Shown here: positions 1 through 49,418 of the stretch, piece after piece
Layout: each line of letters begins with the position of its first letter
How positions within the stretch are numbered: the stretch's first letter is position 1
DNA from: Thermoproteota archaeon
GTDB lineage: Archaea; Thermoproteota; Thermoprotei_A; Sulfolobales; Ignicoccaceae
Direction: 5' to 3'
Assembly: GCA_013154085.1 (NCBI GenBank)
Contig: JAADDE010000009.1
Span: forward strand, 1 to 49,418
Length of the DNA stretch: 49,418 nucleotides
Notes under the pieces: generated by a model
Told to the model about the DNA's origin: nothing
Seen by the model: the letters and a program-made list of their open reading frames with translations, nothing else
Database searches by the model: none
Made by a program: the position numbers and the translations under genes

Positions 1-1
1 G

Positions 2-532
2 CTACTTCTTCAGCTCCACTATTTCGATTCTGCAGGGGATGGGCATCTTGGAGGCCGCTATCTTTAGGGCCTCCTTAACCTTGTCCGCGTACTGCTTCTT
101 CGTGCGTACCACAAGTATGTCCATGCCCGGGTACACCCTAGCCGCCAGCCCCACGGGCTTGCCGAAGGCGTGCCTCATGCCCTCCTGCAGCCTGTCCGCG
201 CCCGCGAAGGCCATGAACTTGTGCTCCCTCAGCACGTGGTGGGGATACCTCTTAATTATGAATACGTAGTTGCTCTCCCCTATCTCGCTGGAGAGGTTCT
301 TGTGCACCATTACGCGCGCCGCCTCCAGGGCGTTGTGCCTTATCTGCGCCCTCTCGAGCGCCACCAGCCTGAGCTCCACCTCAGCCTCGACGTGGGGATT
401 GCCCATGACCCACTTCACTACCTTCGGCATGGGAGCTCCGTGGATGTACTCCTTCCTCGTGTAGGGAGGCCCGCTGAACGCCTTGGCGTGCCTCTTAGTG
501 AAGCACCTCGCGGGCTTCGCCACATCTGCCAC
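2..532 (-). CDS. rpl10e: Large-subunit ribosomal protein L10e (uL16 family)
   Basis: 176-residue basic protein of the archaeal/eukaryal L10e (uL16) family. It sits near the A site and P site of the 50S subunit. Recognisable are the N-terminal [15 protein letters not shown] block and the [11 protein letters not shown] segment typical of archaeal L10e. It begins with GTG (V codons GTG at 532 and again at 523); a TATA-like TTTATAG lies at about 558-564 on the minus strand, which suits a nearly leaderless transcript. The stop codon is only one base from the window edge, so the gene is complete. It diverges from the ferritin-like gene at 612, sharing a 79-bp intergenic region. No anomalies seen; identification is secure. 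Confidence 0.96.
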
Positions 533-556
533 CCGGGCACCGGCGCCGGAGGAGGC

Positions 557-598
557 TATAAAGGGCTTTCACGGCGCGCCCATTTATACCCCGATAGA
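557..598. promoter_or_regulatory. Divergent promoter region between rpl10e and the ferritin-like gene
   Basis: Two TATA-like boxes face away from each other: CTATAAAG at about 557-564 serves rpl10e on the minus strand, and TTTATACC at about 591-598 serves the plus-strand ferritin-like gene. Spacing to the two starts (about 25-30 nt) matches archaeal TBP/TFB promoters. Confidence 0.5.
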
Positions 599-611
599 GA
601 AGGAGAGCCCG

Positions 612-902
612 GTGCCCCCCTTGTTCGCCCGCAACCCCGTGGAGGAGCCCTCCCTCGAGGGCGAGTCTCTGAAGGACGCGGTCAGGCTGGCCATGATAGC
701 TGAGCTGGACGCTATATCGTTCTACATGCAGATAGCCAGGAAGGCGAAGGATGAGAGGGTCAGAAAGGTGTTTGAGGACGTGGCGAGGGAGGAGGCGGAG
801 CACTTCGGGGAGTTTTTGAGGCTCTTGAAGGAGCTCGAGCCCGGCTTCGAGAAGCTGGTGGAGGAGGGAATGAAGGAGGTGGAGGAGCTCCTCAAAGGGT
901 AA
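612..902 (+). CDS. Stand-alone encapsulated-ferritin-like (EncFtn/rubrerythrin-superfamily) protein
   Basis: About 96 residues forming a ferritin-like antiparallel two-helix hairpin. From the GTG at 612, the segment AMIAELDAISFYMQIA (residues 27-42) followed by DVAREEAEHFGEFLRLL (56-72) carries E31, E61 and H64, matching the ferroxidase ligands of encapsulated ferritins (E32, E62, H65 in the Rhodospirillum protein). It closely resembles the ferritin-like domain fused to the N-terminus of the Pyrococcus encapsulin. Proteins of this family form decamers and oxidise Fe(II) at dimer interfaces; iron or peroxide handling is therefore likely. No encapsulin shell gene is adjacent. Start is uncertain: TTG at 621 would be leaderless relative to the TATA box near 594; the frame is open further upstream to 483 but that part overlaps rpl10e and looks non-coding. 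Confidence 0.8.
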   Translation: MPPLFARNPVEEPSLEGESLKDAVRLAMIAELDAISFYMQIARKAKDERVRKVFEDVAREEAEHFGEFLRLLKELEPGFEKLVEEGMKEVEELLKG

Positions 903-934
903 GACCTCCTCTCTGGAGGTTTCCAACTTTAAAG

Positions 935-1567
935 GTGCACGGAGAAGGGCTTTGGGAGCCGACGTTGTGTTGGGAGGCGTTGAGGGACAAGGCGCTCTCT
1001 AGGCTGGAGAGCGAGGCCGCGCTGGGGCTCGTGGACGAGGAGCTGATGCACTTCCTAAAGCTGCTGAACAAAACTGAGGACGTCTTTACCACCAGCAGCT
1101 GCTCCGGGAGGATAGTGGTGGCGTGCAACGACGTCTCCCCGTGCGACAAGAAGGGAACTAAGATGCTCCTCAAGTCTCATTCAACTATAAGCGTGAACGA
1201 TTTAATAAGGGCCATAGAGAAGGCAGAGTGCAAGCACATATGGGCCAAGTCCTCCCACCCGCTCTTGGACGTGGCCGTCAAGGACCTCCAGAAGGCACTG
1301 GACATAGTGGACCACGCCAAGAGGGCGGGCTTCAAGTACTCCGGCGTCCAGAGGTCGCACTGCTGCTACAGAGTGATAATTAGGAGCAACGACAGCCTCT
1401 ACTTCCCACTCTTCAAAGACGAGGACGCGAAGAGGCTGGCTAGGGTCGTTTCGGAGCTCAACAAGTTCCTTTTAGAAGGGAAGGTCCGGCTGGCGCGGCT
1501 CATGAGCTCGCTGGAGGCCGGCGGGCTCTTGAGCATGGAGGCCGCGCTCGAGGACTTGCTCCTCTGA
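935..1567 (+). CDS. taw3: tRNA wybutosine-synthesis protein TYW3 homologue (Taw3)
   Basis: 210 residues. Matches the TYW3 methyltransferase family, which methylates the N4 position of the tricyclic guanosine-37 intermediate of tRNA-Phe during wyosine-derivative synthesis, using SAM. Seen: the signature TTSSCSGRI near residue 53, HIWAKSSHPLLDVAV near 100 and GVQRSHCCYRVIIRS near 137. Length is normal for the family. GTG start at 935 follows a TTTAAAG element directly upstream, which could be a TATA-like box for a later TTG (953) start; the homologous region is unaffected. Lies 32 nt after the ferritin-like gene on the same strand, probably independent in function. Confidence 0.9.
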   Translation: MHGEGLWEPTLCWEALRDKALSRLESEAALGLVDEELMHFLKLLNKTEDVFTTSSCSGRIVVACNDVSPCDKKGTKMLLKSHSTISVNDLIRAIEKAECKHIWAKSSHPLLDVAVKDLQKALDIVDHAKRAGFKYSGVQRSHCCYRVIIRSNDSLYFPLFKDEDAKRLARVVSELNKFLLEGKVRLARLMSSLEAGGLLSMEAALEDLLL

Positions 1568-1690
1568 GGGTCAGCCGGTTTGCCAGCGCTCACCGCTCGC
1601 TCTGGGACGGCGTCCTCATTCCCTTCGGCCCTTCCTAGGGCACAGTTCAAAATACTGCGGGCGTAACCTGAACAGCGGGCGCCGAGCTCC

Positions 1691-2689
1691 ATGCCCCCTA
1701 GAAGAATGATCAAGCTAACGGTAAAGAACATACCTCCAATAAAGGAGGCAATGATCGAAGTACCCGGTCCCGGAGTGACGGTTTTGGTCGGACCCAACGC
1801 GTCCGGGAAGACCAAGTTACTCCTCTCTATGCACCTCGCCGACTCTGCTCTAAGGATGTGGAGAGATGAGTACAGGAGGAAGGGCTACGCCCCTAGGAGG
1901 CTCTCCATAGATCCGGGAGAGTACGTTCCCGGGATCTCCTGGCGCGGCTGGTCTGTGGCACTGGAGGAGCACGAGAGGGAAGGCGAGGGGCTCGCTTGGA
2001 GCAAGTATGCTTGGATCCGCTTGGAGCCTGGGAACGGGGGCCTTCGGGTCTCCGCCCGCGTGGGGTACTACAAGAACTTGGTGCCGAAGACATTCATACC
2101 GCCCTTTAGGGCGCTCATAGTACTAATGCCGGTAATGCCCTTGGAGCAGTTCCCGCTCGCTTACAGAGAGTTCCTCTTAAGCTTGCAACAGAGCTCTCCC
2201 TCCGCTAGATCCAAGTGCTTTAATGTTTGGATATCTTACAAGCCCGGCAAGATTACCTTCAAAAGAAACGGAAAGGAGCTCCGCTGGAACGAGGTCGCCT
2301 CTGGCTGGCTCGAGCTGGCCCCACTGGAGCTGGCAATTGCACAAGAAAAGGTACCCAAGCCAACCCGTCTAATAGCAGTCGAAGAGCCCGAAGCACACCT
2401 CCATCCCAAGGCAGTGCGGTGCGTCATCAGAGAGATCGTAGATCTCGTGCGCCAGGGGTATGCGTTCTTGATCACTACGCACGATCCGCTCATAATAGAG
2501 GAGCTGGACGTCCAGCTGCTAGAGGGAAGGCTCAGTGCTGAAGAACTAAGGGTGTATCTACTCGATAAGGGTACGGCCGAGAGCGTGGAAGTAAACGAAG
2601 AAATAGGCATAGAAGAGGATCCAATAATAGAAGCGCTCGACGACGTGCAGGCAGAGAAGGCCGCCCTCTTGCTCGGTGGGAAGCCTTGA
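1691..2689 (+). CDS. AAA-type (OLD/RecF-like) P-loop ATPase
   Basis: 332 residues. An ABC/SMC-like ATPase of the AAA_15/AAA_21 kind: the N-terminal strand MIKLTVKNIPPIKEA, Walker A GPNASGKT at about residues 35-42, and a C-terminal Walker B block RLIAVEEPEAHLHP (about 227-240) followed by the switch TTHDP. There is no long coiled coil, so it is a compact single-domain ATPase rather than an SMC protein. Such ATPases are often paired with a downstream nuclease or TOPRIM/DUF partner in defence or repair modules; here the next ORF starts at TTG 2686 inside the stop codon (TTGA overlap), which implies translational coupling. A second in-frame ATG at 1706 is an equally good start. The TATA-like TTCAAAATAC at 1647-1656 lies about 40 nt upstream. 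Confidence 0.78.
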   Translation: MPPRRMIKLTVKNIPPIKEAMIEVPGPGVTVLVGPNASGKTKLLLSMHLADSALRMWRDEYRRKGYAPRRLSIDPGEYVPGISWRGWSVALEEHEREGEGLAWSKYAWIRLEPGNGGLRVSARVGYYKNLVPKTFIPPFRALIVLMPVMPLEQFPLAYREFLLSLQQSSPSARSKCFNVWISYKPGKITFKRNGKELRWNEVASGWLELAPLELAIAQEKVPKPTRLIAVEEPEAHLHPKAVRCVIREIVDLVRQGYAFLITTHDPLIIEELDVQLLEGRLSAEELRVYLLDKGTAESVEVNEEIGIEEDPIIEALDDVQAEKAALLLGGKP

Positions 2690-3104
2690 GAGTTCTGTGT
2701 CTTGAAGAGAGCTTCTGTCGGGAGTGCTTAGGAAAGCTCGCCTCGTGGGCAAAGCGGTGGTCGCCCTTATTCCCCGACATAAAGGCGTTTGACATTTCCT
2801 TGTTTGAGAGAAAGAAGGTATTGTTGGTCGAAGTTGAGAAGAAGTGTCCGAGAGTCTCTGCGAGCTACCAAAGAATTGCGGAGAGCTCGAATAGGAGGGG
2901 CTCGGATAAACCGTGTGATAAACAGTGTGAGGGATACGATGGCCGGCCGACGATGCGCTCAAGCAAATAGTGGGCGAGGAGGTGCTTAGACAGCTGAAGT
3001 GCTCTGGGAGCGCGAGCATAAAGCGCTTTACGGAGCACGTGATCAAAGTGTTTGCACAAGCGTACATTTCTTGTCATCCGGCATTCGCCTCGAGCGTCCC
3101 TTGA
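2686..3104 (+). pseudogene. Frameshifted partner ORF of the upstream ATPase
   Basis: Reading begins at TTG 2686, overlapping the ATPase stop. Three consecutive coding-like pieces lie in three different frames: residues MRVLCLEESFCRECLGKLA to PRVSASYQRIAESS (about 2686-2885), then RIGGARINRVINSVRD (about 2895-2945), then DDALKQIVGEEVLRQLKC to AYISCHPAFASSVP ending with TGA at 3102-3104. Each junction is a +1 shift. Joined they give about 138 residues of plausible, AGG/AAG/GAG-rich codon usage. A 12-bp tandem repeat with one mismatch (TAAACCGTGTGA / TAAACAGTGTGA, 2907-2930) lies in the middle piece. I do not recognise the family. It could be a genuine decayed gene, sequence errors, or recoding. 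Confidence 0.45.
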
Positions 3105-3142
3105 AGGTGAAGGTAGCGGCGTTATTCTGTTGCAGTTCGTCC

Positions 3143-3337
3143 ATGGATCCTAGGGTAAAGAAGGCCTTGCAGTCTTTGGAAAGGCTGTTCAGAGCTAGGA
3201 AGAGGAATAATGTTGTGATTACCTTCAGCTATTGCGTAGCCGGCGGCAACTGCTCCAGTGAGTGCGACGTCTTCCTCTCGCTCCTTCCGGCCTGTCATGA
3301 GCTTGGAGAGCTTAAAGCCTTCTTTAACGTCCCTTAA
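3143..3337 (+). CDS. Small cysteine-containing hypothetical protein
   Basis: 64 residues from ATG 3143, ending 14 nt before the GAPDH start. The N-terminus is basic and helical (MDPRVKKALQSLERLFRARK), then a beta-like VVITFSY and a cysteine-rich stretch CVAGGNCSSECDVFLSLLPAC with four cysteines that might bind a metal or form disulfides. No family recognised. The frame is open back to 2999, but the upstream part overlaps the frameshifted ORF and looks non-coding. It could be a separate small gene or a last fragment of the degenerating ATPase-partner locus. Confidence 0.4.
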   Translation: MDPRVKKALQSLERLFRARKRNNVVITFSYCVAGGNCSSECDVFLSLLPACHELGELKAFFNVP

Positions 3338-3351
3338 AACGGAGGTCCCCC

Positions 3352-4410
3352 GTGGCAGTTAAGGTAGCCGTCAACGGTTTCGGAACGATAGGCAAGAGGG
3401 TGGCTGAGGCTGTCCTCAAGCAAGACGACATGGAGCTGGTCGGAGTAACCAAGACGAGGCCGGACTACTTGGCCATGCTGGCCTCAAAGCTCGGCCTGCT
3501 CTACGTCCCCCAAGACCGCTTGGAGAAGTTCAAGAAGGCCGGCATTGAGGTCCAGGGCACGCTGGAGGAGCTCTTGGAGAAGGCGGACGTGGTAGTCGAC
3601 GCCACCCCCGGCGGAGTGGGCAAGGAGTACAAGCCCTTGTATGAGAAGGCTGGAGTAAAGGCAATATTCCAAGGAGGGGAGAAGCACGACGTCGCGGGCT
3701 TCTCCTTCTCCACCCTCTGCAACTACGAAGAGGCGGAGGGCAAGCAGTTCGCGAGGGTCGTTTCGTGCAACACCACCGGCCTCCTCAGGCTGATATGCAC
3801 CTTGAGGAAGCACTTTAAGGTCAGGAGCGTCAGGGCGACAATAGTTAGGAGGGGGGCCGACCCCCACGAGACCAAGAGGGGGCCCATAGACGCCATAGTC
3901 CCGAACCCCGTCACCCTGCCCAGCCACCACGGAGTTGACGTTAAGACGGTCCTTCCCGACTTGGACATACAGACCACAGCGGTGGTGGTGCCGACCACGC
4001 TCATGCACACCCACATCCTCAACGTAAGGCTGGGAGAAGCGGTCGCAAGGGAGGACGTGCTGAGGGCCTTGGAGGAGGCCCCGAGGATCTTGGTCATACC
4101 CAGCGAGCTCAGCGGGGTGAAGGACACCGCCAAGATAATTGAGCTTGCTAGGGACGTAGGGAGGAAGAGGCACGACCTCTACGAGCTGGCGGTCTACGAG
4201 GAGAGCGTGGCCGTGGAGGGCGACGAGCTGTTTCTCATGCAGGCCGTGCACCAGGAGAGCATCGTAACTCCGGAGAACCTCGACGCGGTGAGGGCCCTCT
4301 TCGGGCTCGCCTCCAGGGAAGAGAGTTTGAGGAAGACCGACGAGAGCTTGGGCCTCGTCAGGACCTTCTCCGAGATCCTTGAGCTGGGGGCTCGGGCTTT
4401 CGGGAAATAG
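3352..4410 (+). CDS. gap: Glyceraldehyde-3-phosphate dehydrogenase, archaeal phosphorylating type
   Basis: 352 residues, the normal size of archaeal type 2 GAPDH. Converts glyceraldehyde 3-phosphate and phosphate to 1,3-bisphosphoglycerate with NAD(P); in autotrophic Crenarchaeota it mainly works in the gluconeogenic direction. Seen: Rossmann start VKVAVNGFGTIGKRVAEAV, the TPGGVGKEYKPLYEKAGVK block, catalytic cysteine C139 in SCNTTGL, and a PHETKRGP segment with the partner histidine. Starts at GTG 3352 preceded by an AGGTCCCCC stretch. The cooperating glycolytic enzyme enolase and a possible GAPOR lie elsewhere in the window, not in an operon with it. Confidence 0.97.
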   Translation: MAVKVAVNGFGTIGKRVAEAVLKQDDMELVGVTKTRPDYLAMLASKLGLLYVPQDRLEKFKKAGIEVQGTLEELLEKADVVVDATPGGVGKEYKPLYEKAGVKAIFQGGEKHDVAGFSFSTLCNYEEAEGKQFARVVSCNTTGLLRLICTLRKHFKVRSVRATIVRRGADPHETKRGPIDAIVPNPVTLPSHHGVDVKTVLPDLDIQTTAVVVPTTLMHTHILNVRLGEAVAREDVLRALEEAPRILVIPSELSGVKDTAKIIELARDVGRKRHDLYELAVYEESVAVEGDELFLMQAVHQESIVTPENLDAVRALFGLASREESLRKTDESLGLVRTFSEILELGARAFGK

Positions 4411-4438
4411 CTTTTTATTCGAGTTAGGATTACCTAAC
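4411..4438 (+). promoter_or_regulatory. feoB promoter with palindromic operator GTTAGG-N4-CCTAAC
   Basis: A TATA-like CTTTTTATTC (4411-4420) is followed directly by the perfect palindrome GTTAGG-ATTA-CCTAAC at 4423-4438, which ends 10 bp before the feoB TTG. A repressor here would cover the transcription start. The TTAGG half-site resembles DtxR/IdeR/MDR1-type metal-regulator boxes, though the 4-bp spacing is shorter than the classic 19-bp box. The same 16-bp architecture recurs at 24362-24377. Confidence 0.65.
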
Positions 4439-4448
4439 GGGGTAGGAG

Positions 4449-6467
4449 TTGTGCTACTCCATCGCCGTTGTCGGACAGCCTAACGTGGGCAAGTCTACCT
4501 TCATCAACGTGCTGATAGGGAAGTACGTGAGCCACGTGGCCAACTGGCCCGGGGTAACTGTCGACATCAAAGTGATCAGAGTGGAGTACGACGGGGAGGA
4601 GCTGTGCCTCTACGACTTCCCCGGGATGTACTCGCTCAGCCCCTCCTCCGAGGAGGAGAAGATCGCCGTGGAGAAGTTCGTCAGCACAGAGTTTGACAAC
4701 CACATTCTAATTGCAGACATGACGTCGCTCAAGAGGACCCTCTACCTGGTGGTCCAAGCGCTGGAGCTGAAGGGCAAGGGAGTGGTCGCCCTGGGCAAGG
4801 CCGACGCCGCGGAAGAGGTGGGAATACACGTGAACACGTCCCTACTCTCCAAGAGGCTCGGCTTCCCGGTGATCCCCTTCAGCTCCTACGGCCTCAAGGG
4901 AGTTGAGGAGGTGCTTGAGGAGGCCCTCAAGCCTCAGAAGCCCAAGGAGCTCTACATAAACTACGGCGATCTGGAGTACTACGTGAGCAGGATAGCGGAC
5001 TTGCTGAGGGGCAAGGTCAAGGGAGGGCCCCGCTGGTACGCCGCAGAGGCCTTGGCCGGAAATCCCGTGGTCAAGGAAGTCTTGGAAAAGCTGGGCCTCT
5101 GGGGCGAGGTATCTTCGGTAATCGAGGAGGCCAAGCGGGAGCTCGGAGAGGACGACTTGGCCAAGATAATAATCTCGGAGAGGTGGAAGTTCATCGAGAG
5201 CTTGGTGGAGGGAGCGATAAGCGTTGAGAGGGTCGTCAAAGAGGCTTGGTGGACCAAGGCGCTGGACGGAGCTCTGCTGAACCCCGTGCTCGGCCCCTTC
5301 GCGGCCTTCGCCGTGCTCTTCTCCGTGCTCTTCGTAGCGTTCTCGCTGAACACGGGCTTCCCCGCAAACGTGCTCTTCGACCTCGCGGGCCTCCACGGGC
5401 TGGCCAGAGCGGCGGAGCACTACAACACCTCGGAAATGCTCGGCTCCTTCTTCGCGCACTTGGCCCTCCTAGCAAAGGAGTCCATCCCGGGCTTCTGGGG
5501 CGAGCTCTTGGGGGAGGGCATAATAGCCGGCGTCGGCGCGGTGCTCTCCTTCTTCCCCCTCATCTTCACCATATACTTCCTGTTGGCGCTGCTGGAGGAC
5601 TCCGGGGTGGCGCCCAGGATAGCGGTGGCTGTGGACCCGGTCTTCAAGCCCGTGGGGCTCACCGGCAAGGCGATATTCCCGCTCCTCATAAGCGTCGGGT
5701 GCAACGTGCCCGGCGTGCTGGCCTCCAGAGTTATGGAAAGCCCCGGCCTGAGGAAGGCAGTGGCAATGAACGTCATGTACGTGCCGTGCCAAGCGAGGCT
5801 CGTGGTGTTCTTGGCGCTCGCGACCCTCCTGCCCGCTTGGGCGAGGGCCCCTTCCGTGGCGGCCGTCTACCTCTACTCTATTTCCGTATTCATAATAATG
5901 ACGTACATAACGTCCAGACTGTTGTTTAAAGTAAAGGAGAGGCCGGAGCTCATCATAGAGCTCCCGCCCTACCACGTACCGAAGCTGAAGATCGTACTGT
6001 GGATGACGTGGGACCAGGCCGAGCACTTCCTAGAGAAGGCCGGGACGCTGATACTGGCCTTCAGCGTGGTCCTCTGGCTGGCCATGAAGTTCGGCGCGGC
6101 CGACGCGGTGGGAAGCGCCTTGGCGCCGGTGAGCTCATGGGCCTTAGGGGTGGGGGAGGAGCCCGCTAAAATAGTAAACATAGCCATGCTTGCCGGCACA
6201 GTAGCCAAGGAGATTGTGCTGGACGTGCTGGCCATAAGCGCCGGGACCAGCAACATAAGGGAAGCGGCCGCGATCTTGGGCTTGGAGCCAGTCCAAGCGC
6301 TGGCCTTAATGTTCGCGCTCGCCGTGTACGTGCCGTGCGTGGCCACCGTGGCTACGATGAGGCAGGAGCTGGGAAGCTGGAAGTACGTTGTGCTTTCAGT
6401 TTTAATATCGATGCTCCTCTCCGTGCTGAGCGCTAAGGCCGTGACGGTACTACTGGGATCTCCTTGA
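4449..6467 (+). CDS. feoB: Ferrous iron transport protein B
   Basis: 672 residues. FeoB imports Fe(II) across the cytoplasmic membrane under GTPase control. The N-terminal G domain shows G1 GQPNVGKST (residues 9-17), a switch region NWPGVTVDIK and G3 DFPGMYSL; the usual G4 NKxD is represented by GKAD, a mild departure. About eight to ten membrane spans follow in two repeated gate halves containing VGCNVPGVLASR and YVPCVATVATMRQELG, each with the conserved cysteine. The start TTG at 4449 follows a GGTAGGAG stretch; no other in-frame start precedes the G1 motif. No feoA is seen beside it; the small ORF at 6529 is the only candidate accessory. The operator just upstream suggests iron-responsive repression. 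Confidence 0.95.
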   Translation: MCYSIAVVGQPNVGKSTFINVLIGKYVSHVANWPGVTVDIKVIRVEYDGEELCLYDFPGMYSLSPSSEEEKIAVEKFVSTEFDNHILIADMTSLKRTLYLVVQALELKGKGVVALGKADAAEEVGIHVNTSLLSKRLGFPVIPFSSYGLKGVEEVLEEALKPQKPKELYINYGDLEYYVSRIADLLRGKVKGGPRWYAAEALAGNPVVKEVLEKLGLWGEVSSVIEEAKRELGEDDLAKIIISERWKFIESLVEGAISVERVVKEAWWTKALDGALLNPVLGPFAAFAVLFSVLFVAFSLNTGFPANVLFDLAGLHGLARAAEHYNTSEMLGSFFAHLALLAKESIPGFWGELLGEGIIAGVGAVLSFFPLIFTIYFLLALLEDSGVAPRIAVAVDPVFKPVGLTGKAIFPLLISVGCNVPGVLASRVMESPGLRKAVAMNVMYVPCQARLVVFLALATLLPAWARAPSVAAVYLYSISVFIIMTYITSRLLFKVKERPELIIELPPYHVPKLKIVLWMTWDQAEHFLEKAGTLILAFSVVLWLAMKFGAADAVGSALAPVSSWALGVGEEPAKIVNIAMLAGTVAKEIVLDVLAISAGTSNIREAAAILGLEPVQALALMFALAVYVPCVATVATMRQELGSWKYVVLSVLISMLLSVLSAKAVTVLLGSP

Positions 6468-6528
6468 GTTGTTACCGCCCCTGCGCAGAGAAGGTCCTCT
6501 GCCCGCTACCTTACAGCGGGTGGGCGCT

Positions 6529-6720
6529 GTGAGCGTGGCTGAGGAGAGGATTTACTTTGAAATACTTGACCGCTTCTTGGAGAGGCTGGAGGAGTGGAAG
6601 GAGACCGTCTCCCTCGCCGCCGAGGCCTTCGGCGTGCCGGAGGAGGAGCTGAAGAAGGTCCTTTCCCGCATAGAGGCTATGGAGGAGGAGGCGCTCCACG
6701 CCCAGATCTTCGGCTTCTGA
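6529..6720 (+). CDS. Small helical protein downstream of feoB
   Basis: 63 residues from GTG 6529 (a second GTG at 6535 is equally possible). Highly charged, predicted all-helical: AEERIYFEILDRFLERLEEWKE then FGVPEEELKKVLSRIEAMEEE. No cysteines and no membrane span. It starts about 60 nt after feoB, so it could be co-transcribed and act as an accessory in the position where bacterial systems have FeoC, but it lacks the FeoC cysteine cluster and I cannot assign it. Its last 44 nt overlap the end of the convergent propeller gene. Confidence 0.5.
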   Translation: MSVAEERIYFEILDRFLERLEEWKETVSLAAEAFGVPEEELKKVLSRIEAMEEEALHAQIFGF

Positions 6721-8605
6721 CGCTGACCACCTCCTCCACTCTGAACACCATTACTGCCCCGTTCTCAAACCCCACCGCCAGCCTCCTCCCGTCCCAGTCC
6801 ATCGCGCTCGGGACGGCGTCGAACTTCACCTCTGTAACTTCCTCGCCCCGAAGGTCGAAGAACTTCAGCGACCTCCCCCTCTTGTCCAGCACCGCCACCG
6901 CCGAGGCGTCCGGCGCCATGGCCGCGTTCCAGCCCAGCCCCACCTCCTTCTCCCAAGCGGTTACGAAGGTCTTCCCCTTGAGCTTGAGGAGGGCAACCTT
7001 ACCGGGGCCCCCGACAAATATTGTTCCCCTCCTCGCCGCCACGCTGACGACGGGGAAGCCCGGGTCGAAGGAGGCCAGCTTCCTCCCGGAGGAGGCGCTC
7101 AGCGCCACCAGCTCCCCAGCGGGGACGAGGAGTGCGTTCGCTATTCTGGCCGGCTTTGTGAGGGCTTCCCCCACCTCGGCCTCCCAGAGCTTCGAGTTCC
7201 GGCAGAACTTCCCGCACTTGGAGTAGCAAGCGTAGAAGCAGCTGCCCTCAGCCAGCAAGGTCCTCTCGAAGCCCATCCCCACCTTGACGCTCCTCCTCCC
7301 CCTCCCCAGCACGTAGACGTAGCCGTCGGTGTTGAGGAAGAAGAACTCGTCGCCGCACGAGACGGAGCTCATTCTGCCTGTACCTTCCACCGTGCTGACC
7401 GTTTCGTCTTCCTTCAAGACGTAGCCGTAGTTCCTGGAGGCGACCGCTACCAAGCTGCCGCTGACGCACACCGAGGCCACGGGGGGCTCCAGCTCCCTCC
7501 TCCACAGGAGGAGGGGCTTAACCCCGCTGATTATTATTCCTTCCTTGGCCAGCTCGTCTGGGCTGACCTCCCTGCTCCCCTCCGGGCCCACGGCGTAGAG
7601 CTTGCCGTCCACCACCTCCAGCCTCACCTCCCCCGGAGCCTCTACATCTACCGTGAAGCCCTCGACCGCTTCGCCGACCCTCAAGACGGCCATTATAGAG
7701 GTGGGTCCGGCCACCCTCTTCTTCGGAATCCCCACCTCGGCCTCCACCAGCCCTTCCCGGAGGTCGAGCTCGTGCCTCTCACCCTCCACCTCCAGCTCCG
7801 CCTTCCCCTCCACCCGGGACTTGAGCAAGAGCTTCAGCCGTCCGTCCCTTCCCTCGACCCCGACCACCTCCACCGGGGAGAGCGGCTCCGGGAGCTCCAG
7901 CTCCCGGCACGTGCCGGCGCAGACCCTTCCCCCGGGCCTCTTCGGGACCACCGTAACCGTCTTCTCGAAGGGGGCCCTGCCCTCGAGCCTCTGGCCGTAT
8001 ATGTCCAGAACGACCCTCATGGGCACGGGAGAGCTCGCCTTCACGTAAACGTCCACGGGGAAGCCCTTGAGCGGCCTGCCCAGAACCTTCACTTGGACGT
8101 CCAGCAGCTCGGCCGCGCTCCTCGGCTCCGGGGCCGGGAGCTGTCTTCCCCCGGCCTCTATTGTTGGAATTGTGGGCACCACCCTAACCTTCTTCTTCTC
8201 ATTAGGTTTGAGCTCAACGAGCTCTCCGTAGACGTTCACCGTAATGCTCCTCTCGCACCCGGGGCAACGGTCCTCCAGCTCCACCTCCACCGGGAGCGAG
8301 TAGTAGGGCACTCCGTCGACCTTTGCCTTCACTTCGTGCACCTCCACAACGGCTCCGTCAACTTCGTGCCTTCCCGGAGGTAGGAGTAGAACCACGGAGC
8401 CCCTTCCGCTGCCGAACTGGACCTTGACGCACTTGTCCCCCTCCTTTACGAGCTTCCCCTTGGCGTCTATCACTTCCCCGTCCTCTATGCAGAAGTCTTG
8501 GGCGCACCTCACGAAGCTCAGCGGAGCTTGGCAGACGTAGTGGCACGTGACCTCCGCCGGTCCGCCCGGCGTGACTGCCGCTCGCGGGCACTCCAGGCCG
8601 CTCAC
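6677..8605 (-). CDS. Large cysteine-containing protein with C-terminal beta-propeller-like region
   Basis: 642 residues, family not recognised. The first 120 residues are rich in cysteines (LECPRAAV, VTCHYVCQ, RCAQDFC, DKC, CPGC), followed by beta-rich repeated segments (about 130-330) resembling Ig-like or CARDB-like folds, for example VDVYVKASSPVPMRVVLDI. From about residue 370 onward short WD/propeller-like blades appear (SVCVSGSLVAVASRNYG, MAPDASAVAVLDKRGRS, FFDLRGEEVTEVKFDAVPSAMD). A cluster CYSKCGKFC sits in the middle of this region. No signal peptide or membrane span is visible. GTG start at 8605 follows a TTTTTACC promoter-like element at about 8624-8631, 31 nt from the small winged-helix gene on the same strand. 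Probably lineage-specific; a scaffold role is only a guess. Confidence 0.7.
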   Translation of the reverse strand: MSGLECPRAAVTPGGPAEVTCHYVCQAPLSFVRCAQDFCIEDGEVIDAKGKLVKEGDKCVKVQFGSGRGSVVLLLPPGRHEVDGAVVEVHEVKAKVDGVPYYSLPVEVELEDRCPGCERSITVNVYGELVELKPNEKKKVRVVPTIPTIEAGGRQLPAPEPRSAAELLDVQVKVLGRPLKGFPVDVYVKASSPVPMRVVLDIYGQRLEGRAPFEKTVTVVPKRPGGRVCAGTCRELELPEPLSPVEVVGVEGRDGRLKLLLKSRVEGKAELEVEGERHELDLREGLVEAEVGIPKKRVAGPTSIMAVLRVGEAVEGFTVDVEAPGEVRLEVVDGKLYAVGPEGSREVSPDELAKEGIIISGVKPLLLWRRELEPPVASVCVSGSLVAVASRNYGYVLKEDETVSTVEGTGRMSSVSCGDEFFFLNTDGYVYVLGRGRRSVKVGMGFERTLLAEGSCFYACYSKCGKFCRNSKLWEAEVGEALTKPARIANALLVPAGELVALSASSGRKLASFDPGFPVVSVAARRGTIFVGGPGKVALLKLKGKTFVTAWEKEVGLGWNAAMAPDASAVAVLDKRGRSLKFFDLRGEEVTEVKFDAVPSAMDWDGRRLAVGFENGAVMVFRVEEVVSVRSRRSGRGAPPPP

Positions 8606-8635
8606 GTGGAGTTCAGCCCCCTAAGGGGTAAAAAC

Positions 8636-8839
8636 CTAGAGCACGAACACCTCCACTTTCCTTTCTCTATCTGGAATTTTCTTTATTTTTCCCTCCCTGA
8701 CGGCGTCCGCTATGGCCTTCCGCGCCCCCAAGGGACCCAGCTCGGGAGCGAGGAGCTCGAGTAGCTCCTTTGAGGTTGCCTTACCTCCCAGCTTCTTCAA
8801 AGCCTCTACGGGGTCCAAAGTGTCGCTTCCCTTAAACAA
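8636..8839 (-). CDS. Small winged-helix-type protein
   Basis: 67 residues, TTG start at 8839. The sequence VEALKKLGGKATSKELLELL then GPLGARKAIADAVREGKIKK followed by a short beta-wing (RERKVEVFVL) fits a minimal winged helix-turn-helix. Such proteins are usually DNA-binding regulators. It is transcribed divergently from the subtilase gene and just upstream of the propeller-protein gene, so it may control either. The AT-rich TTTAAAAAATATC at about 8852-8865 lies 13-26 nt before the start and could serve both directions, giving a leaderless message here. The assignment rests on pattern only. Confidence 0.6.
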   Translation of the reverse strand: MFKGSDTLDPVEALKKLGGKATSKELLELLAPELGPLGARKAIADAVREGKIKKIPDRERKVEVFVL

Positions 8840-8851
8840 GGTCTTAGCGAT

Positions 8852-8865
8852 ACCTTTAAAAAATA
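8852..8865. promoter_or_regulatory. Shared TATA element between winged-helix gene and subtilase gene
   Basis: TTTAAAAAATATCC lies in the 61-bp divergent gap. It sits about 40 nt before the subtilase GTG and about 20 nt before the winged-helix TTG, and reads as TATA-like on both strands. Confidence 0.5.
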
Positions 8866-8900
8866 TCCTATCCTTTCAAAAGGAAATTCGGGGTGGGAAG

Positions 8901-10607
8901 GTGAGGCGGGCAGTCCTACTGCTGCTCGCCCTCCCGCTGATCTTGCTGGCTGAGGTGGTCCCGCTGGCGGGCCCTCTGTCGGACAAAGCGCTTGTCTTGT
9001 GCAAGCCCTCAACAGGTGGGGAGATTGTAGCCAAAGTAATAGAGCCCGGCGAGGTCGCCCAGGCGGTAGCAGATCTGGAAGAGCTTGGCTGCGTGCCATT
9101 GGTCACGCGCTTCTACAGCATTAAGGTCGTGATCCCGGAGCTTCCCGAATACGACGCCCGCATAGCACTGCCGTACTCTGGGAGTTACATAACCCCTGAC
9201 GGGGAAACCATCGTGATTCCTTGGCAGCTAGATCGCGACCACATGTATGCGGTGGAGGCGTGGAGCGAGGGCGATGGTAGCAGTGTAGGCGTGGCAATAA
9301 TAGACACTGGAATATCCGTTGCCTTGCCCGAACCGATGGCGGCGAACGTTGATTTTGAGAGCGGGATAGCGCTGACCACCTATGTTGACTTACTTGAGGT
9401 TGCCGGCTATTGTAGCGACTATGGTACGGTGAACCTCAACGGCTACATCGTATACCATTATTATGGTGTAAACTATACTTTCCCCGACTTGTATTTCAAG
9501 TACTGCTTGGTAACCACTGACATCGATTACGATGGGACCACGGATACGCTGGTATTCCTACAGACCGACCAGATCAGCGACCAGATAGGCCACGGCACGT
9601 TCGTCGCTTCGCAGATAATAGGCGAAATCAACAACGTTACAATGATAGTCTACGACAGCCCGCTGATGCTGACGCCGGTCTCCGAGGTTAACTTAGAGGA
9701 GCCGGTGGTGACGGGAGTCGCCCCTCCCAGAGCTGAGAACAGAGTTGTGGTTGTCCCCATTAAGGCCGATGTGCACGTGCTCATACTCTTCGGCGTCGGA
9801 TATGCAACGCTGTCGGAACTCCTTTCCGGACAAGGAATAACAACGGACAGCGGAATATATCTGACTAATGTGACTATGCTCAATATGTTCGACTACTACA
9901 CTCTGACAGCCGCTGGGCAGTACGTCGCCCAGTTAGTCCTCGAAGGTAAGGTGAAGGTCGTTAACATGAGCCTCGGTGGGTGGACAGACCTCAGCGGCTA
10001 CGTAGATTCCTGCCAGAGCTGGGTCCAGCCGATGGTAGACGTCGGAGCCACGGTGGTCGTAGCCGCCGGTAACGATGGGATTGACATGGGTGTCATAAAT
10101 GCAGCATACGGATACTACAACGTACCCGCGCAGTGCCCCGGCGTGCTACCGGTCTCGGCGCTGGACAGCTCCAACAGCCTGGCGTGGTTCTCCAACTACA
10201 ACCCTGCCGCCTTCGGAGCTCCGGGAGACTACGTCCTCGGATTGTACCCTAAAGGTTCGCTACTAGGTGACATGGCAAGCCTTGTATTCGGCTACGACGG
10301 CCTCGGCAACGTGCTAGCGTACAGTAGCGGCACCAGCTATTCTTCGCCGGAGGTGGCCGGCGCCATAGCGTATCTGTACAGCTTAGGCTACTCCTTGGAC
10401 GAAATCATACAGAACTCTTACGACGTGACCATCGAAGGGGTGGACCCGTACACGGGCTACGGAATGCCGGCACTGGGGCGGATACTGTATCCCGAGGAGC
10501 CGGTAGTTGAGGTCGAGACGGTAACCGTGAGCTCCCTCCAGATACCGGCCCTGCCGCTTCTAAGCACCTTGCTGGTTGTACTAGGCAGAAGGAGGGCCCG
10601 CAAATAG
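8901..10607 (+). CDS. Secreted subtilisin-like serine protease (S8), C-terminally anchored
   Basis: 568 residues from GTG 8901, chosen because it begins an ideal signal peptide (MRRAVLLLLALPLILLAEVV). The frame is open further upstream, but that part overlaps the TATA box. Catalytic triad of family S8: D135 in VAIIDTG, H231 in GHGTFVAS, S479 in GTSYSSPEVAG; the oxyanion Asn is in VVAAGNDG. The stretch between Asp and His is unusually long and tyrosine/threonine rich. The C-terminus ends in a hydrophobic segment LPLLSTLLVVLGRRRARK, a stop-transfer anchor with a basic tail. Expected to act outside the cytoplasmic membrane; for a cell with an outer membrane this would be the inter-membrane space (inference). 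Codon usage is less G+C-rich than neighbours. Confidence 0.9.
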   Translation: MRRAVLLLLALPLILLAEVVPLAGPLSDKALVLCKPSTGGEIVAKVIEPGEVAQAVADLEELGCVPLVTRFYSIKVVIPELPEYDARIALPYSGSYITPDGETIVIPWQLDRDHMYAVEAWSEGDGSSVGVAIIDTGISVALPEPMAANVDFESGIALTTYVDLLEVAGYCSDYGTVNLNGYIVYHYYGVNYTFPDLYFKYCLVTTDIDYDGTTDTLVFLQTDQISDQIGHGTFVASQIIGEINNVTMIVYDSPLMLTPVSEVNLEEPVVTGVAPPRAENRVVVVPIKADVHVLILFGVGYATLSELLSGQGITTDSGIYLTNVTMLNMFDYYTLTAAGQYVAQLVLEGKVKVVNMSLGGWTDLSGYVDSCQSWVQPMVDVGATVVVAAGNDGIDMGVINAAYGYYNVPAQCPGVLPVSALDSSNSLAWFSNYNPAAFGAPGDYVLGLYPKGSLLGDMASLVFGYDGLGNVLAYSSGTSYSSPEVAGAIAYLYSLGYSLDEIIQNSYDVTIEGVDPYTGYGMPALGRILYPEEPVVEVETVTVSSLQIPALPLLSTLLVVLGRRRARK

Positions 10608-10613
10608 TGCCAC

Positions 10614-10627
10614 AAAATTTTATTTTT
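10614..10627. terminator. A/T tract between convergent subtilase and radA genes
   Basis: AAAATTTTATTTTT fills the 35-bp gap between the two convergent stops. It has T runs on both strands, the typical archaeal intrinsic termination signal, so it could end both transcripts. Confidence 0.55.
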
Positions 10628-10642
10628 ACAGAATGCCCGCCT

Positions 10643-11614
10643 TCACTCCTCCGGGTCCCTTATGCCGCACTCCGTTATCGCGAAGACGGCCTCTGCTTCG
10701 GGCAAGTGAGGCGCGTCCACCACCCTAGCTATCCTCTTGTTGCCCCTCGCCTTCTTCAGCTGGACCCTTATGCCCGGCGCGTGGTAGAGCACGTGGCCCC
10801 CGACCGCTTGGGTGGGGTCGCCGTAGAACACGTCGGGCCTCGCCATTACCTGGTTCGTTATTATTACTGCCGCGTCGTAGACCTCGGCGAGCTTGCCCAG
10901 CTGGTGGAGGTGCTTGTTGAGCTTCTGCTGCCTAACGGCCAGGTTCTCCCTCCCCGGGTACTCGGCGCGGAAGTGGCTGGTCACGGAGTCCACAACGATC
11001 AGCTTGATGTTTTCTTTCGGAACCAGGCTGAAGAGCTCCTCAACTATGGCCATCTGGTGGTCGCTGTTGACAGCCCTTATGTAGTAGATGTTGTCCATCA
11101 CTTGGTCGGGGTCGAGGCCCAAGCACTTGGCCATCTGCTCTATCCTCTCCCAGCGGAAGGTGCCCTCGGTGTCCACGTACACCGCCTTGGCCGGCTTGCC
11201 GTCCTCGCTCAAGCCTCCCTGCTCCACCGGGAGCTGGACGTTGACGCTGGCCTGGTGGCATATCTGGCTCTTGCCGCTTCCGAACTCCCCGAAGAACTCG
11301 GTTATCGTTTTCGTTTCTATTCCTCCTCCGAGCAGTTCGTCCAAGTTCTTCGAGCCCGTGGTTATTTTCTTCAAGTTCATCCTCTCAAGCTTGACCTCCT
11401 TGGCGGTCCTGAAGCGGATGTCCAGCATCTGCCTCGCGGTCTTTATGATCTTCTGGGCGGTGGTCAGCGGAATTCCTATGGCGACCAGCTCCTCGGGCGT
11501 GGCGACGGCCAAGGCCTCTATGGTCGTGAAGCCGGCATCTATCAGCTTGGCCGCCGTGGAGGGCCCCACTCCGGGGAGCTCCGCCACCGATATCGGCTTC
11601 CTCTCAGCCTCCAC
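10643..11614 (-). CDS. radA: DNA repair and recombination protein RadA
   Basis: 323 residues from GTG 11614 ([19 protein letters not shown]). RadA is the archaeal RecA/Rad51 strand-exchange ATPase. Seen: N-terminal helix-hairpin-helix [16 protein letters not shown], Walker [10 protein letters not shown], Walker B LIVVDSV, the DNA-binding-loop region [16 protein letters not shown], and the C-terminal [20 protein letters not shown]. The open frame reaches GTG 11644, but a TATA-like CTAATAAAG at about 11652-11660 places the transcript start near 11630, and starting at 11614 gives the usual family length. It converges with the subtilase gene across an A/T tract and follows enolase on the same strand. 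Confidence 0.97.
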
Positions 11615-11671
11615 TGCTCCGCACCCGTGCCAGAGTCGAACCACAAAGAGCTTTATTAGTGAGCGCGGGGG

Positions 11672-12895
11672 CTAGCGAAAGTATTTATCTCTAGCGAACC
11701 TTGGCCTTCCCAGCTCGGCCTCTATCCTCAGCAACTCGTTGTACTTGGCGGTCCTCTCGCCCCTCGCCGGGGCGCCGGCCTTTATCGCCGGGGCCCTAGC
11801 GCCCACAGCGAAGTGCGCTATGAAGGCGTCCTCCGTCTCCCCCGAGCGGTGGCTGACTATGGCCGCCCAAGAGGCCCTCGTGGCCTCTTCGATCACGTCC
11901 GTAGCCTCAGTAACGGTGCCCACCTGGTTAACCTTCACGAGCACCGCATTGGCCGCTCCTTCCTTTATAGCCTTCTTGACCAGCTTTGGGTTCGTCACGA
12001 GCAGGTCGTCCCCGACTATCCTTATCTTGAGCCTCTTCACAGCTTCCTTGAAGCCCTCCCAGTCGTCCTCGTGGAAGGGATCCTCTATGCTCACTATCGG
12101 GTAGTCCCTGACCAGCTCCTCGTAGAACTCGAGGAGGCCCTCTCTGCTGAGCTCCCTCCCGTCGATGAGGTAGAGGTCCCTTTCTCGGTCGTAGAAGTGG
12201 GACGCGGCCGCGTCTAAGGCGAGCGCCACCCTGTCCTCGTATCCAGCCTTCCTTATTGCTTGAACCAGAGCGTTCAGCGCTTCCTCTGTAGTCTTGAGCG
12301 GCGGCGCGAAGCCCCCCTCGTCGCCTACGTTTATTGCTCCCTTCCCGTACTTCTCCTTGAGGAAGTGCTTCAAGTGCTGGTATATCTCTGAGGCCGCCTG
12401 GAGCGCCTCAGAGAAGGTCGAAAAATCCCAAGGAACTATCATAAATTCTTGAATAGCCAAGTCGTTCCCCGCGTGGGCGCCGCCGTTTATCAAGTTGAGC
12501 AGAGGGGTGGGGAGCGTGTCTGCTAGGGCCCCTCCCAAGTGGTAGTAGAGGGGGACCTCCAAGCTGTTGGCAGCCGCCTTCGCCACGGCCATACTCGTAG
12601 CGACGATCGCGTTTGCGCCGAGGCGGGACTTGTTCTCGGTGCCGTCAAGCTCTATCATTTTATAATCTATTTCCCTCTGCTGGGTTGAGTCCATGCCTAT
12701 TAAGGCTGGTCCTATGATTTCGTTAACGTTCCTCACGGCCTTCGACACTCCCTTTCCCAGGAACGCTTCTCCGCCGTCCCTCAGCTCCAGCGCCTCCCTC
12801 CTCCCCTTCGAGGCCCCCGCCGGAGCCGCCGCGCGCCCCATCGCCGACTCGGTCAGCACCTCCACCTCGACTGTCGGGTTGCCTCTGGAGTCCAA
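11672..12895 (-). CDS. eno: Enolase (start codon uncertain)
   Basis: Phosphopyruvate hydratase, interconverting 2-phosphoglycerate and phosphoenolpyruvate. Seen: DSRGNPTVEVEV, the GAHAGNDLAIQEFM loop, metal ligands in ALDAAASHF, SIEDPFHEDDW and VGDDLLVTN, the catalytic lysine in NAVLVKVNQVGT, and the SHRSGETEDAFIAH block. The usual family N-terminal strand ends RxILDSRG; here the matching residues LVRGRWI lie in the same frame upstream of the first usable start, TTG 12895. Between that TTG and the in-frame stop at 12980-12982 there is no ATG, GTG, TTG or CTG. The true product is therefore probably 8-15 residues longer, from an unusual start, or the region holds a frame error. 407 residues from the TTG. 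Confidence 0.94.
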   Translation of the reverse strand: MDSRGNPTVEVEVLTESAMGRAAAPAGASKGRREALELRDGGEAFLGKGVSKAVRNVNEIIGPALIGMDSTQQREIDYKMIELDGTENKSRLGANAIVATSMAVAKAAANSLEVPLYYHLGGALADTLPTPLLNLINGGAHAGNDLAIQEFMIVPWDFSTFSEALQAASEIYQHLKHFLKEKYGKGAINVGDEGGFAPPLKTTEEALNALVQAIRKAGYEDRVALALDAAASHFYDRERDLYLIDGRELSREGLLEFYEELVRDYPIVSIEDPFHEDDWEGFKEAVKRLKIRIVGDDLLVTNPKLVKKAIKEGAANAVLVKVNQVGTVTEATDVIEEATRASWAAIVSHRSGETEDAFIAHFAVGARAPAIKAGAPARGERTAKYNELLRIEAELGRPRFARDKYFR

Positions 12896-13011
12896 TATCC
12901 AGCGTCCCCTAACGAGCTGGACGAGGGTGCTCGTCCTCGACCACCGAGGGGGCCCCGCGGGGGCGGTAAAGTCTTCTATTTAGGCCGCGCCCGGAGGCGC
13001 GAGGACCAGAG

Positions 13012-14160
13012 TTGGACGTGCTTAGGGAGCTCCAGAGGCTCGCGTTGATACTGGCCCTTCCCGGCGTGGCACTGCTGGTGCTGTTGCCCATCTACATCCA
13101 AGAGATGGGCGGGGGGAGCGAGCTCATAGGCATGGCCGCCAGCGCCGGCCCCCTCTCCTTCGCCGCCCTCCGCCTCATAGGCGGCCTCGCTACGGACGTG
13201 TTCGGGAGGAAGTCGACATTCCTCTTCGGCATAGCGATTTACTCGCTGGGCCTCCTCCTTATGGCCGTAGCGCCGAACGCCGACGTGGTGGCCCTCGGAG
13301 GGTCCCTCTGCGGCGCCGGGGCCATGCTTACCATGACCTCTGCAATAGTAATTGTAGCAGACATACTGGGCAGTCCGGAGGCCTACGGGAGGCTCACCAG
13401 CTACATGGCTCTGGGAGGCACCGTGGGTGCGGTGATACCAATAATATTGATAAACTTCATGGGGATTGACGGATTCAGAGTGAGCTTCTTCATCTACTTC
13501 CTAGCTTCGGCATATGCGCTGTTCGAGGCTTCAAAGCTGCCGGAGACGAAGCCGAGGGAGACCAAAGTAGAGTTCGAGTTCTCGTGGGGGTGGGCCTTGG
13601 CCACCGGGATAGGCTCGCTGGTGGCCTTCTCCTCCGGCGCCGTCACGCCGTTCTTCCCAATCTTCTTAAGGGACTTCTACGGCTTGGGGACGCTCGGGGT
13701 AATGCTGGCCTACGCGCCATCCGCGCTCGCGGCGGTAGCAGCGCCCCGCCTCGCCGGCCTGCTCGCGCCGCTCATCGCCTTAGCCTTCTTCAACTCCTTC
13801 GGCTCGCTCGGCTCCTTAATGGTGCTCTCCGGCCAGCTCTTGCTGGCGAGCGCGGGTTTCGCGCTCATCACCGCTGCTGTGGGCGCCAGCTCCGTCGCGC
13901 AGGACGCTCTGGTGGCCTCTTCTTGCAGAAGGGCCTGCGGCTTCATGGTGGGGCTGTACAGCTCGATAACCCAAGTGTCCATGGGCTTGGCCTCCCTGTG
14001 GGCCGGGACCGTTTACTCGTCCTCTCCGCACGCGGTCTTCACGGCGTCGGCCCTCTCCTTCGCCCTGGCCTCCGGGGCCGCGACAGCGGCTGTACTTAAA
14101 GGAGCGCTCGTAGGTACCGCTAGGACCGGGAGAAATGCCGACGCTCGGCGAAGTGATTGA
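13012..14160 (+). CDS. Major facilitator superfamily transporter
   Basis: 382 residues with about eleven to twelve hydrophobic spans. The loop between spans 2 and 3 has the MFS motif-A form GLATDVFGRKST, and the GSLCGAGAMLTMTSAIVIVAD span is typical of MFS helix 4. Substrate cannot be told; a sugar, drug or metabolite antiporter are all possible. TTG start at 13012 or GTG at 13018. Diverges from enolase. Its 3' end overlaps the assembly-ATPase gene by 26 nt in another frame, so the two are probably co-transcribed. A second MFS gene lies at 18668 on the far side of the pilus-type cluster. Confidence 0.85.
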   Translation: MDVLRELQRLALILALPGVALLVLLPIYIQEMGGGSELIGMAASAGPLSFAALRLIGGLATDVFGRKSTFLFGIAIYSLGLLLMAVAPNADVVALGGSLCGAGAMLTMTSAIVIVADILGSPEAYGRLTSYMALGGTVGAVIPIILINFMGIDGFRVSFFIYFLASAYALFEASKLPETKPRETKVEFEFSWGWALATGIGSLVAFSSGAVTPFFPIFLRDFYGLGTLGVMLAYAPSALAAVAAPRLAGLLAPLIALAFFNSFGSLGSLMVLSGQLLLASAGFALITAAVGASSVAQDALVASSCRRACGFMVGLYSSITQVSMGLASLWAGTVYSSSPHAVFTASALSFALASGAATAAVLKGALVGTARTGRNADARRSD

Positions 14161-15823
14161 GAGCGTCCAGAAGAACTTGAACGATATCTTCGAACGCTTG
14201 AGGCAGAAGAAGAGCGCCAGCGACCTGATCGAGAAAGCGAGGAGGGAGGGGAGCGGGACCGCGGCGATAACCACGGAGGGAGGGGCGAGGGTCTTCCGGA
14301 GCCTCATCCCCCCGGAGAGGCTCATAGACTTCTACTCCGTGAGGCCTCCCTACAGCTACGTGCTCATTTACATAGACGAGGAGGACCGAATGAGGTACCA
14401 CGTCATAGAGCCCATGCTGACGCGGAGGGAGCTCGCGGGGCTCCTCAAGCTCAAGGCGCTCCTCTTCCAAGAGTTCCACGCGAGGGCCGACATACTGAAG
14501 GAGACTGTAAAGAATCCCTTGGAGGCCGGAAGGCTGATCGCGCAGACCGTCAGAAGGATGGCGAGGGACTACGGCCTCAAGCTCCCGGTCCTCAGCGTTG
14601 AGAAGATCACCTACTACGTCGTTAGGGACACCGTCGGCTACGGCCCTCTGGACGTTATCATCCACGACCCAGCGATAGAGGACATCTTCTGCGACGGCAC
14701 GAACTTGCCCATCTACGTCTGGCACCAGAGGTACGAGTGGCTGAGGAGCAACGTGGTGTGGATAGAGGAGGACGAGCTGATGAGGTACGTGAGGAAGCTG
14801 GCCGTGAGGGCCGGCAAGGAGCTGAGCTACGCCCAGCCCATTCTGGACGGCGCCATCCCCCCTTGGAAGTACAGGCTCCACGCGACTCACCCGGTCATAA
14901 CCTACCGCGGGCCCTCCTTCACCATAAGGAAGTTCCGCGAGAACCCCTTCACGCTCCCAGAGCTGGTTCGTTTAGGAACAATATCGCCCGAGATAGCGGC
15001 CTACTTGTGGATACTTGTTGATTCCGTAAACTCCTCACTGATAGTCGGTGCAATGGCATCTGGTAAAACTACGATGCTTAACGCAATTGCAATGATGATT
15101 CCTCCAGAAAGCAAGATAGTCACCGCGGAGGACACGCCGGAGATACGCTTGCCCCACGAGAACTGGGTGGCTATGGTTACGAGGCCCTCCACGGAGCCGG
15201 GCGTCGCGGACATCACGCTCTACGACCTCCTCAAGTCCGCGCTGAGGCAGAGGCCGGAATTCATCATAGTGGGCGAGATAAGGGGCGAGGAGGCCTTCAC
15301 GTTCTTCCAAGCCGTCTCCGTGGGCCACGGCGGCCTCGGCACAGTCCACGGCGAAACGATAGATGCCGCTATAAAGAGGCTGATAACCAAGCCGATGAAC
15401 GTGCCCAAGGGGCTGATACCGTCCGTTAAAGTATTCGTTCACATGGCGAGGGTTAAGTACGGCGGGAAGATAGTTAGGAGGGCCCTCGAGGTGAGGGAGA
15501 TAATTACAATAGACGAGAGGGGAGACTTGGTAATGAGCACAGCCTTCAAGTGGGACCACGAGACCGACTCTTGGGAGGAGGCCCAGCACCTCTACCTAAT
15601 AGAGGACGCCGCCGAGAAGATGCTCATGGACTACCACCAGGTTTACAACGAGATGAAGAGGAGGGCTGTGGTGATCAAGTGGCTGGTCTGGAGGGAGAAG
15701 ACTTCAGTAAAGGACGTAATGGAAATAACGAGGAAGTATAGAAGGAACCCCAACGCGGTCTACACTCAAGTGGCCTCGGAGCTGAGGGTCTCGGGGCTGG
15801 TAGAGGAGGTGTTGCCGATATGA
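14135..15823 (+). CDS. Type II/IV secretion or pilus assembly ATPase (GspE/TadA-like)
   Basis: 562 residues. Secretion ATPases of this superfamily power extension of type IV pilus-like fibres. Seen: an N-terminal domain of about 280 residues, then Walker A GAMASGKTT at 305-313, Asp box TAEDTPEIRL, Walker B FIIVGEIRGEEA, and His box GHGGLGTVHGETIDAAIKRL near 397-416. The C-terminal 80 residues are helical and may contact the platform. ATG 14135 lies inside the preceding MFS gene. The next gene starts at ATG 15820 within its stop codon (ATGA). About 30 codons around the Walker A motif use A/T-rich synonyms unlike the rest of the gene. No pilin gene is adjacent. Confidence 0.9.
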   Translation: MPTLGEVIESVQKNLNDIFERLRQKKSASDLIEKARREGSGTAAITTEGGARVFRSLIPPERLIDFYSVRPPYSYVLIYIDEEDRMRYHVIEPMLTRRELAGLLKLKALLFQEFHARADILKETVKNPLEAGRLIAQTVRRMARDYGLKLPVLSVEKITYYVVRDTVGYGPLDVIIHDPAIEDIFCDGTNLPIYVWHQRYEWLRSNVVWIEEDELMRYVRKLAVRAGKELSYAQPILDGAIPPWKYRLHATHPVITYRGPSFTIRKFRENPFTLPELVRLGTISPEIAAYLWILVDSVNSSLIVGAMASGKTTMLNAIAMMIPPESKIVTAEDTPEIRLPHENWVAMVTRPSTEPGVADITLYDLLKSALRQRPEFIIVGEIRGEEAFTFFQAVSVGHGGLGTVHGETIDAAIKRLITKPMNVPKGLIPSVKVFVHMARVKYGGKIVRRALEVREIITIDERGDLVMSTAFKWDHETDSWEEAQHLYLIEDAAEKMLMDYHQVYNEMKRRAVVIKWLVWREKTSVKDVMEITRKYRRNPNAVYTQVASELRVSGLVEEVLPI

Positions 15824-16803
15824 GCACCAAGGTGGTGCTCGAAGAGATCTTCTCTAAATATGAGAAAAGGAAGAAAAAGAAGGAGCTCGAGTCGCCAAAC
15901 CAGATATTCTACATAATGTACAGAATAGCAAGGGATTTAGGTATAGAAAAGAAGCTTGAGCGTATGTTTAAGGACTTAGAGAAGTACATCGTCGGCTCTC
16001 AGCTCAAGGTGTCCTACCCGGTATACGTAGCTACCATGGTTCTCCTCCCGCTCTTCATTGCCCCCATAATATCGCTCTTCGTCTTCTTCTTGACATTCTA
16101 CGTTCTCTACATGCCAGTGCCTACGGTCTTCATGCTCACCTTCCTCTCGTTCGCTCTGGGCTACGCGGCAATCTTCATGTTGCTCTATCTGACTCCGATA
16201 CTGATGTTCAACTCAAGGGCCCCCCAGCTGGAGAAGAGCCTCGTGGTGCTCTACGCGTACTTGGCGGCCTTGGGCGTCTCGGGGACCACGTACTCGGAAG
16301 CGATAAGGAAGCTGTACGAGAAGAGCGAGGCGCTCGGCGCAGAGCCGGAGCTGGGCGAGGTGGTGAAGAGGGTCTTCATACTGGGAGAGGACATAGTTAA
16401 GGTGCTGAAGGAGGTGGCAGACATGACCCCCCAGAAGGACTTCGCCAACTTTTTGAGGGGGCTCGCGAACGTGATAGAGTCCGGAACGGGGCTCGAGAAG
16501 TTTGCGGACGTGGGCTTCGAGATGTCTATGGCCAGCATGGAGGCAAAGATGAAGGAGGTTATGGGATCTCTCGAAATAATGAGTGAAATATACGTCACCG
16601 GCGCCGCAGTGATGCCCATACTCGGGCTTTCGTTCGCAGTGGTGCTGAACACCATGGGCCCCGCGGCCAGGACCTTCGGACTGAGCATGCCCGTGCCGCC
16701 CGGCATACTGGCCGGAATGATGGCTTTCTTGGCAATACCGCTGCTCTCCATATTCGCGATCCTCATGGTCGACGGCACCCTAAGCAAGATCAGAGGGTGG
16801 TGA
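15820..16803 (+). CDS. Pilus/secretion platform membrane protein (TadB/TadC, GspF-like) 1
   Basis: 327 residues of the T2SSF/TadC membrane-platform family. A basic cytoplasmic N-terminus (YEKRKKKKELE) leads into two long spans at about 70-130 (YVATMVLLPLFIAPIISLFV; FLSFALGYAAIFMLLYLTPI), a large cytoplasmic helical loop with ALGVSGTTYSEAIRKLY, and two C-terminal spans (AAVMPILGLSFAVVLN; ILAGMMAFLAIPLLSIFAIL). The loop resembles the GspF repeat. It starts at ATG overlapping the ATPase stop (ATGA), so translation is coupled. Together with the next gene it would make the membrane base of a pilus-like machine. Confidence 0.85.
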   Translation: MSTKVVLEEIFSKYEKRKKKKELESPNQIFYIMYRIARDLGIEKKLERMFKDLEKYIVGSQLKVSYPVYVATMVLLPLFIAPIISLFVFFLTFYVLYMPVPTVFMLTFLSFALGYAAIFMLLYLTPILMFNSRAPQLEKSLVVLYAYLAALGVSGTTYSEAIRKLYEKSEALGAEPELGEVVKRVFILGEDIVKVLKEVADMTPQKDFANFLRGLANVIESGTGLEKFADVGFEMSMASMEAKMKEVMGSLEIMSEIYVTGAAVMPILGLSFAVVLNTMGPAARTFGLSMPVPPGILAGMMAFLAIPLLSIFAILMVDGTLSKIRGW

Positions 16804-16806
16804 GCA

Positions 16807-17745
16807 GTGGTAAAGATGGGAAGGGATGAAGTAGCGATAATGATAGTACTGCCGATAATCGGAATAGTAGCCGGCATCATCCTCTACCAGCCCCCGGGAG
16901 ACAAGGTCTTCGAGGCCCTCCCCAGAATATCGCTCCCCTACGCGCCGGAGACCTTGAGGGCCCTCGGAGTTGCCCTAACGCTCATAATAGCCGGTCCAGC
17001 AATAGGCTACTACAAATACATGAGGAGGGTTGAAAGCATAATCAACCACACGCCCCTGATGCTTCAAGATCTGGCGGTCACGGTGAGGAGCGGCGTGAAG
17101 GTGTACGCGGCGTTCGTGGAGATCTCCGAAAGGGACTACGGAGCCCTGACCCCTTACGTGAGGAGGATAGCCAGCATGATCTACCTCCTAGGCCTCGACC
17201 TGCTCGACGCCATAAGGCTCGTGCTGAGGGACCTGCCGAGGGAGACGAGGAAGTACTTCTACTTCATTGAGGAGGCCTACGAGAGCGGAGGAAGGGCTAT
17301 GGAAGTTCTGGACAAGGCCTCCGAGCTGGCGAGGAGGATAAGGGAGTTCGAGCTCGAAAGGGAGAAGACTCTGAAGAACCAAGGCTTCATAATACTGTTC
17401 AGCGTTCTGATATTCGTGGCCACTGCAGCAATACTCTACTACTTAGCCGTTCAGATGTACGCGTCCTCCGTAGAGGTGAACAGAAGGATAGGGAGGGAGG
17501 AGCTCCAGCCCATAGATCCGCTCGAGGTGCTGGGCTACATCTTCTACATGGGAGTGAGCCTATCCATAACCGCCGGCATAGCGACCGGAAAGGTGGTCAA
17601 GGGCACCGTCGCGGCCGGGCTCTTCTACGCCTTAATAGTGCTGATCATGACTCTGCTGATAATATTCGCCCTGCCCTTCATAATTCCGCCCTACCCGGAG
17701 AACCTCCAAGGAGAGGTGCAGAACCCCATAGTGGCCGGAGGCTGA
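16807..17745 (+). CDS. Pilus/secretion platform membrane protein (TadB/TadC, GspF-like) 2
   Basis: 312 residues, same family as the preceding gene. Two N-terminal spans (VAIMIVLPIIGIVAGIILY; LRALGVALTLIIAGPAIGYY), a cytoplasmic helical part with LMLQDLAVTVRSGVKVYAAFVE and FYFIEEAYESGGRAMEVLDKA typical of the F-domain, and three or four C-terminal spans. GTG start at 16807, 3 nt after the previous stop. Bacterial Tad systems likewise use two short platform proteins (TadB and TadC), whereas archaeal flagella use one fused FlaJ, so this arrangement is closer to Tad-like or adhesion-pilus systems. Last gene of the three-gene set; a TATA box follows before the next gene. Confidence 0.85.
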   Translation: MVKMGRDEVAIMIVLPIIGIVAGIILYQPPGDKVFEALPRISLPYAPETLRALGVALTLIIAGPAIGYYKYMRRVESIINHTPLMLQDLAVTVRSGVKVYAAFVEISERDYGALTPYVRRIASMIYLLGLDLLDAIRLVLRDLPRETRKYFYFIEEAYESGGRAMEVLDKASELARRIREFELEREKTLKNQGFIILFSVLIFVATAAILYYLAVQMYASSVEVNRRIGREELQPIDPLEVLGYIFYMGVSLSITAGIATGKVVKGTVAAGLFYALIVLIMTLLIIFALPFIIPPYPENLQGEVQNPIVAGG

Positions 17746-17746
17746 G

Positions 17747-17757
17747 TTTATTAAATA
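17747..17757 (+). promoter_or_regulatory. TATA box of the degenerate-P-loop gene
   Basis: TTTATTAAATA lies about 35 nt before the TTG start at 17789, directly after the pilus-platform gene stop, suggesting a new transcript begins here. Confidence 0.5.
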
Positions 17758-17788
17758 GCGAAACTGAGGGAGTTCAGCGTGACCGGGG

Positions 17789-18664
17789 TTGGAGGGCATC
17801 AAGTTCTCGCTCAAGTCCGTCAGGGGCGCGCCGTCCGGAGAGGCGGTGCTGAAGAGGGTCACCCTGGTCGTCGGGAGCGAGGAGCGCGGCACCTTTAAGG
17901 TGAGCCAGGCCCTCGCTGCCATGTACATAGCCAACTGCTGCAACGATATTCACATAGCTTTTAGGAAGTCCTTCGGGCTCCCGGCCTCAAAGGTGTTCGA
18001 GGGAGGCGGGGAGATGTCTTTAGGCGACTCTAAGTTCGAGCTGAGCCACGACGGAATACTTCTGAGGAGGGTCAAGCTTCCTTGGGAGTACATGTACTAC
18101 TTCCCCGCGCTCAGAAGCGTGGCCCTCACCACCCTCGCGCGGATGGCGAAGCTTCCGGTTCACTTCGGCATAACAGCATCTGCCTTCGTCGAGGCGATGC
18201 CTTCCCCGATAAGGCTCTTCCTGGAGAGCGTCGCGGGAGCGGACATATGCTCCTACGACTACCTCACTATAAATGAGCAAATAGTCAAGAAGCTGGTTGA
18301 TGCAGAGGCCGCAACCTTGGGCAAGGTGGATTCATCGCTCCTCAACATAGTTAGCACCAGCGTCAAGCCCAACTCGCTGGTCGTGGTAGAGGAGCCCGGC
18401 ATATTCAAGACTCTAAAGGACACTATGGGCGAGGTGGAGAAGTTCTTGAAAATAGCGCTGGAGAAGGACTTAACAGTCTTCATAGCGACCTCCCGCCTGG
18501 CGCCCATATACGCCCTCAACGAGATGGTTGAAAAAGGCATCATCAAGGCCGGCGACATAAGTGCATACGTAGTAGAGGGCGGCGAGCTCAAGAAAATGGA
18601 CATCGTAGAGAAAGTGGGCATAAGCTTGGATAAGCTGAAGTTCGTCGCAGAGTTGGCTGAGTGA
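17789..18664 (+). CDS. AAA-ATPase-like protein with degenerate P-loop
   Basis: 291 residues. The layout matches a compact AAA_15-type ATPase such as the one at 1691: an N-terminal strand MEGIKFSLKSVRG, then RVTLVVGSEERGTFKVSQAL where a Walker A would be, and late in the protein NSLVVVEEPGIFKTLKDTM with an EE pair like Walker B, then LTVFIATSRLAPIYALNEMV like the ATPase switch region. However the P-loop reads GSEERGTF, without the GK[ST] lysine. It is thus probably a pseudo-ATPase or binds nucleotide differently. It lies between pilus-platform genes and an MFS transporter; 3 nt separate it from the latter, so they are likely co-transcribed. Function unknown; the homology is my inference from motif order. 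Confidence 0.6.
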   Translation: MEGIKFSLKSVRGAPSGEAVLKRVTLVVGSEERGTFKVSQALAAMYIANCCNDIHIAFRKSFGLPASKVFEGGGEMSLGDSKFELSHDGILLRRVKLPWEYMYYFPALRSVALTTLARMAKLPVHFGITASAFVEAMPSPIRLFLESVAGADICSYDYLTINEQIVKKLVDAEAATLGKVDSSLLNIVSTSVKPNSLVVVEEPGIFKTLKDTMGEVEKFLKIALEKDLTVFIATSRLAPIYALNEMVEKGIIKAGDISAYVVEGGELKKMDIVEKVGISLDKLKFVAELAE

Positions 18665-18667
18665 GCG

Positions 18668-19771
18668 ATGAGGGGAGAGGCGACAGCGTTTCTCTTGACG
18701 TTCGCCGCGTCGGCGGCGTTCGTGGCCTTGCCCTACCTCCTCCTCCAGCTGAAGGGGATACCTTTGGAAGAGAAGGTTCCGGCCCAGAGGATAGTGGTGG
18801 AGCTCGGAGCGGTCAACACGGCGTTCATGGTATCCAGAGCGCTGGGCAGCTGGCTGGCTGTGGGGCCGAGGGCCGGAGCGCTCTTGGCCGGGATCGGCTT
18901 GGTCGTCATGAGCGTGCCCTCCCTCCCGGCGGTGGCGCTGGGGAGGGCCCTCCAAGGCCTGGGCTCCGGGCTGGCCTTCCCCGCCCTGGAGGCGGAGGCC
19001 TCTAAGAGGGGCGTGAGGGGGCTCGTCAGGCTCGGGATTGCTCAGAACTTGGGCTTTTCCGCCGGCTCCCTCTTCGCCGGAGCTGTCATGGGATTTCCGC
19101 AGGAGCCTCTGCTCCTCACAGCCCCGCTCCTCTTCGGGGCCTCCGTAGCGGCCCCCCGGACCTTGAAGCCGAAGAGCCGCTCCAAGTCCAACAAGGCCTT
19201 GAGGATACTCTACCTCACGGCGTTCGTGAACGGCCTCTCCTTGGGCGCCCGCGGACCGGCCCTCTCGGCCTACGCGCTCCAGCACGTCTCCGCCCTGCCG
19301 TCCTCATTCTCCGCCATCTGGGGGCTTCCGGGGATCTTGGCAATGGGCATAAGCTACGCCCTCTCCGGACTCTTGGACGGATTGAGGACCGAGAGCAAGC
19401 TCTACGCATCCTCGGCGTTCAAGCTGATCCAGGCCTCCTCCGTGGCGCTGGTTCCCTTCGTGAGGGACGTGTGGGGGCTCGTGATCTTGATGACCTTGGG
19501 AAGGCTCGGCTCGACCCTCTCCGTCTCAGCCTCGAAGGCGGCCCAAGGGAGCCTCTCCGGGAAGGTTGAGCACTTCGGCGCGAGGCAGACGGCCTTCAGC
19601 TTGGGAAATGCCTTGGGTCCGGCCGTTGGAGCGGTGCTGTACAAGGCCTTGGGTCCGGCCTCGCTGTGGGTCATAGCCGGAATGGGAGTGGTGTCCTCAG
19701 CTCTGTACGCGTGGAGCGCGAAGGAGGCGGGAAAAATCAAGCTTGGGCGAGGAGCTTCTTCTGGAGCCTGA
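18668..19771 (+). CDS. Major facilitator superfamily transporter (second copy)
   Basis: 367 residues with about eleven or twelve hydrophobic segments. Recognisable MFS traits are the [28 protein letters not shown] segment (helix 4 to 5) and the six-plus-six pattern separated by a basic loop [13 protein letters not shown] near residue 170. Substrate unknown. It is only distantly similar to the MFS protein at 13012. ATG 18668 follows the preceding stop by 3 nt. Its last 35 nt are overlapped on the other strand by the rps30e gene. Confidence 0.8.
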
Positions 19772-19892
19772 GGAACTCCCTCCTGTTCCTAACCCTCGGC
19801 GGCCTGTTCTTGCGGTTGGGGTTCTTGGGCGGTATCTTGGGAGTCTGGCTCCTCACCTTTCCGGCCTTGGTAAGGCTACCGTGGGACCCCAT
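19737..19892 (-). CDS. rps30e: Small-subunit ribosomal protein S30e
   Basis: 51 residues, very basic, matching archaeal/eukaryal eS30: [20 protein letters not shown] at the start and [15 protein letters not shown] near the end. It starts with ATG at 19892, and a TTTATGAG TATA-like box lies at about 19908-19915 on the minus strand, 20-25 nt upstream. The 3' end overlaps the convergent MFS gene by 35 nt. Length is normal for archaeal S30e. It is isolated from other ribosomal genes, as is common for this protein. Confidence 0.93.
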
Positions 19893-19944
19893 GGCGCTCC
19901 CCAGACCTCATAAACCCTTCCGGGGTTAATTAAGTTAGATAAGG

Positions 19945-20304
19945 ATGATCGTGAAGGAGCAGTGCGAAGAGCTGTTCAGCGTAATGGAGGTGGAGGGCAA
20001 GAGGCTGTGCGCGCCCTTCGCCTTCAAGGAGGGGCGCTTCGGCATAGGCGGGGTGGTGGCGGTCTCAAAGGCTGAGAGCTTGGAGGTGTGCGTGATCTTC
20101 GAGATAGTGCGCTTCCACGACGGCGCCCAGAGGACCCTCTTCTACACGGACCAAGCGCTCTGCGCCAAGGGCGGGGACGAGCTCCTCGAGCGCGCCGCAG
20201 AGCTCGTGTACAGGATATTTGAGGAGGTCACCAAGTATAAATCTGAGGAGCTTAAGGAAAAGCTCAAGAAAGAGTTCCTCTCTCTGCTAGGTACTTCTTC
20301 TTGA
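19945..20304 (+). CDS. Hypothetical protein
   Basis: 119 residues, family not recognised. It has an alpha/beta pattern with several cysteines (EQCEELF, RLCAPFAF, VCVIFEIVRF, ALCAKGG) and a charged helical C-terminus (YKSEELKEKLKKEF). No membrane span or signal. ATG start at 19945, with TTAATTAAG at 19925-19933 as a possible TATA element giving a nearly leaderless message. Its last 41 nt overlap the convergent MazG-like gene. Confidence 0.6.
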   Translation: MIVKEQCEELFSVMEVEGKRLCAPFAFKEGRFGIGGVVAVSKAESLEVCVIFEIVRFHDGAQRTLFYTDQALCAKGGDELLERAAELVYRIFEEVTKYKSEELKEKLKKEFLSLLGTSS

Positions 20305-20527
20305 AGGCGTCGCACACATCAACGCCGAGCAGGTTGGCCACGGAGAGGAGCCACGCCAGCACGTCGGCCAGCTCCTCCTCCACCTTCTCGCTCTTCTTTA
20401 TTATCGCCTCCGAGAGCTCCCCCACCTCCTCCACCAGCCAGAGCGCCGTCGCCTCCAGGCCCCGGTTGAAGTCCTTTTCGAAGTACTTGCTCTCTATAAA
20501 CCTCTGGAGCTCCCTCAGCTCGCACAA
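20264..20527 (-). CDS. MazG-like nucleotide pyrophosphohydrolase
   Basis: 87 residues forming one all-alpha MazG/dUTPase-like unit. The metal-binding signature EExxE...ExxD is seen as VEEVGELSEAI followed by EEELADVLAWLLSVANL. Such enzymes hydrolyse (d)NTPs to monophosphate and pyrophosphate, cleaning the nucleotide pool. TTG start at 20527, 7 nt after the stop of the preceding hypothetical gene, so it appears to be the third gene of an icd-hypothetical-mazG transcript. Convergent overlap with the gene at 19945 at its 3' end. Short single-domain MazG proteins of this length are common in archaea. Confidence 0.85.
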   Translation of the reverse strand: MCELRELQRFIESKYFEKDFNRGLEATALWLVEEVGELSEAIIKKSEKVEEELADVLAWLLSVANLLGVDVCDAFKKKYLAERGTLS

Positions 20528-20534
20528 AAGGTCC

Positions 20535-20831
20535 TCACCTCTTGTACAAGCGCACGAACCTCTTGACGAACTTCTCCCAAGCCTCCCCCTGCTTCAGCTC
20601 CGCCTCGACCAAGTCCTTGAACTTGAGCGCGCCTTCGCCGAACCTTTTGACGGCTGCCTTGGCCAGTATCTGGAGGTCCAGGCCTACTACCTTGCTGAGC
20701 TTGAGCGCCTCCGGGAAGTCTTCCTCGCTCTTCATGACCGCCGCTATCGTTTCAGCCATCACGTCGTCCAGCTGTGCCCGGGGGACGACTTTGGTGGCGT
20801 ATATCAAGAAGGCCAAGTGGAGGTCGCTCAA
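20535..20831 (-). CDS. Hypothetical helical protein downstream of icd
   Basis: 98 residues, predicted mostly helical (LHLAFLIYATKVVPRAQLDD; ALKLSKVVGLDLQILAKAAV), basic C-terminus KRFVRLYKR. Family not recognised. TTG start at 20831 overlaps the icd stop as TTGA, implying translational coupling, and the mazG-like gene follows 7 nt after. Probably part of the same transcript. Confidence 0.6.
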   Translation of the reverse strand: MSDLHLAFLIYATKVVPRAQLDDVMAETIAAVMKSEEDFPEALKLSKVVGLDLQILAKAAVKRFGEGALKFKDLVEAELKQGEAWEKFVKRFVRLYKR

Positions 20832-22078
20832 GCCCTACCACCCAGCCTTCTGACGTTCTCTATGACCGCCTCAGTGAACTCTGTGGTGCTCAAAGGCTTT
20901 ATGCCCAAATGCCTAGCGATGTCTTGGGTGACTTTTCCAGACGCTATGGTCTCCTCGATGGACTTCCTCACCAGCTCCGCCGCCTCGCTCCACCCTATGT
21001 GGTCCAGCATCATGGCCGCGCTGAGGGTCGCCGCGCTGGGGTTGGCGACGTTCTTGCCCGCGTACTTGGGCGCGGAGCCGTGGATGGGCTCGAACATGCC
21101 TATGTAGTCGCCCACGTTGGCTCCGGGAGCTATGCCCAAGCCCCCTACGAGGGCCGCCGCCGCGTCGCTCAAGTAGTCGCCGTTCAAGTTCGGAGTAACT
21201 ATTATCTCGTAGTCCCAAGGCCTGGTTATTATTTGGTTGAACATGTTGTCCGCTATTCTGTCGTTCACCAGTATCTTGCCCTCCGGAACCTCGCCTTGGA
21301 GCTCCTCCTCGAACACCACCTTGTCGCCGAACTCCTCTTTAGCCAGCTCGAATGCCCATATTTTGAAGTAGCCCTCCGTGTATTTCATTATGTTTCCCTT
21401 GTGCATTACAGTTACTCTCTTGCGCTTGTACTTTATTGCCCACTCCATAGCCTTTCTCATTATTCTCCTAGTAGCGAACCTCGAGATCGGCTTGAGCCCT
21501 ATGCCGGTGTCGGGCCTCAGCTCTATGCCGAACTCGTCCTTCAAGAACTTCCTCACCTTCTCTGCTTCCGGAGAATCGTACTTCCACTCTATGCCGGCGT
21601 AGACGTCTTCGGTGTTCTCCCTGAAAATGACTATGTCAACCTTGTCTGCGTACTTGTGCGGAGCGGGTATTCCCCTTATGTACTTCACCGGCCGTATGTT
21701 GGCGTAGAGGTCCAGCAACTGCCTAAGCGCCACGTTGACGCTCCTCCACCCGGAGCCTATGGGCGTGCTCATCGGACCTTTGAGCGCGACCTTCGCCTTC
21801 CTTATCGCTTTCAGGGTATCCTCGGGGAGGAGGGTTCCGTATATGGGCTCAGCCTCTATGCCGGCGTACACCTTCCACCACACGATCTTCCTCCTTCCGC
21901 CGTAGGCGGTCTCGACGGCCGCGTCCACTATCTTCCTAGCGGCCGTTATGACCTCCGGGCCTATGCCGTCGCCCTCTATGTACGGCACTATGGGCTTGTC
22001 CGGAACAACGAGCTTCCCCTCCCTGACCTCTATGAACTCGCCCTCCTCCGGAGGCCTTATCTTTTCGAACGCTTCCAC
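20828..22078 (-). CDS. icd: Isocitrate dehydrogenase, NADP-type
   Basis: 416 residues. Oxidatively decarboxylates isocitrate to 2-oxoglutarate, or works reductively in autotrophs. Seen: the substrate-binding STPIGSGWRSVNVALRQ block (about residues 105-121), the metal aspartates in NLNGDYLSDAAAAL, GMFEPIHGSAPKYAGKNVANP with the Lys-Tyr pair that favours NADP over NAD, and VPYIEGDGIGPEVI near the N-terminus. Length equals the bacterial-type enzyme. GTG start at 22078, preceded by a TTTAAGGG element shared with the divergent small membrane gene. Functionally it would link with the kor genes at the right end, both making or using 2-oxoglutarate. Confidence 0.97.
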   Translation of the reverse strand: MEAFEKIRPPEEGEFIEVREGKLVVPDKPIVPYIEGDGIGPEVITAARKIVDAAVETAYGGRRKIVWWKVYAGIEAEPIYGTLLPEDTLKAIRKAKVALKGPMSTPIGSGWRSVNVALRQLLDLYANIRPVKYIRGIPAPHKYADKVDIVIFRENTEDVYAGIEWKYDSPEAEKVRKFLKDEFGIELRPDTGIGLKPISRFATRRIMRKAMEWAIKYKRKRVTVMHKGNIMKYTEGYFKIWAFELAKEEFGDKVVFEEELQGEVPEGKILVNDRIADNMFNQIITRPWDYEIIVTPNLNGDYLSDAAAALVGGLGIAPGANVGDYIGMFEPIHGSAPKYAGKNVANPSAATLSAAMMLDHIGWSEAAELVRKSIEETIASGKVTQDIARHLGIKPLSTTEFTEAVIENVRRLGGRA

Positions 22079-22137
22079 GGGCGGTCCCGCGCGTAAAGCC
22101 CTTAGAGCCCTTTAAGGGGATCGAGGCGGCGGGGCCC

Positions 22138-22284
22138 ATGAGCTACTTGGCGTTGGGAGCTGCTGTAGCGGCCTTCTTAGCAGTGTACTTCGTGCTCAAA
22201 ACTCTCGGAAACATGGCCGTGGAGGTAGCTTCTCTTCTGGGAGGCTTAGCGGCAGCGTACTTGGTCTACTCCTTTTTGGCGTAG
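22138..22284 (+). CDS. Small two-span membrane protein
   Basis: 48 residues from ATG 22138: MSYLALGAAVAAFLAVYFVL, then MAVEVASLLGGLAAAYLVYS. Two hydrophobic helices with a short KTLGNMA turn, almost no charges. TATA-like CCTTTAAGGG lies at about 22109-22118, ideal for a leaderless transcript. Ends with a 19-nt overlap with the convergent secreted-protein gene. Function unknown; its divergence from icd suggests an independent promoter. Confidence 0.5.
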   Translation: MSYLALGAAVAAFLAVYFVLKTLGNMAVEVASLLGGLAAAYLVYSFLA

Positions 22285-23072
22285 CGCCTCAGCAAGCTCG
22301 CCAAGCCTAAGGCCAGCAACAAGGAGGCCGGTATCTCTGCCCCGGCCGGGCGCGGGGCCCTGAAGACGAACTCGTACACCCACTGGACCGTGGCTCCGCT
22401 GACCGACGCGGAGACCGGGAAGGCCGTCGTGACGGTCCCGGGGAGCGGGTACTCGGCTGTGGCGAGGAGCGGAGCGGTGCGGGTCGCCAGGCTCGCTCCA
22501 AGCGTGACCTTCCGGCCGTCAATCAGCACGACGGTCGTAACCGGCGCTGGGGTGTAGGTGCAGACCACGTAGCTGTTGGGTATGAGCAACGCCTCCCCGC
22601 GGAGCACCCCGGTGCCCTCGGCCGTGACCGTGGAGAGGGCCAGCGTGGAGAGCGAGGCCGTTTCTACAAGGGCGTAGCTGGTGCTCTCTGTTCCTCCGAG
22701 GAGGTAGTAGAAGTAGGAGGGCAGGCTGATTACTACCGTGCTGTTGTAGACAACCGTGCTCACGTTGCTTACCACAGTAGCTATCACGCCGGCCGTAACG
22801 ACCGCCGTCGGCGTCAAGAACGCTAAGGTCGCGCTCCCGGAGCATACTACGGTGAACTCTGTCGTGAAGGGCTCGGTATAAACATACACGTAGTTGTAGA
22901 AGCCTAAGGGAACTACTAGGCTCACGACCCGGCTTCCGGGGGAGGTGAGGGTGGCCGTGCCGACCAAGTACGCTACGCTCTGCGTGGGGAAGCTCGTTAC
23001 GGCGTACTCCACGGCAGAGGCCGGGAGCGCTAGGAGGAGAAGCGCGAGAGCCAAGCGAGCGCCCTCTCCCAA
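22266..23072 (-). CDS. Secreted, C-terminally anchored Ser/Thr/Val-rich protein
   Basis: About 268 residues. From TTG 23072 it begins with a signal peptide (MGEGARLALALLLLALPASA), followed by a Ser/Thr/Val-rich, beta-structured exported domain with repeated TVV/STV motifs, for example STVVYNSTVVISLPSYFYYLL, and a C-terminal hydrophobic anchor PASLLLALGLASLL with basic tail RRYAKKE. This is the organisation of an archaeal surface or envelope protein. Family unknown. The start lies within the end of the upstream NTPase gene (43-nt overlap); later TTG codons are possible. The C-terminal anchor resembles that of the subtilase at 8901. Confidence 0.65.
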   Translation of the reverse strand: MGEGARLALALLLLALPASAVEYAVTSFPTQSVAYLVGTATLTSPGSRVVSLVVPLGFYNYVYVYTEPFTTEFTVVCSGSATLAFLTPTAVVTAGVIATVVSNVSTVVYNSTVVISLPSYFYYLLGGTESTSYALVETASLSTLALSTVTAEGTGVLRGEALLIPNSYVVCTYTPAPVTTVVLIDGRKVTLGASLATRTAPLLATAEYPLPGTVTTAFPVSASVSGATVQWVYEFVFRAPRPAGAEIPASLLLALGLASLLRRYAKKE

Positions 23073-23563
23073 GACTCTTCCCTTCCCTCCCTCGTGACCA
23101 GCACCCTCTCGCACCCTCTCAAGGCCTCGAGGAAGTCCGGATCACGCAGCTTTAAATGATGAACTGCGATGAAGGGCCTCCCGGAGCGCAGAGCCCTCAG
23201 CATCGCCTCCCTCAGCCGGGGGAGCCTGAGCTCCATGGGGCCTATCTCGTCAATTAAATACACGTCGCAGTCCTTGCTCAGCGCCTTCACCGCAAGATCT
23301 TCGGCCTCCGGGCAGAGGCGGTACCTCCCTACCCTAGGCCCAGAGCACCCGCTCACCCTAGCCAGCCACGCCCTCTCGCCGCTCTCCAAGTCCTCCACCA
23401 CGAAGCCCACCCTCCTCCCGCCCTCCCTCACGTCCGGGCAGGAGATCCCGCAGACCCTGAGGCCCCTCCTCCGGAGCTCTTCCGCTATCCTCCTAGCGAG
23501 GGTGCTCTTGCCCGAGCCCGGGGGACCGGTTATGGCCAAGCACGTCAAGCTCTGATCCCGCAA
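23030..23563 (-). CDS. Nucleoside-triphosphatase THEP1 family (P-loop NTPase)
   Basis: 177 residues, matching the THEP1/NTPase_1 family (archaeal NTP to NDP hydrolases related to the human cancer-related NTPase). Seen: Walker A AITGPPGSGKSTLARRIAEEL near residues 10-30, RVGFVVEDLESGERAWLA typical of the family, Walker B VYLIDEIGPMEL near 107, and RPFIAVHHLKLRDPDFLE near 135. TTG start at 23563; a TTG five codons on is also possible. It precedes the secreted protein gene with overlapping ends and diverges from the hypothetical gene at 23591, leaving only 27 bp for two promoters. Confidence 0.88.
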   Translation of the reverse strand: MRDQSLTCLAITGPPGSGKSTLARRIAEELRRRGLRVCGISCPDVREGGRRVGFVVEDLESGERAWLARVSGCSGPRVGRYRLCPEAEDLAVKALSKDCDVYLIDEIGPMELRLPRLREAMLRALRSGRPFIAVHHLKLRDPDFLEALRGCERVLVTREGREESWERALAWLSRFSS

Positions 23564-23590
23564 TAAGCGGCTCCCCGGAGCCCTTATTCG

Positions 23591-24370
23591 GTGCCGGCTT
23601 TGCTGGAGGAGTACCAGGATTCCGTGGAGAAGTTCTTAATGATGAATATAAAGCCCGTGAAGACCGTTAGGTGGTCGCTGGACAGGGGGTTTGTAATAAA
23701 AGTCTACAGCGAGCAAGCGTACGAGGAGCCGTGCCTCTCTGTGCTGAGGTCCTCGGCCTTCGTGCCGTTCCTCTGGAAGTTCCTAACCTCGAGGGCCCGC
23801 CAAGGGTGGCACAAGGTCGGGGAGGACTTGTACTACTCCTCCTTGAGGGAGGCGCTGAGCTTGAAGGAGATTCTGAGGCACATGGGAGAGGCCGCGAGGG
23901 CCGCGCTCTTCTCGGCGTTCTTGGGAGGGTTTATGGGAGCCGCGCTCCTCTCCCTCCCCTTCCGCACCAGGCTGTCGGAGCTCTTCGACGAGTTCCTCTC
24001 AGAGGGCGGGTGCAGGGCCAGCTACCTTGGGGAGGCCCTCGTGGAGGCGGATGGGCCGGTCCTGAGCGTGAGCTACCCTCTCTCCTCCACGGCCTCTCTG
24101 GGCGCCTCTGTGCTGGGGCACCCCTTCGTCGGGATGGCGGACGCGCTGGTCGAGGGATACGACCCGCTGGAGGTGCTCGAGGGAGGCCTGCAGTACTTCA
24201 AGGGAGTCGGGGAGCTGATGAGGGGAGAGCCCGGAATCAGGAGCGAGGGCGGCTGCTGGAGGGAGGTGAGGGGCCGCGCCCTCCGCGGGCACTGCGCCTT
24301 TCCCTTCGAGCTGGATGAGCCCTTGCCCGGGTGGGCGTGGAGGCGCTTGAGCCCGCCGCTCGTTAGGTGA
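23591..24370 (+). CDS. Hypothetical protein
   Basis: 259 residues, family not recognised. The N-terminal half is alpha/beta (VKTVRWSLDRGFVIKVYSEQAY), the middle contains a glycine-rich hydrophobic stretch ALFSAFLGGFMGAALLSLPF which could be one membrane span or a buried helix, and the C-terminal half has LGHPFVGMADALVEGYDPLEVLEGG. GTG start at 23591. Its stop codon lies inside the GTTAGG-N4-CCTAAC palindrome at 24362-24377. Confidence 0.6.
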   Translation: MPALLEEYQDSVEKFLMMNIKPVKTVRWSLDRGFVIKVYSEQAYEEPCLSVLRSSAFVPFLWKFLTSRARQGWHKVGEDLYYSSLREALSLKEILRHMGEAARAALFSAFLGGFMGAALLSLPFRTRLSELFDEFLSEGGCRASYLGEALVEADGPVLSVSYPLSSTASLGASVLGHPFVGMADALVEGYDPLEVLEGGLQYFKGVGELMRGEPGIRSEGGCWREVRGRALRGHCAFPFELDEPLPGWAWRRLSPPLVR

Positions 24371-24377
24371 ACCTAAC
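24362..24377. promoter_or_regulatory. Second copy of the feoB-type palindrome GTTAGG-N4-CCTAAC
   Basis: Perfect inverted repeat GTTAGG-TGAA-CCTAAC, identical in both arms and spacing to the element before feoB. It overlaps the stop of the preceding gene and lies about 95 nt before the GTG at 24472 and about 70 nt before its TATA-like ATTATATC. A further half-site GGTTAG is at 24388-24393. I saw no third full copy in the window. Confidence 0.5.
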
Positions 24378-24471
24378 TAGACGGATGGGTTAGAAAGTCG
24401 AATGTAAAACGCCGGTTTCGTCGTCCGCTTTCCACTCCCACATTATATCCCCGGGTTGTGGGCTAGGGCGA

Positions 24472-24882
24472 GTGAGAGGTTTGAGGGAAGTAACCCCCAG
24501 CGACGTCCCCCTCCTCCCAGCCAAGGAGTTCTTGAAGGAGTACTTGCTGAGCGGCGACGATTCGGTGAAGAACTTGATAGAGGCCTTGCGGAAGGAAGTT
24601 GAAGCGGCGCGGGAGAGGCTCTCGAAGAGCGAGGTGCCGTGCGAGGACGAGAAGATAGCGAGCGTGATAACGCTGAAAGCCGTTGAATTTGCCATGGATG
24701 TTGTTGAAGGTCTTAAGAACTATGACGAGGGCAAGGAAGTCGACTTGGATAAGGTGCTTGTGGCGCTGGAGGGCCTGCTGGGCTTGATAAGGGCGTCCGG
24801 CTCGAGGGCCCTGCCGGAGAGCATAAGGGAAGTTCTGAGCAAGTGCTGTGAGAAAGATAGATCGTTCAAGCTCAAGTCTTAG
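24472..24882 (+). CDS. Hypothetical helical protein with possible iron/metal-linked regulation
   Basis: 136 residues, family not recognised. Predicted helical (VKNLIEALRKEVEAARERLS; ITLKAVEFAMDVVEGLKNYD; DKVLVALEGLLGLIRA), no membrane span, two to three cysteines (VPCEDE; LSKCCEKD). GTG 24472 lies about 25 nt downstream of the TATA-like ATTATATC (24443-24450), giving a leaderless message. The palindrome at 24362 is the only recognisable control element before it. Its 3' end overlaps the convergent CoA-ligase gene by 11 nt. Confidence 0.6.
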   Translation: MRGLREVTPSDVPLLPAKEFLKEYLLSGDDSVKNLIEALRKEVEAARERLSKSEVPCEDEKIASVITLKAVEFAMDVVEGLKNYDEGKEVDLDKVLVALEGLLGLIRASGSRALPESIREVLSKCCEKDRSFKLKS

Positions 24883-26182
24883 GCCTTTTGTCTATGACCC
24901 TCTTGGCCTTGCCGCCCTCGACCCTCGGTATCTCGCCGGGGTCGACGACCCTCACTCTGGGCCTAATTATCAGAGCCTCGCGGAGGTTCTCCTCCAGCTC
25001 CTTAGCCAGGGCCTCCTTCTCCTGCTCCGTCAGCCTCCTCTTGCTCTCCACAACCACGTACATCCGGTCCAGCTCGCCCTCCTTCTCCACGATTATTTGA
25101 TACTGGTTGCCCACCAGCGGGTGCGAGAGGAGAACCTCTTCCACCACGGAGGGGAACACGTTGACTCCGTTTATTATCAGCATGTCGTCCGCCCTCCCCT
25201 TGATTCTGGCTATCCTCCTCATGGTTCTGCCGCAGTCACAGCTCCGGGCGTCGTAGATGAAGGTCAGGTCGTTGGTCCAGTACCTCAAGAGGGGGAAGGC
25301 TTCGTGGGTGAGGGGGGTGACCACCAGGACCCCCTCCTCCTCGGGCTCTAAGGGCTCCCCCGTCTTGGGGTCCACGACCTCTATCAAGTAGTGGTCCTCC
25401 CACACGTGGAGTCCGTCGTGGTGGTGGCACTCCATCGCCGTTCCGGGGCCGTAGAGCTCGCTCATGCCGTAGATGTCGTAGGAGTCCATGTCCCAGAGCT
25501 CGTTTATCCTCTTCCTCAGCTCCTCGCTCCACATCTCCGCGCCGAAGACGCCGGTCCTGACCTTGGTGTCCTTGGCCGGGTCCACTCCCATCTCGAGAGC
25601 AACTTCGGCCAAGCGCAACGCGTAGTTCGGCACCGCTCCCAGCACCGTGGCGCCCAGGTCCTTTATCATCTGCACGTGCCTCTTGGTGAAGCCGGTCCCT
25701 GCCGGAACGGCTAGGGCCCCGAGCCTCTGCGCTCCGTAGTGGAAGCCCAAGCCTCCGGTGAACCAGTGGTAGCCGAGGGCTATGTAGACTATATCCTCCT
25801 TCGTAACTCCTGCAGCCGCAAAGCTCCTTGCCATGAGCTCCGACCAGTTGTCCAAGTCCTTCTTCGTGTAGCCCACTACGGTGGGCTTGCCCGTGGTCCC
25901 ACTCGACGCGTGGATCTCCACCACCTCGCTCAGGGGCACCGCAAACGCGCCGTAGGGGTAGGTCTGCCTCAAGTCGTCCTTGTAGGTGAACGGGAGCTTT
26001 CTGACGTCGTCCAAGCTCCTAATGTCGTCCGGGCTCACCCCGGCCTCGTCGAGCTTCCTCTTATACATGGGAACCCTCTCGTAGGCCCACCTAACAGTGT
26101 GCTTGAGCCTCTTGAGCTGGAGCTCCTCTATTTCCTTGCGGGGGGCCTTTTCTATAGGGTTGAGTATGTAAGGCCTGCCCAC
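24872..26182 (-). CDS. Phenylacetate-CoA ligase family protein (PaaK-like)
   Basis: 436 residues, full length for PaaK-type AMP-forming acyl/aryl-CoA ligases. These activate an organic acid with ATP to an acyl-CoA. Seen: the P-loop-like SSGTTGKPTVVGYT near residues 92-105, the adenylate motif YDIYGMSELYGPG near 237, a RYWTNDLTFIYD segment, and IKGRADDMLIINGVNVFPS near 330. A cysteine trio SCDCGR may bind zinc. GTG start at 26182, 6 nt after the symporter stop. The operon suggests that the symporter brings in the acid that this enzyme activates. The true substrate (phenylacetate, indoleacetate or another acid) cannot be read from sequence. Confidence 0.88.
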   Translation of the reverse strand: MGRPYILNPIEKAPRKEIEELQLKRLKHTVRWAYERVPMYKRKLDEAGVSPDDIRSLDDVRKLPFTYKDDLRQTYPYGAFAVPLSEVVEIHASSGTTGKPTVVGYTKKDLDNWSELMARSFAAAGVTKEDIVYIALGYHWFTGGLGFHYGAQRLGALAVPAGTGFTKRHVQMIKDLGATVLGAVPNYALRLAEVALEMGVDPAKDTKVRTGVFGAEMWSEELRKRINELWDMDSYDIYGMSELYGPGTAMECHHHDGLHVWEDHYLIEVVDPKTGEPLEPEEEGVLVVTPLTHEAFPLLRYWTNDLTFIYDARSCDCGRTMRRIARIKGRADDMLIINGVNVFPSVVEEVLLSHPLVGNQYQIIVEKEGELDRMYVVVESKRRLTEQEKEALAKELEENLREALIIRPRVRVVDPGEIPRVEGGKAKRVIDKRPKT

Positions 26183-26188
26183 AGTTCA

Positions 26189-27553
26189 TCACCTCCTAAG
26201 GGCGTAAACCACCAAGAATGCCAACGCAGATAGAAATATCGTTATCGCAAAGCTCAGTTCATAGAAGGGCAGGGGGGCCTTGACGGCCCTCCCGACCCCG
26301 TAGACCAAGGCGACCGTCGCCCCCACAGCGGAGCTCGCGAGGACTGCCTCCTTGCTTCCTTTTTGAAACACCGTGGCCAGCACCGGAACCAAGAACGCCC
26401 CGGCCGCCAGGGTCCAGCCGGTCTTGAAGACGGCCGTAACGGCTCCGGCCAGCTCCTTGGGCAGGGTGAGGGTCGCGACGGCAATTAATGCAGCCGCCAG
26501 CATGCTGGCGAAGCTGAGGGCCCTCAGCACTTTCGTGCTCCTAATTCCGAACATGTCGTAAGCTATCGCGCTCCCCACAGTTAGGGATATGGAGTCCGCC
26601 GTGCTCATTGCGGCTGCCAGCACAGCAGCGCTGAAGAGCGCGGCCCCCACGGGACCCATCAGCTCCTGGGAGAGGAGGGGGACAACCTTCAGCGGCTCAA
26701 CTTGGCCCAGCACCAAGCTCCCGGCCAAGCCGCTCAGGAAGCTCCCGTACGTGACGACCATCGCGAACGCCGTCGCTATCACGGCGGCCCTCCTCACCAC
26801 GTTGGGTCCCTTGGCGGTGTAGAAGCGGTTGATCAGCTGCGGAAGGCCCCAGACAGCTATGCTCGTGAGGAGGGCCAGATCCAGTATCAAGCCCATGTTG
26901 ACCGGGGCGGCGGGCCTTGCCGCTTCCAGAGCCGCGACCCCGCCGGCCCTGTTGAGGGCAAGCATGGCTAAGATGAATATTCCGATGGCCATTATTATCC
27001 CTTGGAGGGCGTCCGTCCACACGACGCTGTACATTCCTCCCGCTGCGACGTAGAGGGCCATGATAGAAGCTATTAGGATCGCTGCGGTGGCCATATCCAG
27101 TCCGAAGACCGAGCCGACCATCGCAGACGCTCCGCTTATAACCGTCGCGGCGTAGAGCGTGAGCCCTATCGCAGTTACCAGTCCCAAGATCTTCTGCAGG
27201 TTTGTGTCGTTGTATATCTTAGCGAAGAGCTCCGGAACCGTCAGCGCGTCGTACTTCTGGCTGAGCTCGTTTATCTTCCTCCCGACCAGAACGAAAGTCA
27301 GAAAGGCCCCGAGCGCCACGTTGAAGACCGGTATCAGCAAGCTCGAGGAGCCCCACAGAAAGGCCCAGGCGCCGCCCACAACTATTACCACGCTTGAGAA
27401 GTACGTGGCCCCGAAGGTGAAGGCCAGCAGCCACTCGCCTATCTCTCTGTTGGCCACGAGAAAGCCTTTGAGGGTGTCCGCTTTAGACTTGAAGAGAAAG
27501 CCTATTGCCAAGCTGACCAACAAATAAGCCGCCACCACGGCCGCGCCGATCAC
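26189..27553 (-). CDS. Sodium:solute symporter (SSS family)
   Basis: 454 residues with about thirteen hydrophobic spans, of the LeuT-fold SSS family. Seen: FLVANREIGEWLLAFTFGATYFSSVVIVVGG in the first helices (the GxxxNREIG and AT-FSS signature), YVAAGGMYSVVWTDALQGIIM (helix 6) and STADSISLTVGSA (helix 8 to 9, containing a Ser/Thr pair of the sodium site). It probably imports an organic acid together with Na+. GTG start at 27553 overlaps the stop of a 28-residue membrane peptide (GTGA). Followed after 6 nt by the CoA-ligase gene. Confidence 0.92.
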   Translation of the reverse strand: MIGAAVVAAYLLVSLAIGFLFKSKADTLKGFLVANREIGEWLLAFTFGATYFSSVVIVVGGAWAFLWGSSSLLIPVFNVALGAFLTFVLVGRKINELSQKYDALTVPELFAKIYNDTNLQKILGLVTAIGLTLYAATVISGASAMVGSVFGLDMATAAILIASIMALYVAAGGMYSVVWTDALQGIIMAIGIFILAMLALNRAGGVAALEAARPAAPVNMGLILDLALLTSIAVWGLPQLINRFYTAKGPNVVRRAAVIATAFAMVVTYGSFLSGLAGSLVLGQVEPLKVVPLLSQELMGPVGAALFSAAVLAAAMSTADSISLTVGSAIAYDMFGIRSTKVLRALSFASMLAAALIAVATLTLPKELAGAVTAVFKTGWTLAAGAFLVPVLATVFQKGSKEAVLASSAVGATVALVYGVGRAVKAPLPFYELSFAITIFLSALAFLVVYALRR

Positions 27554-27636
27554 TCCTCCTCACCTCCCCTCTCCAGAGAGTACACGGCCGCGGCCAGGAG
27601 GGCGATGAATCCCACCAGGAGGGCCTCTAGGACCAC
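27550..27636 (-). CDS. 28-residue single-span membrane peptide preceding the symporter
   Basis: GTG start at 27636; the product is one hydrophobic helix LEALLVGFIALLAAAVY followed by a charged tail SLERGGEEE. It ends in the GTGA overlap with the symporter gene, so the two are translationally coupled. Short membrane partners encoded just before SSS transporters are known for some bacterial systems (DUF997/YhdT-like), but this one is shorter and its homology is unproven. A TATA-like TATTTACG at about 27666-27673 on the minus strand is suitably placed. It was found by reading the coupled upstream frame. Confidence 0.55.
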   Translation of the reverse strand: MVLEALLVGFIALLAAAVYSLERGGEEE

Positions 27637-27690
27637 GCTATCCCCCCAGCGTCCCACCTATGGGCGTAAATAGAGATTTTCCCGGAAGCG

Positions 27691-27718
27691 TTTAAGCCCG
27701 TATACGCCCGTATACGGG
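27691..27718 (+). promoter_or_regulatory. vapBC promoter with tandem/palindromic operator
   Basis: TTTAAG (27691-27696) is a TATA-like box directly followed by two head-to-tail copies of the 10-bp CCCGTATACG (27697-27706, 27707-27716). The second extends to the perfect palindrome CCCGTATACGGG (27707-27718). One-turn periodicity and location just before the antitoxin start fit autoregulation by the VapB ribbon-helix-helix dimer. Confidence 0.6.
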
Positions 27719-27725
27719 GAGCCGC

Positions 27726-27950
27726 GTGAGCGCCGTGCTGTCCATAAGGATAAGGAAGGACTTGAAGGAAAGGATGAGCAGATACGACGTGGACTGGAGG
27801 AAGGAAATAGAGGAGTTCATAGAAGAGAGGCTGAGGGAGCTGGAAGCGCAGAAGGAGAAGGAGGAACTGCTCGAAATACTGAAGGGGATGAAGGAAAAGA
27901 AGGAGGGCTTCGGGAGCTCGGTGGTAAGGGTTGAGAGGGACTCTCTTTGA
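27726..27950 (+). CDS. vapB: VapB-type antitoxin (ribbon-helix-helix)
   Basis: 74 residues. The N-terminus AVLSIRIRKDLKERMSRYDVDWRKEIEEFIEER fits a ribbon-helix-helix DNA-binding fold (beta strand SIRIRKDL, two helices). The C-terminal part is charged and flexible (EKEELLEILKGMKEKKEGFG) and would wrap around the toxin. GTG start at 27726 directly downstream of the tandem operator. It overlaps the vapC TTG by 20 nt. Together they form a classic type II toxin-antitoxin pair. Confidence 0.85.
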   Translation: MSAVLSIRIRKDLKERMSRYDVDWRKEIEEFIEERLRELEAQKEKEELLEILKGMKEKKEGFGSSVVRVERDSL

Positions 27951-28341
27951 CGCCTCCGCCCTCACCGCTCTGGTGCTGAAGGAGGAGGGCTGGGAGGGGC
28001 TTTACAGGCTCCTCCCCTCCTCTACGCTCGACTTGGCCTTTGTTGAGAGCTACAACGCCGTGTGGAAGCACGTTAGGGTGCTGAGGGACCTAGAGGAGGG
28101 GGAGAAGGTGCTGGCCTTGAAAGCGCTGGAGAAGGTCAAGAACTTAATGAGGGTTCTGGAGGTGGTGGACTACCTCGGCAGAGCTTACGAAATAGCGGAG
28201 GGCTTCGGCATAACGGTATACGACGCGTCCTACGTAGCAGCCTGCGAGGCCGAGGGGCTCGCGCTGGTCACGCTGGACGAGAGGCAGAGGAGGGCCGCCT
28301 CGGAGCTAGGCGTAAAGGTCATAGGTCCACGAACCCCTTAG
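27931..28341 (+). CDS. vapC: VapC-type PIN-domain toxin
   Basis: 136 residues. PIN-domain ribonucleases cut RNA with a cluster of acidic residues. Here these are D7 (LFDASALTAL), the glutamate in AFVESYNAVW, D in VYDASYVAACEAEG, and D in LVTLDERQRR. TTG start at 27931, overlapping vapB by 20 nt, so toxin translation is coupled to antitoxin. The last 23 nt overlap the convergent hisB gene. Confidence 0.88.
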   Translation: MRGTLFDASALTALVLKEEGWEGLYRLLPSSTLDLAFVESYNAVWKHVRVLRDLEEGEKVLALKALEKVKNLMRVLEVVDYLGRAYEIAEGFGITVYDASYVAACEAEGLALVTLDERQRRAASELGVKVIGPRTP

Positions 28342-28879
28342 CGCTGATGCCCCCCCTAGTGCCGAACATCTGGGACAAGCACTTGGCGAAGGCCTTGAAC
28401 AGCGCTTCAGCCTTGTGGTGGTCGTTGCTCCCGGCCAGCAACCTCAAGTGCAGAGTCATGCCGGCTTCCCTAGCTAAGGTTTCGAAGAAGTGGCCGACGT
28501 TTTCCAGCGCCAGCCCGCCTATCTCGTCCCTCGCAAAGCTCAGCTCGCCGTGGAAGGAGCCCCTTCCGGAGAAGTCTGCGGAGCAGAGTGCCAAGGCTTC
28601 GTCCATGGGCACCAAGGACCAAGCGAACCTCTCGAGCCTTCCTTCTTCAGAGGCCTCCCTTGCGAGCTCCCTCAGGGTCCTCCCGAGCACTATAGCCACG
28701 TCCTCTACCAAGTGGTGGTCGTCGTAGCCCAGCAGGTCCCTTCCCTCTATGCATAAGCCCAGCCCCGAGTGCTTGATCAGCGTCTCAAGCATGTGCTTGA
28801 GGAACGGAATTTCTATCTCGACCTTGCTTTCTTTGCAGGATTCGACGGCCACGTAGGTCTCCCTCGTCTCGCGCCTCAA
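28319..28879 (-). CDS. hisB: Imidazoleglycerol-phosphate dehydratase
   Basis: 186 residues, the normal monofunctional length. Sixth enzyme of histidine biosynthesis, dehydrating imidazole-glycerol phosphate to imidazole-acetol phosphate with Mn2+. Seen: FLKHMLETLIKHS, LLGYDDHHLVEDVAIVLG with the HHxxE motif, and SNDHHKAEALFKAFAK with the second HHxxE. TTG start at 28879. The N-terminal RRETRETYV matches the family start. It stands alone here; hisD lies 18 kb away. Convergent 23-nt overlap with vapC. Confidence 0.96.
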   Translation of the reverse strand: MRRETRETYVAVESCKESKVEIEIPFLKHMLETLIKHSGLGLCIEGRDLLGYDDHHLVEDVAIVLGRTLRELAREASEEGRLERFAWSLVPMDEALALCSADFSGRGSFHGELSFARDEIGGLALENVGHFFETLAREAGMTLHLRLLAGSNDHHKAEALFKAFAKCLSQMFGTRGGISAKGFVDL

Positions 28880-28938
28880 GCGGCACCCCGGCTCAACTGT
28901 AAAAGCGGGCTATGAGGCTTGGCTGAGGGTAAGCGGGA

Positions 28939-30042
28939 GTGGAGACGCCGAACAGAAAGCTCGACCACCTCCGAATAACGCTAGTGGAGGACGTCGAGGC
29001 CGGAAGCACGTGGCTGGAGTTCGTAATGGTTCCCCACAAGGCCGTGCCGGAGCTCAACCTTGAAAAGGTGAGCACCGAAGTGGAGGTCTTCGGAAAAAAG
29101 CTGAAGGCTCCCATAATCGTAACCGGGATGACGGGAGGCAACGAGCACGCCGCCAAGATAAACGCGGTGATCGCTGAGGTCGTGGAGGAGCTGGGCCTCG
29201 GCATGGGCGTAGGAAGCCAGAGGGCCGCGGTGGAGCACCCGGAGCTGGCTTGGACCTTCAGGATAGCTAGGGAAAGAGCTCCAAACGCTCTGATAATAGC
29301 CAACTTGGGCGCCCCCCAGCTCCTCAAGGGCTACGGGATCGAAGAGATAGAGAAAGTAATTGAGATGATAGATGCAGACGCGATAGCGATCCACCTCAAC
29401 GCCGCCCAAGAGGCCTTCCAGCCGGAGGGAGACGTGGACTACGAGGGCCTGGTGGCGCGGCTCCAAGAGATAGTGGACAAAGTGAAGAAGCCTATAATAA
29501 TAAAGGAGACCGGCGCCGGACTGGACTACGACAGCGTAAAAGTGCTTAGGGACATAGGCATCAAGGCGTTCGACGTCTCCGGCTCCGGGGGCACCAGCTG
29601 GGTCCGGGTAGAAATGTACAGGGCGAGGGAGAAAGGGGACGAGGTGCTGGCGGAGGTGGCGGAGTGGATGTCCTCTTGGGGCATTCCCACCGCCGCCTCA
29701 GTTATGGAGGCCCGGGCCGCCGCTCCGGACTCGCTGATCATCGCCTCCGGGGGTATAAGGAACGGGATGCACGCTGTGAAGAGCATAGCCTTGGGCGCGG
29801 ACATGGTGGGCGTCGCGCTCCCGGCGCTGAAGGCGGCGTACAGGGGGAAGGAGGAGCTGAAGAAATTCTTGAGGGCGATGATGCTGTCCGTAAAGATAGG
29901 CCTCTTCCTAACCGGGAGCCCGTCGCTGAGGTACCTAAAGGGAAAGGCAGTAGTCATGGGGCCCCTCAAGGAGTGGGCCGTGCAGAGGGGGGTGTACGAG
30001 GAGTGGCTCAAGGCTAGGCGACAAAAATCCCTCTCCCCTTAG
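28939..30042 (+). CDS. fni: Isopentenyl-diphosphate delta-isomerase, type 2 (FMN-dependent)
   Basis: 367 residues. Interconverts IPP and DMAPP for archaeal isoprenoid lipids, using reduced FMN and NAD(P)H. Seen: RKLDHLRITLVEDVEAG at the N-terminus, PIIVTGMTGGNEHAAKIN, MGVGSQRAAVEHP, HLNAAQEAFQPEGD with the substrate/Mg ligands, VKKPIIIKETGAG, and DVSGSGGTSW plus ASGGIRNG for flavin binding. GTG start at 28939. The PLD-like gene starts immediately at the next base after its stop. Confidence 0.96.
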   Translation: METPNRKLDHLRITLVEDVEAGSTWLEFVMVPHKAVPELNLEKVSTEVEVFGKKLKAPIIVTGMTGGNEHAAKINAVIAEVVEELGLGMGVGSQRAAVEHPELAWTFRIARERAPNALIIANLGAPQLLKGYGIEEIEKVIEMIDADAIAIHLNAAQEAFQPEGDVDYEGLVARLQEIVDKVKKPIIIKETGAGLDYDSVKVLRDIGIKAFDVSGSGGTSWVRVEMYRAREKGDEVLAEVAEWMSSWGIPTAASVMEARAAAPDSLIIASGGIRNGMHAVKSIALGADMVGVALPALKAAYRGKEELKKFLRAMMLSVKIGLFLTGSPSLRYLKGKAVVMGPLKEWAVQRGVYEEWLKARRQKSLSP

Positions 30043-30582
30043 ATGAAGGAGGGGCCCTTGAAGACCTACACCGGAAGGGACGTCGGCAAAATAATAGAGC
30101 CCGCCTTAAAGAAGGCAAAGAAGAGGATAGTCGTGATAGCTCCGTGGGTGTCGAAGAAGTACCTAAGCATTCTCGTGGACAAGGCAAAAAAGGGGGCTCA
30201 CGTGATTGTTGTAACCACCACAAAGAACAAGGCTGTGGGCGCGTTCAAGCCGTGCGGGAGGCCCAGCTGGAAGAAGGTGCTGATATCGATCATAATTCCG
30301 CCGCTCTTCTTCTACTACTTGTGGAAGAGGCTGAGGTCCGAAAAGTTTCCATTTGAAATGTACGTGGTTGACGAGAGTAACTTCATCCACTCGAAGATCT
30401 ACGTCTTCGACGACGTGGTGATAACCGGATCCGCCAACCTGACCCACAGCGGCCTCTGGAAGAACGAGGAGACGGTGATCGTAATTCCCAAAGGAAGTCA
30501 GAAAGACGTGCTGAGGGATGTGAAGAAGGTTGTCGAGAGGGCCAGAAAGAATGCAGTTATCAAGATAAGCTGTAGGGGCTGA
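30043..30582 (+). CDS. Phospholipase D-like (single HKD) protein
   Basis: 179 residues with one HKD motif, HSKIYVFDDVVITGSANLT at about residues 112-130 (H, K, and a D/N with GSAN). Single-HKD proteins act as homodimers and are often nucleases, or less often phosphodiesterases. A hydrophobic stretch VLISIIIPPLFFYYLWKRL at about 88-106 may be a membrane or insertion segment. The N-terminal KKAKKRIVVIAPWVSKKYL strand is typical of the fold. ATG 30043 abuts the fni stop with no gap. Its substrate is not evident. Confidence 0.8.
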   Translation: MKEGPLKTYTGRDVGKIIEPALKKAKKRIVVIAPWVSKKYLSILVDKAKKGAHVIVVTTTKNKAVGAFKPCGRPSWKKVLISIIIPPLFFYYLWKRLRSEKFPFEMYVVDESNFIHSKIYVFDDVVITGSANLTHSGLWKNEETVIVIPKGSQKDVLRDVKKVVERARKNAVIKISCRG

Positions 30583-30585
30583 GCC

Positions 30586-30975
30586 TCACTCCTCGTAGAC
30601 GCTCTCGAGGATCTTGCCCGCTATCCTGACCACGTCTATGGTCGTGATAACCGCATAGGGCTCGTTGTTCTCGTCCACCACAACGAGCTCCTCCTCTTGG
30701 TACTTGTTGAAGAGCTTTATAGCGTCAACAACGTCAGCGTCGTACACCACGAACGAAGGCTCGGTGTTGACGAAATCCTCTATTGCGTCGTCGCACTTGT
30801 TCTCGGAGGCCGCCTCAACCAGCTCCCTTCTGCAGAAGATTCCTAAGAACTCCCCGTCGACGGTCTTCACCATAACGCACGGGACCTCGTGCTCCTCCAT
30901 GAGCTTGGCCGCCTCGCTGACCTTGGTGGCCGGCGTAGTCCAAGGGGCCTCTCGGGCCACCTCAGCTACCTTCAA
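30586..30975 (-). CDS. CBS-domain pair protein
   Basis: 129 residues from TTG 30975 (MKVAEVAREAPWTTPATKVS). Two CBS motifs fill the protein: VSEAAKLMEEHEVPCVMVK then a DGEFLGIF strand, and DADVVDAIKLFNKYQEEELVVVDENNEPYAVITTIDVVR. Such stand-alone pairs bind adenine nucleotides or other ligands and regulate partners. The frame is open further upstream to 31155, but that part overlaps sdhB and is not CBS-like. TATA-like ACTCAAAAG at about 31008-31016 is about 35 nt before the TTG. It diverges from sdhB, and its 3' end is 3 nt from the end of the PLD-like gene. Confidence 0.82.
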   Translation of the reverse strand: MKVAEVAREAPWTTPATKVSEAAKLMEEHEVPCVMVKTVDGEFLGIFCRRELVEAASENKCDDAIEDFVNTEPSFVVYDADVVDAIKLFNKYQEEELVVVDENNEPYAVITTIDVVRIAGKILESVYEE

Positions 30976-31069
30976 GCCGCTCTCCCCAAGCTCTGGAATC
31001 GGAGCCTTTTGAGTCCCCCGGAGAGAAGCGCGCAAAAGGGAGGCGCCAAGCCGTAGAGGGGGCGCTCGC

Positions 31070-32014
31070 TTGCCGAAGGTCAAGTTCAAGGTAGCCCGGC
31101 TGGAGGGCGGGCGCTCGTGGTGGCAGGAGTACGAGGTGGAGGTGGACAAGTACACCTCCGTCGCCGTGGCCCTCCAGAGGGTTAGGGAGGAGAAGGACCC
31201 TACCTTGGCCTACCGCCCTCTCTGCAAGATGGGCGTCTGCGGGAACTGCGCCGTCAAGATAAACGGGAAGCCCCGGCTGGCGTGCCTCACGAACGCCGTA
31301 GAGGCCGCCGAGGAGGGCGGCGGCACCATAACCGTTGAGCCCTTGGACAACATGCCGGTCGTGAAGGACCTCATCGTAGACCGCTCCGACTTCGAGAGGA
31401 GGATGCTCTCCGTGAAGCCGTACTTGATCCCCAAGGATGAGGTCCTCGCGAGCGACAAGTGGTACCCCATGCCGCCCAGCGTGCAGATGGACCTCTGGAG
31501 CGCCGCCCAGTGCATATGGTGCGGGGTCTGCTACAGCGTCTGCCCGGTGGCGGAGGTGGACCAGAGCTACTCGGCCCCCCACGGGCTGGTGAAGACGTAC
31601 CGCTTCGCGTACGACCCGAGGGACGCGCTCGGCAAAAAGAGGATCTACCTCAGCGAGGAGAGCTTGTGGAAGTGCGTGATGTGCAAGAACTGCGACTCCA
31701 GCTGTCCCAAGGGCCTGAAGCACGCGCTGCGCTTCGAGCGCATGAGGGCAGACGACATACCCAAGCCGCACAGCGACTACGCGGAGAAGGCGGTTAAGCA
31801 CGTAATAGCAACGGTGGCCAGCCTGGCCCGCTACGGGAGGGCCGACGAGGTGGAGATCTTCACCTCCACCGGCTTGGCGGAGGCCGCGCTGGACGCCCTG
31901 CCGAGGCTGTTGAGGGGAGGCTGGAAGAGGAAGCCCTACAGGCCGAGGCCCGGGGAAGCCGACCGGAGGGCCGTTGAGGCCTTCCGCTCCGTGGTGAGCG
32001 GGATTATTAGGTGA
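31070..32014 (+). CDS. sdhB: Succinate dehydrogenase/fumarate reductase iron-sulfur subunit
   Basis: 314 residues. Carries electrons between flavoprotein and membrane parts of succinate:quinone oxidoreductase. Seen: [2Fe-2S] site CKMGVCGNCAVKINGKPRLAC (residues 52-72 region), a first ferredoxin-type CIWCGVCYSVCP and a second CVMCKNCDSSCPKG. The second cluster has four cysteines rather than the three of [3Fe-4S] centres, as in some crenarchaeal enzymes, which suggests [2Fe-2S] plus two [4Fe-4S]. TTG start at 31070. No flavoprotein SdhA or membrane subunit is nearby. It could instead serve a CoB-thiol-type fumarate reductase; the domain order alone fits both. Confidence 0.9.
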   Translation: MPKVKFKVARLEGGRSWWQEYEVEVDKYTSVAVALQRVREEKDPTLAYRPLCKMGVCGNCAVKINGKPRLACLTNAVEAAEEGGGTITVEPLDNMPVVKDLIVDRSDFERRMLSVKPYLIPKDEVLASDKWYPMPPSVQMDLWSAAQCIWCGVCYSVCPVAEVDQSYSAPHGLVKTYRFAYDPRDALGKKRIYLSEESLWKCVMCKNCDSSCPKGLKHALRFERMRADDIPKPHSDYAEKAVKHVIATVASLARYGRADEVEIFTSTGLAEAALDALPRLLRGGWKRKPYRPRPGEADRRAVEAFRSVVSGIIR

Positions 32015-32084
32015 GCTGGGCGGTACTACGCACATATCCCCCTTATATGACTTTCTCCGAGCTATCTGGTCCAAGGGGCGCCGG

Positions 32085-32456
32085 ATGAGGTTCGTAGCTA
32101 GAGTCGACCCCCGGAGAGGGGCGGTAGTGCTGGCAAGGGAGGACGGAAAGGTCCGAGTGGTCAGCCTGCAGAAGTGGAGGTCCTACCTAAGCAAGTGCAA
32201 GGGATATGGAGCGGCCTACCTCTGCAGGAGGGCCATAATAGTGGGCACCGACGACATGTACGTCGGAGTGGTTACCAGGGACCAGCCGATGCCGAAGGAC
32301 TTGAAGGCCTTAAGGCCCTTGGTGGAGCGCTACGGCATACCGGACTTCGTGCTGGAGGACGTGGTGGCCCTCATGTACCACCGCGACTCCCTAGTTGACC
32401 TCTCTTGTGTAGGGTGTAGAGAAGGTAAAGCGCTTCTGGAAGCGGTTCCAGCTTGA
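32085..32456 (+). CDS. Hypothetical protein
   Basis: 123 residues, family not recognised. Beta-rich N-terminal half (RFVARVDPRRGAVVLAREDGKVRVVSL), then a helical part, with cysteines in KCKGYGAAYLCRR and CVGCREGK. ATG start at 32085; the TATA-like CTTATATGA at about 32042-32050 is about 35 nt upstream. Its last 86 nt overlap the convergent DUF123 gene, the longest overlap in the window. Confidence 0.6.
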   Translation: MRFVARVDPRRGAVVLAREDGKVRVVSLQKWRSYLSKCKGYGAAYLCRRAIIVGTDDMYVGVVTRDQPMPKDLKALRPLVERYGIPDFVLEDVVALMYHRDSLVDLSCVGCREGKALLEAVPA

Positions 32457-32793
32457 AGAGGTGCGTATAGTGCTTCGTGTCGCTGGAGCCGAAGCCCTTT
32501 GCAGCCGGCTTGAGGAGGCTTGATGCGGCGCGGTACAGCTCTTCCTCCGTGAGGCCCGGGAAGAGCAGAGCCGCCAGCGGCCTGCCCTTGGAGGTGAGCC
32601 AGTCCACGTGCCACTTGGGCCTCCGGAACTTCTTCAGCAAGTGCCTCCCAACCCTAGCCATCAAGCCGCCGGGCCCTCTGGCGGAGCCCACGTAGGCGTA
32701 GAGTCCCGGGCCCAAGTCCCACCTCTCGAGAAAGCCTTCAAGCTCCACGATCAGCAAGTAAGCACCCTTCGAATGCGGATCAAGCACCTTCAT
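32371..32793 (-). CDS. DUF123 (GIY-YIG-like) protein
   Basis: 140 residues from ATG 32793 (MKVLDPHSKGAYLLIVEL). Matches the DUF123 family, a GIY-YIG-type domain found alone or fused to endonuclease III in archaea: KGAYLLIVELEG, the core LGPGLYAYVGSARGPGGLMARVGRHL, the KWHVDWLTSKGRP helix and FGSSDTKHYTHLF. Role is probably nucleic-acid processing but not proven. The frame is open to 32856, but ATG 32793 agrees with the family start. 3' end overlaps the gene at 32085 by 86 nt. Confidence 0.82.
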   Translation of the reverse strand: MKVLDPHSKGAYLLIVELEGFLERWDLGPGLYAYVGSARGPGGLMARVGRHLLKKFRRPKWHVDWLTSKGRPLAALLFPGLTEEELYRAASSLLKPAAKGFGSSDTKHYTHLFKLEPLPEALYLLYTLHKRGQLGSRGGT

Positions 32794-32824
32794 TACCTTG
32801 CTCCTCCCTATCCTTCTCGGAGCG

Positions 32825-33385
32825 GTGAAAACTTTGGTAAATTTGATTATAACCAATTCTTACGAGTACGAGGGGGACCTCATAAAGGGCTTCGTTCCCC
32901 TTACTTTTAAGACTGCCTTCTTCTTTGATGAGAGCACTAGGTATTATGTGTTCGCTAAGGACTACCCCCGCGTAGGGAGGAGCAAGCTCCCCCACCCCAT
33001 AGTGGGGGGAATAAAGGAGAAGACTGCCGAGGAGCTCAAGCTGGTCTTCAAGGACTCCGTGGTCCTTCCCGGGATACCAGTCAAGGAGTCCGTAATTAGA
33101 ACCGGGAAGGCCTACAAGGTCTGCACCGAGTGCCCCCCTTGGGGAAACATAATTGCCTTCATGCTTAGAGATGCGAAGAGGGTTTCGATATTTCCCAAGC
33201 TCGGCTCCGCGAGCACGATATCCTTTACGCCCTCCCCGCAGGGAGGAATAGAAGTCATCTTGAAGATTTCGGCAAAGTCGATTTTCTACGTGCTACAGCA
33301 CGACGGCATGGAGGGCGAGGCCTTCTTAGCGAGGTGGGAGGCCTTCGGCTTGACCGGAAAGCTACACGTCGAGGCCTTGGGATAG
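32825..33385 (+). CDS. Hypothetical protein
   Basis: 186 residues from GTG 32825. Family not recognised. Predicted mixed alpha/beta (VNLIITNSYEYEGDLIKGF; YYVFAKDYPRVGRSKLPHP; KSIFYVLQHDGMEGEAFLARW). A CTECPPWGN segment holds the only paired cysteines. No signal or span. Divergent from the DUF123 gene by 31 bp. Its last 24 nt overlap the convergent ABC permease gene. Start is uncertain because the 5' region shows no clear TATA box. Confidence 0.55.
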   Translation: MKTLVNLIITNSYEYEGDLIKGFVPLTFKTAFFFDESTRYYVFAKDYPRVGRSKLPHPIVGGIKEKTAEELKLVFKDSVVLPGIPVKESVIRTGKAYKVCTECPPWGNIIAFMLRDAKRVSIFPKLGSASTISFTPSPQGGIEVILKISAKSIFYVLQHDGMEGEAFLARWEAFGLTGKLHVEALG

Positions 33386-34180
33386 GGCCCTCTCGACCAG
33401 AGAGGCCAAGCTCAGGATCGCCACAGATACGGCTGAGACGACCACGAACGACGCCGCCGCCAGCCGGGCGTCGGCCTCTACGACGGACGTGGAGGCGAGG
33501 TACCCTATCCCGACGTAGCCGATCAGAGGCTCTACCACGACGCTCCTCTCGAAGCTGAGCACAAGCAACGTAGCGATGCCGGAAACCAGCTGAGGGGCTA
33601 GGGTCCTCATGACCTTGGCCCTCACGGAGCGCTCCGGGAGGCCCACGGCCCTCCAGAGGAGCTCCGCTTCCCGGAGCTCGTCCCTCGAGGAGAGCTCGTC
33701 CGCCATCACTTGTAGCGCTTTGGGAAACTGCGATATAAACACGACAAGGGCGTACTCGGCCGCCTTGGAGGGCCCCGTGCCCGGGAGGGGCGAGGGCCAC
33801 GGCAAGTGCCAAGAAGCTACGTAGAGCAGCGCCGCGTAGAGATAGTCGGGAACGAAGGCGAGGGCCCTGACGGGCCTAGGGCAGCTGAAGCCCACGAGGT
33901 AGGCCCAAGCGGCGGCGGAGAGGGCCGAGAGGGCGAAGGAGGGTACAAGCACAGCCAAGGTCGAAGCGGTTGCCGAGAGGGCCAGCCAGAGCGAGGGCTC
34001 CTTGTAGGTCAAGCTCTCCTCGCCGCCGGCGGCGAGGGAGGAGAGGAAGGAGAAGAAGCTCCTCTCAGTGGCGTTTAAAGATGCATCTAGGCCCAAGCCG
34101 GCCAGCGGGTTGCCTAGGTGCGACGTGAGGAAGTAGGACAGATAAATCAGCAGAGCAAGGGCCGCTAGCCGGTACAGCAA
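33362..34180 (-). CDS. ABC transporter permease (peptide/nickel-type)
   Basis: 272 residues with about six hydrophobic spans. The BPD_transp-type EAA-like loop reads LREAELLWRAVGLPERSVRA (about residues 168-187), where the coupling helix would meet an ATPase. TTG start region at 34180 lies 4 nt after the stop of the substrate-binding protein, so they form one operon. Only one permease is present and no ABC ATPase follows; the next gene on this strand is different. It could form a homodimer or use subunits encoded elsewhere. Confidence 0.8.
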   Translation of the reverse strand: MLYRLAALALLIYLSYFLTSHLGNPLAGLGLDASLNATERSFFSFLSSLAAGGEESLTYKEPSLWLALSATASTLAVLVPSFALSALSAAAWAYLVGFSCPRPVRALAFVPDYLYAALLYVASWHLPWPSPLPGTGPSKAAEYALVVFISQFPKALQVMADELSSRDELREAELLWRAVGLPERSVRAKVMRTLAPQLVSGIATLLVLSFERSVVVEPLIGYVGIGYLASTSVVEADARLAAASFVVVSAVSVAILSLASLVERALSQGLDV

Positions 34181-34184
34181 GGCT

Positions 34185-35681
34185 TCACCTCAGCAGGGCG
34201 AGCTTGTTGAAGGGGAGCGGTATGCCGCCGTCTATGCCGTTGTGCGTGAAGAACCACTCCGGCCCGTCCCTCCACAGGGCGAACTCGTAGGGGTAGTAGA
34301 GCGCCACCCTCGGCACCTCCTCCGCCACCAGCAGCTGGAGCTCCTCAACGTAGCGGTATACATCCTCCTTGGTTTCGGCGGAAAGGATCTTCTTTACCAG
34401 ATCCTTATACCTCGGGTCCTTCCACGGCGTCCCGAAGCGCTCGAACCACCACGTCGCGGCCAAGGGGTCGTTGCCCACAGCGCCGTGGCCGTTTATCTCC
34501 ATGTCGAATCGCCCCTCCTTAACCAACATGTCCAGCTGCTTGGGACCCAGCACCACTTTGAGCTGCATGCATATCCCGACGCTTCTCAGCATCTCCCTCA
34601 CGACAATAGCCTCTTGCACAAAGGCCTTGGGCGCTACGAGCAGAGGGGACCAAGGCTCTCCTCCGAGCTCCCTGCACCCGTCGCCGTTCACGTCCGCAAT
34701 TCCCAAAGAGTCCAGCAACGCCGACGCGAGGGCCGGATCGTAGGTCCGCTCGACGGGCACGTAGAAGTCGCTGTAGGGCGGTACGTATCCCGGAGAGCCC
34801 GGGATGGCCCCTCTCCCGGCCGTCCTGCGCACCAGCTCCTCCAAGTTCAAGGCTGTAGACACTGCCCTCCGGAACTCTGTTAGGTTGTAGGGATATTTGT
34901 CGAGATTGAAGCCTAAGAAGAGGACCCAGTACATGGGCCCCTTCTTGACCCTCACGCCGGCCCTCTCCGCCGCCTCAACGAGCTTGTACGCCTTCCCCAT
35001 TACTGCAACCGCGTCAACTTCCCCTCTAAGCACGGCCGCAACGGCCAGCTGGGGCTTGAAGAGGTCGAGGGGAGCTATTTCTAATTCGTACTTGGGCTTC
35101 GGCCCCCAGAAGTGGGGGTTCGGCTTAAGCTCGTAGCCCCGGCCCGGCGAGTAGGACTCCAGCACGTAGGGCCCGCTGCCCACGTAGGCCTCTGGAGAGG
35201 TGAAGGAGTAAGGGTTGTCGACGTCCTCCCAAACGTGCTTGGGGATTATGAATACCGTCGAGGCAATGCTCTCTAGGAAGAAGGGCTGGGGGCGCCGGAG
35301 CTCGAAGACCACCGTTCTGTTGTCCAGCGCGTAGACGTCCTTTATTCCGGAAACGCGCTTCCAGTGCCAGCCGTGCTTCATTATGTAGCGGAAGGTGAAG
35401 ACCACGTCCTCTGCGGTCAGCGGCCTGCCGTCGCTCCAGCGCGCTTCCCTCAAGACGAACACGGCGTGCGTCGAGTTGAGCTCCCACTTGACGGCGAGCC
35501 AAGGTATTATTCCGTTCTCGTCCTTCCACACGAGGGTGTCGAAGAGAAAGCTGGCCACCACGTAGCCGGGACCCCGCGGGTAGAAGGCGAAGGGGCTCGG
35601 GGGCCCCCAGTCGCCCAGGCCTATCCTCAGCGCAGCCGTTACGCTGATCGCCGCCAGCGCCAGCAAATATGCACGCCTCAC
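34185..35681 (-). CDS. ABC transporter extracellular substrate-binding protein (family 5)
   Basis: 498 residues from GTG 35681. Begins with a signal peptide (MRRAYLLALAAISVTAALRI), then SBP_bac_5-type features: EARWSDGRPLTAEDVVFTFRYIMKHG, LESYSPGRGYELKPNPHFWG, AVLRGEVDAVAVMG, and FRRAVSTALNLEELVRRTAGRGA. Such proteins capture peptides, sugars or nickel chelates. The frame extends to 35828 through the tRNA-Thr gene, so that part is not coding. An AAATTTAA/TTAAATT box at about 35710-35718 faces both this gene and the tRNA. Operon with the permease downstream. Confidence 0.9.
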   Translation of the reverse strand: MRRAYLLALAAISVTAALRIGLGDWGPPSPFAFYPRGPGYVVASFLFDTLVWKDENGIIPWLAVKWELNSTHAVFVLREARWSDGRPLTAEDVVFTFRYIMKHGWHWKRVSGIKDVYALDNRTVVFELRRPQPFFLESIASTVFIIPKHVWEDVDNPYSFTSPEAYVGSGPYVLESYSPGRGYELKPNPHFWGPKPKYELEIAPLDLFKPQLAVAAVLRGEVDAVAVMGKAYKLVEAAERAGVRVKKGPMYWVLFLGFNLDKYPYNLTEFRRAVSTALNLEELVRRTAGRGAIPGSPGYVPPYSDFYVPVERTYDPALASALLDSLGIADVNGDGCRELGGEPWSPLLVAPKAFVQEAIVVREMLRSVGICMQLKVVLGPKQLDMLVKEGRFDMEINGHGAVGNDPLAATWWFERFGTPWKDPRYKDLVKKILSAETKEDVYRYVEELQLLVAEEVPRVALYYPYEFALWRDGPEWFFTHNGIDGGIPLPFNKLALLR

Positions 35682-35707
35682 CTTGCATCCCTGCACACAA
35701 ACGGGCG

Positions 35708-35719
35708 GGGAATTTAACC
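35708..35719. promoter_or_regulatory. Bidirectional TATA-like box between tRNA-Thr and the substrate-binding-protein gene
   Basis: GGGAATTTAACC is TATA-like on both strands. It is about 27 nt before the tRNA 5' end and about 30 nt before the GTG at 35681. Confidence 0.5.
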
Positions 35720-35744
35720 CTCCTCCCGGCCCGGGGCTCGCGGA

Positions 35745-35846
35745 GCCGCCGTAGCTCAGCTGGCAGAGCGCCGGCCTTGTATCCGGTGTTCGGAATACCG
35801 GCCGGAGAGCCGGTGGTCCCGGGTTCAAGTCCCGGCGGCGGCTCCA
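35745..35846 (+). tRNA. tRNA-Thr (anticodon TGT) with intron
   Basis: Acceptor GCCGCCG (35745-35751) pairs with CGGCGGC (35836-35842), discriminator T and encoded CCA (35844-35846). D arm GCTC/GAGC, T arm CCGGG-TTCAAGT-CCCGG. The anticodon stem CCGGC/GCCGG (35771-35775 / 35809-35813) encloses loop C-T-TGT-A, intron, A. Mature length is 76 nt with CCA. U73-type discriminator is as expected for archaeal tRNA-Thr. It ends one base before the stop of the antisense methionine aminopeptidase gene. Confidence 0.93.
35782..35807 (+). other. 26-nt intron of tRNA-Thr at position 37/38
   Basis: Removing 35782-35807 restores a 7-base anticodon loop and 5-base variable loop. The inner helix CCGGT/ACCGG (35783-35787 / 35797-35801) and outer bases C-G, T-G, G-C around 3-nt bulges fit a relaxed bulge-helix-bulge cut by the archaeal splicing endonuclease between 35781/35782 and 35807/35808. 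Confidence 0.8.
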
Positions 35847-35847
35847 C

Positions 35848-36744
35848 CTACAGCGTCGTTACTACTATTCCATCCTCCTTCACGAATATCGTGTGCTCCC
35901 ACTGGGCCACCTCGCCCTTCTTCGCCTCCAGCAAGACCGGGTAGTCGACCAGCGCCCCGGCCCTAACCAGCTTGTCCAGCAGCTCCTTGAGCCTTTGGTA
36001 AGGGTACACGTCCACCAGCCACCGAGGACTGAACGGCATGGTCTTGAACCGCTCATAAATCACCGCGACGAGCTCCTTCGCTTCTCCGGCCCTCTCCTCC
36101 CAGCCCTTCGGGGGGCGGGGGTGGAGGGAGTAGATCGTTACTTCCTTTCCCTCCACCACGTAGCCCGCCCCGTCCGTCCCGAAGGGCTCTATCGCGTAGG
36201 CCCTCCCGGGCTCCAGCTTCCAAGGCAGGGCCTCCGGGACGTTGGGTATCGAGACGCCGGAGTGCACTAGGTAAGGAGCCAAGCCGTGCCCTCCGAGGTT
36301 TCTGACGGGCTTGAAGCCCTTCCTCTTTATAGTTGCACTTATCGTAGTGCCTATCGCGGAGACCGGAAGCTTGGGCTTCGCCCTTTTCAGGGATCTATCT
36401 AAGGCTTCCTTCACTGCCTGCGAGAGCTTCTCGTGCTTGGGGACTTCCTTTAAGAGCACGCTTATTGCGGAGTCGGCTATTCTTCCATCAACGTGCGCCC
36501 CCAAGTCGAGCTTCACTATTCCCTTCTCCGGAAGCCTCTTGGGGTCCTCCGGGATCGGCGAGTAGTGGGCGGCCTCGTAGGAGACGCTCAGGTTGCACGG
36601 GAAGGCCGGGCCGTCGGAGAGCTTCCTTATGATGTCCTCAACCTCCTCGCATATCTCCAAGACCGAGGCTCCGGGCGCTATGAGCTCCCTCCCCCTTTCC
36701 AGTGCCCTCTTCACCGCCTCGCCGGCCTTGAGGTAGAGCTCCAG
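35848..36744 (-). CDS. map: Methionine aminopeptidase, type 2
   Basis: About 298 residues. Removes N-terminal methionine from nascent proteins; dinuclear metal enzyme. Seen: AFPCNLSVSYEAAHYSPIPED, metal ligands D in VKLDLGAHVDGRIADSA, H in LGGHGLAPY, E in AIEPFGTDG and E in AQWEHTIFV near the C-terminus. The first standard start is GTG 36714, but conserved family residues LYLKAGEA lie upstream in frame; the nearest candidate is CTG 36744, giving MELYLKAGEA, which aligns with archaeal MAP starts. No ATG, GTG or TTG occurs in this frame back to a TGA stop. CTG follows the previous stop (TAG 36750-36752) by 5 nt. Confident product, uncertain start. Confidence 0.95.
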   Translation of the reverse strand: MELYLKAGEAVKRALERGRELIAPGASVLEICEEVEDIIRKLSDGPAFPCNLSVSYEAAHYSPIPEDPKRLPEKGIVKLDLGAHVDGRIADSAISVLLKEVPKHEKLSQAVKEALDRSLKRAKPKLPVSAIGTTISATIKRKGFKPVRNLGGHGLAPYLVHSGVSIPNVPEALPWKLEPGRAYAIEPFGTDGAGYVVEGKEVTIYSLHPRPPKGWEERAGEAKELVAVIYERFKTMPFSPRWLVDVYPYQRLKELLDKLVRAGALVDYPVLLEAKKGEVAQWEHTIFVKEDGIVVTTL

Positions 36745-36749
36745 CTCCT

Positions 36750-38654
36750 CTAAGGCTCCGCACCGCGCCCTTCGCCCTCGGGGCGGATTTCAAGGAGTTG
36801 GTCCACCCTCTCCTTGAAGCGCCTCCACCACTCGTAGCCCCTACCCTCCTTGAACGCCTTCCCCCACTTCTCGGGCATAACCCTCAAAGCCATGGTTTCA
36901 ACAACATCGTACGTCTTTCTGCTCTCCCACGGGACCGGCTCCGCCCCGGCCTTTATGTTGTAGAGCGCCACCTCGCGGTAGACAGCCTTCGCGGTCTCGG
37001 GGCCTACCTTCAGCCCCACGACCTCCTCGTACATCCTGCTCAGCATCTTCTCGGCCCACTTGCGGTGGAAGCGGCATATGCCGGCGTTGTCGAGGAGCAG
37101 CTCGCTCAGAGCCCTCCGGAAGGAGCTCTCCGCGAACCTTTCGGGCTCGTCGAAGGTCGGCCGGTAGTTGGTCCAGTACCTCCCGAGCACGTACAGCGGG
37201 GCCACCATGCCCGGCGCCCAGTAGAGGTTGGGCGTCATGTATCCTTCCTTCCCGAAGGCAACGTACACCGCATAGTCCTCGAACTTCTCCCCCCTGAGCC
37301 TCCCGGAGTACGCGGAGTCGAGCTCCTTCGCGCTCCTCCTTATTCCGAGCCTCGCCGCCAGCCCCGGGATCCCGGCGCCCCTCGCGTAGTCATCGAGGAG
37401 CTTCTCGGCTATGCGGAAGTTCCTCTCGCTGTCCTCCACCTCGAATGAAACTGGGTCGAAGGCCGGCCTCTCCTCGACGCCCAAGTCCTCCGGGTCGAGG
37501 AGGCCCTTGTGGAGGAGGTCCATGAGCCACGCGATCGCGTGGCCGGCCTCTATGGCGTCCATCCCGGAGGAGTCAACAGTTTCGATGAGCCTAGCGGTGA
37601 GCTCCAGCTTGAAGATCCCTACCAGCGGGCCCATGGCGTTGGACGGCTCGTAGTCCACCTTGACCCCCCTCCAGACCTTCTTGCACGCCGCCGGGCACGG
37701 GTCCCCGCACCCGCCGAAGACCCTCCTCTTGATGCTCTCCTTCTGGAAGGGCTCCCAGAAGTACTTCATTATCATTTTGGCCAGCCTGACTCTAACTTCG
37801 TCGCTGTAGTAGATGCTGTTGAAGGCGAACATCGGGACGAGGTCTCGGTAGTGCGCGTAGTTGACCCCGAAGGTTCCGCCGCTCTTGTACTTGGGGTCGT
37901 ATCGGTACTTCTTGGTGGCCTCGAGCACAACGTTTACATAGCTCTCCCCGAACACCTCTTGGGAGATCCTCTCCGGGAGGTCTTGGGGTATCTCCGGAGG
38001 CTCGAAGGAGCCCTCGGCGCCCACCGCCCACACGTTGTGGGCTTGAGCCATAACACTCCCCGGCCCGCCCCTCCCGAAGAAGTCCACCGCGAAGGGGGAG
38101 AGCTCGCTCCCGAGCCTCTCAACGCTCACCAGCGAGCCGGAGACGGAGAAGAGCGAGAAGGGCCCGACGCCGACGGCCCTCAGCGGGGAGTACTTATCGT
38201 AGACGTACTTCATGAGGGCAAAGGTTCCCTTATAGCCCCCGTACTCGAAGGCGTCCTCCGAGACCCCGTAGAACTTGACGTCCCTTACGCCGTCCTCGTC
38301 ACCCTCAACGACGACTATTCTCGGGGACCGCGCTTTTCCCTTAAGCACCATAAAGTTCGTCCCGGAGCGCGAGAGCTCGAAGCCGACCCCTCCGGCCGCC
38401 GCCACGTGAAGGCCCTTCGTCATTGGGCTTTTGAACACAGCAACCATTCTGTTGCTTCCGAAGAAGGGCGACCTCACGAATGGTCCTGCTCCCAAGACAA
38501 GCATGTTCTTCTCAAGCGGGTCCCACGAGTGCGTCCCGGCCGAGGCGTGGAGCTTGACGCCCCCCTCCACCGTTCCGGACGCTTCCAGCTTCAGCTTGCT
38601 CCAGTTCTCCTCCTCCAAATCTATCTCAATAGGGTTGATTAGGGGGCTCCTCAA
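36750..38654 (-). CDS. Aldehyde:ferredoxin oxidoreductase family, GAPOR-like
   Basis: 634 residues. A tungsten-pterin enzyme of the AOR family; length and N-terminus (THSWDPLEKNMLVLGAGPFV, RMVAVFKSPMTKGLHVAAAGGVGFELSRSG, GTNFMVLKGKARSPRIVVVEGD) resemble glyceraldehyde-3-phosphate:ferredoxin oxidoreductase more than AOR. The [4Fe-4S] site reads CGDPCPAACKK (Cx3Cx3C) with a final Cys in DNAGICRFHR, whereas AOR has Cx2Cx3C. It would oxidise glyceraldehyde 3-phosphate to 3-phosphoglycerate with ferredoxin. TTG start at 38654, with a TATA-like CAATTAAG at about 38695-38702. Followed by map with 5 nt between. GAPOR assignment is inference; AOR family membership is secure. Confidence 0.82.
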   Translation of the reverse strand: MRSPLINPIEIDLEEENWSKLKLEASGTVEGGVKLHASAGTHSWDPLEKNMLVLGAGPFVRSPFFGSNRMVAVFKSPMTKGLHVAAAGGVGFELSRSGTNFMVLKGKARSPRIVVVEGDEDGVRDVKFYGVSEDAFEYGGYKGTFALMKYVYDKYSPLRAVGVGPFSLFSVSGSLVSVERLGSELSPFAVDFFGRGGPGSVMAQAHNVWAVGAEGSFEPPEIPQDLPERISQEVFGESYVNVVLEATKKYRYDPKYKSGGTFGVNYAHYRDLVPMFAFNSIYYSDEVRVRLAKMIMKYFWEPFQKESIKRRVFGGCGDPCPAACKKVWRGVKVDYEPSNAMGPLVGIFKLELTARLIETVDSSGMDAIEAGHAIAWLMDLLHKGLLDPEDLGVEERPAFDPVSFEVEDSERNFRIAEKLLDDYARGAGIPGLAARLGIRRSAKELDSAYSGRLRGEKFEDYAVYVAFGKEGYMTPNLYWAPGMVAPLYVLGRYWTNYRPTFDEPERFAESSFRRALSELLLDNAGICRFHRKWAEKMLSRMYEEVVGLKVGPETAKAVYREVALYNIKAGAEPVPWESRKTYDVVETMALRVMPEKWGKAFKEGRGYEWWRRFKERVDQLLEIRPEGEGRGAEP

Positions 38655-38754
38655 GGCAGGTCACGCCTTATCGGTGCTCGAAGCAGAGAGGCTCCTTAAT
38701 TGTACCGCGGTGCGGTTGCTTTTAACCCCGCGTCGAAAGACCGGCGGGCTCAAG

Positions 38755-40344
38755 CTGACTAAGTACGTGTTCGTAACCGGTGGCGTGCTTTCCAGCTTGG
38801 GCAAGGGAATAGTGACAGCTTCCACCGCTCTCCTCTTCAAATCCATGGGTTATTCGGTCACGGCGGTGAAGATAGATCCCTACGTAAACGTTGACGCCAG
38901 TACAATGAACCCCTACGCCCACGGGGAGGTGTTCGTCACGGAGGACGGGGGAGAGACAGACCTCGACTTAGGCCACTACGAGAGGTTCCTCCACCAGAAC
39001 TTAACTAAGAACAACAACATAACTACCGGAAAGGTCTACCTCAGCGTGATAGAGAAGGAGAGGAGGGGCGAGTACCTAGGCCAAACCGTTCAGATCATAC
39101 CGCACGTGACGGATGAGATAAAGAGCATGATAAGGGAGGTTTCGAAGGACTTCGACGTAGCAATAGTGGAGATAGGAGGCACCGTGGGAGACATCGAGGG
39201 CCTCCCGTTCCTCGAGGCCGCGAGGCAGATGTGGGTGGAAGAGGGCCGGAGGGGCGTGGCGTTCGTCCACGTCGCCTTGGTGCCGGTGCTGAGCACTACC
39301 GGAGAGCAGAAGACCAAGCCGCTCCAGCACTCCGTCCAAGAGCTGAGGAGGATAGGCATCCAGCCCGACGTGGTGATAGCGAGGTCCACCAAGCCCTTGG
39401 AGCCCGAGGCGAGGAGGAAGGTGGCGCTCTACTCCAGCCTGCCGGAGGAGGCGGTCTTCTCCGACCCCGACGTGGGCTTCGTGTACGAGGTCCCCTTGGT
39501 GCTGAACGACCAAGGGTACCCGAGCTACTTGGCAAGGGTCCTCGGGCTGGAGGCTAGGAGGCCGGAGCTGGGGGCTTGGAAGGAGTTCGTCGAGAAGCTG
39601 AAGGGCCTGCCCGAGGGGCCCACAATCGCTATGGTTGGAAAGTACACGAAGCTCAAGGACAGCTACATAAGCATAATAGAGGCCCTGAAGCACTCAGCCG
39701 TCAAAGCGGGATTCAGGCCGAAGCTGAAGTGGATAGAGGTGACGGACGTCGAGAGGGAGAAGCTGAGGGCGGAGGAAGCTGTGGAGGGCGCGGACGGCGC
39801 GATAGTGCTCCCCGGCTTCGGGGAAAGGGGGGCGGAGGGCAAGATACGAGTGATAAAGGCGCTCAGGGAGCAGGGGAAGCCAGCCCTCGGCATCTGCTAC
39901 GGGATGCAGATGATGGTCGTTGAGGTTGCAAGGCACTTGGCCGGCCTGGAGGGGGCCCACAGCGAGGAGGTGGACCCCAGCACCCCGCACCCTGTGGTGG
40001 CGCTCCTCGAGGAGCAGAAGGGCGTGGAGTACGTGGGAGGAACTCTGAGGCTGGGGGCCAAGACGGTTAGGATAGTGAGGGGCACGAAGCTCTGGGAGGC
40101 GTACGGGAGGGAGGTGGTGAGGGAGCGGCACAGGCACCGCTACGACGTCAACCCGAAGTACTTGGACGTGTTGGAGAAGGCCGGGCTGAGGGTCTCTGCG
40201 TGGGACGAGGAGGGGAGGGTGCCGGAGGGGGTGGAGCTGAAGGGCCAAGAGTTCTGGGGCGTTCAGTACCATCCGGAGTACAAGAGCAGGCCGCTGGAGC
40301 CCGCTCCGGTGTACACGAGGTTCTTGAGGAGCCTCCGGAGGTAA
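38755..40344 (+). CDS. pyrG: CTP synthase (CTG start)
   Basis: 529 residues. Amidates UTP to CTP using glutamine and ATP. Seen: N-terminal synthetase domain with VTGGVLSSLGKGIVTAS (P-loop), KIDPYVNVDASTMNP, HGEVFVTEDGGETDLDLGHYERF, and the C-terminal class I glutaminase with nucleophile Cys in LGICYGMQMMV plus HPE in VQYHPEYKS. The universal family start MTKY(I/V)FVTGG corresponds here to CTG 38755 (CTG-ACT-AAG-TAC). Upstream in-frame GTG 38710 and TTG 38716 overlap the TATA-like CTTTTAAC (38719-38726), about 28 nt before the CTG, so a leaderless CTG start is the best reading. Divergent from the GAPOR-like gene. Confidence 0.97.
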   Translation: MTKYVFVTGGVLSSLGKGIVTASTALLFKSMGYSVTAVKIDPYVNVDASTMNPYAHGEVFVTEDGGETDLDLGHYERFLHQNLTKNNNITTGKVYLSVIEKERRGEYLGQTVQIIPHVTDEIKSMIREVSKDFDVAIVEIGGTVGDIEGLPFLEAARQMWVEEGRRGVAFVHVALVPVLSTTGEQKTKPLQHSVQELRRIGIQPDVVIARSTKPLEPEARRKVALYSSLPEEAVFSDPDVGFVYEVPLVLNDQGYPSYLARVLGLEARRPELGAWKEFVEKLKGLPEGPTIAMVGKYTKLKDSYISIIEALKHSAVKAGFRPKLKWIEVTDVEREKLRAEEAVEGADGAIVLPGFGERGAEGKIRVIKALREQGKPALGICYGMQMMVVEVARHLAGLEGAHSEEVDPSTPHPVVALLEEQKGVEYVGGTLRLGAKTVRIVRGTKLWEAYGREVVRERHRHRYDVNPKYLDVLEKAGLRVSAWDEEGRVPEGVELKGQEFWGVQYHPEYKSRPLEPAPVYTRFLRSLRR

Positions 40345-40345
40345 G

Positions 40346-40660
40346 CTATTTTATCTTTATAAATCCCTTCTTCAGCATCCTCGACTCGGATCCCCTCACC
40401 GCCGCGTGGAGGTTGAGGGGGTAGTCGAAAGGGATCCTCCAAATCACCTTCCTTAAGAGCTTCTTCTTAATCTCCCTTGCGTTGCAGTTCTCTGGGAGGA
40501 CTATGAGGACGTCCAAGTCGCTTAAGGCTGTGGCCGTGCCCCTCGCCACGCTTCCTATTACATAGACCTCGCAGTCGCCGCAGAGCTCCGCGCAGGCTTT
40601 CGCCACCTCCTCCGCGACGTCCCTCCACTTGCTCACCAGGAGCTTGTACGTCTCAACCAT
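40346..40660 (-). CDS. Minimal nucleotidyltransferase (MNT) of a HEPN/MNT pair
   Basis: 104 residues from ATG 40660. The polymerase-beta-type signature GSVARGTATALSDLDVLIVL (about residues 35-54) carries GSxARGxxxxxSDxD. MNT proteins of this type adenylylate or neutralise a partner HEPN toxin. It overlaps the HEPN stop by 8 nt, so it is the second gene of the pair. Its own stop is one base from the pyrG stop on the other strand. Confidence 0.85.
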   Translation of the reverse strand: MVETYKLLVSKWRDVAEEVAKACAELCGDCEVYVIGSVARGTATALSDLDVLIVLPENCNAREIKKKLLRKVIWRIPFDYPLNLHAAVRGSESRMLKKGFIKIK

Positions 40661-41042
40661 AAACTCGTCTGAGGGCCTCGTGGAGCTCCTTCGCAACCCT
40701 CAGCCCCTCCTTTGCCTCCTCCTCGGTGTAGTAGGGAGGTCCGTACCTCCCCTCCAAGTAGGCCTCCTCTAGGGTAATGAGAGCGTCCCTCCGGGAGGCC
40801 GCGAGCTCCTTGAGGGAGCTGTCGCCCCGGAGCGACGCGAGGTAGCCCAAGAGCCTCCTCAAGTTATGGCCTTTGGGCACTTCCCCAATGAGCTTGTATA
40901 TTTCAGCCTTGACCGCCAGCTGGACCGCTTGTTCCGACATCACCAAGCTTAGGTCGTATTCCCCCTCCTCCAAGAGCCTCTCCGCCTCCCTCAAGAAGGC
41001 CTTAGCCCTCCTCCACAGCGCCTCGTAGACCTCCGAGGTCAT
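40653..41042 (-). CDS. HEPN-domain protein of a HEPN/MNT pair
   Basis: 129 residues from ATG 41042 (TTG 41045 also possible). All-helical HEPN fold: RRAKAFLREAERLLEEGEYDLSLVMSEQAVQLAVKA and GEVPKGHNLRRLLGYLA then ALITLEEAYLEGRYGPPYYTEEEA. This is the archaeal HEPN/MNT arrangement, usually a toxin-antitoxin system. The canonical RNase motif Rx4-6H is not evident, so toxicity is uncertain. Translationally coupled to the MNT gene by overlap. Upstream lies a decayed region without clear genes. Confidence 0.82.
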   Translation of the reverse strand: MTSEVYEALWRRAKAFLREAERLLEEGEYDLSLVMSEQAVQLAVKAEIYKLIGEVPKGHNLRRLLGYLASLRGDSSLKELAASRRDALITLEEAYLEGRYGPPYYTEEEAKEGLRVAKELHEALRRVYG

Positions 41043-41109
41043 CAAGTGCCCGGGCAGCGGGGGCGGTAGAAAAGCCAGCCGCCCGACGGGAGCCCCGAGG
41101 ACCGCGGCT

Positions 41110-41395
41110 TTGAGGCCGGCGGCTCAAATGGTCCCAGACTTCGCGGCGCCGGCTTCCTCGAAGGAGACGTGCAGGGACCTCGCGAAGTTCTTGGCCTCCG
41201 AGGCCACGAGGGCTTCTCGGTGGGTCTGGCGGGGTTCGGGAACGACATGTACGTGGGGCCGGAGAGGAGAAGCTCGCCGAAAAGGTGGAGCTTGAGGTAT
41301 CAAGTTCGGGAGACTTGCTGAGGAGTAAGGTGGACGTAGCGGCGAACTGGAGGGTGGACCCGGTCGCGGGGAAGACTCTGAGCACTTGGACCTCA
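41110..41395 (+). pseudogene. Possible decayed plus-strand coding remnant
   Basis: The 350-bp gap between the HEPN and MBL genes has no clean ORF. Three coding-like pieces in successive frames, each shifted by -1, use typical genomic codons: SSKETCRDLAKFLASEATRA (about 41150-41208), GFSVGLAGFGNDMYVGPE (41211-41264) and EKLAEKVELEVSSSGDLLRS onward to VAANWRVDPVAGKTLSTW (about 41267-41390). Joined they read like a single alpha/beta protein of unknown family. No start codon is certain. It could be noise on a G+C-rich strand. Confidence 0.3.
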
Positions 41396-42025
41396 GAGCC
41401 AAGGAGGCCCGAGCTCCAAGCTCTTCTCGAGCATGAACCTTACCTTCTCCTTCCCGTAGAAGCACTCGTTGTTGGCGCACATAACCTCGGGCTCCAAGCT
41501 GAGCGCTTTCCTTATGCTCTCCTCCCACTTCTCCGCGTCGCTCTTCCACTTGGGGCTGAGGGGCCCCAGCAGGTCGCCGGCTAGGAGAGTTCCTTCGTAG
41601 TAGACCCCCAAGCTCCCGGCGGTGTGGCCCGGGAGGAGGAGGACCTCGGCGCCGCAGAGCTTCGTATCCTTCTTAATTATCCAGCCCACCGGGCACGGCT
41701 TCATCTCAATCCCTATTATGTCGGCGGCCGTGTACTCCGGGTCCGCCCTCTGTATCGCGTAGGCGTCCTCCTCGCCGGCGCCTATCAGCACTCCCAAGGA
41801 GTGGAAGAGCCAGTCCCCTCCGGCCCTGTCCACGTGGGCGTGGGTGTTAACCAAGGCCTTCAAGTCCTCGGGCTTGACGCCGTGGGCGAAGAGGTTCTGG
41901 AGCGCCAGCTCCCCGAAGGCGCCGGAGTCGACTACGAAAGGGCACTCCGCGCGCACCAAGAAGGACTGGCCCTCGTCGTTTATCGGGGGACCCGCCAGCA
42001 AGTATACGCCTTCTCCTACCTTCAA
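41393..42025 (-). CDS. Metallo-beta-lactamase-fold protein with altered metal motif
   Basis: 210 residues. MBL fold: FVVDSGAFGELALQNLFAHG strand-helix, LVNTHAHVDRAGGDWLF in place of the HxHxDH motif, LLLPGHTAGSLGVYYEG (third His) and TLLAGDLLG (bridging Asp). The last residue of HxHxDH is Arg instead of His, so one metal site is probably lost or changed. The segment KPCPVGWIIKKDTKLCGAEV may give extra cysteine ligands. Family members include hydrolases of thioesters or RNA; function here is unknown. TTG start at 42025. It converges with the decayed region and diverges from the gene at 42098. Confidence 0.82.
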   Translation of the reverse strand: MKVGEGVYLLAGPPINDEGQSFLVRAECPFVVDSGAFGELALQNLFAHGVKPEDLKALVNTHAHVDRAGGDWLFHSLGVLIGAGEEDAYAIQRADPEYTAADIIGIEMKPCPVGWIIKKDTKLCGAEVLLLPGHTAGSLGVYYEGTLLAGDLLGPLSPKWKSDAEKWEESIRKALSLEPEVMCANNECFYGKEKVRFMLEKSLELGPPWL

Positions 42026-42097
42026 CTTCCGTCACTTTCGCCCAAGCCGGGCGGCGATATTAGGTGAGGGTCTTCCTCCAGTATCACGGGGCCTATA

Positions 42098-42553
42098 GTG
42101 AAGCTGGAGCCTCTGGACCTCACGCTCATCCTAAAGCCGGTCGACGGAGCGGTCGCGATCTACTCAACCGGCCTCAGCAAGTTCATAGTCAAGAAGGGGC
42201 CTATCTTGAAGCCCGACGACGCGGACGTGCTGTGCGACGCCGCGCCCAAGTACTCCTCGTTCGTGCGCTCGGCCTTAAGGCTGGAGGGGCCCAGCATGGG
42301 CTGGTGCGCCGACCACGAGGCCAAGGCCCTCGCCGGGATCAAGGGGAGCCACGCTGTGGTGGTGGAGTGCTTCGACGTCACCGGGGACGCGGAGGCGGCT
42401 GAGGAGCTGGCAGAGGCCTTCGGCCCCCTCTCGGGGGAGGTGCTGACCTCGTGGAGCTCCTTCTTGTGCAGAGCCTTCGCGGTGTGGAAGGTAAAGATAG
42501 AGGAGCTGATGGAGGGCTGGGGCGCTCTGAGCCCCGTAAGGCTGGTGCCCTAG
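42098..42553 (+). CDS. Hypothetical protein
   Basis: 151 residues, family not recognised. GTG start at 42098. Alpha/beta pattern: LTLILKPVDGAVAIYSTGLSKFIVKKG, HAVVVECFDVTGDAEAAEELAEAFG, then a helical C-terminus with SFLCRAFAVWKVKIEELM. Single cysteines at LCDAAP, WCADH, VECF. No signal or span. Divergent from the MBL-fold gene. Confidence 0.6.
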   Translation: MKLEPLDLTLILKPVDGAVAIYSTGLSKFIVKKGPILKPDDADVLCDAAPKYSSFVRSALRLEGPSMGWCADHEAKALAGIKGSHAVVVECFDVTGDAEAAEELAEAFGPLSGEVLTSWSSFLCRAFAVWKVKIEELMEGWGALSPVRLVP

Positions 42554-42647
42554 GGCCTCGCTCCGGCTGAGCTCGTCACCGCTCGGTGGGAGTCGAAGCG
42601 CTCATCGGCTTTTTGAGGGCCCCGGGCGTACTGGAGCGGGACAGGGC

Positions 42648-42986
42648 GTGATAACTACCTACGACCAGTTCAAGGAGAAGGTGTCTAAGGGGGTAAACGT
42701 AGTGGTCTTCACCGCGGACTGGGTGCCGCTGAGCAAGAGGCTGTACGAGGAGATAGCCAGATACATGAGCAACTTCAGCGTAAACGTGCTCGAAGTCGAT
42801 ATTGGAATGGCCCCTAAGGTGGCTCACGAGGAGAGGGTGTTCGTGGTTCCCACGGTAAAGGTCTACATCGACGGCAAGGCCGTCATAACACAAGAGGACA
42901 CGACCGGGAGCGTCTCGGTCGACGCCGAGCACTTGAGGAGGGCGCTGAAGGGGGCGCTGAAGAGCCGCGGGATACCGCTTAGGTAA
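42648..42986 (+). CDS. Thioredoxin-fold protein lacking the CxxC motif
   Basis: 112 residues. The thioredoxin fold is visible: NVVVFTADWVPLSKRLYEEIARYM with the active-site turn, NVLEVDIGMAPKVAHEERV, and the cis-proline strand VFVVPTVKVYIDGKAV. The canonical WCxxC is replaced by WVPLS, so it cannot do dithiol exchange; it may act as a chaperone or partner binder. GTG start at 42648, in-frame upstream of an ordinary start region. It lies 34 nt before the secreted CPYC protein gene on the same strand, and they may share a transcript. Confidence 0.78.
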   Translation: MITTYDQFKEKVSKGVNVVVFTADWVPLSKRLYEEIARYMSNFSVNVLEVDIGMAPKVAHEERVFVVPTVKVYIDGKAVITQEDTTGSVSVDAEHLRRALKGALKSRGIPLR

Positions 42987-43020
42987 TTAAGCTACATCGT
43001 TAACCGTCCGGGCGACGGGA

Positions 43021-43911
43021 GTGAAGAAGGTAACCCTCATACTCTTCATAGCTCTGCCCGCCCTCCTAGCGGCGTGCTTCACGCCGAAAGCGCAGTACAC
43101 CTACCTCACGGACGACCTAACCTCCAGCATATATCCACAGCTCAAGCCGGGAACGAAGGTTCAGAACGCCTACGTGGAGCGCTACGACGCGGTCGTGCCG
43201 AACTACGAGGGCTGGCTCCCGGCCGTGGTGGTTAAGGTGAGCCCCCAGCAAGCGCATCAGTGCAGGGCATACAACTACACCCTCATAAAGGGGTGCGACG
43301 GCTCGCTGTACTGCGTGTACCCGGCTCCCAACGCGCCGATTTACGTATACGTCGGCAACTATACCAAGCTGCTGGTTGATCTGGGCGTAACCAAGGGCTT
43401 GGGCAACGAGAGCGCGAGGCTGTGGATAGTCCAGCTCTTGGATCCCTTGTGCCCCTACTGCGCGCTCTTCTACAAGCAGGGCGGCGCCGAGCCCATAATT
43501 GAGATGGTGAAGCTTGGGAAGGCTTACTTAATACCCATAGTAGTGGCCTTCCACAAGAACGCGCCGGGCTACGAGGAAAGCCTGAGGATAGCCTACGTTC
43601 AGAACGAAATGGCCAGGGCCGGCAACGCTACAGGCTTCTTCGAGCTGGAGCGCCGGGTCGCCCAGAACATGGAGCAGATCTACAAAGCGCAGAAGACCTT
43701 GGTCAAGCTGAACCTAACCCTCAGCGAGCTGGAGAGGCTCAACCAAGAGAACCTAGCGGTGGCGCGCAGGCTCTTCCCATACGTGGCGACGCCCGGCAAC
43801 GTGTTCGTGGACCGCCCAACCGGCAGGGCGATAGCCGTGATGGGAGCCTTAAAGCCGCAAGGAGTGATGACCGTAATAAACCTGCTCTACAAGGAGGGAG
43901 GCCCTCAATAA
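43021..43911 (+). CDS. Secreted DsbA/DsbG-like thiol-disulfide protein
   Basis: 296 residues. Signal peptide MKKVTLILFIALPALLAACF from GTG 43021. Thioredoxin-like catalytic motif C144-P-Y-C147 in LLDPLCPYCALFYKQGG, and a cis-proline-like VATPGNVFVDRPTGRA near 262. An inserted helical region lies between, as in DsbA/DsbG/C proteins. Other cysteines (HQCRAYNY, GCDGSLYC) are in the N-terminal domain. Expected to form or isomerise disulfides outside the cytoplasm. Upstream AT-rich TAGGTAATTAAG at about 42981-42992 may be its promoter. It ends in an A/T terminator facing the AOR gene. Confidence 0.82.
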   Translation: MKKVTLILFIALPALLAACFTPKAQYTYLTDDLTSSIYPQLKPGTKVQNAYVERYDAVVPNYEGWLPAVVVKVSPQQAHQCRAYNYTLIKGCDGSLYCVYPAPNAPIYVYVGNYTKLLVDLGVTKGLGNESARLWIVQLLDPLCPYCALFYKQGGAEPIIEMVKLGKAYLIPIVVAFHKNAPGYEESLRIAYVQNEMARAGNATGFFELERRVAQNMEQIYKAQKTLVKLNLTLSELERLNQENLAVARRLFPYVATPGNVFVDRPTGRAIAVMGALKPQGVMTVINLLYKEGGPQ

Positions 43912-43925
43912 AAATTTTATATTAT
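43910..43925. terminator. A/T tract between the convergent CPYC-protein and AOR genes
   Basis: AATAAAAATTTTATAT spans the two convergent stops (43911 and 43917). It is T-rich on both strands, which fits archaeal termination. Confidence 0.45.
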
Positions 43926-45770
43926 GTACATGAACTCCTCCAAGCCCAGCCTCTTCAAGGTCTCCTTCGTGGGCTTTCCGTCCACCCAGCCCCTCTCCTC
44001 GTAGTAGGCCGGGAGGAGCACTTCCAATGCCTTCTTCGCAGTCTCTCCCTTGGCCGGCCCGTCGGGGAGCGCCTCCTCCACCAGCCTCCTGCTCAAGTAG
44101 TCTCCCGGATCGCCCTCCCTCACGTTGAACAGCCTCTCCACGTTGTATATCCTCTCGCCTATCTCCATTATCTCCTCCGCGGTGACGTCCCAGCCGGTGG
44201 CGCCGGCCAAGAGGTCCACGTAGTCCTCCGGGCTTGGGGTCATGAAGGTGTTGAACTTGCACACTATCATGCTGTCTATGCTCGCGAAGAAGTCCTGCTG
44301 CTCCTTCACCATCTTCGCCTTCTTCGGGTCGACCTCCAGCGGGTCCGTCTTCACCGGAACTCCGAGGACCTCGAAGCTCACCGCGTAGGCCCTCAAGTGG
44401 CAGCCGCCCCTGTTGGAGGTGGCGTAGGCTAGGGCCATGGACTTGATCGCCCTGGGGTCGTAGGCCGGGAGGCTCATCTTCCTCGCCTCGGCTACGCAGT
44501 CGCACCCGAAGTAGTCGGCCAGAGCTCTGGCTCCTTGGGCCAGCACCTCGCCGATTCCGTTTCTAGTCGCCGTGCGGTAGGCGAGCTCCATGGCCGGGCA
44601 CGGACAGCCGAAGAGGGGCCTTATGCCGTCCAAGAGCTTTAGGAGCTCCTCCCTCTTCTCCTCTGGAAGCTGGTCCTTCTTTTCGAACAGCTCCATCAGC
44701 ACGGCGACTGTGTTGCCGAACTCTATTGTGTCCATACCGAGGTCGTTGAGCAGGTGGTTGAGCCTTATTATCGACTGGAGGTCGCCGTTCTCCCAGTTGG
44801 AGCCCACCGCGAAGATGGTCTCGTACTCCGGTCCCTTGGATCCCTCCGGCACGCCCCACTTGGGGTCGTCCGTCTTCACCAGCCTGCCGCACTTGATCTG
44901 GCAGCCCCAGCACCCCCTCGTTCCCACCAAGTACTTCTCCGCCAAGGCCTCGCCGCTTATGTCCTCGGCCTTCTCGAAGGTGCCCTTGGTCCAGTTGCGG
45001 GTGGGCAGGGCGCCTATCTGGTTGATTATGTTCACGAGGACCGCCGTTCCGTACTTGTTCAGCGCGTCCTTAATGGGGTGCTTGCCTATCTTCTCCTTCA
45101 AGTGCTCTACTCCCTTCTCGAACCTCTCCCTGTCGGCCACCTCGGGCTGGCGGTCGCCCATCACGAATATCGCCTTGACGTTCTTAGATCCCATCACCGC
45201 GCCCAGTCCGGTCCTTCCGGCGGCCCTGGAGCCGGCGTGTATTATGGAGGCGTACCTCACCAAGTTCTCTCCGGCCTGGCCTATAGCTACTACCCCTCCG
45301 TCCTTGGGGCCCACGCCCAGCTCCTTGCGTATTAGGTACTCAGCGTGGTGGACGCCCCTTCCCCAGAGCTTGGAAGCGTCGTGGAAGCGGGGCTCGCCGT
45401 TTATTACGGATATCCACACCGGCCTGTCGGCCTTGCCCTCCAGCACTATAGCGTCGTAGCCGGACCTCCTCATCCACGGCGCGAAGCGGCCGCCCATGTT
45501 GCTCTCGCCGATGAGCCCCGTGAGGGGGGACTTGCCGACGAAGTGCGTCCTCCCGGCTTCAAAGCCCTCGGCTGTGCCGGTGACCGGGCCGCTCATTATG
45601 TAGAGCTTGTTCTCCGGCCCCAGCGGGTTGGCGCCCTTGGGTATCTCCTTGAGCGCTAGGTAGGCCCCTAAGCCCCTTCCGCCCAAGAACCTCCTAAGGG
45701 TCTTGTCGTCGATCTTCTCCTCCCTGAACTTCAGCCCCGACAAGTCCACGCGTAAGATCTTGAACTCCAA
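43917..45770 (-). CDS. aor: Aldehyde:ferredoxin oxidoreductase
   Basis: 617 residues, normal for tungsten AOR. Oxidises aldehydes to acids with ferredoxin. Seen: N-terminal FKILRVDLSGLKFREEKID, FLGGRGLGAYLALKEI, SGPVTGTAEGFEAGRTHFVGKSPLTGLIGESNMGG (pterin binding), the iron-sulfur site RGCWGCQIKCGR (Cx2Cx3C) with the fourth Cys in SMIVCKFN, and DGVVAIGQAGENLVRYASII-like GGVVAIGQAGENLVRYA. TTG start at 45770. A perfect palindrome TTACCGATCGGTAA lies 50 nt upstream. It is of the true AOR subtype, unlike the GAPOR-like gene at 36750. Confidence 0.95.
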   Translation of the reverse strand: MEFKILRVDLSGLKFREEKIDDKTLRRFLGGRGLGAYLALKEIPKGANPLGPENKLYIMSGPVTGTAEGFEAGRTHFVGKSPLTGLIGESNMGGRFAPWMRRSGYDAIVLEGKADRPVWISVINGEPRFHDASKLWGRGVHHAEYLIRKELGVGPKDGGVVAIGQAGENLVRYASIIHAGSRAAGRTGLGAVMGSKNVKAIFVMGDRQPEVADRERFEKGVEHLKEKIGKHPIKDALNKYGTAVLVNIINQIGALPTRNWTKGTFEKAEDISGEALAEKYLVGTRGCWGCQIKCGRLVKTDDPKWGVPEGSKGPEYETIFAVGSNWENGDLQSIIRLNHLLNDLGMDTIEFGNTVAVLMELFEKKDQLPEEKREELLKLLDGIRPLFGCPCPAMELAYRTATRNGIGEVLAQGARALADYFGCDCVAEARKMSLPAYDPRAIKSMALAYATSNRGGCHLRAYAVSFEVLGVPVKTDPLEVDPKKAKMVKEQQDFFASIDSMIVCKFNTFMTPSPEDYVDLLAGATGWDVTAEEIMEIGERIYNVERLFNVREGDPGDYLSRRLVEEALPDGPAKGETAKKALEVLLPAYYEERGWVDGKPTKETLKRLGLEEFMYII

Positions 45771-45819
45771 GGGATCACTCTCAAGGAGGGGAGAGAGACG
45801 TTCCTACTTAGGGGTTTCT

Positions 45820-45833
45820 TTACCGATCGGTAA
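45820..45833. promoter_or_regulatory. 14-bp palindrome TTACCGATCGGTAA upstream of AOR
   Basis: Perfect inverted repeat with both arms TTACCGA/TCGGTAA, 50 nt before the AOR start and 6 nt beyond the end of serA. The stretch GTAAAGAAA beside it may be the TATA/BRE region on the minus strand. A repressor or activator site for the oxidoreductase gene is plausible. Confidence 0.5.
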
Positions 45834-45838
45834 GTTTG

Positions 45839-46768
45839 TCAGAGGCCCAGAGCCTCCAGCACCTTCTCGGCGACCTCCAAGGAGGTCCTCCTCTGGGCCT
45901 CCTCGGTCTGAGCGCCTATGTGGGCTGTGGCGAACACCCTCGGATGCGCTATAAGCCTCTTGAGCTCTTCGCTTTCCGGGGGCTCCTCCGGGTAGACGTC
46001 GAGCCCCGCGGCCCTCACCTTCCCGCTCTCCAGCGCCTCGTACAACGCGCCGTAGTCCATAACCTCGCCGCGGGCAGCGTTGATTATTATAACTCCGTCC
46101 TTCATCTTATTGAAGGCGTCTCTGTCTATCATGTTCCTCGTCTCTTCCGTGAGGGGCACGTGGAGGCTGAGGACGTCCGCGCTCCTCAGCACGTCTTCCA
46201 AGCTCCTGGTGAACTTTACTCCCATCTCCTCAGCCTCCCTGCTGAGGTCGAAGACGTCGTAGGCTATTACGTTCATGCCCAGAGCCTTCGCCTTCTTGGC
46301 CACCTCCCTCCCGATCCTCCCGAAGCCCACCACGCCCAAGGTCTTTCCCGCTATCTCCATTCCCATCACCTTCTCCCACTTTCCCTCCAGCAGGGAGCGG
46401 TAGCTGTAGTGGGCGTTGCGGGCCAGAACTATCATCATTCCGATCACCAGCTCCGCGACCGCGTTCTTCAGCGCGTCCGGAGCGTTCACGACCCTTATTC
46501 CCCTCTCCTTCGCCGCCTCGAGGTCGATGTTGTCGAGCCCGCTTCCGGCTCTGGCTATCACCTTCAGCCTGTCCGCCGCTTCTATTACCTCCCTCCTAAC
46601 TTTGGTTCTGCTCCTAACTATTAATACGTCAAAGCCCTTGATCCTCTCTTTGAGCACTTCGGGCTTGTAGGCATCTAGATCGACCACTACCTCTAGGCCC
46701 CTCTGCTTGAGCAGCTCGAGTCCCTCCGGGTGGACCTTATCCGTTACGAGGACTCTGTACATCCTCAA
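45839..46768 (-). CDS. serA: D-3-phosphoglycerate dehydrogenase family protein
   Basis: 309 residues of the D-isomer-specific 2-hydroxyacid dehydrogenase family. Seen: [21 protein letters not shown]-like [18 protein letters not shown] motif [20 protein letters not shown], catalytic Arg in [13 protein letters not shown], Glu in [13 protein letters not shown] and His in [13 protein letters not shown]. It lacks an ACT domain, as do the short archaeal enzymes. It probably starts serine synthesis from 3-phosphoglycerate, though other 2-hydroxy acids are possible. TTG 46768, or ATG 46762; the TATA-like GTTTTAAGG at about 46794-46802 gives a leaderless start. Confidence 0.9.
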
Positions 46769-46795
46769 CGCCGGTGGGCCGGGAGGGGGAAGTCC

Positions 46796-47971
46796 TTAAA
46801 ACGTCTTGGAGAGCTTGTGCTCGAGCGCTCGCGCGTGGTACTTCATCCCCTCTATTTTTGCAATCTCTAAGGCAGTTTTAATGAGCTCCTCGGCCTCGGG
46901 GAAGGCCTCCACCAGCGCGGTCCACCGCATGAAGTCCGCGGGGCCCAAGGGGCCTCTGCCCTTAGCCCAGCCGGAGGTGGGGAGCACGTGGTTGGGCCCG
47001 GCGGCGTAGTCCAAGAACGGGCTGGGCGCTCTGAACGAGGCCGCTCCGGCCGCTGGGGGCTCGGCGAGGTCCGCGTAGAGCGAGACGTGCTCCGGCGCTA
47101 TTTCCGAAGCGAGCTCCGTCGCCTCCTTTAGGTCCTTCACGACCGTGGCGTAGAGCTCGCCCTCGACCTCCTCGCCCGAAACCAGCCTCTCCACCTCTTC
47201 TGCCAGCTCCTCGCTGGTGGTGATCAGCAACGCGAAGCTCGTCGGTCCGTGCTCCGCTTGGGCCAGCATGTCGTAAGCTATCTCCACTGGGTCGGCGCTT
47301 TGATCGGCAATCACGACGAGCTCCGTCGGTCCGGCTATCATGTCTATCGGTACGTCTGCCGATGCCAGAAGCTTGGCGGCTTGGACGTAGGGGCCCCCGG
47401 GCCCGACCAGCTTGTGGACCTTCGCCACGTAGGCCAGGCCGGCAACCCCTTGGGCTCCTCCGGCGAGCAGGACCTCGTCCGCCCCCGAGGCCGCGAGCGC
47501 CGAGGCCACCGCCTCGCTGGTCGCGAAGCGCGGAGGCGTGGCCACTACTACTTCCTTAACCCCCAGCGCTTTGGCCGCTCCGGCGGTCATGAGGACCGTG
47601 GAGGGATAGGGGTAGAGGCCGCCGGGCACGTAGGCCCCGAGCCTCTCAACCGGAGACCAGAGCGATAGGGCCCTAACCCCCTTCCGGACGAAGGAGGAGC
47701 TCTTGGGAGCAACCTCCTTGTGGAAGGCGGATATCTGCTCCAGCGCCCTCTCAAAGAGGGAGACCAAGCTGTCCTTCGCGTAGGACTCTATTTCTTCCCT
47801 CTTCATCCACAGCGGCCCCTCGTAGGAGTCGAACGCTTCGTTGTACTTCCGAACAGCCTCCTCGCCCTTTGCCTTCACTTCCCTGACAACCGGCAGAACC
47901 CTCTCCACGTAGTCCCACAGGTCGAAGGCCTTCCTAACCAGCCGGGCCTCGCTGGGGGATATCCTCCTCAA
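46796..47971 (-). CDS. hisD: Histidinol dehydrogenase
   Basis: 391 residues from TTG 47971. Performs the last two steps of histidine synthesis, histidinol to histidine, with two NAD and zinc. Seen: RLGAYVPGGLYPYPSTVLMTA, GAQGVAGLAYVAKVHKLVGPGG, IAGPTELVVIADQSADP, the zinc ligands in MLAQAEHGPTSFALL, the catalytic EH in IAPEHVSLYADL, and AGPNHVLPTSGWAKGRGPLG. The start overlaps the stop of the preceding gene as TTGA, so they are coupled. The upstream part of the open frame (to 48499) is another gene in a different frame, hence not used. Confidence 0.96.
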   Translation of the reverse strand: MRRISPSEARLVRKAFDLWDYVERVLPVVREVKAKGEEAVRKYNEAFDSYEGPLWMKREEIESYAKDSLVSLFERALEQISAFHKEVAPKSSSFVRKGVRALSLWSPVERLGAYVPGGLYPYPSTVLMTAGAAKALGVKEVVVATPPRFATSEAVASALAASGADEVLLAGGAQGVAGLAYVAKVHKLVGPGGPYVQAAKLLASADVPIDMIAGPTELVVIADQSADPVEIAYDMLAQAEHGPTSFALLITTSEELAEEVERLVSGEEVEGELYATVVKDLKEATELASEIAPEHVSLYADLAEPPAAGAASFRAPSPFLDYAAGPNHVLPTSGWAKGRGPLGPADFMRWTALVEAFPEAEELIKTALEIAKIEGMKYHARALEHKLSKTF

Positions 47972-48486
47972 GCCGCGACCCCCGCTCGCTCCGCGGCCTC
48001 GACAGAAGCCTTGCACTTGTCGCCCTCCTTCCGCGTCATCTCCTTTGGCTTCCACAGCTTGTTCGTCATAAGGCTCAAGCAGTAGGCCACGAAGTACGGC
48101 ACGGGGCACGCGACTCCCTTTATCTCGGCCCCGCCGATGCCCTTGGGGCAGACCTTGCACCTCCCGGTAACTACCTCTATCTCCACCTCTCCGTCCTTCC
48201 TCTCGAACTTTACCTCCCCTTCTTTGAAGCCGTACTCCTTGAAAGCGGAGTAGAGGTTTTCGAGAGCGTCCTTCTGGGGGCTTACGACGCCTTTCTCGTA
48301 CATGTATGCACAGACCTTCGGCACGAAGCGGCGGGCCAGCACGCCGACCGTTCCTTGGGTTAGAATGCCCAGTTCGTACAGCGAGCCCAGCAGGGAAGCC
48401 ATCGTGACCGCGGGGAGGTTGACCTCCCTCTCCTTCACGACCTCGCGGGCCTCGTCGAAGAGCTTCCTCAGCTCCTCCAGCTTCAA
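47968..48486 (-). CDS. Cysteine-containing hypothetical protein upstream of hisD
   Basis: 172 residues, family not recognised. Helical first half (LEELRKLFDEAREVVKE; AVTMASLLGSLYELGILTQ; FVPKVCAYMYEKG), then a possibly metal-binding region VTGRCKVCPKGIGGAEIKGVACPVPYFVAYC and KEGDKCKA. The CxxC pair followed by later cysteines resembles V4R-like or other ligand-binding domains, but I cannot confirm it. TTG start at 48486. It overlaps hisD by 4 nt (TTGA), implying co-translation, so a histidine-related or unrelated partner role is possible. Confidence 0.6.
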   Translation of the reverse strand: MKLEELRKLFDEAREVVKEREVNLPAVTMASLLGSLYELGILTQGTVGVLARRFVPKVCAYMYEKGVVSPQKDALENLYSAFKEYGFKEGEVKFERKDGEVEIEVVTGRCKVCPKGIGGAEIKGVACPVPYFVAYCLSLMTNKLWKPKEMTRKEGDKCKASVEAAERAGVAA

Positions 48487-48532
48487 GGGTATAGCCCAAA
48501 AGGGTGTGAAGGAGAGGAGTAATGAATCTTCG

Positions 48533-48778
48533 CTACTCCTTTATCACGTGAATTGCCAAGTCCGGACAGCTGTAGTCGCAGAGGTGGCAGCCGGTGCACT
48601 TGCTGGGGTCCACCACCTCCACCACCGGGTACCCTTGGTAGCCGAAGCGGTCGCTCATCCTCAGCACGGGCTTGTCCACCCTTCCGGCGTTGTAGAGGTT
48701 CGTTATCGGGCACACTTTTACGCATATCTCGCATCCCTTGCAGAACTCCTCTATTACCTCGATCCTCCACTTAGCCAT
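48533..48778 (-). CDS. korD: 2-oxoacid:ferredoxin oxidoreductase delta subunit (ferredoxin type)
   Basis: 81 residues from ATG 48778 (GTG 48781 would overlap as GTGA). Two ferredoxin [4Fe-4S] motifs: CKGCEICVKVCP and CTGCHLCDYSCP. This is the electron-transfer subunit of a four-subunit KOR/VOR enzyme, passing electrons to soluble ferredoxin. The start overlaps the gamma-subunit stop (TGATG). Coming last in the gamma-delta order suits the operon. The exact 2-oxoacid (2-oxoglutarate or branched-chain) is not shown by this subunit. Confidence 0.9.
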   Translation of the reverse strand: MAKWRIEVIEEFCKGCEICVKVCPITNLYNAGRVDKPVLRMSDRFGYQGYPVVEVVDPSKCTGCHLCDYSCPDLAIHVIKE

Positions 48779-49305
48779 CACGCCTCACCCCCTATCTTGA
48801 GCCCTTCCCGGAACGCCTTGATGTTGAGCTCTGCCTTGTCGCCGAACCTCTCTCTTATGATTTCCTCGACTACCTTCGGATCCGCGAGCGAAAGCCTCGC
48901 CACGAGCGCTCCGAGCATTACCATGTTGGCCGCCCTCACGTTGCCCAGCTTCCTCGCCACCGAGGATGCCGGAACCTTTATCACCTTGAAGTTGCCCTTC
49001 GGCTCGTCCTTTATGACGTCGGAATTTATCACAACTACGCCTCCTTCTTTCACCTTCTTGATGTACTTCGGATACGTCTTAGGGGCCATGAAGACAGTTA
49101 TGTCCGCATATTCGAAGACCGGGTACTCCACGGGCTCGTCGCTCACCCTCATGTCCGCCGTGCTCTCCCCTCCGGAGATGAACGTGTCGAAGTTCTGCAC
49201 CAGCGTAGCGTACTTGCCTTCCCTCACCAGCGCAGTTCCCAGTATTTTGCCCATGGTCAGTATGCCTTGCCCGCCTATCCCGGTTATCCTTACATCTTGA
49301 ATCAT
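48778..49305 (-). CDS. korC: 2-oxoacid:ferredoxin oxidoreductase gamma subunit
   Basis: 175 residues. Gamma domain of 2-oxoacid:acceptor oxidoreductases: QDVRITGIGGQGILTMGKIL at the N-terminus, ESTADMRVSDEPVEYP in the middle and AANMVMLGALVARLSLAD near the C-terminus. The enzyme converts a 2-oxoacid plus CoA to acyl-CoA and CO2, or the reverse in carbon-fixing cells, with ferredoxin. ATG start at 49305 overlaps the beta-subunit stop (ATGA). With isocitrate dehydrogenase in the window, 2-oxoglutarate is a reasonable substrate, but this is inference. Confidence 0.9.
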   Translation of the reverse strand: MIQDVRITGIGGQGILTMGKILGTALVREGKYATLVQNFDTFISGGESTADMRVSDEPVEYPVFEYADITVFMAPKTYPKYIKKVKEGGVVVINSDVIKDEPKGNFKVIKVPASSVARKLGNVRAANMVMLGALVARLSLADPKVVEEIIRERFGDKAELNIKAFREGLKIGGEA

Positions 49306-49418
49306 CTTCTCACCCCCAAGGCGCTGTACAAGGTCTCCACGTACTCGGGAGCCTCCTTGTCCACGAACTTGCCCACCAAAATGGGCTTGCCGAACTCTAT
49401 GCCGGCCTCCTCCAAGGC
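49302..49418 (-). CDS. korB: 2-oxoacid:ferredoxin oxidoreductase beta subunit, 3' end (partial)
   Basis: Last 38 residues (ALEEAGIEFGKPILVGKFVD... to YSALGVRR) of a gene cut by the window edge. Position immediately before korC with an ATGA overlap, and the usual order alpha-beta-gamma-delta, identify it as the beta (thiamine-diphosphate) subunit. The alpha subunit would lie further right. The identification rests mainly on context. Confidence 0.7.
   Translation of the reverse strand, partial: ALEEAGIEFGKPILVGKFVDKEAPEYVETLYSALGVRR

What the first reader, a model, noticed from the sequence alone, without database searches (positions are those of the whole stretch)
612..902. Free-standing encapsulated-ferritin-type protein with no shell gene alongside
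Seen: ligand pattern E31, E61, H64 and the AIIAELDAI-like helix match the encapsulin-fused ferritin domain of Pyrococcus and bacterial EncFtn. Known: in these systems the domain is cargo or is fused to the encapsulin shell. Here the next genes are rpl10e and taw3. Either the shell is elsewhere, or this organism uses an unencapsulated EncFtn.
Basis: partly seen in the sequence, partly recalled or inferred. Interest (0 to 1): 0.6.

Follow-up and report, generated by a model that had tools for sequence, protein, structure and literature searches.

The report
Encapsulin ferritin that lost its shell
A small iron-oxidising protein, normally locked inside a virus-like protein shell, is here made by an Ignicoccus-like heat-loving archaeon with no detectable shell gene; comparison with relatives shows that the shell has been lost repeatedly while the iron-oxidising part was kept, so that part must do something useful on its own.

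Summary
Window 612-902 (+) encodes a 96-aa encapsulated-ferritin-type protein (EncFtn) with ligands E31, E61 and H64. Its nearest solved relative is the P. furiosus EncFtn domain (E 7e-18). It lies between rpl10e and taw3.

No Family-1 encapsulin was found in its genome (82% complete), in four congeners (two complete) or in 17 other free-standing genomes of the order, using Pfam Linocin_M18 and an order-specific shell profile. None of the five congeneric genomes has a ferritin (PF00210).

In the order, 21 genomes carry free-standing EncFtn and most other EncFtn genomes carry EncFtn-shell fusions. The tree needs at least 7 switches and rejects one free clade (AU p=0.019). Two loci show fusion to free: one lost the shell in place within a genus, another keeps a decayed shell fossil behind a new TAG stop. 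Ligands are invariant in 60/60 free sequences; dN/dS is about 0.03 in three pairs.

The I. hospitalis homologue, Iho_0095, is among that cell's most abundant proteins, listed as unknown function.

Best reading: a shell-free, probably decameric ferroxidase for Fe(II)/peroxide detoxification. Decamers, activity and location are inferred. Short bacterial EncFtns were known; recurrent archaeal shell loss was not described in papers I could search.

The parts
612..902 (+). Free-standing EncFtn-type ferritin-like protein, 96 aa (GTG 612; alternative TTG 621); ferroxidase ligands E31, E61, H64; Y38 and D33 conserved; ends at helix 4 with no targeting peptide
935..1567 (+). taw3/TYW3 tRNA-wybutosine methyltransferase; EncFtn-taw3 pair also in congener G003, where the two frames overlap by 14 nt
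2..532 (-). Ribosomal protein L10e (uL16), divergently transcribed upstream neighbour
580..591 (+). AT-rich CATTTATACCCC, possible TATA box about 25 nt before GTG 612 (read by eye, inference)
4449..6467 (+). FeoB ferrous iron transporter, 3.5 kb downstream; link to EncFtn not shown

Best explanation
This is an EncFtn ferroxidase that works without an encapsulin shell. It descends from the archaeal EncFtn-encapsulin fusion proteins; in this and several other lineages the shell half was lost, by nonsense mutation or deletion, and the ferritin domain was kept under selection. Most likely it assembles as an open, ring-shaped homodecamer in the cytoplasm, with a di-iron site (E31/E61/H64 from two subunits) at each dimer interface. 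It oxidises Fe(II) with traces of H2O2 or O2, which removes peroxide and Fenton-active iron and buffers a few tens of Fe per ring. It cannot store mineral by itself. SHOWN: identity, ligands, predicted monomer fold, no detectable shell in the genomes searched, recurrent free state, direction of change in two related loci, purifying selection in free lineages, high abundance of the I. hospitalis homologue (published). INFERRED: descent of the window's own gene from a fusion, decamer, ferroxidase/peroxide role, cytoplasmic location, fate of the Fe(III).
For: Family and fold. Ligands E31/E61/H64/Y38 in 60/60 free and 64/64 fused sequences. No shell: PF04454 and the 37-shell profile A1 find nothing in 21 free-standing genomes, while A1 finds a divergent shell in G024 at 1e-45; no PF05065 capsid in 15. 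At phylum level 54 genomes have unfused and 44 fused EncFtn; only 2 of the 54 have any PF04454. Direction: in genus g9, G042 is free while G012/G032 are fused in the same gene order, with the rubrerythrin-like gene directly after EncFtn in G042 and G032; G115 keeps 23 codons of shell after a new TAG, in-frame score 46 vs next best 17 of 10,134 windows. Tree: 7 switches, single free clade rejected p=0.019. dN/dS 0.029-0.034 in three free pairs, 0.10 in a fourth. Iho_0095 is high in the proteome; G002 has the I. hospitalis genome size. Free EncFtns sit beside peroxiredoxin, flavodiiron-type or rubrerythrin-like genes in several loci.
Against: No biochemical data. R. rubrum EncFtn alone oxidises iron but lets Fe(III) precipitate, and the domain is thought to need a shell for storage (PMC5012862; PMC8346489). 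The own genome is only 82% complete. Ignicoccus is an anaerobe (own knowledge), so the natural oxidant is uncertain. The window's neighbours (ribosomal and tRNA-modification genes) carry no oxidative-stress signal.
Confidence: 0.75

Rival explanations
1. The shell exists but was missed: it lies in the unassembled 18% of this genome, or is too diverged for the profiles, and the protein is loaded into it.
For: Own genome 82% complete in 57 contigs. One other genome, G301, has a free EncFtn plus two separate shell genes. The review says short EncFtns could in theory be encapsulated.
Against: Two complete congeners, a 92% complete congener with the same EncFtn type, and complete genomes of the nearest EncFtn clade (f7 g7) also lack a shell. 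The protein stops at helix 4, with no targeting peptide or linker.
Confidence: 0.1
2. It has been repurposed mainly as a rubrerythrin-like peroxidase or another di-iron enzyme; iron is only a cofactor and not a substrate.
For: Pfam Rubrerythrin is the top Pfam hit. EncFtn loci in the order often lie beside rubrerythrin-like, peroxiredoxin or flavodiiron-type genes. The published note on Iho_0095 assumes a rubrerythrin-like peroxide defence.
Against: Single ExxH per chain, 96 aa, no rubredoxin domain, and a fold match to EncFtn and not rubrerythrin; the full EncFtn ligand set is invariant. A peroxide-consuming ferroxidase would fit the same gene context.
Confidence: 0.13
3. A relic: the ferritin half is a decaying leftover of a lost encapsulin system with no remaining function.
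For: Shell decay is visible in at least one relative.
Against: dN/dS about 0.03 in three free lineages, invariant ligands in 60/60, persistence in whole genera, and high abundance of Iho_0095.
Confidence: 0.02

Closest known systems
P. furiosus EncFtn-encapsulin fusion (PFC_05175; PDB 5n5e, 2e0z) and crenarchaeal Flp-fusion encapsulins
   Same: Same domain (E 7e-18, about 45% identity, TM 0.81), same ligands and helix 4
   Different: Here there is no linker and no shell half, and no shell gene was found in the genome
Short EncFtn 's-FLP' N. europaea NE0167 (PDB 3k6c)
   Same: Free-standing, about 95 aa, no targeting peptide; fold match TM about 0.7
   Different: Bacterial, only about 23% identical; whether it is encapsulated is described as unclear. 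Here the absence of a shell is checked genome-wide and origin from a fusion is shown for two relatives
I. hospitalis Iho_0095
   Same: Free-standing EncFtn of the same genus-level group, ligands conserved
   Different: Only about 45% identical, at another locus (near the thermosome gene), and in another EncFtn clade, so a separate origin within the genus
Bacterial EncFtn cargo with C-terminal targeting peptide (R. rubrum Rru_A0973, H. ochraceum, M. xanthus EncB/EncC)
   Same: EncFtn fold and ligand pattern; the R. rubrum protein is characterised as a decameric ferroxidase
   Different: They carry a targeting peptide and an encapsulin partner; neither is present here

Membership tests
EncFtn (encapsulated-ferritin-like protein, PF22277) | Sequence membership in the family | tested here: met
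   PF22277 29.2 bits, cut-off 27; 5n5e 7e-18. NCBIfam EncB_fam and TIGR04535 hits are below their cut-offs
EncFtn (encapsulated-ferritin-like protein, PF22277) | Ligands E..(30)..E-x-x-H plus conserved Tyr | tested here: met
   E31, Y38, E61, H64; invariant in 124 distinct sequences
EncFtn (encapsulated-ferritin-like protein, PF22277) | Two long antiparallel helices plus short helix 4 per monomer | tested here: met
   Helices 17-44, 48-75, 77-95, pLDDT 91; TM 0.81 to 5n5e
EncFtn (encapsulated-ferritin-like protein, PF22277) | D5 decamer formed with iron; ferroxidase activity | not testable with these tools
   Needs native MS/SEC and an iron oxidation assay
Family-1 encapsulin iron system | HK97-fold shell encoded in the genome | tested here: not met
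   PF04454 and A1 profile negative in G000-G004 and in all other free-standing genomes tested; G000 is 82% complete
Family-1 encapsulin iron system | Cargo loading by C-terminal targeting peptide or by fusion | tested here: not met
   Protein ends ...MKEVEELLKG at helix 4; not fused
Short EncFtn (s-FLP) | About 95-100 aa EncFtn without targeting peptide | tested here: met
   96 aa, no extension; definition from PMC11202242
Rubrerythrin | Full-length four-helix di-iron chain with two ExxH motifs, usually plus a rubredoxin domain | tested here: not met
   One ExxH; matches PF02915 only over profile 3-70 of 137; no rubredoxin; fold match is EncFtn
Classical ferritin/Dps (PF00210) | Four-helix cage-forming subunit | tested here: not met
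   14.4 bits, cut-off 24.5; no PF00210 in any of five congeneric genomes

The most novel reading that the evidence does not exclude
Archaeal EncFtn-encapsulin fusions have repeatedly been dismantled: the shell is lost and the ferritin ring becomes a free cytosolic ferroxidase/peroxide scavenger. In the Ignicoccus-type genus it serves cells with neither encapsulin nor ferritin, so they detoxify iron without a storage cage. About half of the EncFtn-bearing Thermoproteota genomes sampled are of this shell-less kind.
Probability: 0.65. Interest if true: 0.65.

Novelty: new variant of a known kind. Interest (0 to 1): 0.57.

Why it matters
EncFtn is described as an 'inside-out' ferritin that needs the encapsulin lumen to store iron. 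If it is kept under strong selection, and abundantly made in I. hospitalis, with no shell in the genome, then storage cannot be its only job; its ferroxidase activity is useful by itself. That makes the open question of what short EncFtns do directly testable in a cultured organism with an abundant protein of 'unknown function' (Iho_0095). It also gives natural before/after pairs (same genus, same locus, shell present or lost) for asking what the shell is for, and a case of a virus-derived compartment being lost repeatedly.

Tried and rejected
Shell in the own genome: PF04454, A1 profile, PF05065 negative; PF19307 also negative, but its control rang nowhere, so that test says little. Family-4 encapsulin (DUF1884) was not searched. 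Fragmented assembly as the cause: rejected by complete congeners. Classical rubrerythrin: rejected on length, motif count and fold. Shell remnants behind other free EncFtns: only the already disrupted fusion L012/G116 scored at 1e-3; L046 came up with its sister's shell as the query and was then tested in register. Sigma-70 promoter scan: nothing, and not meaningful for archaea. PF02579 as a marker for the IssA thioferrate store: present in all 12 genomes but the family is too broad. Residues that differ between free and fused (position 63 E in 37% vs 0%; position 39): seen, but not corrected for phylogeny. Literature for Iho_0095 beyond one paper: none held.

Full report
OBSERVATION. TTG 621 is an alternative start, as it aligns with the ATG of the nearest homologue (MFARNPV in both). 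Pfam gives Rubrerythrin (1.5e-10) and EncFtn-like PF22277 (8e-7), both over the curated cut-offs. The nearest solved structure is the P. furiosus EncFtn domain 5n5e (7e-18). A model built on 78 aligned sequences has pLDDT 91 with helices 17-44, 48-75 and 77-95, and its best fold match is 5n5e (TM 0.81), followed by EncC, EncB, NE0167 and the H. ochraceum and R. rubrum EncFtns. The neighbours are rpl10e on the other strand and taw3 33 nt downstream. The EncFtn-taw3 pair recurs in congener G003, where the two frames overlap.

NO SHELL. The window's genome G000 (1.18 Mb, 82% complete) has no Linocin_M18 (PF04454) match. Nor do its four congeners, of which G001 and G002 are single-contig genomes. 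I built a shell profile from 37 fused shells of the same order (A1). It finds the shell in G084 (itself a member of the profile) at 1e-99 and in the divergent G024 at 1e-45, but gives nothing below 0.04 in any of the 21 order genomes with a free-standing EncFtn. PF05065 capsids are absent from the 15 free-standing or congeneric genomes tested. None of the five genomes of the genus has a ferritin (PF00210). What they do have, besides EncFtn, are other rubrerythrin-domain proteins (G004, 56% complete, has none); in G000 this is a 347-aa ferritin-like plus VIT1 membrane protein, similar in layout to MbfA iron exporters although the NCBIfam MbfA model did not match it at 1e-5.

FREE VERSUS FUSED. 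In 117 genomes of the order 75 have an EncFtn match. In 21 it is free-standing, with no PF04454 in the genome; most of the rest are 320-440-aa fusions. Free forms occur in six of the order's families: all four EncFtn-bearing members of the window's genus, and some genera or species of families f2, f3, f6, f7 and f9. On an EncFtn-domain tree (88 columns, so many forks unresolved) at least 7 free/fused switches are needed, and forcing all free sequences into one clade is rejected (AU p=0.019). The window protein and G003 group with family f7, free and fused (99/88), whereas the I. hospitalis/G001 type groups with f9 free forms (95/86); so the genus holds two different free EncFtns, which suggests transfer or separate losses. 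In a wider sample of 250 genomes of the phylum (at least 90% complete asked for; the window's own genome is included at 82%), 44 genomes have fused EncFtn and 54 have unfused EncFtn (three of these frames contain stops). Only two of the 54 have any PF04454 match: G264, a broken fusion, and G301, with two separate shell genes (counted by hand from the tables). Of the 80 best named loci in GTDB genomes, 46 are unfused, including Thermoplasmata, Archaeoglobi, DPANN, Jord-/Njordarchaeota and three bacteria; a few lie near contig ends.

DIRECTION OF CHANGE. Two loci show fusion turning into free. (i) In genus g9, G012 and G032 have the fusion and G042 a free 105-aa EncFtn at the same place: the two upstream genes (56-64% identity) and the flavodiiron-type and peroxiredoxin genes downstream (57-89%) keep their order. 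In G032 and G042 the same rubrerythrin-like gene (70% identity) follows immediately, so in G042 the shell was cut out in place. (ii) In G115 (sister to the fused G079, 95/89) the frame ends at TAG where G079 has TGG (Trp), just after the linker. The next 23 codons still read FVGLITS*VRKVIEIR*ALLKRL against FVGVIASEIKKVVDNTRNLVKKL of the intact shell: score 46 against 17 for the next best of 10,134 windows. The rest of the shell is gone. For the window's own lineage the direction is inferred from the tree, not seen directly.

FUNCTION KEPT. E31, E61, H64 and Y38 are invariant in 60 distinct free and 64 distinct fused sequences. dN/dS is 0.029-0.034 in three free pairs and 0.10 in a fourth; for the window/G003 pair synonymous sites are saturated. 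Expression: G002 has the chromosome length of I. hospitalis, 1,297,538 bp (against PMC2614490). Its EncFtn is a 108-aa gene near a thermosome gene, which fits Iho_0095, 108 aa and adjacent to thermosome subunit Iho0096. Iho_0095 is in the published list of the most abundant I. hospitalis proteins (relative spectral count 1050 in pure culture, 656 in co-culture), annotated 'protein with unknown function', ferritin-like domain (PMC3149612). That identification rests on genome size, protein length and neighbour, not on the record itself.

MECHANISM. R. rubrum EncFtn is an iron-induced decamer that oxidises Fe(II), binds up to 48 Fe per decamer and has no cavity; alone it gives insoluble Fe(III) (PMC5012862). 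With the same fold and ligands, the simplest reading is a free decameric ferroxidase. In relatives, free EncFtns lie beside peroxiredoxin (G030, G040), a flavodiiron-type protein (G091), or rubrerythrin-like genes (G022, G042, G064), so a role in peroxide/iron detoxification is more likely than storage. The window's own neighbours do not add to this, apart from FeoB 3.5 kb away, which may be coincidence. Oligomer, activity, oxidant and fate of Fe(III) are inferences.

KNOWN AND NEW. Fusion Flp systems are described as archaeal, mostly crenarchaeal (PMC8346489). Short EncFtns without targeting peptide are described as predominantly bacterial, first classed as non-encapsulated, with encapsulation called unclear (PMC11202242). 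I found no paper on shell loss or on shell-less EncFtn in Ignicoccus, but most subscription papers are not held. The protein is therefore a member of the EncFtn/s-FLP kind; what is new is its archaeal, probably fusion-derived, genome-wide shell-less form and its recurrence.

Noticed in passing
L040 3296-3772, L042 2465-2941, L052 3276-3770, L070 4025-4516, L013 2560-3027 and others: A rubrerythrin-like protein of about 158 aa lies beside EncFtn in fused and free loci and ends in a nearly invariant tail WKDSPWHG(S/T)PGG. The tail persists where no shell exists, so it is not simply a cargo-loading peptide; its function is unknown.
   Followed up: partly
L046 2197-2268: Fossil of an encapsulin shell N-terminus behind a new TAG stop in Thermoprotei archaeon B45_G16 (G115); the EncFtn upstream is intact.
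   Followed up: yes
L002 790-1833 (G000:C47): 347-aa protein with ferritin-like and VIT1 domains, MbfA-like in layout; possibly the iron exporter partner in a genus without ferritin.
   Followed up: partly
G301 (C1): A genome of the phylum with a free EncFtn and two separate encapsulin shell genes of 311 and 342 aa; could be a split system or viral.
   Followed up: no
G054:C1:518014-518232: A 92-aa C-terminal piece of an encapsulin shell with no EncFtn found in the genome: loss may also run the other way.
   Followed up: no
L170 2398-5244 (MW679026.1): Eggerthella phage LE2-3 encodes a large protein (about 948 aa) with an EncFtn-like stretch in it (42% identity, 4e-5).
   Followed up: no
window 1691-2689: AAA_21/AAA_15 type ATPase (OLD/defence-like family) directly downstream of taw3.
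   Followed up: no
EncFtn position 63 (residue before the ligand H64): Glu in 37% of free but 0 of 64 fused sequences (the window has E63); not corrected for phylogeny.
   Followed up: partly
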